35,425 nt of DNA. Source: Opitutus sp. GAS368 (GTDB lineage: Bacteria; Verrucomicrobiota; Verrucomicrobiia; Opitutales; Opitutaceae). Below the pieces are notes generated by a model, which was not told the DNA's origin, did no database searches, and worked only from the letters and a program-made list of their open reading frames with translations. The stretch lies in the NCBI GenBank assembly GCA_945874455.1, contig CAMCHO010000027.1, forward strand, positions 1-35,425. Reading direction: 5' to 3'. Below are positions 1-35,425 of the stretch, in pieces; positions within the stretch are counted from its first letter, which is position 1, and every line of letters starts with the position of its first letter. The position numbers and the translations under genes were made by a program.

Positions 1-57
1 CGGAAATTTACCGATGTCACGTGTTTGAAGCCCGAGGAAATTCTAAAAGCCCCCTGA
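1..57 (+). CDS. C-terminal end of a PIN-domain (VapC-like) toxin, cut by the window edge
   Basis: Frame 1 is open from the window edge to TGA at 55-57 and encodes RKFTDVTCLKPEEILKAP. The same peptide with one change (KPKEIL) ends the longer copy at 576-698, where the preceding SYDRDF motif identifies it as the tail of a PIN domain, the nuclease fold of VapC toxins. I see only the tail here, so whether this copy is intact upstream is unknown. The family call rests on the second copy and is inference for this one. Confidence 0.45.
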   Translation, partial: RKFTDVTCLKPEEILKAP

Positions 58-83
58 TCCGCTTGAATGAGGCAGCCCTGAAC
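1..83 (+). repeat. 83-bp direct repeat, copy 1
   Basis: Positions 1-83 align without gaps to 642-724 (offset 641) with about six mismatches by eye. The repeat covers the end of the PIN-like reading frame and about 26 bases beyond its stop. Similarity ends after 83, where copy 1 continues into unrelated sequence. Confidence 0.85.
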
Positions 84-225
84 TCCGAGGAGGCGATCGA
101 AGCCGTTCGAGAATTCGGCGCACCGGCCCTGTGGAGGGATGGAATTGCAATCCGGCGGAAGCCCGGGAAGGGATGGCGTGATACGTGAATCCATAATTAA
201 ACTACAGCAGATTTTTCGCGCGCAA

Positions 226-247
226 GATTTGCCACGGATTTGCCAGC
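226..247 (+). repeat. Tandem 11-bp repeat GATTTGCCA(C/A)(G/C)
   Basis: Two head-to-tail copies of an 11-bp unit sharing GATTTGCCA occupy 226-236 and 237-247. One-helical-turn spacing is typical of protein-binding arrays such as the arm-type sites of tyrosine integrases. No integrase gene is visible, so a function is speculative. Confidence 0.4.
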
Positions 248-363
248 GAGCGTGTTTTTGGCTTCCTTTCGGCTCGTTCCGTGTCATTCTTTTTCACGTT
301 TTAACTCACTAACAATCAACTCCAAAGCCCTGTCTGTCAGGCTTTTCCGTTGTCAGGTCTGAG

Positions 364-390
364 GTGGTTCGAGTCCCGTTGGCCGCCCCA
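364..390 (+). other. tRNA 3'-end-like fragment (possible att site remnant)
   Basis: The segment contains GGTTCGAGTCCCGTTGG followed by CCGCCCCA and looks like the T-loop, acceptor strand and encoded CCA of a tRNA. It matches the 3' end of the complete tRNA-Arg in this window at about 22 of 27 positions. The bases before the T-loop (GGTGG) do not pair with the 3' half of the T-stem (CCCGT), and no 5' half is found upstream, so it is not a working tRNA. Integrases that target tRNA 3' ends leave such fragments. That origin is inference. Confidence 0.45.
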
Positions 391-400
391 TTGTTTCGGT

Positions 401-434
401 AAGCCCGGTTCGGCATTGGCTGACTGGGCTTTTT
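401..434 (+). terminator. Rho-independent terminator after the tRNA-like fragment
   Basis: The 8-bp stem AGCCCGGT/ACTGGGCT (402-409 with 423-430, one G-U pair) has a 13-base loop and runs into five T. It begins about 11 bases after the CCA of the tRNA-like fragment, as expected if that fragment keeps the original downstream end of a tRNA gene. Confidence 0.7.
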
Positions 435-513
435 GCTGCGTTATATGCACTTACGTGACAGAGCTAGGCGGCAATAGCGCGGGGTTTTGGGCGGGGTTTG
501 GCTGGATTTCGAT

Positions 514-549
514 GTAAGAACAAAAGTTGTAAGAACACTTCTAAGAACA
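514..549 (+). repeat. Three short direct repeats of (G/C)TAAGAACA
   Basis: GTAAGAACA occurs at 514-522 and 529-537, and CTAAGAACA at 541-549, with start-to-start spacings of 15 and 12. No gene is attached to them. They could be iteron-like or integrase-arm binding sites, or chance. The small ORF that runs across them gains only Lys/Asn-rich residues and looks spurious upstream of the PIN remnant. Confidence 0.4.
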
Positions 550-575
550 CGGGGGGCTTGACTTTGCTTTTTGTG

Positions 576-698
576 ATTCATTACGCAGCTGCCATCGCCG
601 CCCTCAGTGCGACGCCCGTCGCCAGTTACGACCGCGATTTCAGGAAATTTACCGATGTCACGTGTTTGAAGCCCAAGGAAATCCTAAAAGCCCCCTGA
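576..698 (+). pseudogene. 5'-truncated PIN-domain (VapC-like) toxin remnant
   Basis: The frame ending at TAA or TGA near 698 encodes about 40 residues containing IHYAAAIAAL, then SYDRDF, then KPKEIL. In PIN-domain ribonuclease toxins the C-terminal half has an Asp/His-x-x-x-Ala helix followed by a strand and S-x-D-x-D-F, which carries the last metal-binding acid; both are visible. The N-terminal half with its first catalytic Asp is missing, since upstream of about 570 the frame reads through the TAAGAACA repeats. I call it a remnant and not a gene. The stop is followed by the rest of the direct repeat shared with 1-83. No antitoxin lies beside it. Confidence 0.5.
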
Positions 699-724
699 TC
701 CGCTCGAATCAGGCAGCCATGAAC
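642..724 (+). repeat. 83-bp direct repeat, copy 2
   Basis: This is the partner of 1-83, with about 77 of 83 bases identical by eye. Here the homology with a PIN domain extends further upstream than the repeat boundary, because copy 1 is cut by the window edge. From 725 to 922 I see no gene, RNA or repeat. Confidence 0.85.
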
Positions 725-922
725 ACAGCCCCGTATCTAATGTCTTCCCGTAGATGCGATTTCGATGCGAGGTGGCGAGCCATCCTCGAGAAATAATCTC
801 CCCCTCTTCCCTCAAGACCGCGGCCGCCGCCGCAACAATAACCTATCGATCAGCGGTACTCCTTAGCGAGCAGTCGTCCTCAACCACCGCTGACCTCACG
901 CGCACTCCCTGCAATAGCAACC

Positions 923-2116
923 TTATGCTTTCAAATTCGCGCAGAACCGAGCCAGCCGAGCGACCCCTTTCAGGATAATCTCATCGCTGGTCGCATAACT
1001 CAGGCGAAGATAGCCCTCGGCGCCAAACGCGCTGCCAGGCACGGCGGCGACTTTCTCAGTATCAAGCAGCCGATTGCAGAAATCGAGGTCTGTAAGACCG
1101 AAGCTGGAAATATTGGGGAAGAGGTAGAAGGCACCTTCAGCCAATAGACACGAGACCCCAGGTATCTTGTTGAGCTCCCCATGGAGGAGTCTGCGGCGGC
1201 GATCAAAAGCGCCGAGCATCACGGACAATGCAGCCTGCGTTTTCTCTTTTTGTTTCAGGGCGGCGAGCGCACCAAATTGAGCAAACGTCGTGACATTGGA
1301 TGACATTTGGCTCTGCAACTCTGACATCGCCTTGGCAATCGGAGCGGGCGCAAGCGTCGTGCCAATCCGCCAACCGGTCATCGCGTAGGTTTTTGAAAAA
1401 CCGGCGACGGTGATCGTGCGCGCTTCAACGTCTTTGCTGAAGGTAGCAATGCACGTCGGCCTCGCTCCGTCATAGACGAGGTGCTCGTACATTTCGTCCG
1501 AAAGAATGTAGAGGTTATGTTTCATCGCGACGGCCACGATGGCCTCCAGTTCTTGGCGTGAGTAAACGGCGCCGGTCGGATTCGACGGGGAATTGAGTAT
1601 CAGGAGCTTGGTGCGCGGAGTGATGGCCGCCTCGACCATCGCGGGCGTGAGGCGGAAACCGGTCCTGTCATCGGCGAGCACAAACTTCGGCGTGGCTCCG
1701 GCAAGCTTCACCATCTCGGGATAGCTGACCCAGAACGGCGCGGGAATGATCACCTCATCGCCCGGCGAACAGGTCGCAAGCACCCCGAGATAGCAGCTGT
1801 ACTTACCGCCCGGTGACACAATCACCTGCGAGGGCGCGGCCTTCAGCCCGTACTCTGCCAAATAACGGTCAGCGATTGCCTGGCGGAGTGGTTCAATTCC
1901 AGGGGTCGGCGCGTATTTTGTTTTACCGCTCTTGAGCGCGGCAATACAGGCCTCTTTGATGTGCTCGGGCGTGTCGAAGTCGGGCTCGCCAGCGGCGAAA
2001 CCGCACACGTCTTCACCCGCGGCTTGCAGTGCTTTCGCCTTCGCATCGACGGCCAGCGTCGGCGATGGAGATACGTTACGGGCCCAAGTGGAGAGTTGCG
2101 CGGGAGGATTGCTCAT
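923..2116 (-). CDS. Class I PLP aminotransferase (aspartate aminotransferase type)
   Basis: A cytosolic pyridoxal-phosphate enzyme expected to move amino groups between aspartate (or a related amino acid) and 2-oxoglutarate. Visible family marks are GEPDFDTP near residue 43, SPGGKYS (phosphate-binding loop), NSPSNPTG near 175, SDEMYEH near 206, the PLP lysine in [14 protein letters not shown] (about residue 242) and the substrate-binding Arg region LRLSYA near the end. The length of about 397 residues matches the subgroup Ib enzymes. ATG at 2116 is preferred; an in-frame TTG at 2122 would add two residues, and neither has a clear ribosome-binding site. A terminator separates it from the gene upstream, so it probably has its own promoter in 2117-2190. 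Substrate specificity (aspartate versus prephenate or others) cannot be fixed from the sequence. Confidence 0.9.
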
Positions 2117-2190
2117 AGACAAACGTCAAAACGAAAGAGTCGCGTTCATGGAAAAGCAAGCCCCGGTGACACTCGCCGCTATTTGAACAC

Positions 2191-2218
2191 AAAAAAGCGG
2201 CAATCAAAAGACTGCCGC
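2191..2218 (-). terminator. Rho-independent terminator of the ribbon-helix-helix gene
   Basis: Read on the minus strand, GCGGCAGTC, a 4-base loop and GATTGCCGC form a stem with one G-U pair, followed by six T (A at 2191-2196). It lies between the stop of the ribbon-helix-helix gene at 2255 and the aminotransferase start at 2116, and should insulate the two. Confidence 0.85.
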
Positions 2219-2254
2219 CCAATGGAACCGGCGAACCGGCACCGGCTAATTCGA

Positions 2255-2581
2255 TTATTTTGCCGATTTCGCAGCCTTGGCAGGCTTCAACGGCAGGCTC
2301 TCCAGCGCGTAGCGCAGCAACTCTCCCACACTTGCATCCTTTTGACGCGAGAAACGCTTGAGCGTCGCGCGTTGCGCGGACGTCACGCGGACGGAAATTT
2401 GCTGGTGCGGATCGCGAACCGGAACACAACGCTCGAAATCGAACGTGTCTAGGGCCAGTCGCACAACCTGACTCGCGGTTGTGAACGCATGACCAGTACG
2501 GCAGGTCTCAATCCTAGAGATGAGCGAAACCGGCAGGTCAAAGGTAAGCGGGGCGGAGGATTTGGGTGTTTTTTTTGCCAT
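2255..2581 (-). CDS. Tandem ribbon-helix-helix-like DNA-binding protein
   Basis: Small 108-residue protein of unknown target. It has two similar halves, each with a short beta strand (LTFDLP near residue 12; QISVRV near 62) followed by two predicted helices, the second carrying TASQVVRLAL and SVGELLRYAL. This is the layout of ribbon-helix-helix (Arc/CopG/MetJ) DNA-binding domains; most members have one copy and dimerise, whereas two in one chain would form a pseudo-dimer. The tail is basic (KPAKAAKSAK). ATG 2581 is chosen over the TTG at 2644, which would add 21 Arg/Gln-rich residues of no family resemblance. No toxin gene is adjacent, so it is either an orphan antitoxin-like protein or a transcription regulator. 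The fold assignment is by pattern only. Confidence 0.65.
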   Translation of the reverse strand: MAKKTPKSSAPLTFDLPVSLISRIETCRTGHAFTTASQVVRLALDTFDFERCVPVRDPHQQISVRVTSAQRATLKRFSRQKDASVGELLRYALESLPLKPAKAAKSAK

Positions 2582-2714
2582 GGTTTGACGGCGTTGTTGA
2601 CGCCTGAATGCGGCCAGCAAGGAACGTTGAGGGGCGGTCCGCAAACCAAAAGTTTATTCGGCAAGAGGAATCCTCGCACCGCGATTTACCGTGCGCCGAC
2701 CAGGGACCGGCCGG

Positions 2715-3377
2715 TCACTCAACACCGACGCAGCCGAGGACGAGTTTGTACGCTTCCGCCGGAGTTGTCACGAGACGCCACGACTTCGCGAGAATATCAG
2801 ACTCGATCTCGCGAGTGTGACGGATGAGCACGGTGTCCACCTGGCAGGCAAAACCCCCTAAAACGTCCACGTCGGCATCACCCACGAAGAGCGCCCTCGG
2901 AGCCATGACGGAGACTCGTCGAAGGATCTCGCGCAAGCCCTCTGCATCCGGCTTATGGGTCAACAAATCGTCGCCGCAGACGACCGTATCAAAATACGTG
3001 GTCAGCCCGTGGTGTTCGAGGAGCACGTCCGTCGTTTCCCGATCGCGTCCGGTCCAGATGGCGAGCGAGACGTCCCGGTGGCAGAGTTTTTCGAGCATCC
3101 CGTGCACCCCTGTAAACGGGAGAATCAGGTGATGATTTTCGTCGTGAAATTTTTCCATCCGCGCCAAGGCCTCAGGCGTATCCCGCGGATCATTGAGCAA
3201 ACCCGGCATGAATCGCTCCGGCGGGCCGCCCAGTCGGGCGAAGATTTCCATGGTCGGACGGAGCGGCCCAAAGGGCTCGATCGCGTGGGTAATCGCCTGG
3301 AGCACGAGCGGCAGGCTGTCTACCAGCGTACCGTCTAGGTCGAATACGACGGCCTCGGTCGGAGCGGTGCGACTCAT
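2715..3377 (-). CDS. HAD-superfamily phosphatase (phosphoglycolate phosphatase-like)
   Basis: A 220-residue haloacid-dehalogenase-type hydrolase. Motif I DLDGTLVDS (nucleophile Asp13, acid/base Asp15) is followed by an alpha-helical cap, motif II in IWTGRDRE, the motif III lysine in HKPDAEG and motif IV in FVGDADVDV. The arrangement and size match the Gph/pyrophosphatase PpaX branch, which removes phosphate from phosphoglycolate or similar small substrates in the cytosol; the exact substrate is not determinable. Its ATG overlaps the stop of the upstream LolA-like gene in an ATGA, so the two are very likely co-translated. It is the last gene of a secG / LolA-like / HAD run. Confidence 0.85.
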   Translation of the reverse strand: MSRTAPTEAVVFDLDGTLVDSLPLVLQAITHAIEPFGPLRPTMEIFARLGGPPERFMPGLLNDPRDTPEALARMEKFHDENHHLILPFTGVHGMLEKLCHRDVSLAIWTGRDRETTDVLLEHHGLTTYFDTVVCGDDLLTHKPDAEGLREILRRVSVMAPRALFVGDADVDVLGGFACQVDTVLIRHTREIESDILAKSWRLVTTPAEAYKLVLGCVGVE

Positions 3378-4252
3378 GGGGAAATCCTCAGAATGCGCTC
3401 GGCGGCCGGTCGACTGATGTCGTCCAGCAGGCTCGCTGGTGCAAACGTCACGGATGGCAGAGCGAGGTTGAGCGCAGCCGCCGTCACCACGAGACGGGTC
3501 TTATCCCGGGTTATTTCGTCACGCACTTCAAACGATTTGGGAATCCACTGCTCACCGACCTTCTTCAAATCGAGCAATGACAGCGTTTTCGTCACTCGCC
3601 CGTCCTTGCCGATGGTCTCTATCTGGGTTGGCGCATTATACTGGGTATCGAGGTAAGCTCGCACGGCGCCGACCTCGGGATTTTTCGCCGCAAATGTCGC
3701 CGGCGGCCGAAAAATGAATACGTGCGCGGGCCGACCGCGCATACGGGCGATTTTCTCCAACGTGACGCCGGGCCAATAGAGGAAGGGCATCTGCAAATCG
3801 AACGCCGTAAGATTCACCCCCGGCACCACAGGCTCAAACAGTTTGGCGAAATCCAATTCCGTGACCCGGTGATCGACGAGACGCCACACTGCGGCCCGAC
3901 CGCCATTTTGAACCAGCAGCCGCTGTTCGAGTGCGTCGCTTCCCTTCAACGCAACGCGGGTGATACTCCCTTCAGTGTTGCGGCTGCCCCACATCTTGCC
4001 TTGGAAGGATTTTTCCTCGCCGCGACGAGGCAAGGACCTCAACTCGAAATCAAGGAAATAGTCCCCGGTAATGCCGGTCTGGCGAAACTGCACTAAGATC
4101 CGTGCGACCTCCGCCGCGTCGGGCAACCCAACCTGCGCCAACTCCGGTGGGGCATTGCTCGGCCCCGCGGCGAAAACCGACGCGGACAAGGACCCTAAAA
4201 TGAAAAACGCCCGCCAAATAACGGCGGGCGAAAATCTGTCATGGTTCGCCAT
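3374..4252 (-). CDS. Secreted LolA-like (outer-membrane lipoprotein-sorting) protein
   Basis: A 292-residue exported protein. The N-terminus has an Arg, a hydrophobic stretch (AVIWRAFFILGSLSASVFA) and a likely signal-peptidase site after VFAAG. The body is beta-rich, with blocks such as LLVQNGG, MPFLYWP and a repeated D-x-R/K pattern resembling proteins annotated as outer-membrane lipoprotein-sorting or LolA-like in Verrucomicrobiota. These are related in fold to LolA, the periplasmic lipoprotein carrier, but a carrier role is not shown. It starts 7 bases after the secG stop and ends in an ATGA overlap with the HAD gene. Oddly, a terminator-type hairpin lies within its first 17 codons. Annotation of the family is from memory of similar proteins and is moderate. 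Confidence 0.65.
   Translation of the reverse strand: MANHDRFSPAVIWRAFFILGSLSASVFAAGPSNAPPELAQVGLPDAAEVARILVQFRQTGITGDYFLDFELRSLPRRGEEKSFQGKMWGSRNTEGSITRVALKGSDALEQRLLVQNGGRAAVWRLVDHRVTELDFAKLFEPVVPGVNLTAFDLQMPFLYWPGVTLEKIARMRGRPAHVFIFRPPATFAAKNPEVGAVRAYLDTQYNAPTQIETIGKDGRVTKTLSLLDLKKVGEQWIPKSFEVRDEITRDKTRLVVTAAALNLALPSVTFAPASLLDDISRPAAERILRISP
4203..4230 (-). terminator. Intrinsic-terminator hairpin inside the 5' coding end of the LolA-like gene
   Basis: On the minus strand CGCCCGCC, a 7-base loop and GGCGGGCG form a perfect 8-bp stem (4208-4215 with 4223-4230), followed by five T (4203-4207). It starts about 30 bases after the secG stop, in a normal place for a secG terminator, but also about 20 bases inside the LolA-like gene. 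Ribosomes translating that gene would cover it, so it may act as an attenuator. Confidence 0.75.
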
Positions 4253-4259
4253 GAACGCC

Positions 4260-4658
4260 TCAGGGCTTCTTGGGCACTTCGGGAGCCGGCACAGTGGCTC
4301 CTGCCGGTGCGGCGGGCGCCGGAACCGTCAGAGGAACCGTCGTGGCGGGGGGCACCGGCGCGGCTGCGGGGACGGCGATCCTCGGCAACATACTGCCATC
4401 AGCCGCAGCGGCATGTTTACTCTCGTAGATGCGCCCAAGATAGAGCGCAAACGCCAAGACGAAAAACATCACAGCGGCGTAGATTGTCGATTTGCTCAAC
4501 ACGTTGCCCGTTTCGGCACCGAAGGCCGCTTCGGCGGCACCGCCGCCAAGAGCCGCGCCCATGCCGCCGTCTTTGGACTTCTGCGCCAAGACGACGAGCA
4601 CGATGAATAGCGAAACGAGGATGAGGACGAAGGTAAGAATTCCGAGGACGATGCTCAT
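4260..4658 (-). CDS. secG: Preprotein translocase subunit SecG
   Basis: Accessory subunit of the SecYEG protein-export channel in the inner membrane. The 132-residue protein has two membrane segments, about residues 3-25 and 58-76, joined by a loop with the family-typical Q-x-SKDGG-x-G block and Gly/Ala-rich GAALGGG, and then FGAETG. The C-terminal 50 residues are an Ala/Pro-rich, low-complexity extension absent from short SecG proteins of about 75-110 residues; it ends in PKKP. It is the first gene of a run with the LolA-like and HAD genes, separated from parB by 72 bases. No clear Shine-Dalgarno sequence precedes ATG 4658. Confidence 0.9.
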
Positions 4659-4730
4659 GTGAAAGGTTGAAATGAGCAGACGCGGGCGCGGGTTGTCAAT
4701 GGCACTCTCAGCACGTTTTTATCCACGGAC

Positions 4731-5657
4731 TCAGGCCTCCACGCCGAACTTCTCAAGGAGTCGCTGCAAGTCTTCGTTCCCCCGATATTCGATAACGATT
4801 CGACCCTTTTTCGGCGAGTGCAGCAGCGCCACCCGCGCACCCAGGTGCGACGTCAGCTTCTTTTCAATGCCAGCAACCGTCGCAGCATCCTTCGGCGTCA
4901 AGCCGCGCTTCGCAGGTTTCGCGGACGGACTTCCGTCGGAAGCTTTGGCTGATTGCGCGAGTTTTTCCGTGCTGCGGACGCTCAAGCCTTCCTCAATAAC
5001 ACGACGCGCGATGAGGGCGCGGCGCGCGGAATCCTCGACGCCCAGCAACACCTTCGCATGCCCGACACTGAGCAGGTTCTTGGCGACAAAACCCTGCAAT
5101 TCCCCTTCGAGAGAAAGCAGCCGAAGCGAATTTGCCACGCTGGCGCGCCCCTTGCCCACGCGCTCGGCAGCGGTTTCCTGCGTGAGGTCAAAATCGCGGA
5201 TCAGGCTGGCGTAGCCGTGCGCCTCTTCTATCGCGTTGAGCCCTTCTCGCTGTAAATTTTCGATCAAGCCGAGCGCTGCGGACGAGGCGTTGCTCGCCTG
5301 CACGATTCGCGCGGGAATGGTTTTAATCTTGAGCTGCTGGAAGGCGCGCCAACGACGCTCGCCGGCGATCAATTGAAACTTTTCGCCGTGCTTGCGAACC
5401 ACAATCGGCTGCAGGAGCCCCTCGGAGCGAATACTCTCGGCCAGTTCGCCAAGCTGTTCCGCAGGAATGTCACGGCGAGCTTGATACGGGCTCGGTTCGA
5501 TCAGGTGCACGGCGATCTCCAGATAGCCCGGTGCCACTGTCGCGGGGGCGGACGGCGGGGTCGCGGGTGACGGCGGAGTGATGACGGCGGTAGGCTTGCC
5601 GGCGGCGATGAGGCCGCCCAGGCCGCGACCGAGGCGGGATTTGGGTGCTGCGGACAT
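4731..5657 (-). CDS. parB: Chromosome-partitioning protein ParB
   Basis: Centromere-binding CTPase clamp that loads at parS sites and spreads to segregate chromosomes with ParA. The N-terminus has the LGRGLGGLI motif (interaction with ParA), followed by a Pro/Ala linker, then PYQARR near residue 57 and the CTP-binding GERRWRA at 99-105, then the helix-turn-helix (TQETAAERVGKGRASVANSL), a charged linker and a C-terminal dimerisation domain. At 308 residues the length is normal. ParA is not adjacent in this window. The ATG lies 3 bases after the stop of the LysM lipoprotein gene, so the two are co-transcribed and probably translationally coupled. No parS match is seen nearby. Confidence 0.95.
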   Translation of the reverse strand: MSAAPKSRLGRGLGGLIAAGKPTAVITPPSPATPPSAPATVAPGYLEIAVHLIEPSPYQARRDIPAEQLGELAESIRSEGLLQPIVVRKHGEKFQLIAGERRWRAFQQLKIKTIPARIVQASNASSAALGLIENLQREGLNAIEEAHGYASLIRDFDLTQETAAERVGKGRASVANSLRLLSLEGELQGFVAKNLLSVGHAKVLLGVEDSARRALIARRVIEEGLSVRSTEKLAQSAKASDGSPSAKPAKRGLTPKDAATVAGIEKKLTSHLGARVALLHSPKKGRIVIEYRGNEDLQRLLEKFGVEA

Positions 5658-5660
5658 GAG

Positions 5661-6233
5661 TTATTTGGCGGTGGGGATGATTAACGTCTGGCCGACCTTG
5701 ATAAGCGAGGGATCGGAAATCTTATTGGCGCTGACAATATCTTGCTGCTTGGCGCCAGTCTTTTTGGCGATGAGGGCCAGAGTATCACCCTTTTGCACGA
5801 GGTAACTGCCACCGTCTTTCACCGACGCGTCAGCAGGCGTGGCCGGCACCGGGATCGATCGCCCCCCCTGAGATTTCGCCAAAGATTCGAGTGCCGCATT
5901 GGTTTGTTTACCGAGTTTCTCGAGCTGGGTACGCACAATCAGGAGCGTCTCGTCCTGCGAAGTGGTCACTGCGGATTTGACTATACGATTGAGGTCGGCG
6001 ACGGCCTCGTTCAACTGCGCCAGCGTTGCATAGGCGCGAACACCCTCCTTGGATTTACGGCGGAGAGCCGAATTTTCTAACTCGAGCTGCTCTACCCGTA
6101 ACGAGAGGTCGCCGACCCTTTGCACCAACCCCCGCACATCTTCACGCAAATTGGCCACCTCCAATTGGGCACCCGCGTTTTGCGCACAGGCGGATAGGGC
6201 GAACGCAGCGCCGAAAAGCAAACGTGAAAACAT
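5661..6233 (-). CDS. Lipoprotein with coiled coil and C-terminal LysM domain
   Basis: A 190-residue predicted envelope lipoprotein. From ATG 6233 the protein opens with a signal peptide ending in the lipobox LSAC (Cys16 lipidated). Residues about 24-60 are heptad-like (LREDVRGLVQRVGDLSLRV), a likely coiled coil, followed by a helical middle and a Pro-rich linker. The last 45 residues are a LysM domain (VQKGDTLALIAKK ... KVGQTLIIP), which binds peptidoglycan-type glycans. A longer in-frame start at 6323 would put 30 residues before the signal peptide and is rejected. It directly precedes parB. An Lpp/YbgF-like role in anchoring envelope to cell wall is inference. Confidence 0.8.
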   Translation of the reverse strand: MFSRLLFGAAFALSACAQNAGAQLEVANLREDVRGLVQRVGDLSLRVEQLELENSALRRKSKEGVRAYATLAQLNEAVADLNRIVKSAVTTSQDETLLIVRTQLEKLGKQTNAALESLAKSQGGRSIPVPATPADASVKDGGSYLVQKGDTLALIAKKTGAKQQDIVSANKISDPSLIKVGQTLIIPTAK

Positions 6234-6353
6234 GACCGCGCAGCTTGGAGAAACGTTTTCCAAAAACAAGTGAAGAGAGCTGACCCGAAAAGCCGACCGC
6301 ACCGACGCTGCCGGATTGACCACCGCGGTGGTCGCGATTGTCCTAAAGCTATT

Positions 6354-7157
6354 ATGAAGCCTTGGCGGTTAGCGTGGAATGGTCTGCTTGCGCTGGTGGC
6401 GGTGAACAGCCTCGCGCTTTCGCTCCGCGCCGAAGTCCCGCGCGCGTTGGCCGCGGCACTGCAAAACCTGCGCGAGCAGCGCAGTTACTCGTGGGAAATC
6501 ATTAACGCCGACCCCGGCCCCGTCGCGCAGAGCACCGAGACCCGCCGCGGGCGCGTGACGATGGTCCAGCAAAATCTAGCGCCCCACGTCATCGCCAGTC
6601 TCGCCAGCAATGGCGACATGCTCCTCAAGCGCGATTGGCCTGACGGCGGGCAACTCGACACGTTAGTGACCGCCGACGGCCAAATCGTTACGGGCACGCC
6701 CGAGGGATGGCTGACCAATCAAGAGGTATTGACGGCCATGGCTGACGAGCGGGTGAACACCAACACGCCTTCCACGCGTTACCAATGGCTGCGCCGCGCC
6801 GATCGACCGGACACCCGGCGCCCCGCTGAAGAACTCGCGGCCGCGGTGAGAGCCGCCGGCGAATTTGAGGTCTCCGGCGATACCTACGTTGCCCGTATTC
6901 GCATTGGCGATAACGCGCGTGAGAGCAGCGGCCTGTCCGCGCTCGCCGTCACGCTTACCGTCACGGTCCGCGCGGGTGTCGTGCGCGACTATCAACTGAC
7001 CGTCCAAGGTTCGCGGTCGCTGGCCCGCGCCGGGGTGGAAGTGCCGTTGAGCGACGACCGCTTTGTGATCTTCACTTATCTGCCGGTGCGAAAACTCGAT
7101 GTGCCCGACGAGGCTTGGGCCAAGGTCAGGCCGACGAAATCCGCGCCGGCGCGATAG
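6354..7157 (+). CDS. Secreted protein of unknown function
   Basis: A 267-residue protein I do not recognise. From ATG 6354 it starts MKPWRLAWNGLLALVAVNSLALSLRAE, a good signal peptide with cleavage near LRAE. The in-frame start at 6270 would add 28 residues rich in Arg/His with no signal character and is rejected. The mature part is mixed alpha/beta, with a Trp in RSYSWEI early on, blocks like DTLVTADGQIVTG and GWLTNQEVL, and a C-terminal half with alternating hydrophobic strands (LAVTLTVTVRAGVV). It has no cysteines in the mature part, no lipobox and no membrane segment, so it is probably periplasmic. It is divergent from the LysM-parB pair and convergent with fmt. The pattern vaguely recalls lipoprotein-carrier-like beta proteins, but I would not assign it. 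Confidence 0.6.
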   Translation: MKPWRLAWNGLLALVAVNSLALSLRAEVPRALAAALQNLREQRSYSWEIINADPGPVAQSTETRRGRVTMVQQNLAPHVIASLASNGDMLLKRDWPDGGQLDTLVTADGQIVTGTPEGWLTNQEVLTAMADERVNTNTPSTRYQWLRRADRPDTRRPAEELAAAVRAAGEFEVSGDTYVARIRIGDNARESSGLSALAVTLTVTVRAGVVRDYQLTVQGSRSLARAGVEVPLSDDRFVIFTYLPVRKLDVPDEAWAKVRPTKSAPAR

Positions 7158-7169
7158 CCGCGAAGCGCG

Positions 7170-8144
7170 TCACTTCACGAGCTCGCGCATGGGCCGCGAC
7201 CCCAACGTCGTTCCCGCTGGAATGGAGCAACCGCGCAAAAATTCCGTTGCCGGGAGCATGCGCCCGCCGGCGCGCTGCAATCGACGCACGCGCAAAACCC
7301 CATGACCGGTCGCAATCAGCAGGCCCTCTGCATCGCGACCGATAACTTCACCTCCGGTCCGCATGCTTTCGGTCGGAACCGCCACGTCGGCGAGGCCAAA
7401 TTTCACCGGTTGTCCGTCGATTTCAACTGTGGACGCCGGCCAGGGAAACAGCCCGTTGATGCGGGCAGCGAGCGCACTCGCTGGGGCGGTGAAGTCGAGC
7501 GCTCCGTCCTCTTTCCCTAGCTTCCGACAGTGCGTCACCGCACCGTCGTCCTGGGTCGCAAACTCGAGTGTTCCTGCGGCCAGACGGGGCAGCGAGCGCG
7601 CCACCAGCGGCACGCACGCGATGGCGAGTTTCGCTTCAACGTCCAGCGCCGTATCCAGCGGTGCGATGCTCACCCGCTCGACGTCGGCCACGGGCCCCGC
7701 GTCGAGTTTGCGCACGATCCGCATGAGACTGACGCCCGTTTCGCATTCGCCGCTCGCGATCGCCGACTGGATGGGAGAGGCCCCGCGATATTTCGGCAGT
7801 AGCGAGGTATGCAAATTCAACGTACCCAGCCGCGGAGTGCTGATGAACTCATCGCGCAGGATGTGGCCATACGCCATCACGAGGGCGACATCGGCGCCCA
7901 AAGCGGCCAGTTGCGCGCGCACCTCGTCGGTGAGCTTCTCCGGCTGGAAAACCGGCAACCCGCGCGCCAGAGCCCACGTCTTGATTTCGTTCGAAGTGAT
8001 TTTTTGACCCCGCCCCACGGGACGGTCAGGCTGCGTGAAAACAGCGATGAGGGTGGCGACGCCACTCCCCTCGCCCGCCAGCCATTCGAGCAGTGGCCGC
8101 GCGATGGGATCAGACCCCAGAAATACCAGTTTCAACCGGCTCAC
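7170..8144 (-). CDS. fmt: Methionyl-tRNA formyltransferase
   Basis: Transfers a formyl group from 10-formyltetrahydrofolate to Met-tRNA(fMet) before initiation. The N-terminal Rossmann-like formyltransferase domain shows FLGSDP, TQPDRPVGRG, MAYGHIL and the signature LNLHTSLLPKYRGASP (catalytic Asn/His) with Asp in RKLDAGPV; the C-terminal OB-like domain follows from about residue 205 (TAPASALAARI, PWPASTVEI). The length of 324 is normal. The GTG at 8144 is chosen because it overlaps the stop of the upstream gene in a GTGA; the GTG at 8162 would add six residues. It ends an Lrp / aminotransferase / der / DUF4380-like / fmt run; def is not in the window. Confidence 0.95.
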   Translation of the reverse strand: MSRLKLVFLGSDPIARPLLEWLAGEGSGVATLIAVFTQPDRPVGRGQKITSNEIKTWALARGLPVFQPEKLTDEVRAQLAALGADVALVMAYGHILRDEFISTPRLGTLNLHTSLLPKYRGASPIQSAIASGECETGVSLMRIVRKLDAGPVADVERVSIAPLDTALDVEAKLAIACVPLVARSLPRLAAGTLEFATQDDGAVTHCRKLGKEDGALDFTAPASALAARINGLFPWPASTVEIDGQPVKFGLADVAVPTESMRTGGEVIGRDAEGLLIATGHGVLRVRRLQRAGGRMLPATEFLRGCSIPAGTTLGSRPMRELVK

Positions 8145-9058
8145 GTGAGCTTTCGCAGCCACGCGTTCACGGCCGGCGCGAGCGACGACGCAAACGCCGC
8201 GTCGGTATCCGGCTTCGCCAGACCGTCGAAGACTCCCCAGTGTTCAACGTGCGTCGCGCTCTGGCCGGGTGCGAGTTTCACCAGCGGACTCAGCGTCTCA
8301 AACTCGATCATCTCCCCGTTGGTAAAGGTCTCGAACGCGCACCCGAAATCAGGATACACGGCTCCCGCGATCACCGGCGCCGATTTGACGAACGTCGTTC
8401 CTTCCAACCAGTAGGCCGACCAGCCGGGATAGTTAGTGATGCCCAATTTCTGCGCGACTTTCGCCTTGGGCACATCGATGCCGACGAAGTCACGGTGCAA
8501 ATCCCAGAGCGGCAAAGCGAGGTCCGTGTAACTCCACGGCACGAAGGAATACGTCGGCAGCAAATCTCCCGCAGCGTGATTCCCTTTCGGCAGCAAGGGG
8601 AGCACCCCGTAGCCACCGGCACGAAACATCGTGAGCGCCCACACCGCCGTCTCGACCGGCCACAATCCGTGATTGGTCAGTGCGTGCGTCACCTTCACGG
8701 TGCGCTCCCCCACGATCTCAATTTTCATCGCCTTCTGCATCCCGGTCTTCGGCTCGACAGGCTGCGCGAGGGCGACTCCATTGCGCAGCGGCTTGACCGC
8801 CAACGGCTCATCGTCCGGCTGGTAGGTGCGAACGATGTCCTCTGGCGAATGCCAGAGGCGATGGCCACCACGAACGGCGAATCCGTGGGCGCGCGGCGCA
8901 TCCGCCGGGAACTGAATGAAGAGATTCCCGGCCTTACCCTGCTTCGAACGGATTTCGACGACGCGTGGGCCGACAGATGTCGTGACGACGAGTTCCAGGT
9001 TCTTCGTGGCGAGCGCGATGGCCTCGCCGCCTTGGTAATCAGTCTTCGAGTGTTTCAT
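8141..9058 (-). CDS. DUF4380-like protein (sugar-mutarotase-type fold)
   Basis: A 305-residue protein without signal peptide. It opens with a strand-rich segment in which a modified LVVTTSVGPRVVEI block is followed by NLFIQFP, HRLWHSPED and later WSYTDLALPLWDLH, GWSAYWLEG and FETLSPL. The pattern of beta strands with buried Trp/His resembles DUF4380 proteins, a family predicted to share the galactose-mutarotase-like beta-sandwich; function is unknown, carbohydrate binding is a guess. ATG 9058 gives a 20-base overlap with the end of der; upstream in-frame Met codons (including 9169) lie deeper inside der and are rejected. Its TGA overlaps the GTG of fmt. Confidence 0.65.
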   Translation of the reverse strand: MKHSKTDYQGGEAIALATKNLELVVTTSVGPRVVEIRSKQGKAGNLFIQFPADAPRAHGFAVRGGHRLWHSPEDIVRTYQPDDEPLAVKPLRNGVALAQPVEPKTGMQKAMKIEIVGERTVKVTHALTNHGLWPVETAVWALTMFRAGGYGVLPLLPKGNHAAGDLLPTYSFVPWSYTDLALPLWDLHRDFVGIDVPKAKVAQKLGITNYPGWSAYWLEGTTFVKSAPVIAGAVYPDFGCAFETFTNGEMIEFETLSPLVKLAPGQSATHVEHWGVFDGLAKPDTDAAFASSLAPAVNAWLRKLT

Positions 9059-10550
9059 GCTTGGGTTCATCTTCCGATCCTTCGCTGGCCTTCCATTTCG
9101 GAGTATGCGCGACATTTCTAGCACGCTCCTGCGCTTCGCGGATAGCCGAGAACGACATCCCGGGGTCATGTTTTTCTTTGCCGACCAAATCGAAATAGAT
9201 CGGGCAACCCGCGAGATCGAACTCCGCCACCAAACCAGCTTCGAGGTAACGACGATACTGCTCCGTCAGTTTCTCCTCCCGATTGCAAAACAACTTCATC
9301 CGGAACGGCCGCGTGCCCGTCTGCGTGACGTAGTAGACGCGGAAGCGCTTGCCGCCGACGGCCGGAGGCGGAGTGCGCTCAGAGAGGAAGCCGATCACCT
9401 TATTCAACTTCGCCGTCGAGATTTTCGTATCGAGCATCCGGTTCAATTTCACCGCCGCATTGAGCATGCGGTCCACTTCGTAACCGCTGACCGCTGAGAC
9501 GTAAATCAACGGCGAGCCCGGCGTAAAATAGAGTTTCTCGAACAGAGCCTTCTCGTACTTCTCACGATAGTCGCGCTCGCTCTTGTAGGGGTGAAAGCCG
9601 CCCTGCTTCTTGAAGGCTTCCTTCACCAGATCCCATTTGTTCACGACCACGACGATCGGTTTTTTCTCCTTGATGGCCTCACCCGCGATCGCCTTGTCCT
9701 GCTGCGTGACCCCGTCCATCGCGTCCAGTACGAGGAAAACCACATCGGTATTCTTGATCGCATCGAGAGAACGCAGGCGGGAGAAATATTCGACCGGCGA
9801 TGCGAGCTTCGTGGCTGCCTTGATCCCGGCCGTATCGATCAAGCGAAAAGGATATTTTTTTCCGTCGCGGCCAGTGAACTCAAAGCCTAGTTCAACCGAG
9901 TCGCGCGTCGTGCCGGGCACCGGACTCACAATCAGCCGGTCGCTCTGGAGGAGATTATTGCTGAGCGAGGATTTCCCGACGTTCGGACGGCCGATAAAGC
10001 ACACGGTCAGTGCCTTTGCCGGATCACGCACACCGTCACCTTCGGTTTCAATGGGCCCAAGACCATCGATGATCGCATCGCGCAATTCACCCTCGCCGCG
10101 CCCGTGCTCAGCGGAGACGCGGAGCGGTTCGCCCAGGCCCAGCCGGTAGGCCTCGGAGAGCTGAATCTTGTCGTCGTCGAAGTCGGCCTTGTTGATGACG
10201 AGTCGGACTTTTTTCTTGCTCTTGCGCAGCATCGCGGCGATCTTCTCGTCGAGCGAAGAGAGGCCCGAGAGTCCGTCGATCACGAAGAGGATGAGCGAAG
10301 CCGTCGCGATGGCGAAATCCACCTGGAGTTCCGAGGCGACGGTCAGCGCTGCCGGGGTGTCGATGCCTTTGTAGCCGATGCCTCCCGTGTCGAGCAGCGT
10401 GTAATCGCCATCACGAATTTCGGCCGAGATGACATCGCGGGTCACTCCCGGTTGGTCGTGAACAATGGAAATGCGTCGTTTGGCGAGCCGGTTAAAGAGG
10501 CGGCTCTTGCCGACATTGGGGCGGCCGACGATGGCGACAGTGCGTGACAT
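9039..10550 (-). CDS. der: Ribosome-assembly GTPase Der (EngA)
   Basis: Essential double GTPase for maturation of the 50S subunit. ATG 10550 gives MSRTVAIVGRPNVGKS, the G1 loop of the first GTPase domain, followed by DTGG (G3) and NKAD (G4); the second domain has its own GRPNVGKS, DTAG and NKWD. The C-terminal KH-like domain follows (TAKLNKVIGFL, RVYYVTQTGTRP). The 503-residue length is slightly above the usual 435-490, owing to a basic linker and an acidic tail (EGSEDEPKHETLED). A longer reading frame to 10781 runs through repeats and a poly-C tract of the intergenic region and is not coding. It is downstream of the aminotransferase with a 121-base gap. Confidence 0.96.
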   Translation of the reverse strand: MSRTVAIVGRPNVGKSRLFNRLAKRRISIVHDQPGVTRDVISAEIRDGDYTLLDTGGIGYKGIDTPAALTVASELQVDFAIATASLILFVIDGLSGLSSLDEKIAAMLRKSKKKVRLVINKADFDDDKIQLSEAYRLGLGEPLRVSAEHGRGEGELRDAIIDGLGPIETEGDGVRDPAKALTVCFIGRPNVGKSSLSNNLLQSDRLIVSPVPGTTRDSVELGFEFTGRDGKKYPFRLIDTAGIKAATKLASPVEYFSRLRSLDAIKNTDVVFLVLDAMDGVTQQDKAIAGEAIKEKKPIVVVVNKWDLVKEAFKKQGGFHPYKSERDYREKYEKALFEKLYFTPGSPLIYVSAVSGYEVDRMLNAAVKLNRMLDTKISTAKLNKVIGFLSERTPPPAVGGKRFRVYYVTQTGTRPFRMKLFCNREEKLTEQYRRYLEAGLVAEFDLAGCPIYFDLVGKEKHDPGMSFSAIREAQERARNVAHTPKWKASEGSEDEPKHETLED

Positions 10551-10560
10551 AGTTTTGAGA

Positions 10561-10593
10561 GTAGTGAGTAGCGGGTAGCGGGTAGCGAGTAGG
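10561..10593. repeat. 7-bp tandem repeat (GTAGCGG), about 4.6 copies
   Basis: Units GTAGTGA, GTAGCGG, GTAGCGG, GTAGCGA and a partial GTAGG follow one another. The tract sits in the gap just upstream of der. On the reverse strand it reads as runs of TACCCGC/TACTCGC, a simple intergenic repeat type I have seen in related genomes. It may alter spacing in the der leader. Confidence 0.8.
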
Positions 10594-10648
10594 AAAACGG
10601 ACGAAGGCGGCAGTTGCCCGTCGGCGAGCACCCTATGTTCGCGACCCG

Positions 10649-10658
10649 CCCCCCCCCC
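10649..10658. repeat. Ten-cytosine homopolymer
   Basis: A run of 10 C lies in the 121-base gap between the aminotransferase stop (10672) and der. Such tracts are prone to slippage, but this one is outside coding sequence, so any effect would be on expression of der or on assembly quality. Confidence 0.8.
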
Positions 10659-10671
10659 GACAGTTGCGGCG

Positions 10672-11859
10672 CTACTTCTTGATCGACTGCACGAACCGCT
10701 CGGCGCGGTCGCACGCTTCGATGATTTGGTCGTAGGCGGTAGCGAAACACGCACGGACATGGCCGATGCCGTTTTCGCCAAAAGCGCTACCGGGAACGAC
10801 GGCGACCTTTTGCGTCGTGAGCAAGCCAGTCGCGAATTCCTTCTCTGTCAGTCCGGTCGACGTGACGCTCGGGAACGCATAAAACGATCCACGCGGTGAA
10901 TGACAGGTGAGCCCGATTTCATTGAAGCGCCGCACGATCAGGTCGCGGCGACGGTGGTATTGTTCACGCATTTTGAGCACGCTATCCCAGCCATGCTTGA
11001 GCGCCTCGAGCGCTGCTTCCTGCGCAATGATCGAGGCACAGAGCATCGTATATTGATGCACCTTCATCATCGCATCGATCAGGGCTGCTGGACCGCACGC
11101 GTACCCAATCCGCCAGCCCGTCATCGCAAAGGCCTTCGAAAAACCGTGCAGAAAAATCGTGCGTTCAGCCATACCGGGAAGGCTCGCGATGCTCGTGTGC
11201 GTTCCCTCAAACGTGAGCTCGGAGTAAATCTCATCACTCATCACCAATAAGTCCTTCTCGCGGCAAAACGCGGCGATTTGCTCGAGTTGGGTGCGATCAC
11301 AGGTGCCACCCGTGGGGTTGCACGGGAGATTTAGCATGAGAATCTTCGCACCCGGCTGCCAGGCCGCGCGCAGGGCCTCGGCGGTGAGCGCGAAATTGTC
11401 CTTCGCGTAGGTCGGCACCGCGATCGCCTCCCCGTGCACGAGCGTGACGCTCGGCGAGTAGGACACGTAGCACGGCTGGTGAAACATCACTTTGTCACCG
11501 GGATTGCAGAACGCGCGCAGCGCCAAATCGAGTGCCTCGCTCACGCCCACCGTCACGATGATCTGATCGTCGGGTCGATAACTGACTGAAAAGTGCTCCT
11601 CAACATAGGTCGCGATCGCGCGACGCAGCTCGATCATGCCGAGATTCGACGTGTAGTAAGTCTTGCCGCGCTCGAGCGCAAAAATGGCGGATTCTCGGAT
11701 GTGCCACGGCGTGACGAAGTCGGGCTCACCCACTCCGAGCGAGATGACGTCCTGGCCCTTCATCTTAGCGACCAGTTCGAAGAAATCGCGGATACCGCTC
11801 TTCGGCAGCGAAGCGACGTGGCCGGCCACCCAGCGTTTGGGGTCGTTGAGAGTACTCAT
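10672..11859 (-). CDS. Class I/II PLP aminotransferase (alanine/aromatic type)
   Basis: A 395-residue PLP transaminase. Marks: VGEPDFVTP near residue 43, GVSEALDLALRA (phosphate loop), NLPCNPTGG near 178, SDEIYSEL near 208, the PLP lysine in [15 protein letters not shown] (about residue 242) and VRACFATA (Arg) near the end. It follows an Lrp/AsnC regulator by 15 bases. The same order, an Lrp-type gene followed by an aminotransferase, is known for alaR-alaT (yugG-yugH) in Bacillus subtilis, which make alanine; the same role is inferred here but not certain, as close relatives act on aspartate, aromatic amino acids or diaminopimelate. It shares about the same signature layout as the aminotransferase at 923 but is clearly a different subgroup. 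Confidence 0.88.
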   Translation of the reverse strand: MSTLNDPKRWVAGHVASLPKSGIRDFFELVAKMKGQDVISLGVGEPDFVTPWHIRESAIFALERGKTYYTSNLGMIELRRAIATYVEEHFSVSYRPDDQIIVTVGVSEALDLALRAFCNPGDKVMFHQPCYVSYSPSVTLVHGEAIAVPTYAKDNFALTAEALRAAWQPGAKILMLNLPCNPTGGTCDRTQLEQIAAFCREKDLLVMSDEIYSELTFEGTHTSIASLPGMAERTIFLHGFSKAFAMTGWRIGYACGPAALIDAMMKVHQYTMLCASIIAQEAALEALKHGWDSVLKMREQYHRRRDLIVRRFNEIGLTCHSPRGSFYAFPSVTSTGLTEKEFATGLLTTQKVAVVPGSAFGENGIGHVRACFATAYDQIIEACDRAERFVQSIKK

Positions 11860-11874
11860 CGTGGTTGGGCGCGA

Positions 11875-12363
11875 TTAGGGCGCGACGTTGAGCCGTGAGC
11901 TTTGAGCTTCGCCGCCATCGAGCAGGAAGCCCTGCTCTTTGTAACAACGCAGCATGAAGTGAGTGGAAGTTGCCTGCACGCCCTCGATCGTTGAGAGTTT
12001 TTCGGACACGAAAGAAGCCACTTTTTGGAGCGACTGCCCTTTCACAAAAACGAGCAAATCGTAGCCGCCGGACATCAAATAGCACGACTCGACCTCATCG
12101 AACCGCGCGATGCGCTCGGCAAATCGGTTGAAGCCACCCCCACGCTCCGGCGTGACCTTGACCTCGATCACTGCGCGCACGGCGCTGGCAGCGGCGGCCT
12201 CATGGGAAAGATCGAGCACTGGACGCCAGCCGAGGAAGATTTTGTCCTTCTTCAACTGTTCCAGATGCTGATTAACCTCGGCTTCCGACAACCCCGCGAC
12301 CTTCGCCATTTGGCTGGTCGTGAGGCTGGCGCCTTCGATCAAAAGCTTGAGAACAGGGTTCAT
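11875..12363 (-). CDS. Lrp/AsnC-family transcription regulator
   Basis: A 162-residue feast/famine-type regulator. The N-terminal winged helix-turn-helix ([25 protein letters not shown]) is followed by the RAM ligand-sensing domain ([47 protein letters not shown]). The HTH begins nearer the N-terminus than usual and lacks the common DxxDxxIL opening, which is replaced by [11 protein letters not shown]. It is 15 bases upstream of the aminotransferase and transcribed with it. Family members of this kind bind amino acids and regulate the adjacent gene, so autoregulation with control of the aminotransferase is likely. It is divergent from ffh; the 160-base gap between them should hold both promoters. 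Confidence 0.9.
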
Positions 12364-12523
12364 AGAACTCGCGGTTATCCCCGACGCAGGTCCGTTTGAC
12401 GAGGACGAAAATAAACCAGACCGTCACCGCGACGTCTTGGCGTGGCTTTATCCGACGATCCCGTGGCCGCTCCGTGTGCGCGAGATTGCTTCGCGCTGGG
12501 AATTCCTGCAACGCTGGGGCTCC

Positions 12524-13873
12524 ATGTTTGAATCTCTCACGGAAAAACTCGGCACCGCCCTCCGCAATCTCCGCGGCGTCGGCAAACTCACGGAAGAAAA
12601 TATGGCGGAGGCGCTCAAAGAAGTGCGTACCGCCCTTCTGTCCGCCGACGTGCATTTCAAAGTCGCGCGCGAGTTCGTCGAACGCGTCCAAACGCAGTGC
12701 GTCGGCCAAGAGGTCCTCAAGGGCGTCGCCCCGGGCCAACAAATCGTCAAAATCATCCACGACGAGTTGGTCAAACTCCTCGGCGAAGGCTCGACGTCAC
12801 TCTCCGGCGCCCGCCCGCTCAAGATCCTCATGGTCGGCCTCCACGGCTCCGGTAAAACCACCTCGGCCGCCAAGCTCGGAAAACTCCTCAAAAAACGCGG
12901 CTACCGCCCTCTCGTCGTCGGCTGCGACATCTATCGGCCAGCCGCCATCGACCAGCTCGAAATCCTCGCCAAGCAGGAAGAGCTCGGCTTTTACTCCGAC
13001 CGCACCTCCAAGGACGTCCCCGCCATCGGCGTGGCCGCGTTGGCTGCGGCGCAGACCGCGACGGCTGACTGCATTATCTTCGACACCGCCGGTCGGCTCC
13101 AGATCGATCTCGAACTGATCGAAGAAGTGAAGCGCCTCCACGCCCGCGTGCAGCCCGACGAGGTCCTCCTCGTTGTCGACGGCGCACTCGGCCAGGAAGC
13201 CGTCAATGTCGCCAAAGCGTTTCACGACGCCCTCTCCCTCACTGGCCTGATCCTCACCAAAATGGACGGCGATGCCCGCGGTGGCGCCGCGCTCTCGATC
13301 AAGTCGATCGCTAACGTCCCGATTAAATTTATCGGCACCGGCGAAAAAACCGCCGACTTCGATACGTTTTACCCCGATCGTCTCGCCTCCCGTATTTTGG
13401 GTATGGGCGACGTCGTGTCACTGGTCGAGAAGGCTCAAGAGACCATTGATGTTAAAGAAGCCGAGAAAATGGCGGAGACGCTCCGCAAGGGCGATTTCAA
13501 CCTCGAGGACTTCCTCGCCCAGATGCAGCAGGTCAAAAAAATGGGCTCGATGCAGAGCATCATGGGCATGATGCCAGGCATGAGCGGTATGCAGCTACCC
13601 GAGGGCGCCGATAAACAAATGGCCCGCACCGAGGCCATCATCAAATCGATGACGAAGCAGGAGCGGCGTAAGCCCGAGATCCTCAACGGTAACCGTCGCA
13701 AGCGCATCGCCGACGGCTCCGGAGTAAAGATCGTCGAGGTCAACCAGCTCTTGAAACAGTTTCAACAGATGCAGCAAATGATGAAAATGATGAAGGGCGG
13801 CGGCAGCGGAATGAAGAAAATGATGCGCCAGATGGAAGCGATGAAGGGCAAGGGCGGCTTCCCCGGGATGTGA
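12524..13873 (+). CDS. ffh: Signal recognition particle protein Ffh
   Basis: GTPase that binds signal sequences of nascent membrane and secreted proteins and delivers them through FtsY to SecYEG. From ATG 12524 the N domain opens with [16 protein letters not shown]; then the GTPase domain GLHGSGKTT (G1), DTAGRL (G3), [10 protein letters not shown] (G4 region) and FIGTGEK; the Met-rich M domain follows, with [13 protein letters not shown], the SRP-RNA-binding region near KRIADGSG, and a C-terminal Met/Lys-rich tail. The protein is 449 residues, normal. Unusual: G1 has His in place of the nearly invariant Gln of GLQGSGKTT. The longer frame from 12320 overlaps the divergent lrp gene and is rejected. 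Confidence 0.96.
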
Positions 13874-13958
13874 TCGCGCGCCCACGGTTCGATTTGATCA
13901 ACGGCGATGGTTTCAACAGCCAACCACGCCCGCGATCCGCTGGCAACACGCCCTAAAT

Positions 13959-16298
13959 TTGCTGCTGACGCCCCGCGTCAAACCTGAGCCTTTCTTCGAC
14001 GTGTCGCCTCCCATTTACGCCTCTCGGCGTTTTTCGCTCCTCACCGCATTCGCCGTCATGCTCGGCTTGGTCCTGGCCGAGGTGTGCGTGGCCGCATTGA
14101 TCGACCAAGCCTATTCTCTCGGCACCCTCACCGGCTTCTATGAGTGGGCGGGCGACGATCCCATCATCGAGGCAGCCTTCGTCATCGCCGCCAAGCTCCT
14201 CGCCTTCGGCCTTGTCACCGCTTTCGTGTTACGTCGCGCCCACGAATCCTGGCGCAGCTTGGGTCACGTCGGATTTTCTCCGCTCATCCTCGCCATCGCG
14301 TTTCTTCCCATCATTGCCGGCACGACAATTTTCTTGTCGGAAATCGACAATCTCCTGCGCGCCTACCTGCCCGCCAACCTGTTCAATGGCTGGGATTTTG
14401 CGCCCGACCTGGAGCGCCTGATGTCCGCCCCGTGGGTCGGCCCCACCCTCGCCGTCATTATCGCCCCCATCACCGAAGAGGTCATTTTCCGCGGTCTCAT
14501 TCTCCGAGGGTTTCTTGGTCGCTGGAAACCATGGACCGCCATCATCGCCTCAGCGGCACTCTTTGCGCTGATGCACTTCAATCCCGCGCAGACGCCTGTC
14601 GCCCTCGGGCTCGGCCTCGTACTCGGTTGGATCTATGTCCGCACCCGCTCGCTCGGCCTCTGCATGCTCGGCCACGCGGTCAATAATTCGGCCAGTTATC
14701 CACTCAGTTTCTTCCCTTTCCAGATCCAAGGCTTTAACGCCGAGGCCGACCTCGCTTCTCAAGCCGCCATTTTTCATCCGTGGTGGTTCGACGTCACCGG
14801 CGTAGGCCTCTTCCTCGGCGGCCTTTGGTTGATTCACCGCTTCGCCCCAGCCGCTGAACCATGGCACGTTTTGCCAGTGCTCGTTCCACCGCTGCTGGGT
14901 CAACCTCCGTCCGCACATCACCATTGTCTCCCGCCCCTCCTCGCCAACACTTCCCCTTCCATGTCCGCCGAACTCGTCGCCCTCGTTACCTCCCTCGCTC
15001 AACGCGCCCGCGCCGCGTCGCTCGTGTTGGCCAACGCCCCGACGCCCGCGAAAAACTCCACCCTCGCGCAGCTCGCCGATCTCATCGACGCCTCGCACGA
15101 GGCCCTCCTCGCCGCTAACGCCCTCGATCTCTCCTCGCCCGAAGCCGCCACACTCACGCCTGCCTCGCGCGACCGCCTCACACTCAACGCCGCCCGCCTC
15201 GCCCACCTCGCTCAATCCGTCCGCGAAGTCGTCGCGCTCCCCGATCCCGTCGGCGCCGTCCTCGACGATACCACGCGTCCCAACGGTCTCCGTATCCGCA
15301 AGGTCCGCGTCCCCATCGGCGTCATCGGCATCATCTACGAATCGCGCCCCAACGTCACTGTCGACTGCGCTATCCTCTGCCTGAAGAGCGGCAACGCGGC
15401 GATCCTCCGCGGCGGAAAGGAGTGTTTTCACACCAATACCGCTCTCGCCGCCCTCATCCAGCAAGCGCTCGCCACCGCGGGCCTTCCTGCCGACGTCGTG
15501 CAACTCGTCCCCACCACCGACCGCGCCGCGCTCACCGCGCTCCTAAAACTGGATACGCTCATCCATTGTATCATCCCGCGCGGGGGCGAGGGCCTCATCC
15601 GCTTCGTCGCGCAAAACTCCACTATCCCCGTCATTAAACACTACAAGGGCGTGTGTTTTGTCTACGCCGATGCGGCCGCCGACCTCGCGATGGCCGAGAC
15701 CATCACCCTCAACGCGAAAGTCACGCGACCCAGCGCCTGCAATTCCGCCGAGCAACTCCTCGTCCATCGCAGCATCGCCGAAAAATTCCTCCCGTCTGTC
15801 GCCCGCGCCCTCCGCGCCAAAAACGTCGAACTCCGTTGCGACCCCGCGAGCGCTGCCATCCTCGCCGCCGCACCCCTGCGCCCAATCTCCGAGACGCCTT
15901 TTCCCAGCCCTGAGAACCTCGACCCTTTGTCCTCCGTCATCCCCGTCGTCCCGGCAACAGAGGCGGACTACTCCACCGAGTTCCTCGACTACGTCATCGC
16001 CATCCGCGTTGTCGATTCCCTCGAGCAGGCCATCGCCATCATCAACCGCGATAGCTCCAGCCACAGCGACGCGATCGTGACCGCGGACGAACCCATCGCC
16101 CGGCGCTTCCTCGCCGAAGTCGACAGCGCCACCGTCTTCTGGAACGCGTCCACCCGCTTCAATGATGGCTTCGAATTCGGTTTCGGCGCCGAGATCGGCA
16201 TCAGCACCGACCGTCTCCACGCTCGCGGCCCCATGGGTCTTCCCGAGCTCTGCTCTTATAAATACCTCATCGAGGGCTCCGGCCAAGTCCGCGGCTGA
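13959..16298 (+). CDS. CPBP membrane protease reading in frame into ProA (apparent fusion)
   Basis: One reading frame without a stop covers a membrane protein followed by ProA. The first 330 residues form a CPBP/Abi-type intramembrane metalloprotease with several hydrophobic segments and the motifs EEVIFRG (173-179), FALMH (202-206) and HAVNNS (about 239), the presumed metal ligands; relatives cleave prenylated or bacteriocin-linked peptides. Residues about 300-334 are a low-complexity stretch (PPLLGQPPSAHHH) unlike any domain and look like read-through of a former intergenic region. The N-terminus starts at TTG 13959 or GTG 14001, with no ATG. Either the fusion is real, a stop codon was lost, or a single-base error near 14850 hides it; in the next frame a TGA lies at GCTGAACC there. 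Confidence 0.7.
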   Translation: MLLTPRVKPEPFFDVSPPIYASRRFSLLTAFAVMLGLVLAEVCVAALIDQAYSLGTLTGFYEWAGDDPIIEAAFVIAAKLLAFGLVTAFVLRRAHESWRSLGHVGFSPLILAIAFLPIIAGTTIFLSEIDNLLRAYLPANLFNGWDFAPDLERLMSAPWVGPTLAVIIAPITEEVIFRGLILRGFLGRWKPWTAIIASAALFALMHFNPAQTPVALGLGLVLGWIYVRTRSLGLCMLGHAVNNSASYPLSFFPFQIQGFNAEADLASQAAIFHPWWFDVTGVGLFLGGLWLIHRFAPAAEPWHVLPVLVPPLLGQPPSAHHHCLPPLLANTSPSMSAELVALVTSLAQRARAASLVLANAPTPAKNSTLAQLADLIDASHEALLAANALDLSSPEAATLTPASRDRLTLNAARLAHLAQSVREVVALPDPVGAVLDDTTRPNGLRIRKVRVPIGVIGIIYESRPNVTVDCAILCLKSGNAAILRGGKECFHTNTALAALIQQALATAGLPADVVQLVPTTDRAALTALLKLDTLIHCIIPRGGEGLIRFVAQNSTIPVIKHYKGVCFVYADAAADLAMAETITLNAKVTRPSACNSAEQLLVHRSIAEKFLPSVARALRAKNVELRCDPASAAILAAAPLRPISETPFPSPENLDPLSSVIPVVPATEADYSTEFLDYVIAIRVVDSLEQAIAIINRDSSSHSDAIVTADEPIARRFLAEVDSATVFWNASTRFNDGFEFGFGAEIGISTDRLHARGPMGLPELCSYKYLIEGSGQVRG
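14961..16298 (+). CDS. proA: Gamma-glutamyl phosphate reductase (ProA part of the frame)
   Basis: Reduces gamma-glutamyl phosphate to glutamate semialdehyde with NADPH, the second step of proline synthesis. From ATG 14961, which is in frame with the CPBP part, 445 residues read as a complete ProA: PIGVIGIIYESRPNVT, GNAAILRGGKE, PRGGEGLI, HYKGVC and the catalytic cysteine in RPSACNS (about Cys260), ending in GLPELCSYKYLI. The usual length is about 415-420, and the extra residues lie mainly in the first 30 and near the end. If a stop separates the two genes in the real genome, this ATG is the natural start. ProB and ProC are not in the window. Confidence 0.9.
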   Translation: MSAELVALVTSLAQRARAASLVLANAPTPAKNSTLAQLADLIDASHEALLAANALDLSSPEAATLTPASRDRLTLNAARLAHLAQSVREVVALPDPVGAVLDDTTRPNGLRIRKVRVPIGVIGIIYESRPNVTVDCAILCLKSGNAAILRGGKECFHTNTALAALIQQALATAGLPADVVQLVPTTDRAALTALLKLDTLIHCIIPRGGEGLIRFVAQNSTIPVIKHYKGVCFVYADAAADLAMAETITLNAKVTRPSACNSAEQLLVHRSIAEKFLPSVARALRAKNVELRCDPASAAILAAAPLRPISETPFPSPENLDPLSSVIPVVPATEADYSTEFLDYVIAIRVVDSLEQAIAIINRDSSSHSDAIVTADEPIARRFLAEVDSATVFWNASTRFNDGFEFGFGAEIGISTDRLHARGPMGLPELCSYKYLIEGSGQVRG

Positions 16299-16371
16299 CC
16301 CTGAATTGCGGGCGTCTCGCCCGCCTTTCGCCACCCTTGAAGCCCTGTAATACCTTCACGTGTTCCCACCC

Positions 16372-16617
16372 ATGGTTGTCAAATCCACGAAGCTTCTGAG
16401 CGCGCTCGACGCCCTCGTCCGCCGCGCCGCCGCCGCCGCCGCGAACCGCAGCTCCTCCGCCCTCATGCGCGACGCCATCGTACGCGGACTAAAAACATCC
16501 GAAGTTATCGACACGCACCTCGCACTTGCCAGATTCATCGGTGCCGGCGAAGCCCCGGGAAACCGTTCTACGAACAAAAACTATTTCCGTGATAGCGGAC
16601 GCCAACGCGCTCGTTGA
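16372..16617 (+). CDS. CopG/ribbon-helix-helix-type antitoxin, apparently orphan
   Basis: An 81-residue protein from ATG 16372. The first half has a strand (VKSTKL) and two helices (ALDALVRRAAAAAANRSSSALMRDAIVRGL) typical of CopG/RHH antitoxins. The second half (FIGAGEAPGNRSTNKNY) resembles the C-terminal arm of antitoxins paired with PIN toxins, in which a G-x-x-E-x-P-x-D-x-STNK pattern docks on the toxin. A PIN-like start overlaps its end, so this was once a VapBC-like module. With the toxin broken, it is probably an inert relic or a free DNA-binding protein. Confidence 0.6.
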   Translation: MVVKSTKLLSALDALVRRAAAAAANRSSSALMRDAIVRGLKTSEVIDTHLALARFIGAGEAPGNRSTNKNYFRDSGRQRAR

Positions 16618-16750
16618 AATAAGTTTTCGCGTCGCTCTCTGCGACCGTCGCGCCCACCGCGTCGAGATCCCATCCCCGCCTGCGGAATTCCCGCCCCCTG
16701 CACTATCTTCGAGAAACCCGCGTACGCGTAATCGTTCTCGTTCCCCGTAA
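16589..16750 (+). pseudogene. Broken PIN toxin: only the N-terminal strand and first catalytic Asp remain
   Basis: A GTG at 16589 overlapping the antitoxin stop opens VIADANALVEI, the first strand and first acid of a PIN domain. After about a dozen residues the frame turns into Arg/Pro-rich sequence without PIN features and ends at 16750, passing into the short repeats before the peptidase gene. An intact PIN toxin would have about 130 residues. The other half of a PIN-like domain is found at the left edge of the window, but nothing ties the two together. Confidence 0.5.
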
Positions 16751-16761
16751 TCGTTCTGGTT
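16727..16761. repeat. Short direct repeat CGTAATCGTTCT(C/G)GTT
   Basis: Two 16-base copies at 16727-16742 and 16746-16761 differ at one position and are 19 bases apart, ending 11 bases before the ATG of the peptidase gene. The reverse strand reads as AACGATTACG units, a simple repeat type common between genes in related genomes. Its role is unknown; it covers where promoter or leader sequence would be. Confidence 0.7.
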
Positions 16762-16772
16762 TTCTCCTTCCG

Positions 16773-18872
16773 ATGACATCCCTCCTTCTCCCCCTCGTCC
16801 GCCGTCTGCCCCGCTTCGCTCTCCTCGCTCTCCTCACCTCGGCCGTATTCCTCCGCGCCGCCGAGCCCACGCCCGCAACCAAGCTCCGCCCCATCACTCC
16901 CGAAGACCTCTGGTCCGTCCGCCGCGCTGGCGCCCCTGATCTCTCCCCCGACGGCTCGCGCCTCGTCTTCACCGTCCAAGACTACGACCTTGCGAAGAAT
17001 TCCTCCGCCACCCACCTCTGGCTCCTCGATACCGCGCCCGGCGCCGTCGCCCGTCAGCTCACCACCGCCGACAGCACCGACTCTGCGCCCAAATGGTCCC
17101 CCGATGGCACCCGCCTCGCCTTCACCGCCAAACGCGGTTCAGACGAATCCCCCGCCCTCTACGTCCTCCGCACCGACGGCGGCGAGCCCGAAAAAATCCT
17201 CGAGCTTCCGCTCCCCATTTCCGCTCCTCGTTGGCTCCCAGACGGGAAACGAATTCTCTTCGCTACGCGCACACTCCCGCAATGTGGCACCGACTTCGAC
17301 GCCCTGCGCAAAGAGCTGAAGAAACAAAAAGACTCCAAAGTTTCTGCCAAGGTCACCGAAAACCGCGTCTACCGCTACTTCGACTCTTGGCAGACTGACG
17401 GCCAAGCGTCGCGCCTCATGGTCGTCGATCTCGCCACCAAAAAAGTCACCGACCTCACGCCGCGCCAAAACCGCCGCTTCCTCTTCAATAACGAAGTCCA
17501 GTTCGACCTCTCACCCGACGGAAAACGCGTCGTGCTATCCGCTGGCACCACGCCCCCTCCCTTCACCGCGAGCGAAAATTCCGACATTTACCTTCTCAAC
17601 GTCGACGACCCGACTGCACCGTGGAAAAATCTCACTGCTGACAATCCCGAAGGACCCGACACCAGCCCCATCTTCGCCCCCGACGGCCAGTCCGTCCTCT
17701 TCGGTCGTCGCGCCGGCAAGAATACGTTCTCGGTCTTCACCCGCCTGACGCGCCACCACCTCGCCGCCGCCCGCACAGAAACCCTCACCCTCGGGGGCGC
17801 CGATCTCTCGCCCCAAGACTGGAAATTTTCCGCCGACGGAAACACCATTTTCTTCCTCGCTGAAGACCGTGGCTTCACGCGCGCCTTCCGCCTTACCAGC
17901 GGGGGCATCGCCGCCAAGCCCGTCGAAGTTTTTGGCCTCGGCACGAGTGGCTCCCTCACCGTCGGTGAAAAATCTCTGTACGTTCTCAATCAAACCTTCT
18001 CCCGCCCCGACGAGGTGTTCGCCATCGACCTTGCCACCGGTACTTCCGCCCAGCGCACCCACCTCAACACCGCCCTCCTTACCGGGCTCGAACTCGGTCG
18101 CATCGAGCCCTACGCGTTCCCCGGCGCCGGCGGCGACGCGGTATCCGGTTGGCTCATCTATCCGCCAGCCTTCGACGCCAAGAAAAAATATCCGCTACTC
18201 CAGCTCATGCACGGCGGCCCCCACACGATGATTGGCGACGCGTGGTCCGCCCGCTGGAACGCCCACGTCTTCACCGCCCCAGGCTACGTAGCCACGTGGG
18301 TCAACCGTCACGGCTCGACCGGTTACGGCGAAAAATTTGTCGGCTCCATCGATGCTGCGTGGGGCGACAAACCCTTCACCGATGTGATGCTCGCCACGGA
18401 TCACCTCCTCAAGAAACACCCCTTCCTCGACACCACGCGCACCGCTGCGCTCGGCGCCAGTTACGGCGGCTACCTCGCCTCCTGGGTCGCCGGCCACACC
18501 GACCGCTTCAAGGCTATCGTCTGCCACGCCGGGGTCACCGACTTTGATACCCAATACGCCGCCGACTCGGCCGTTTACTGGCTCGACCAATCCGCCGGCG
18601 GCACGCCATGGAAAAAAACTCCGGCCTACGACGCGCAGAACCCCATGACGCACGCTGCGAACTTCAAGACGCCCACGCTCGTGATCCACGGGGAACTCGA
18701 CTACCGCGTCCCCGTCGCGCAAGGCCTTCAATTTTACGCCGCGCTCCAGGGTCAGGGCGTCCCCAGTCGCCTCGTCTATTTCCCCGACGAAAACCACTGG
18801 ATTCTTAAACCCCAAAACTCGGTCTTCTGGTATACGGAAGTCCACGGCTGGCTGAAGCGGTGGGTGCAGTAA
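16773..18872 (+). CDS. Secreted S9-family prolyl-oligopeptidase-type serine peptidase
   Basis: A 699-residue exported peptidase. The signal peptide (RLPRFALLALLTSAVFLRAAEP) is followed by a beta-propeller domain with repeated DLSPDG / WSPDGTR / WLPDGKR / FAPDGQ blades up to about residue 440, then an alpha/beta-hydrolase domain. The catalytic Ser is in GASYGG (Ser563), the Asp in GELDYRVP and the His in ENHWI. This is the S9C/acylaminoacyl-peptidase layout, which releases short N-terminal peptides in the periplasm. The start is fixed by ATG 16773 with a normal signal peptide. It is likely monocistronic, with the toxin-antitoxin relic upstream and a terminator downstream. Confidence 0.92.
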   Translation: MTSLLLPLVRRLPRFALLALLTSAVFLRAAEPTPATKLRPITPEDLWSVRRAGAPDLSPDGSRLVFTVQDYDLAKNSSATHLWLLDTAPGAVARQLTTADSTDSAPKWSPDGTRLAFTAKRGSDESPALYVLRTDGGEPEKILELPLPISAPRWLPDGKRILFATRTLPQCGTDFDALRKELKKQKDSKVSAKVTENRVYRYFDSWQTDGQASRLMVVDLATKKVTDLTPRQNRRFLFNNEVQFDLSPDGKRVVLSAGTTPPPFTASENSDIYLLNVDDPTAPWKNLTADNPEGPDTSPIFAPDGQSVLFGRRAGKNTFSVFTRLTRHHLAAARTETLTLGGADLSPQDWKFSADGNTIFFLAEDRGFTRAFRLTSGGIAAKPVEVFGLGTSGSLTVGEKSLYVLNQTFSRPDEVFAIDLATGTSAQRTHLNTALLTGLELGRIEPYAFPGAGGDAVSGWLIYPPAFDAKKKYPLLQLMHGGPHTMIGDAWSARWNAHVFTAPGYVATWVNRHGSTGYGEKFVGSIDAAWGDKPFTDVMLATDHLLKKHPFLDTTRTAALGASYGGYLASWVAGHTDRFKAIVCHAGVTDFDTQYAADSAVYWLDQSAGGTPWKKTPAYDAQNPMTHAANFKTPTLVIHGELDYRVPVAQGLQFYAALQGQGVPSRLVYFPDENHWILKPQNSVFWYTEVHGWLKRWVQ

Positions 18873-18943
18873 AGAAAGGAGGGCAGCCAATTGGCCGTAG
18901 CCGTGGTCTTAGCGAAACCGGCGGATCACGAAATCCGACCAAC

Positions 18944-18979
18944 AAAAAACCCCTTTCTCACTGGGAAATAAGGGGTTTT
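18944..18979 (-). terminator. Bidirectional terminator between the peptidase and tRNA-Arg
   Basis: On the minus strand ACCCCTT and AAGGGGT form a 7-bp stem around a roughly 13-base loop, followed by six T (A at 18944-18949), just after the tRNA CCA. On the plus strand the same stem is followed by TTTT, so it can also end the S9 peptidase transcript. Confidence 0.75.
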
Positions 18980-18982
18980 AGC

Positions 18983-19059
18983 TGGTGCGGCCATAGGGAG
19001 TCGAACCCCAAACCTCCAGATTCGTAGTCTGGCGCTCTATCCAGTTGAGCTATGGCCGC
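18983..19059 (-). tRNA. tRNA-Arg (anticodon ACG)
   Basis: Complete cloverleaf of 77 bases including an encoded CCA. The acceptor GCGGCCA pairs with TGGCCGC, the anticodon stem CCAGA with TCTGG, and the 7-base loop CTACGAA carries ACG. The wobble A is expected to become inosine, reading CGU/CGC/CGA. The T-arm has GGGGTTCGACTCCC. It lies 128 bases downstream of ugd on the same strand and is followed by a terminator. Confidence 0.97.
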
Positions 19060-19187
19060 GTAGCAGAGCGCGGAAAGAAGCAAACTTTCGTCTGCGAGTG
19101 CAAGCGATAATTTCACCGCGCTCACGAGGGAGTTCTTGCCGGCGGCGAACACGGACGAAAACCAGCCTCCGCATACCCGCCTTCAAC

Positions 19188-20561
19188 TCACTTGCCGATA
19201 CCGTGCACCCGAAATCCCACTTCACGCAATTTCTTCAGATCGAGAATATTACGCCCATCGAAAATAAAGGCCGGCTTGTTCATCGCCGCGAAGATCTTCG
19301 CATAATCGAGGTACTTGAACTCATCCCATTCCGTGAGCACCGCGACTGCATGAGCACCCTCGGCGGCCGCATACGCGCTGGGCGCCACAGTCAGCCGTGA
19401 ATCGGCTCCGGCCATTGCCGGGCCAGCCCCGACGATCACATCCCGCCTGATTTCATCCGCCGGCACTTTCGGGTCAAAAACCACGACCCGCGCCTGCTCC
19501 GCAAGCAAGTCGCGGCACACTGCGATGGCCGCCGATTCGCGAGTGTCATTCGTATCTTTTTTGAAGGCGAAACCCAGCACGGCAATTTTTTTATCGGCGA
19601 CCGAATTGAAGAGCGCCCGCACGATCTTTCCGGCGAAGCGATGCTTCTGCCAATCGTTTATCTTCACGACACTCTCCCAATACGACGCCACTTCGGGTAG
19701 GCCGAAACTTTCGCACAAGTAGACCAGATTCAAAATATCCTTCTGAAAGCACGAGCCGCCGAAGCCCACCGATGCCTTGAGAAACTTCGGCCCGATGCGC
19801 GAGTCCTTGCCAATGGCATTCGCGACCTCGTCCACGTCTGCTCCCGTAGCCTCACATAATGCCGAAATCGAATTGATCGACGAGATGCGCTGCGCGAGGA
19901 ACGCATTTGCCACGAGCTTGGAGAGTTCACTGGACCACAGGTTGGTCGTGATGATCCGGTCCCGAGGAACCCAGTGGGCATAGACATCCACCAACGTTTT
20001 CACCGCCGCGTCGCCGCCCGGTGTCCGCTCGCCACCGATCAGCACACGATCCGGCATCTGCAAGTCCGCGATCGCCGTGCCTTCGGCGAGAAACTCCGGG
20101 TTCGACAACACCTCAAACGTGAAGCCACGGGAATTAGCCGCCAGAATGTCTTTAATCGTTTCGGCGGTCTTCACCGGAATCGTGGATTTCTCGACGATGA
20201 TCTTGGGGCCGTTGGCTTGTTCGGCGATCGTCCGCGCGACCGACTCAATAAACCGAAGGTCTGCCGCGCGACCCGCGCCGACGCCGTAGGTCTTCGTCGG
20301 CGTGTTCACCGCCACAAAAATAATATCCGCGGCCCGAATGGCCTCGTGGACTTCTGTCGTAAAATGCAAGTTCTTGCCACGTGTCTGCCGCACGACCTCA
20401 TCGAGTCCAGGCTCGTAGATCGGCAGCTTATCCGAATTCCACGCGGCGATGCGGGCGGGGTTCATGTCGACCACCCGCACTTCAATTTCCGGTGCCTTAA
20501 GAGCGATCATCGCCATCGTCGGACCGCCCACGTAGCCAGCGCCAATACAACAAATTTTCAT
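19188..20561 (-). CDS. ugd: UDP-glucose 6-dehydrogenase, animal/plant-like type
   Basis: Oxidises UDP-glucose twice with NAD to UDP-glucuronate for polysaccharides. The N-terminal Rossmann domain starts [14 protein letters not shown]; then [26 protein letters not shown] (near 153), the central helix with [13 protein letters not shown], the catalytic Cys271 in [10 protein letters not shown], and the UDP-binding C-terminal domain with [15 protein letters not shown]. At 457 residues it is longer than the bacterial TuaD/Ugd type. Several stretches, including [20 protein letters not shown] and the [14 protein letters not shown] region, read almost like those I recall for animal and plant enzymes. 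No neighbouring polysaccharide genes except GT9 further upstream; a bidirectional terminator separates it from ftsH. Confidence 0.95.
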
Positions 20562-20610
20562 ACGAATAGATCAGTCACCGTTGGGCACGCCCGCCGTGAA
20601 TCCAAGGCAG

Positions 20611-20643
20611 AAAAAAGGGCCGGCGCTCGCCGGCCCAAAAAAA
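20611..20643 (-). terminator. Strong intrinsic terminator downstream of ftsH (works on either strand)
   Basis: A perfect 8-bp stem GGGCCGGC/GCCGGCCC with a 4-base loop (20617-20636) is flanked by six A on the left and seven A on the right. The left A run gives the T-run for the minus-strand ftsH transcript. It lies between ftsH (stop 20679) and ugd (start 20561). Confidence 0.9.
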
Positions 20644-20678
20644 CCCGACCTCTTCGGATCGTTTCAGTCCCCTAAACC

Positions 20679-22700
20679 TTAAGCCGGATGCGGCGTAGGT
20701 GTGGGATGACCGCCGATATCTCCCGGACTAGCCGCTTTATCCATGACCTTTTTTTCCGTCGGCGTTTCGTCCAGTTTTGGCGGTAGCGGCATGACGATCG
20801 GCGAACGAATCTCTCCATGCTCGAGGATTTCCAGCACATGGCGGCCCTCGATTGTTTCGTGCTCGAGGAGCGCTTCCGCGATTTTATCGAGCGCCGGACG
20901 ACGCGAAAGAATAATCTCCTTTGAGCGCCGATACTGCTCCTCCACGATCCGCGACACTTCTGCGTCGATCTTCCGTGCCGTTTCTTCCGAGTAAGGTTGG
21001 CTGCGCGTGATTTCACGGCCCAGGAAAACGGTATCATTACTCTCGCCAAATGCGATCATGCCCAAGGGACTCATGCCCCAGTCACACACCATATGACGGG
21101 CAATCTTCGTCACCATCAAGATGTCACCTGAGGCCCCATTGGAAATATCGTTTAAGACCACTTCCTCGGCGATGCGTCCGCCACAGCCCGTCGCGATGCG
21201 GATTTCCAGTTTCTTCTTCTCTTGGGTCAGCACATCCTTTTTGGGAATAAACATGGTGCTGCCGAGACTGCGCCCCCGAGGGATAATCGTGACCTTGTGC
21301 ACCGGCATATGGCCGTCGTCCAACACCGCTTGCACCAACGCATGCCCGGCTTCGTGGTAAGCCGTGAGCTTCTTTTCGTCATCATCCATCAACCGGCGCC
21401 GCTCCCGTCCAAATTGTACTTTTTCGCGGGCGTCCTCGACGTCGATCATCTCAACCTTTTTCTTGCCCCGACGCGCAGCCAGCAGGGCCGCTTCGTTCAG
21501 GAGGTTGGCTAATTCCGCACCCGAAAGTCCCGGCGTTCCCCGTGCGATCACGGCCAACTCCACCGTGTCCGCGAGACTGATACGCTTCGCATGCACTCGC
21601 AGGATCTGCTCGCGACCATTGAGATCGGGCAGGTCGACATAGATCTGCCGATCAAAGCGTCCCGGCCGCAGCAGAGCACTGTCGAGCACGTCAGGCCGGT
21701 TGGTCGCCGCAATAATGATAACGCCGTCGTTGGTATCGAATCCGTCCATCTCGACGAGGAGCGAGTTCAACGTCTGTTCACGTTCGTCATTGCCTCCCCC
21801 GACCCCGGCTCCGCGTTGGCGCCCCACGGCATCAATTTCGTCGATGAAAATCAGGCAAGGCGCGCTCTTGCGGCCCTGTTCAAACATATCGCGAACCCGG
21901 CTCGCGCCCACGCCGACAAACATCTCCACAAAATCTGATCCGGAGATACTGAAAAACGGCACGTCGGCCTCACCGGCGACCGCCTTGGCCAGCAGGGTCT
22001 TACCCGTGCCGGGCGGGCCGACCATCAGAATTCCCTTGGGAATCTTCCCCCCCATTTTGGTGAATTTCTTGGGATCTTTGAGAAACTCCACGACCTCGGA
22101 GACTTCTTCCTTGGCTTCGTCGCAACCGGCGACCTCGGCAAAGGTGATCTTGTCACGGTCCCTCGTAAGCAATTTGGCGCGACTCTTGCCAAAACTCATG
22201 GCACCGCGACCCGCCTGCTTGAGCTGCCTCACAAATAAAAAATACAGCAGTCCAATGATGATCAAAAATGGGATCACTTGAGTGGCGATCGAAGCCAAGA
22301 CCGTCGTGGTGGGCTGCTCACTGAACAGCTTCGATTTCTGCAACCGCTCCATGCTAGAGTCGGTGACCCGTCCCGCCGCGCGAAACGGCTTGAATGCGCT
22401 GGTCACATCTTTGCGGCTCTCACCCGTAATCATGTGCCAATCACGTCCACCGCTCGGGTCCGGACGGATCACGGCGGCCTTTCGCGGATCCTCGTTGTAG
22501 ATGTTTTTTTCCTCTGCCCTCTCCACCACGTCCTGAATGGTCAACGTTTCCGGGGCGGTGTTGAGGTTCGGTGACCACATCAACAGCCCCACCACAGCAC
22601 CGACCAAAACCAACCAGAAGATGAGCATCTTCGGCTGAAAGCGATCCGGGGGGACATTTTTGAGGGCGCGACGGGACTTTTTATTTTCGGGTTCGGACAT
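20679..22700 (-). CDS. ftsH: ATP-dependent zinc metalloprotease FtsH
   Basis: Membrane-bound AAA+ protease for damaged membrane and regulatory proteins. Two membrane segments (about 25-42 and 133-157) flank a periplasmic domain of about 90 residues. The AAA domain carries Walker A GPPGTGKT (228-235), the pore FVGVGA, Walker B FIDEID (285-290) and arginine fingers (LLRPGRFDR). The protease domain has HEAGH (449-453) with zinc-binding His, and a downstream Asp ligand in the GASGD region. The C-terminus ends in a Pro/Thr/His-rich tail. The 673-residue length is normal. tilS lies 48 bases upstream on the same strand; the tilS-ftsH neighbourhood is widely conserved in bacteria. Confidence 0.97.
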
Positions 22701-22748
22701 TTCCTTGAATAGAGTGAGGGCGGAACGTGGATGTTCCCAGTTCAGAAG

Positions 22749-23786
22749 TCAATTGGCACGCCGTCGGAAACTACGGGGCTTTGTGCCGATGCGTTCGAAT
22801 TTCAAAATCTTTCCGCGAATCACCGCGAAACCCTCGCGGCCGAGGCTGTGACGAGTGTCATTGCCCAGCTCCACCGCCGCCAACAACGACTCGAATCCTT
22901 GGCGCGAAAGGGCACCTGCTTTCGGCTGGATGAGCAGCCAACGATAGAGCGCACGCCGCACCAGCGCCCGTGGCTTACCAACGAGTTCACTCAATCCGAG
23001 CGCCCCGTCCGCCCGCAAGGTCCTCAATCCCGTGAGCCAGCTCTCCAACGCCACATCGTCCTCCTCGAAAAGTTCCCTCGCATGCGCCGCCCCGCTCAGG
23101 GCGTCCCGCTTCGCCGCGGCGGCCCATGCGGGCAGCACATCCCGGCGCACTCGGTTACGAAAAAAACACCCGCTCGCGTTGCTCGCATCTTCTCGCCACG
23201 GGGTCTTCCCTGCCCGCAGCGCCGCCACGATTTCGCACTTCTTCAGCGTGAGTAACGGACGCAGATGCACACGCCCGCGCGTCATCCCATGCACCGGCCG
23301 AGGCGCGGCGAGGCCCGCCGTCCCGCTCCCGCGCGCCAGTCGCATCAGCATCGTCTCTGCGATATCGTCCTGCTGGTGTCCCAGCCAAAGCGCCCGGCCC
23401 GCCCCGTCGAAAAACGCCATCCGTGCGGCCCGCGCCTCGGCTTCACTCGCACCCGGCTGCGCCTCCATCCACGCGCCGACCACACACTCCACTTCCAGCG
23501 CCGCGCAAACGTCTCGGCAAAATTCCTCATCCGCGCGGGAATGCCGTCCGCGCAGCCGGTGGTTGAAGTGCAGCGCGCGTAACCGCGCCCGACGCTCGGG
23601 CCAATGGGCCCACAGCAATAACAGCAATCCCAGCGAGTCCGCCCCACCCGAAAAGCCCACCGCCCATACTGCGCGCCGAGACGACTCCTCGGCCCACGCC
23701 AAAACTGCAGGGTGCAGTCGCGCCCGCGGAAAAATCACCGCTAGCTCCGCCGCGCGTTCCTGCCAATGGCCCGCGCGACGTTTCAT
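22749..23786 (-). CDS. tilS: tRNA(Ile)-lysidine synthase TilS
   Basis: Converts C34 of tRNA-Ile(CAU) to lysidine with ATP so that AUA is read as isoleucine. The ATP-pyrophosphatase P-loop SGGADS is at about 46-51 (from ATG 23786), followed by HFNHRLRG, the GHQQDDIAET motif typical of TilS, LARGSG and a helical domain. At 345 residues it is of the shorter kind and lacks the full C-terminal domain of the Escherichia coli enzyme. The GTG at 23819 would add 11 residues; ATG 23786 is preferred. It sits 48 bases after serS and ahead of ftsH, consistent with co-transcription. Confidence 0.95.
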   Translation of the reverse strand: MKRRAGHWQERAAELAVIFPRARLHPAVLAWAEESSRRAVWAVGFSGGADSLGLLLLLWAHWPERRARLRALHFNHRLRGRHSRADEEFCRDVCAALEVECVVGAWMEAQPGASEAEARAARMAFFDGAGRALWLGHQQDDIAETMLMRLARGSGTAGLAAPRPVHGMTRGRVHLRPLLTLKKCEIVAALRAGKTPWREDASNASGCFFRNRVRRDVLPAWAAAAKRDALSGAAHARELFEEDDVALESWLTGLRTLRADGALGLSELVGKPRALVRRALYRWLLIQPKAGALSRQGFESLLAAVELGNDTRHSLGREGFAVIRGKILKFERIGTKPRSFRRRAN

Positions 23787-23834
23787 CGTTCTCTCAGTCC
23801 GGAGCGGCGTCGACTTCACTCGGCCAACGCTGAC

Positions 23835-25106
23835 TCAGGTAAAACCCAAATACTCCTTGCCGAAATACGGCACCAAGGGCGCGGGAATTTTCACGCGCCC
23901 GTCCGCTTGAAGATTATTCTCCAAAAGTGCCGCGAGTACGCGCGGCACCGCGAGGCCCGAACCATTGATCGTGTGCACCAGTTCTGGTTTCCCGCTTTCT
24001 TTCGAACGAAAACGAATCTGCGCTCGGCGCGCTTGAAACGCCTCAAAGTTTGAGCAACTGGACACTTCCAGCCAACGCTTCTGCCCGGCGGACCATACTT
24101 CGAGATCGTATTTTTTCGACTGAGAAAAACCCAGATCCCCGCCGCACATCAGCAAGACGCGATACGGGAGTCCGAGTTTTTGTAGCAACCGCTCCGCGTC
24201 TAAGCGGAGTTTGTCGAGTTCATCGTAGCTCGTGCTCGGGTGCACCCACTTCAGAAGCTCCACTTTGTCGAACTGATGCAGTCGGTTGAGCCCGCGAACA
24301 TCCTTGCCGTAGCTCCCCGCCTCGCGGCGGAAGCAGGGCGTGTAGGCGCAGCGGTAGATCGGCAGCGCGCTCTCTTCGACGATCTCATCGCGAAAGAAAT
24401 TCGTCAACGGCACCTCCGCCGTCGGCACCGCATAGAGATGATCCGGCGTCGTCTCATACATCTGCCCTTCCTTGTCCGGCAGTTGTCCCGTCGCCGTCGC
24501 ACTCGCCGCATTCACGAAAATCGGCGGATTCACCTCGGTGTAACCGGCCTTCACGTCTTCATCCAAAAAGAAGTGCAGCAGCGCCCGCACGATGCGCGCA
24601 CCGTCACCGATATAAAACGGGAAGCCTGCTCCCGTCACCTTCGCCCCTCGCGCAAAATCGAAGAGCCTTTCGAAGCCCGGGATCTCCCAGTGCGGCAACG
24701 CACTCGCCGACACCGCCGTCACGTCGCCATTCGTCGCGTAGACCACATTCTCCTCCGGTGTGCGCCCCGCCGGCACGCTAGCGTGGGGCAGATTAGGGAT
24801 CGAGAGCATCGCCTGTTTGAATTTCTCCTCGGTCTCTTTGAGCACCGCCTCGCGCTCTTTCACCTCAGCCGACACGGCCTTCATCTCGGTGACTTTACCG
24901 ATAAACTCCGGCGACCCCTTCGGGAGCGCCGCCATCGCCGTATTGGCGCTCTTTTGTTTCGCCCGCAACGCCTCCACATCGTGCAACTGTGCACGCCACG
25001 CCGCGTCGATCACGAGCACGGCATCGAGGTCGACCTCGAGGTGTTTCTTAGCAATTGCCGCGCGCACCACGTCGGGCGTTTCACGAATCAGTTTGGGATC
25101 AAGCAT
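23835..25106 (-). CDS. serS: Seryl-tRNA synthetase
   Basis: Class II aminoacyl-tRNA synthetase charging tRNA-Ser. The N-terminal arm is a long antiparallel coiled coil (about residues 27-100). The catalytic domain has TAEVPLTNF, motif 2 with FRREAGSYGKDVRGLNRLHQF and motif 3 with NGSGLAVPRVLAALLE. The length of 423 is standard. It is followed by tilS after 48 bases and preceded by a GT9 gene after 41 bases, so it may be transcribed with both. Confidence 0.97.
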   Translation of the reverse strand: MLDPKLIRETPDVVRAAIAKKHLEVDLDAVLVIDAAWRAQLHDVEALRAKQKSANTAMAALPKGSPEFIGKVTEMKAVSAEVKEREAVLKETEEKFKQAMLSIPNLPHASVPAGRTPEENVVYATNGDVTAVSASALPHWEIPGFERLFDFARGAKVTGAGFPFYIGDGARIVRALLHFFLDEDVKAGYTEVNPPIFVNAASATATGQLPDKEGQMYETTPDHLYAVPTAEVPLTNFFRDEIVEESALPIYRCAYTPCFRREAGSYGKDVRGLNRLHQFDKVELLKWVHPSTSYDELDKLRLDAERLLQKLGLPYRVLLMCGGDLGFSQSKKYDLEVWSAGQKRWLEVSSCSNFEAFQARRAQIRFRSKESGKPELVHTINGSGLAVPRVLAALLENNLQADGRVKIPAPLVPYFGKEYLGFT

Positions 25107-25147
25107 GGAAAAAATTAAATGGATTAACCGCCAATGGACCAGTCCGC

Positions 25148-26104
25148 TTATTTGAATCGGGCCCGGGCTTTGACGAATCGCGCGTAAACATCCTTCGCCG
25201 TCAAAAGCTTCAAATCTCCGACGGGAGCCTGCACCACCACATGCGTGGGCGCAGTCAGTGGATACGGTCCAAACAACCGCGGATCCGTCGGCCCGAAAAT
25301 GCCCACCACGCGCACCCCCAACGCCGCCGCCAAGTGCATCGGTCCGCTGTCGTTGGAAATCACCCAGTCCGCCCGCTTAATCAGCGCCGGCAGTGAAACC
25401 AGGCTGGTGTTGCCTGTGAGGTTAACGAATTGCTCCGCCGTATACGCTCCGCGGTCATGCACATAATTGCTCCCCGCCCAGACGACTTTACGGGTTTTGT
25501 CTTCGCGGAGGATCATTTCGGTGAGCTGCTTGAACCCACTCCAACATTTTTCAGCCCGCCGACTGTCGGGAAACATCACGATGGGCTTGGACCCGCCGCG
25601 CCCATCCGCGAAACGTAAATTCAGGCTGTCCACTTCGCGGAACTTTAACGTTCCCCGCAGCTCCGGTTTCCCTCCCAGCACGGGACAAAATTGCAGGAGA
25701 ATATCGATGGCGTGGCTCCGTTTTCCCTCTGGAGGCAACGCGACTTGCTCATCGTAAAACATCCCCGAGCACTCGCGAGCATCGCCGCGGCCCACTTTTT
25801 TCGTGGCGAAGGCGCGCGACGTCATCAGCCCCGTGCGGAGGAGACCCTGCATATCAAACACGAAATCAAACTTAGTTTTCCGAATCTCCTTCGTCAGCTT
25901 CAGAAACCCCTTAGCCCCAGCCGCCCGCTCAAAAACATAGACCTGATCGACCGCCTCACAGGCGCGCACGATCGGGGCAAACATCTCTCGCACCACCCAC
26001 GAGATACGGAGCCCCGCACATTGCGCCTTGAGCGAGGTCGCTACCTGCAAGGCATGCACGATGTCGCCGAGCGACGAGGGCTTGATGATGAGGATTTCGG
26101 TCAT
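25148..26104 (-). CDS. Glycosyltransferase family 9 (heptosyltransferase-like)
   Basis: A 318-residue GT-B glycosyltransferase, as used for adding heptose to lipopolysaccharide core from ADP-heptose on the inner face of the inner membrane. It starts MTEILIIKPSSLGDIVHALQ (family N-terminal motif), and the C-terminal nucleotide-sugar domain shows PDSRRAEKCW, GNTSLVSLPALI, NDSGPMHLAAALGV and GIFGPTDP, the hallmark of GT9. ATG 26104 is chosen over the frame opening at 26152, since the family motif begins there. No other LPS gene is adjacent, so the sugar and acceptor are unknown. It precedes serS on the same strand. Confidence 0.88.
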   Translation of the reverse strand: MTEILIIKPSSLGDIVHALQVATSLKAQCAGLRISWVVREMFAPIVRACEAVDQVYVFERAAGAKGFLKLTKEIRKTKFDFVFDMQGLLRTGLMTSRAFATKKVGRGDARECSGMFYDEQVALPPEGKRSHAIDILLQFCPVLGGKPELRGTLKFREVDSLNLRFADGRGGSKPIVMFPDSRRAEKCWSGFKQLTEMILREDKTRKVVWAGSNYVHDRGAYTAEQFVNLTGNTSLVSLPALIKRADWVISNDSGPMHLAAALGVRVVGIFGPTDPRLFGPYPLTAPTHVVVQAPVGDLKLLTAKDVYARFVKARARFK

Positions 26105-26461
26105 GGATACTTCGGAGGCTAAGGCAGAATCTGCGTTTAACCACGCGAACATTACGTTTCATGGTTTTTCCCGGCGGAAATCAAACGCCAAATCCCGGTC
26201 GATCGTTCGCGTGCTACTTTTTTCACTTAAATTACTCCGCTGGCTCCTCGCCCACACTCCCAAACCGCTCTCGCTCGCCACCCCCTTACCTCGGCCTCAG
26301 CCGCTGGCGCGAACAGCTCTTCTCCGCCGACGACAATCTCTGCTCTTCGTGGCTTTGGCCCACGTGCGCTGGGCCAACTCCGCAGACTGTAAAAACTGCA
26401 CCGGACCCTACGACAGCACCCGTCGATCCCGACGCTCACGTCCAACACCCGCAGTCACCGC
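26105..26461. other. Gap of about 357 bases with no recognised gene
   Basis: Reading frames here have no recognisable domain or start, and codon patterns are unlike neighbours. One plus-strand frame has LGLSRWREQLFSADDN, which I cannot match to a family. The GT9 promoter should be in the left part, since it faces away from the DUF1080 gene end. No hairpin with a T-run is evident after the DUF1080 stop. Confidence 0.4.
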
Positions 26462-27904
26462 CTACAGTTTCTTCACCTTAAAACTACGGAACTCCACGGG
26501 ATCGCTGTGCCCCGCGAAGCCGATGTGGCCTTTCGTGTGGTCGAGCCCTTTCGGCGGGGTCTTGATCTGACTGCGGTCGAAGGTCGCGATATCCACGTCG
26601 AGAATCTTGGTGCCATTCAGCGTGACCTTAATCTTCTGCCCCTGCACTTCGATCTCCTCGAAATTCCATTCGCCCACCGGGCGGAGGTATCCGTGCTTCG
26701 CCCCAACACAGTGGTACAGGGAACCGTGATACTGCGTGGGCTCGAGGCCTTTCTTTCCGGCGGCGGCTTGCTTCGCGTTGTAGCCGTCGCTGTCGATCAC
26801 TTGGATTTCCAGACCATCTTTCGAAGAATGCCCGCCGAGCGGCGTGCGGAGCGCAATGCCGTTGTTGCCGGCCGCGGGCAAGCGGAACTCGACGCGGATA
26901 ATGCCGTTTTCAAATTCATCGTTGGTCAAGAGGTCGCCGCCCTTGCCAGGCTTGCAGACGATCGCGCCGTTTTTCACTTCGTAGCTATCAAGGGAGCCCA
27001 TCCAGCCACTCAAATCTTTGCCGTTCACCTTTTCCACAAATCCCGCGTCCGCTCCGCGGCTGGCGAGGTCCCGGTTGGCCTCGTCAGCACCAATTTCGCG
27101 GATGAAGACATTGCGCCAACGGATCTCGCTGCCGTGGGTCTGGAGCTGAATCGGTCCCTTCGGAAACGCCGGATCGCGCATGAAACCGTTCGCCAGTTTT
27201 TGCGCTGGCTTGGCATCTTTGGCCGCTCCCGGCGCCGCGTAGGCGACATAGCCAGCCTTTTGGTTCGCAAAGAAATTTTCCAACACCGCGTTATCCACGA
27301 TCTTCTCGCCGTTGAAGATGATGGTGACGCGTTCGCCAATCATCCGGATGTGAAACCGATTCCACTCGCCAAACGGCCGGTCCATTTTTTTCGAAGGGTC
27401 TTTGCCGGCGCTACCTTTGCTGTTGTTCCACAGCCCGCCGGAGCCCTTGTCCTGGCCAAGCCCGCGCGCATCGCCCTTCGTCGTGTCCCAGATCTGCACC
27501 TGCGGGATCCCACGCAAATAAATGCCGCTGTCACCGTCGGGCAGCGCTTTGTAATCCACCATCAACTCAAAATCGCCGTAGTCTTTTTCGCTGGTGAGAT
27601 ACAAGCCCTTGCCGTCGTTGATCAGTTCACCCTTGGCCACGCTCCAGTGGGCGTTGACGTGTTCCGGTCCCGCCTTCCCCACCGGGAGGCCGCCCTCGAT
27701 AGACTTGCGTTTGTAGTCGGCGAGTTGCGCCGGCGTCATCGCCCAAAGCTCCGTGGGATTCTTGGTGCCCCAGCCATACCAGCCGGCCAAGTCCTTGCCG
27801 TTGAAGAGTGCGGAGAATCCCTTTGGCGGCGTGTTCTCCGCCGCAGGAGCGACCGATACGAGGGCAGACAGGAAGAGCAGAGCGCGAACGAGGGGGTGTT
27901 TCAT
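26462..27904 (-). CDS. Secreted tandem DUF1080 protein (3-keto-glycoside hydrolase/lyase-like)
   Basis: A 480-residue exported protein with a signal peptide (ALLFLSALVSVAPAAE). Two copies of the DUF1080 jelly-roll domain are visible: one opens GFSALFNGKDLAGW near residue 28 and ends near 265; the second opens FVEKVNGKDLSGW near 288 and runs to the end. Each has the inner D-S/G-x-x-L-R-G or N-G-x-x-L-R strand and a late DGxxI or NGTKILDVD segment. DUF1080 proteins are now known to include 3-keto-disaccharide hydrolases, acting with Gfo/Idh-type dehydrogenases that make the 3-keto sugar. That, plus two such dehydrogenases in the same operon, suggests it cleaves an oxidised glycoside in the periplasm. 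It is last in the run, 84 bases after the NagB-like gene. Confidence 0.85.
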   Translation of the reverse strand: MKHPLVRALLFLSALVSVAPAAENTPPKGFSALFNGKDLAGWYGWGTKNPTELWAMTPAQLADYKRKSIEGGLPVGKAGPEHVNAHWSVAKGELINDGKGLYLTSEKDYGDFELMVDYKALPDGDSGIYLRGIPQVQIWDTTKGDARGLGQDKGSGGLWNNSKGSAGKDPSKKMDRPFGEWNRFHIRMIGERVTIIFNGEKIVDNAVLENFFANQKAGYVAYAAPGAAKDAKPAQKLANGFMRDPAFPKGPIQLQTHGSEIRWRNVFIREIGADEANRDLASRGADAGFVEKVNGKDLSGWMGSLDSYEVKNGAIVCKPGKGGDLLTNDEFENGIIRVEFRLPAAGNNGIALRTPLGGHSSKDGLEIQVIDSDGYNAKQAAAGKKGLEPTQYHGSLYHCVGAKHGYLRPVGEWNFEEIEVQGQKIKVTLNGTKILDVDIATFDRSQIKTPPKGLDHTKGHIGFAGHSDPVEFRSFKVKKL

Positions 27905-27988
27905 GGCTAGGGAAGATAACCGGTTGTTTTTTTAGGAGGGGAAAGGTGACGGAATGATCTGGGCTCTGACAATCAGCGACCGCGGGGC

Positions 27989-28918
27989 TTAGTGCATCTC
28001 CACCTGACAGGAGCCGAGGCCGCCGCGGAAGAAATTGAACTGCACGTTGGGGTGATCGGCGAGCAGCGACATCGGCACAGCGCTGTCGGTGTAACGTTTT
28101 GAAATCATCAGGGTGGTGAGGCGTTGCCCAAATGGACTGTCATGAGTCCCCGCCTGCCAGATCGAAACTTTTTCCGCCTGCCAGGTCTCGGCCGGACCGA
28201 CTGTGAGTGCGCGGGTGGGCACCAGCGCAATGTTGCCGCCGCCGGAGGTGCGGGCGTTTTGCGCGAGCGTGACAGGGTGGAGATCGACGACCCGCGTGCC
28301 GAGTTGGCGATACTCCGCGGGCGACGGTGGCGCATCGCGATAGGCACCGGTGCGCCGGACGGGGTCGTTGAAGGCCCAATGCTTGGTGTCCCCCTGCCCG
28401 CCTTGCATCACCGCACACCGCACGCCCCGCCAGCTCTCGATATAACGCACGAGGTCGGCCTTCGGGAAATGCAGCTGGTCATCAGGCATCACGAGCTCCG
28501 GGCGGATGCGATTGAAACACAATTCCCGGTCCGCACGCTCAAAAGAAAGCGGATGCGTGATCGGCGCTTCTTTGCCGTCGAGAAACCATTCGTCCATGCC
28601 CCAGAAATGGGCGGATTTTAGGGATAGCCCGAGTTCGTTCACGATCCGCGCAACGAGCGGGAGCTGTTCCGTGGGTCCGATCGGGCCGCAAATGCCGACT
28701 GGATTATCGGCCGTCGATTGCCGCCAGGCCGTGATGTATTCGAGCGCTTCGGCGAGATAGAAATCTTCCAGCGTATCGTAGAAAACGATCTTGAATCCGT
28801 CGCGGGAAAGTCCGGCCATCGCCGCCGGCGTAAGGCGGGCGGCTTCTTCGATCAGCGCGTCGTCGAGCGTGGTGTAGTCCCACCAATCAGGGGCAATGGT
28901 ACTGAGTTTTCGGGGCAT
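27989..28918 (-). CDS. NagB-like amino-sugar-phosphate deaminase/isomerase with altered active loop
   Basis: A 309-residue relative of glucosamine-6-phosphate deaminase/6-phosphogluconolactonase. [10 protein letters not shown] aligns to the general-base Asp72 region of Escherichia coli NagB, and CGPIGPTEQ to the phosphate-binding loop. The catalytic loop reads [14 protein letters not shown] where NagB has GGVGNDGHIAFNEP: the His is kept, but the Asp paired with it becomes Thr and the Glu becomes Asp. It is also longer than NagB (266). The enzyme thus probably works on another amino-sugar phosphate or as isomerase. It is cytosolic, 39 bases after the amidase gene. Confidence 0.75.
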
Positions 28919-28957
28919 GGGTGTGAGGGTGTTCTGTGAAAAAATGGGAGGTATGAA

Positions 28958-29926
28958 CTATTCTTGAAACTTGATTTCACGCGTGGAGCGCTCCTGTCCG
29001 GTGCGCTGCGTGAGCGGACCGTAAAGTTCCGGCCGGCGGGCGCGAATCCAAAGACGGCCCGTCGCGTGCTCCAGCAGGCTCGCGTCCAAGTCTGCCACCA
29101 CCAGCGCATCGGCGGCGGCGGACGTCTCCGCGAGGATCCGGCCATACGGGTCGAGAATCATCGCGTTGCCGGTGCGGACTTCATCGTCGTCGATCCCGAC
29201 GCCATTGCTGAAAATGAGAAACAGGCCGTTGTCGTGCGCGCGGCTCGGCAACCAGCGCAGGAGCCAACCCCGCCCCTTGTCGCCAAGAAACTCGCGTTGA
29301 ATCGCCGCCGGATCGCGGTGGCGATCAGCCCACACGTGGCGCTCGATCAAACCCATCAGATGGGGATTCCGGCTGCGCACGGCACCGGTTTGGTGGGGCG
29401 CAATGAGGATCTCCGCACCCCGCAAGGCCGTCAGGCGGACATTTTCACCGATGTTGCAGTCGTAACAAATCAGCACGCCCACGCGGAACCCGTCCGGCAA
29501 ATCGAACACCGTGAACTCGCTGCCACTGCCCATCGCGGCGTGCTCGAAGGCGTGCAGTTTGCGATGGCGGTGCACCGTGCCGTCGGGCAGCGCCACGACG
29601 TAGCTGTTGTAGAACGTTCCGTCTGCGTCCGCTTCAAACCACCCCGCTCCAACAGAGAGTCCGTGCCGCCGGGCCAGCGCGATCAAACGTTGCGTGCTCG
29701 GCCCGGAGGGAATCGGTTCCGCCAGCGCAGCGAGTTGCTCCACGGTGAGATTGCGCACGAACCAATAACCGCTGACGCAACCCTCGGGGAAAATCACGAG
29801 TCGCACCCCTTGAGCCGCCGCCGTCGCCGTGAACGCCTCAATCTTCAGGAAATTCGCCGCGGGGTCGCCCGGCGCACTTTCAAACTGCACGGAGGCGACT
29901 CGGAGTTGACGGGGTGAGGATGACAT
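28958..29926 (-). CDS. Carbon-nitrogen hydrolase (nitrilase-superfamily amidase)
   Basis: A 322-residue cytosolic amidase. The Glu-Lys-Cys triad is visible: Glu in IFPEGCVSGYW (near 47), Lys in RHRKLHAFE and Cys in LICYDCNIGE, in the order and spacing of the family. The region after Cys has a long insertion (REFLGDKGRGWLLRWLP) not present in simple omega-amidases. ATG 29926 is taken; an in-frame upstream start at 29941 adds five residues. Position between the PIG-L and NagB-like genes implies that an amide of the same substrate is hydrolysed, but the substrate cannot be named. Confidence 0.85.
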   Translation of the reverse strand: MSSSPRQLRVASVQFESAPGDPAANFLKIEAFTATAAAQGVRLVIFPEGCVSGYWFVRNLTVEQLAALAEPIPSGPSTQRLIALARRHGLSVGAGWFEADADGTFYNSYVVALPDGTVHRHRKLHAFEHAAMGSGSEFTVFDLPDGFRVGVLICYDCNIGENVRLTALRGAEILIAPHQTGAVRSRNPHLMGLIERHVWADRHRDPAAIQREFLGDKGRGWLLRWLPSRAHDNGLFLIFSNGVGIDDDEVRTGNAMILDPYGRILAETSAAADALVVADLDASLLEHATGRLWIRARRPELYGPLTQRTGQERSTREIKFQE

Positions 29927-29955
29927 GGCGGCAGATAACAACGAGCGTTGAAAGA

Positions 29956-30756
29956 CTACCCTCGAGCAAGACTGCGCTCGTAGGCGGCATTGATCAGATA
30001 TTTTTTTCCGAGCGCGTCACCCAGCGGATCCGCGCCTTCCGCGCAAAATCCCAAGTGCGAGTGCCGGCGCCAACCCTCGGCGTGTGCAAAGCGGCGCGAT
30101 AAGCGGCCGACTTTTCGCGAGGTCGCCTCCATCTCACGCAGATAAGAGTTCATGCCCTGCGTGGATTGCAGCCAACGATGCTGGCTTTCATGGCAGGCGA
30201 GCGCGGCGAGTTTCGCCGGCTGCACCGAAGTTGTATCCACATACGCACCGGCCGTGACGCGCCGCCTCAGGGGGTCGATGAGACCGTGCGGCATAGCGTG
30301 GTAGACCGTGCAGGCACCGCCCCACGCAGCGCGCCGCGGGCGGGACACGAAATTCGGAATGCCCCGCGCGAAAGCTGCCGTCACCGCGAGCCGCGACACG
30401 TTCGTGTGATCCTCCATGTAATCCTGCGGCGAATGGGTCAGGACAATCGTCGGCTGCACCGCGCGCATCACCGCCGTCAGCGCCCGCAACAACGGCACGG
30501 AATAAACCACCTCCAGATCGTCCGCGTGGCTCTCGTGATACTGCGCGCCCAGCAACGCCGCCGCCCGCCGGGCCTCGTTACGTCGAATCCGGCGCAGCGC
30601 TGCCGCGCCGTGCACGAGACTCCCGCCGGAGCCGCTCGACACATTAAGATAATGCGTCGCCCAGCCGGCCTCGCGCAGCAAGCAGAGCGTCCCGGCCATC
30701 ACGAATTCAATGTCGTCCGGATGGGCGGCGATAGCCATGGCGACGGGCTTCGTCAT
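29956..30756 (-). CDS. PIG-L/LmbE-family N-deacetylase
   Basis: A 266-residue zinc-dependent deacetylase of the family that removes acetyl groups from GlcNAc-type sugars (PIG-L, MshB, BshB). The zinc motif AHPDD is at about residues 11-15; a second ligand His is in HSPQDYMEDHTN near 109. The size and the HPDD position are typical; the substrate is open. Its ATG overlaps the stop of the upstream oxidoreductase in ATGA, so the two are translationally coupled. With the NagB-like protein downstream it gives a deacetylate-then-deaminate pairing like NagA-NagB. Confidence 0.88.
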   Translation of the reverse strand: MTKPVAMAIAAHPDDIEFVMAGTLCLLREAGWATHYLNVSSGSGGSLVHGAAALRRIRRNEARRAAALLGAQYHESHADDLEVVYSVPLLRALTAVMRAVQPTIVLTHSPQDYMEDHTNVSRLAVTAAFARGIPNFVSRPRRAAWGGACTVYHAMPHGLIDPLRRRVTAGAYVDTTSVQPAKLAALACHESQHRWLQSTQGMNSYLREMEATSRKVGRLSRRFAHAEGWRRHSHLGFCAEGADPLGDALGKKYLINAAYERSLARG

Positions 30757-31787
30757 TGCAGCTCGGAGAGTTTGACCGTGCGATTTTCCCGCGCCGAGAG
30801 ATCGGCTGCCAGGACGGCGAAATGCGACTTCATCGCTTCAGTGAGCGACGTCAGCGGCATCTCTTCACTCCGGTCCATGGCTTCAAAGAACGTCTGGAAT
30901 TGCGCCTGATAGGGGTGATCCGACACGTCGCCCGAATCCAACATCTTCATCGAAAGTTCGCTCCACTTGCTCTTGTCCACGGCGAGGCGCGTCGAGTGAA
31001 ATTTATTGTCGAGCAGGCTGCCTTCGCTGCCGACGAGGTGCGTGTGTAGATAGTAGGGCTGGAGGCAGTCGATCACCGACGCGACTTTTCCCAGCGAGCC
31101 GTTGGCAAAGCGCAACACGCTCACACTCGTCGTCGGATACTGGTATTGCGCGAACACCGCATTCGCCGAACACGTCGAATGGCTCGTGACGCTCTCCACG
31201 TCGCCACCCATGCATAAAAGCAGGGCGTCGAGCGCGTGGCAGCCCGCGGAGAGCAGACTGCTGCCCCCCAACTCTTTTGAAGTATTCCAGCGAAACTGCC
31301 CATACCACGGACCGATGCCGTGGTAATAATCGACTTCGCCGTAGTGCAATTTACCCAGCAGCCCGCTATCGATGACCGCCTTCGTCGCAACCAGTTGACT
31401 CGAATAGCGGCATTCGAAACACACGCACGTTTTCACCCCCGCAGCCTTCACGGCCGCGCTGACCCGGTGGGCGTCAGCCAGCGACAACGAGATCGGCTTT
31501 TCGATGATGAGGTGCTTACCCGCTTTGGCCGCCGCGACGATCTGATCGGCGTGTTGATTCGGGTAACTGCACACGGAGATCACCTGCAGACTGGGATCTG
31601 CCAACATGGCGTCCAGATCGGTGTAACAGGTAATCTTGCCGCCATGCTGCGCGCTGAGCGCCGCCGCATCCTGCGGTCGTGAAGAATAGATCGCGGTGAC
31701 TTGCGCGAGCGAGGTCGCGTTGATGGCGGCGATGTGCGCACCGCTCACCCAGCCGTAACCGATGATGCCGACGTTATATTTTTTCAT
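30753..31787 (-). CDS. Gfo/Idh/MocA-family oxidoreductase (second in operon)
   Basis: A 344-residue NAD(P)-dependent sugar dehydrogenase. The N-terminal Rossmann domain has GIIGYGWVSG; the EKP motif (IIEKPISL, catalytic Lys) is near residue 97, and the C-terminal domain opens with the family's beta-sheet. The GGSSLLSAGCHALD segment keeps the His and Asp of the usual G-x-x-x-D-x-G-x-H-x-x-D. No signal peptide is present, so it is cytosolic. It starts 12 bases after the PfkB gene. Expected reactions are oxidation of a sugar or inositol hydroxyl, epimerisation, or redox-assisted glycoside cleavage. Confidence 0.9.
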   Translation of the reverse strand: MKKYNVGIIGYGWVSGAHIAAINATSLAQVTAIYSSRPQDAAALSAQHGGKITCYTDLDAMLADPSLQVISVCSYPNQHADQIVAAAKAGKHLIIEKPISLSLADAHRVSAAVKAAGVKTCVCFECRYSSQLVATKAVIDSGLLGKLHYGEVDYYHGIGPWYGQFRWNTSKELGGSSLLSAGCHALDALLLCMGGDVESVTSHSTCSANAVFAQYQYPTTSVSVLRFANGSLGKVASVIDCLQPYYLHTHLVGSEGSLLDNKFHSTRLAVDKSKWSELSMKMLDSGDVSDHPYQAQFQTFFEAMDRSEEMPLTSLTEAMKSHFAVLAADLSARENRTVKLSELQ

Positions 31788-31799
31788 AGGGTAAAGTGA

Positions 31800-32816
31800 T
31801 CAATCGAAAGACGCGCCATTGAACCCGAGCTGCTCGGCGAGTCGTCGGCACTCTTCAACCGGACGCAGACTAGCGGAGCAACGCGGATCGTAAAGCGAGG
31901 CAGCCGCCGCCGACACTCCGAGGCGCAAACTCTCGGCCACCGGCCAGTCCTCATGCACACCGAAGAGCACGCCCGCCGCAAACGCATCGCCGGCCCCGGC
32001 GGCGCCTCGGATATCTGCTGCCGGCACGCGCAGGCTCGGCTGCCACACTTCCGCCTCCCGGCTCGCCGCGAAGGCACCCTCTTCAAAGTGAATAAACACC
32101 CACTCGCGAACCCCCGCCTCCAGCAACGCCCGGGCCGCCACCCGGACCGCGTGCGGATCGAGCCGTTGCTCATTGCGCACCATCACGCCGGTGAGTTTTT
32201 CGGCCTCGAAGTCGTTCGCAAAAAAATAATCGACGTGGGGCAGCGACGGTGCGGCCACCGCCCGAAAACGTCCGCTGTGGTCGCTCACGCAGTCCGCCGA
32301 TGTCCGCAGTCCCGCGGCACGCGCACGCCGCAACACCTCCGCCGCTCCCGTCTGCCCATCGGCGGACAGCGCATCGAGCCGGTCGAGCAGCAACAGATAA
32401 CCGAGGTGGAAAATCTTGGCCGTCACCCCCGCAAACTCAAAGTGCTCCGGCCCGAGCAACGCGTTGGTGCCCCGTTGGTGAAAAAATGTCCGGCGGCCCG
32501 TGGTTCGCACCGTCATCACATCGGTATAACTGGTCGCGACCGTCGGCGTACGCTGGAGTTGCGCGACGTCGATGCGGTGGGCCGCGCAATCAGCCAAGAT
32601 GGCATCGCCGGTCTTATCATTTCCCACGAGACCGATTCCGGTCAGCGGAAACGGCGCACCGAGCAGCGCGAGATCCTTGAGTACGTTATACGCCGAGCCG
32701 CCGTTCCCGGACGTTTCCGCGAGAATCGAGGCCAACGCATCCTGCGCCGGCCACGCATCGATGATCTTTAGGTGATCCACGATCCAGTTGCCACCCGCGA
32801 TGATTCCGGAGCGCAT
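31800..32816 (-). CDS. PfkB-family carbohydrate kinase
   Basis: A 338-residue ribokinase-fold kinase. The N-terminal motif GGSAYNVLKDLALLG is near residue 39 and the C-terminal signature RGAAGAGDAFAAGVLFG near 268, with the catalytic Asp in GAGD. The family phosphorylates ribose, fructose-1-phosphate, tagatose-6-phosphate, KDG, 5-dehydro-2-deoxygluconate and others. Here an aldolase lies two genes upstream, as in tagatose or inositol operons in which the kinase product is cleaved. It begins 9 bases after the upstream oxidoreductase. Confidence 0.9.
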   Translation of the reverse strand: MRSGIIAGGNWIVDHLKIIDAWPAQDALASILAETSGNGGSAYNVLKDLALLGAPFPLTGIGLVGNDKTGDAILADCAAHRIDVAQLQRTPTVATSYTDVMTVRTTGRRTFFHQRGTNALLGPEHFEFAGVTAKIFHLGYLLLLDRLDALSADGQTGAAEVLRRARAAGLRTSADCVSDHSGRFRAVAAPSLPHVDYFFANDFEAEKLTGVMVRNEQRLDPHAVRVAARALLEAGVREWVFIHFEEGAFAASREAEVWQPSLRVPAADIRGAAGAGDAFAAGVLFGVHEDWPVAESLRLGVSAAAASLYDPRCSASLRPVEECRRLAEQLGFNGASFD

Positions 32817-32825
32817 CGCGAGGAT

Positions 32826-33971
32826 TTATGTGGGGACGACGACGCTCTGGTTGCGCTGCGACTCGAGCGCGGCGCTCCACCATTCGTGACTGGCGACGGC
32901 TTCGTCGGGCGTGGCGCAGCCAAACGCATCGCCTAATTTTCCAGCCCGCTCAGCCAGGAACGCGGCCCACATCTGCTGCATGAGATCGGGAAATCCCGGT
33001 TCAAAAATTCCACCGGTGATCGTCTTAAAGGGCATGGCGAAGCCGAGGTCTGTCTTCTCCCACCACTGCTCTTTATCGCGCCGGTAGGACCAAAATGTCT
33101 TCGGCTCTTTCGTCGAGTAACGCGCCCCGCGGTCCGTCCCCAAAATCTCGATATACCACGTGTTCGTCTCGGTGGGGGCCAGGCGCTTCATCTCAAGCGT
33201 CATCGGCACCCGGTCCTCGCCCAGCATCACTGTCGTGTGCAGCGCCGCGTTGTCCCACGTATCGCATGCCGTCTGGCCCCCGCGCCCATCCGGCCGCTGG
33301 GTGTAGATTTTTTGGAGCTGGGCGTAAACCGTCGCGGGCCGCCAACCCAGGCGCAGCGGGAGATGCGCGACGTGCAGTCCGAGATCCCCCATTACGCCCA
33401 CCTCGCCGCAGAAACGGTTCTGGCGTTTCCAATTCGCCGGCTTCGTGGGATCGAGGTCGCTCGAGTGGAGAAAGCCCGCCCGGATCTCCAGAATCCGTCC
33501 AAACGCGCCCGCCGCAGCGAGCCGCTGGAGGCGTTGCGCCCCGGGCAGAAAGGGAAACTCGGAGGACACCCGCACGAACCGACCGAGCTTCACTGCTTCA
33601 TCCCGAATCCGTCGCGCCGCCGCCAGATCGACGCCGAAGGGTTTTTCCGCCAGCAGGTCTTTGCCCGCGCGGAGCACGTCGAGGTAAATCGTTTCATGCA
33701 AATGGTGCGGCACCGCGACGTACACCACATCGACGTCCGCCCGCGCGAGCAGTTCGCGGTGATCCGCCGTGAGGCAGCGTACGGTCGGGACCTGACGAAA
33801 CCATCCCAGCACCTCGGGTTGGACATCGCACACGGCGACCAACTCCGCCTTCACCGGAAAATCCACCAAGGCAAACCACCGCGCAAACGCCGAGGCGGCT
33901 TCACGACCCATGAGGCCGCCGCCGATTATGCCGATGCGAACCGGCGCAGGGTGATGAGAGAGAGTTTCCAT
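32826..33971 (-). CDS. Gfo/Idh/MocA-family oxidoreductase (first in operon)
   Basis: A 381-residue dehydrogenase distinct from the one at 30753. The Rossmann motif IGIIGGGLMGREAA is near residue 13, the EKP motif (LAEKPFGVD) near 107, and the C-terminal sheet includes VGVMGDLGLHVAHLPLRLG, in which His is kept but the usual second Asp is replaced. It has a large C-terminal half with a Trp-rich strand (TFWSYRRDKEQWWEK) found in members that act on larger glycosides. The ATG is 11 bases after the aldolase stop. Substrate unknown. Confidence 0.88.
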   Translation of the reverse strand: METLSHHPAPVRIGIIGGGLMGREAASAFARWFALVDFPVKAELVAVCDVQPEVLGWFRQVPTVRCLTADHRELLARADVDVVYVAVPHHLHETIYLDVLRAGKDLLAEKPFGVDLAAARRIRDEAVKLGRFVRVSSEFPFLPGAQRLQRLAAAGAFGRILEIRAGFLHSSDLDPTKPANWKRQNRFCGEVGVMGDLGLHVAHLPLRLGWRPATVYAQLQKIYTQRPDGRGGQTACDTWDNAALHTTVMLGEDRVPMTLEMKRLAPTETNTWYIEILGTDRGARYSTKEPKTFWSYRRDKEQWWEKTDLGFAMPFKTITGGIFEPGFPDLMQQMWAAFLAERAGKLGDAFGCATPDEAVASHEWWSAALESQRNQSVVVPT

Positions 33972-33982
33972 GTTCAGTCGTT

Positions 33983-34819
33983 TCAGGTCGTTTTCAGGAA
34001 TGCCATCGCCGCCTCGACACTCGCGCCGTCGTGCACGACGGCCATCAGCGCGCGGGTGATGGCGGCGGGATTGGGGTGTTGGATGATATTGCGTCCATAG
34101 ACAATCCCCGTGGCGCCCTGAGCGATCAGCGCCACCGTGCGAGCAAGGAGTTCTTGCTCGGGCGCTTTGCCGCCGCCGCGTACGAGCACCGGAATGCCAC
34201 CGGCAGTTTCAATGATCTTGTGATAAATCGAAACATCGTCGGTGGGATCGGCCTTGATAATGTCGGCGCCCAACTCGACGGCCTGTCTCACGAGCGGGAT
34301 GATTTTTTCCGGATCGCCGTCGACCATGTAGCCGCCCGCGCGCGCATTGGGCTGAAACACCAGCGGCTCGATCATCAGCGGCATACCGTAGTGGTCGCAC
34401 TGCGGCTTTAAATGCAGGATATTGCGGATACACTGGTCCGCCACTTCCGGCTGATCGGGAATTCGAAACAGGTTCACCACAATGCAAGCCGCGTCGAGCC
34501 GCACCGCCTGGAGCACGGGCTCCTCGATCAACCGCGAGTAAAGCGCTCGCGGCAGCTCGGCACCGTAGACGTTGGCCACATCACTGCGCAGCACCAGCGC
34601 CGGCTTGGGCCGGAGCGGGAGTTTTTGGAGGTGCGGCGCTTGTCCGACAGTCAGCTGGATCGCGTCCGGTCCCGCGGCCACGAGCGTCGCGATCGTGCGC
34701 GGCATGTTTTCGATCCCGGCGAGAAACGTGCGTTCGTTAAAAAAACCGTGGTCGAGGGCGACATCGAAACAGCGGCCGGACGCGGGATTGAAGAGGCGAT
34801 GGTAGCGGGCGATTTTCAT
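33983..34819 (-). CDS. Class I (Schiff-base) aldolase of the DeoC/FbaB/LsrF family
   Basis: A 278-residue TIM-barrel aldolase. VALDHGFF near 20 and the phosphate-binding end (PVLVRGGGK near 213) are typical of the archaeal-type class I fructose-bisphosphate aldolase / LsrF group; the Schiff-base Lys is in IIKADPTD (about Lys189). The family cleaves ketose (bis)phosphates or adds dihydroxyacetone phosphate. Being first in an eight-gene run that includes a PfkB kinase, it probably splits the final phosphorylated ketose into two trioses. The promoter of the run must lie in 34820-35109. Confidence 0.85.
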   Translation of the reverse strand: MKIARYHRLFNPASGRCFDVALDHGFFNERTFLAGIENMPRTIATLVAAGPDAIQLTVGQAPHLQKLPLRPKPALVLRSDVANVYGAELPRALYSRLIEEPVLQAVRLDAACIVVNLFRIPDQPEVADQCIRNILHLKPQCDHYGMPLMIEPLVFQPNARAGGYMVDGDPEKIIPLVRQAVELGADIIKADPTDDVSIYHKIIETAGGIPVLVRGGGKAPEQELLARTVALIAQGATGIVYGRNIIQHPNPAAITRALMAVVHDGASVEAAMAFLKTT

Positions 34820-35109
34820 GAGGGATCAGGCGGAAAATATTCGCGGAAAGGCGGCGGTAGACAACGTGGCGACGCTCGCAGCAGCCGGGACACGACCGTA
34901 CTCGCCGAACAAGCGGAGGAAAGCGCGATGGTGCTCGTCGATCAACATGGGGAGATCGGAACGTTGGAAAGCACGAGAGCGCGTGGCAACCTTGATGAAA
35001 AACGCCGTGCAATCGTTCGCCCTCCGTTAGTTTTTTGAAAACGGTTAACGCGCGAAGGCCCCGATCATGTTGTCATCTTTGCGGCTCCAATCGTAATGAG
35101 CACGCACAC
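34820..35109 (-). promoter_or_regulatory. Leader/promoter region of the amino-sugar operon, with a weak operator-like site
   Basis: About 290 bases without a credible gene precede the aldolase start. TGAAAACGGTTAACG at 35036-35050 has the A-rich/CG-centred look of LacI-family or catabolite operator half-sites, but it is poorly symmetrical and not clearly a palindrome. I cannot point to confident -35/-10 boxes. The function of the region is inferred from position only. Confidence 0.3.
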
Positions 35110-35425
35110 TCACACCCAATCCGCGCAAAGCAGCTCCGCTTGCGCCAGGACCGTCTTCACCGCGGCCTCCTGCAAATCCGGCGGGTAGCCGGAGCGCCGG
35201 GCCCGAACTTGTTCACGATTGGCAGCGAAGTGCTCGCGGACCAACGGGCCCTGGCGTGCATCGACAGACTCAAGCAACCCTGCTTCCAATTCTCCATTCA
35301 TCTCACAGGGTTTTTGGCCCTGTAGACTCCACGCCCGCCACGCATCATTGACCAAATCCACCGCATTCGAGCTCATGCCCGCTCGCACCTGCTCCGCCAC
35401 GAACGCTTCGACCTTTTCCGCCAGC
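35110..35425 (-). CDS. ParD-like antitoxin, N-terminus cut by window edge
   Basis: The frame is open to the window edge, beginning LAEKVEAFVAEQVRAGM and continuing SSNAVDLVNDAWRAW, which matches the ParD-type ribbon-helix-helix core (helix, glycine turn, then the SAS-E-V-R-A-L-type helix). The tail (GELEAGLLESVDARQGPLVREHF) resembles toxin-binding arms of such antitoxins. About 105 residues are visible before TGA at 35110; some N-terminal residues are missing. A ParE toxin is not seen downstream on this strand in the remaining window, so either the toxin lies elsewhere or this is an orphan. Confidence 0.55.
   Translation of the reverse strand, partial: LAEKVEAFVAEQVRAGMSSNAVDLVNDAWRAWSLQGQKPCEMNGELEAGLLESVDARQGPLVREHFAANREQVRARRSGYPPDLQEAAVKTVLAQAELLCADWV

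Follow-up and report, generated by a model that had tools for sequence, protein, structure and literature searches.

An eight-gene operon of Opitutus encoding a PIG-L deacetylase and a divergent NagB-like protein: a possible route for N-acetylhexosamine use with late phosphorylation

Eight genes on a 35,425-nucleotide stretch of DNA from Opitutus sp. GAS368 (hereafter the window) were found to form a single unit in which a PIG-L family deacetylase is encoded together with P0002, a very conserved NagB-like protein that constitutes the core of the system. Catabolism of an N-acetylated hexosamine (GlcNAc, GalNAc or a glycoside), with phosphorylation as a late step, is tentatively proposed as the function of the operon, with a confidence a little short of even.

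An eight-gene unit under purifying selection

All eight ORFs at 26462-34819 lie on the minus strand, in agreement with the eight co-directional genes described in the initial annotation. From the aldolase to the DUF1080 gene they are:

33983..34819, minus strand: aldolase P0008, class I of the DhnA/LsrF type (PF01791, 126 bits)
32826..33971, minus strand: GfoB, P0007, Gfo/Idh oxidoreductase (PF01408, 65.7 bits)
31800..32816, minus strand: PfkB sugar kinase P0006 (PF00294, 109.1 bits; GAGD motif at residue 274)
30753..31787, minus strand: GfoA, P0005, Gfo/Idh oxidoreductase (PF01408, 93.2 bits; EKP motif at 96)
29956..30756, minus strand: PIG-L deacetylase P0004 (PF02585, 89.5 bits; HPDD motif at residue 12)
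28958..29941, minus strand: nitrilase-type C-N hydrolase P0003 (PF00795, 146.7 bits)
27989..28918, minus strand: NagB-like protein P0002, without a Pfam family, predicted NagB fold
26462..27904, minus strand: double DUF1080 protein P0001 (two PF06439 stretches, 267.4 bits)

In the same order, the genes are separated by 11, 9 and 12 bases, an overlap of 4 (ATGA), and 14, 39 and 84 bases. P0003 starts with TTG; an in-frame ATG would put the start at 29926 and widen the 14-base gap between the PIG-L and nitrilase genes to 29. Scans of positions 26100-35425 for promoters and terminators gave nothing beyond shuffled sequences (0 promoter-like sites against a shuffle mean of 2.2; 10 terminator-like sites against 10.1). 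Pfam bore out the family names assigned beforehand for seven of the eight proteins, the exception being P0002, which has no Pfam match and whose relation to NagB emerged from its fold.

Six of nine genus genomes searched carry the NagB-like gene. Apart from the window itself, four of them (L039, L275, L276 and L278) have the block in full, with 86-99% identity per gene, and another locus (L277) retains the NagB-like and DUF1080 genes on a cut contig of 4272 bases. Compared in turn with L275, L278 and L039, each of the eight genes gave dN/dS values between 0.02 and 0.16, and purifying selection thus acts on all of them. The recurrence of the full block in four other genus genomes confirms the earlier claim of a single unit, real beyond chance. 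Among the loci examined, the complete set was met only inside the genus. The possibility raised at the outset that these families rarely occur together elsewhere therefore held in part: PIG-L, GfoA and the aldolase-GfoB-PfkB genes recur with the NagB-like gene, whereas all eight genes are found together in the genus alone.

A predicted NagB fold with an altered phosphate site

P0002 scored 19.3 bits against TIGR00502, short of the cut-off of 236.9. A structure model of the protein (pLDDT 89.9) matched 2bkv with a Z of 26.2 (rmsd 2.1 over 231 residues) and 1dea with a Z of 25.4 (rmsd 2.8 over 237), and P0002 is accordingly predicted to adopt the NagB fold. Asp72 and His143 (E. coli numbering) are taken here to be the catalytic residues of NagB. 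D109 of P0002, which lies opposite Asp72, was present in 42 of 42 rows of the P0002 family and in all 18 NagB rows compared, at least 8 of which come from the genus of the window and are hence not independent. H180 was likewise present in 42/42 and 18/18 rows, the agreement of the NagB rows at this His not being independent since they were chosen by a motif that contains it. P0002 thus keeps two catalytic residues of NagB.

Lys208 of E. coli NagB is presumably its phosphate-binding lysine. In a pairwise alignment to 7lqn, D260 of P0002 stands opposite the NagB lysine, and all 42 family rows have Asp at this position; the lysine of the GxxK motif is visible in 18/18 NagB rows, 17 of which exceed the TIGR00502 cut-off. 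The phosphate-site lysine is thus replaced by an Asp that is invariant in the family rows compared. R223, whose NagB counterpart we take to be a phosphate-ligand arginine, is kept in 42/42 family rows, so that P0002 may still bind an anion. Loss of E. coli Asp141 was considered as a further marker and dropped, as the NagB rows also vary there (column 178).

Relatives of P0002 at about 1e-50 or better were detected in 117 of 387 phylum genomes, and at least 569 relatives were found in species genomes, of which 80 loci were kept; by their record titles, carriers among these 80 include Verrucomicrobiota, Planctomycetota and some Bacteroidota.

PIG-L and other neighbours of the NagB-like gene

Neighbours were clustered by connected components. 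They were counted by tblastn because greedy gene calling often took shadow ORFs (it recovered the NagB-like gene in 101 of 157 loci). Counts refer to 177 loci, many of them related and thus not independent events; the near-duplicates L118, L128 and L162 belong to the set of 80 and were left out of the neighbour counts, the gene calling and the neighbour-ORF survey. In 126/177 loci a PIG-L gene lies no more than 5 kb from the NagB-like gene and shares its strand; none of 14 control loci of other NagB-like paralogues from the phylum gave a PIG-L match over 100 residues. The partnership of the two enzymes, part of the initial proposal, is thereby supported. P0004 exceeds the PF02585 cut-off (28.2 bits) and carries the HPDD motif, as expected of a PIG-L/LmbE protein; its 86.8 bits against BshB1 lie under the cut-off of 182.5 for a bacillithiol deacetylase. 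Its best solved relative is 5cgz, a 4-oxalmesaconate hydratase, followed by diacetylchitobiose deacetylases and BshB.

Sugar kinases of three families adjoin the NagB-like/PIG-L pair. PfkB at 38% identity or more was found in 10/177 loci, one of them of the same genus; a PfkB gene also adjoins the pair in L154 and L186, an FGGY kinase in L138, and a ketohexokinase (PF25270) in L114 and L115. A quick tree of 64 rows shows 11 changes in the presence of a neighbouring kinase (16 rows) and 3 in that of a neighbouring aldolase (3 rows); such changes cannot separate gain from loss, and L199 sits on a long branch of the tree. A GH20 gene lies beside the pair in four loci (L141, L144, L163 and L198), with an MFS gene too in three, and a Nuc_H_symport-type MFS gene is near the NagB-like gene in 15/177 loci. 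L144, which has the GH20-MFS arrangement, comes from Segetibacter koreensis DSM 18137, a cultured carrier. GH20 adjacency is not specific, since one control locus (L230) among the 14 has it as well. GH20 was present at four of the 177 loci, too few to claim that it and GfoA exclude each other. No GH20 match was obtained in the window genome, and entry through a GH20 hexosaminidase is thus inapplicable to this assembly.

A survey of neighbour ORFs within 4.5 kb comprised 243 ORFs, 225 of them of 720 aa or less; 193 (97 + 96) were scanned for families, and 32 were left out by hand, including several PfkB genes known from tblastn, so that its PfkB tallies are low. Its family lists hold the 25 commonest of 117 and of 85, housekeeping genes among them (seryl-tRNA synthetase, RNase HII).

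Two further genes proved local. With the strand and 5 kb limits used for PIG-L, nitrilase relatives were confined to same-genus loci, and the nitrilase is a genus-level addition with a putative role; the amide hydrolysis step proposed for it is not supported. Under the same limits a DUF1080 relative occurred at a same-genus locus only; wider limits added L051, whose relative (46%) is encoded on the opposite strand, and L043, with matches of 27-28%. DUF1080 is therefore local in this arrangement and not conserved with the core, contrary to its proposed place as a conserved first step. Its N-terminus is hydrophobic and signal-peptide-like, as judged by eye.

A separate aldolase-GfoB-PfkB module

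The best solved relatives of P0008 are MJ0400, LsrF and an archaeal FBP aldolase; K189 (IIKAD) aligns with a lysine of MJ0400 and LsrF, presumably the Schiff-base residue. GfoB resembles 6a3f, annotated as a putative dehydrogenase, and scores 90.1 bits against levoglucosan dehydrogenase (NF052479), under the cut-off of 650. The solved relatives of P0006 are YdjH (best), ketohexokinase and ribokinase.

Relatives of P0008 at E 1e-70 were found in 23 of 387 phylum genomes, 11 of which carry the NagB-like gene, a weak co-occurrence (Fisher p 0.065). Of 20 aldolase regions, 14 have GfoB next to the aldolase and 11 have PfkB there; none has a P0002-type gene at high identity. Aldolase, GfoB and PfkB form a module that is separate from the PIG-L/NagB-like pair and occurs also without the NagB-like gene. 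The two meet at three tree-separated places with differing gene orders: the window; L178 (aldolase-GfoB-PfkB-PIG-L-NagB-like); and L199, from a Segetibacter-family genome of the Bacteroidota, where the run reads Gfo, NagB-like, PIG-L (31%), aldolase (67%), GfoB (63%) and PfkB (44%). Kinase and aldolase are adjacent to the NagB-like gene in a minority of loci; their proposed place as later pathway steps is plausible.

Comparison with known systems

The operon resembles the NagA-NagB route (TIGR00221, TIGR00502) in deacetylation and a NagB-fold enzyme, but PIG-L takes the place of NagA, P0002 falls far under the nagB cut-off and lacks the phosphate lysine, and a sugar kinase gene is added. No amidohydrolase family occurs among the eight genes, and thus no nagA as in a canonical GlcNAc operon. 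Anticorrelation with nagA had been expected; the opposite was found, nagA being present in 106/117 carriers of the NagB-like gene versus 167/270 non-carriers, counts that ignore kinship. Together with a NagB over the TIGR00502 cut-off in the window genome, this indicates that the system is not a simple replacement of the standard GlcNAc route, to which it could be linked. NagB and PIG-L domains are also brought together in fusions (L241 and L246), presumably PRK02122; their NagB part has the GxxK lysine and exceeds the TIGR00502 cut-off, in contrast to the separate, divergent NagB-like protein and separate PIG-L of the operon.

In the archaeal chitin route a kinase acts before an SIS-type deaminase. 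A PIG-L-type deacetylase is shared, as reflected in the solved relatives of P0004, whereas the operon has a NagB-fold protein, a PfkB kinase and an aldolase. Systems for 3-keto-glycoside cleavage combine DUF1080 and Gfo/Idh enzymes, and PF06439 domains and Gfo/Idh enzymes likewise share one unit here, the arrangement that marks such systems. However, neither Gfo protein reaches the cut-offs of those families (P0007, 20.6 bits versus 750 for BT_2158; P0005, 44.9 bits versus 650 for BT_2159), and DUF1080 is not conserved with the core. In the open-access literature, at the level of search results, no paper on this gene set was found, nor does the portion of PMC5507952 consulted treat it, in keeping with the initial remark that no named pathway has this set.

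Proposed pathway and alternatives

All reactions are inferred, as are the substrate and what GfoA, GfoB and the nitrilase do. As a local entry step, DUF1080 would free the sugar from a glycoside together with redox reactions of the Gfo/Idh enzymes; in some other genomes, GH20 and transporter genes adjoin the pair. PIG-L would take off the acetate, and the NagB-like enzyme would isomerise and deaminate the free hexosamine to a ketohexose and ammonia; the ketose would then be phosphorylated by PfkB and the ketose phosphate cleaved by the class I aldolase. Of the pathway first suggested, the unit, the PIG-L/NagB-like partners and a later kinase and aldolase are thus retained; amide hydrolysis and a conserved opening step by DUF1080 are not. 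Late phosphorylation is supported by the frequency of PIG-L beside the NagB-like gene and its absence at control loci, the three kinase families and their repeated changes on the tree, the module beside the pair in L178 and L199, the GH20 and MFS neighbours, and D260 in place of the phosphate lysine with D109 kept. Against it stand the conserved R223, the minority adjacency of kinase and aldolase, the weak genome-level co-occurrence of the aldolase, the module without a NagB-like gene, and GH20 at a control locus but not in the window genome. The closest solved relative of P0004 is, moreover, not a sugar deacetylase, and the scheme leaves two Gfo enzymes unexplained. The nagA enrichment also weighs against it and lowered our rating.

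Those two enzymes find a role if the N-acetylated sugar or glycoside is first turned by GfoA into a keto derivative (3-keto or another), which DUF1080 cleaves and PIG-L deacetylates, the NagB-like enzyme acting on the keto-amino sugar and GfoB reducing a later intermediate. Both have NCBIfam levoglucosan dehydrogenase matches and share an operon with a double PF06439 protein; the solved relatives of GfoA are 3ezy and DgpA (7xr9), PF06439 matches in the window genome number 32, with none for GH20, GfoA is near the NagB-like gene in 29/177 loci, 27 of them with PIG-L, and the L199 run begins with a Gfo that is not an orthologue (21% to GfoA). This route is nevertheless judged unlikely, as DUF1080 is not a conserved neighbour and most PIG-L/NagB-like pairs are without GfoA nearby. 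Somewhat less likely again is a pair of independent modules under one promoter, PIG-L/NagB-like/GfoA and a general ketose module of aldolase, GfoB and PfkB, with nitrilase and DUF1080 as cargo and no single linear pathway. The 20 aldolase regions and the weak co-occurrence speak for it, as does an AP_endonuc_2 TIM-barrel gene in front at L264 and L266; the meeting of both parts at three tree places in different orders speaks against it, as do aldolase relatives a few kb from other NagB-like paralogues (L258, L261, L262 and L263).

An auxiliary part in the NagA route, with PIG-L and the NagB-like protein using amino sugars that are phosphorylated or activated in another way, would accommodate the nagA enrichment, R223 and the fusions with their GxxK lysine, but is improbable given the invariant Asp at the phosphate site and the three kinase families beside the pair, and the enrichment may reflect phylogeny alone. 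Aminocyclitol or inosamine-like catabolism, with GfoA as an inositol-type dehydrogenase and PfkB as an IolC-like kinase, is more improbable still: inositol 2-dehydrogenase (TIGR04380) is the best NCBIfam match of GfoA, yet this score and that of P0006 against IolC (133.7 and 58.9 bits) are under their cut-offs (355 and 300), other Iol-type families are missing among the eight genes, and GH20 lies beside the pair in four loci.

Beyond this operon, the late-phosphorylation reading would extend to a widespread, undescribed mode of N-acetylhexosamine use, which we regard as possible though doubtful: PIG-L and a phosphate-independent NagB-like deaminase would yield a free ketohexose for exchangeable sugar kinases and aldol cleavage. 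The P0002 family would then comprise deaminases of NagB fold whose substrates are unphosphorylated amino sugars, a property that other lysine-less NagB-like groups may share. If so, there would be a function to test for a Pfam-less family present in close to a third of the sampled phylum genomes, and amino-sugar use would be predicted too rarely among the organisms that carry it.

Organization and conservation of the eight-gene block

The initial annotation had placed eight co-directional genes at 26462-34819, correctly so when ORF coordinates were checked; all lie on the minus strand. Intergenic distances are 9 to 84 bases, with a single ATGA overlap, and the window is one of the 333 contigs of a 5.07-Mb genome (G000). 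Pfam assigned the products to DeoC/LacD aldolase, GFO_IDH_MocA (twice, GfoA and GfoB), PfkB, PIG-L and CN_hydrolase, and recognized two PF06439 domains in P0001, the DUF1080 protein; the NagB-like protein P0002 had no Pfam match. Every NCBIfam match of the block proteins fell under the curated cut-off, and P0001 had none. Some 290 bases separate the aldolase start from the end of a possible minus-strand reading frame upstream of it, seen by eye at 35110-35425. Elsewhere in G000 (a single genome with 32 PF06439 matches and no GH20 match), contig C47 carries a weaker NagB-family match (4598-5194) and a partial Nuc_H_symport-type gene (15-473), and is a possible second amino-sugar locus.

P0002 was found in 6 of 9 genomes of the genus. 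The full block occurs outside the window in L039, L275, L276 and L278, and L277, a contig of 4272 bases, holds the NagB-like and DUF1080 genes. The gene following the block is:

25148-26152, heptosyltransferase-type gene, seen in the window, L275 and L276

No match to it was found in L278 or L039, which sets the block boundary at DUF1080. For all eight genes, dN/dS was 0.02 to 0.16 in comparisons with L275, L278 and L039, indicating that the nitrilase-type and DUF1080 genes are maintained, though local.

Neighbours of the NagB-like gene

Neighbours were scored over 177 loci (same strand, within 5 kb, identity of at least 38%, or 55% for GfoA, GfoB and the aldolase). The proposal that all eight families form one pathway held in part: PIG-L adjoins the NagB-like gene in 126 of the 177 loci, but nitrilase and DUF1080 were each found once, both in the same-genus L039. 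GfoA was nearby in 29 loci, and 27 of these also had PIG-L. Counts for the other genes were 15 for a Nuc_H_symport-type MFS gene, 10 for PfkB, 4 for GH20, 3 for GfoB and 2 for the aldolase. Fourteen control loci of other NagB-like paralogues yielded no PIG-L match longer than 100 residues; GH20 lay beside one of them. The PIG-L/NagB-like pair is the core, with GfoA as an occasional third member. GH20 accompanies the pair in L141, L144, L198 (Bacteroidota) and L163, joined in L141, L144 and L198 by an MFS gene. Kinases near planctomycete NagB-like genes were FGGY (L138) and PfkB (L154, L186), and ketohexokinase was found in L114 and L115. Among 193 selected neighbour ORFs (two sets), Pfam detected Gfo/Idh (8 + 6), AP_endonuc_2 (6 + 4), PfkB (5 + 2, low since several known genes were left out), MFS_1 (12, second set), Mannitol_dh_C (3), ketohexokinase (2), GH20 (2) and SGSH_C (2).

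The aldolase, GfoB and PfkB genes are a module of their own. Aldolase relatives were present in 23 of 387 genomes, 11 of them also with the NagB-like gene (Fisher p 0.065), and in 20 fetched regions GfoB lay beside the aldolase in 14 and PfkB in 11. In a 64-row tree of the NagB-like family, 3 changes of neighbourhood were counted for the aldolase and 11 for the kinase. L199 (Segetibacter family) has in one run Gfo/Idh (not a GfoA orthologue, 21%), NagB-like, PIG-L (31%), aldolase, GfoB and PfkB genes, and L178, from an Akkermansiaceae MAG, has aldolase, GfoB, PfkB, PIG-L and NagB-like genes. Joining of the modules in differing gene orders, in few cases (n=3), speaks for linked function. Loci L260, L264, L265, L266, L267 and L269 combine aldolase-GfoB-PfkB with an AraC-type match in opposite orientation; AP_endonuc_2 precedes the module in L264 and L266, and an FAD-linked oxidase and an Fe-S protein lie inside it in L265. 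These loci probably represent another ketose pathway.

The NagB-like family

Of the 387 phylum genomes sampled, 126 gave a P0002 match at E 1e-20; nine of these contain only other paralogues (about 30-37% identity) and were dropped, leaving 117 carriers. A profile scan of species genomes returned at least 569 relatives. Among the matches listed, 80 were kept, from Verrucomicrobia, Planctomycetes, Bacteroidota, Omnitrophota and Ignavibacteriales, the nearest named ones being from Opitutaceae and other Verrucomicrobia MAGs. The Segetibacter koreensis family carries the gene in 4 of 195 genomes.

The P0002 structure model (pLDDT 89.9) matched glucosamine-6-phosphate deaminases best (2bkv, Z 26.2). 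In alignment with 7lqn, D260 stands opposite the GxxK-motif lysine and R223 opposite the Arg of NSR; the D260 pairing rests on the HMMER alignment, because MAFFT sets the NagB lysine after a gap. D260, D109, H180 and R223 are kept in 42 of 42 family rows, and NagB rows of relatives (n=18, 17 over cut-off) all have the lysine and the Asp, with a variable Arg column. The equivalent residue of E. coli NagB, Lys208, is a ligand of the substrate phosphate. By residue comparison, the invariant acid at the lysine site argues against a 6-phosphate substrate, and the retained R223 calls for caution.

A separate paralogue group (L258:9723-10949, L261:10864-11880, L262:5021-6202, L263:9644-10585; 28-31% to P0002) showed no GxxK lysine and has relatives of the window's aldolase at most a few kb away, with an amidohydrolase at the L261 locus and a class III aminotransferase at that of L258. 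Further paralogues in L218-L231, most with motif GGIGIHGHVAFNEP, showed neither the lysine nor a nearby PIG-L match. Long ORFs (640-1022 aa) with a NagB part occur in L241 and L246, where the PIG-L motif HPDD was found further along, and in L242, L243, L245, L247 and L248, where it was not.

Proposed pathway

No published description of this gene set was found in searches of an open-access paper library. A link between NagB and PIG-L is in itself nothing novel, both being present in ORFs of relatives (L241, L246); what differs here is a NagB-like family that lacks the lysine and has kinase genes from several families as neighbours. The case for late phosphorylation rests mainly on kinases of three families lying next to a NagB-like enzyme that lacks the phosphate lysine. 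We infer a route in which DUF1080/Gfo chemistry here, and perhaps GH20 elsewhere, would free an N-acetylhexosamine that PIG-L would deacetylate; P0002 would then deaminate and isomerise the free, unphosphorylated sugar, PfkB would phosphorylate the resulting ketose and the product would be cleaved by the aldolase, which has MJ0400, LsrF and archaeal FBP aldolase as solved relatives.

Against this mechanism counts the frequency of nagA: 106 of 117 carriers have the gene, compared with a smaller share of non-carriers (167 of 270; phylogeny uncorrected), and it scored above cut-off in 5 of 6 additional carriers, most of them Bacteroidota. So do the presence of NagB over cut-off in the window genome and the lack of a firm role in the route for GfoA and GfoB. 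GalNAc or a glycoside as candidate substrate would fit carriers that already have the GlcNAc route.
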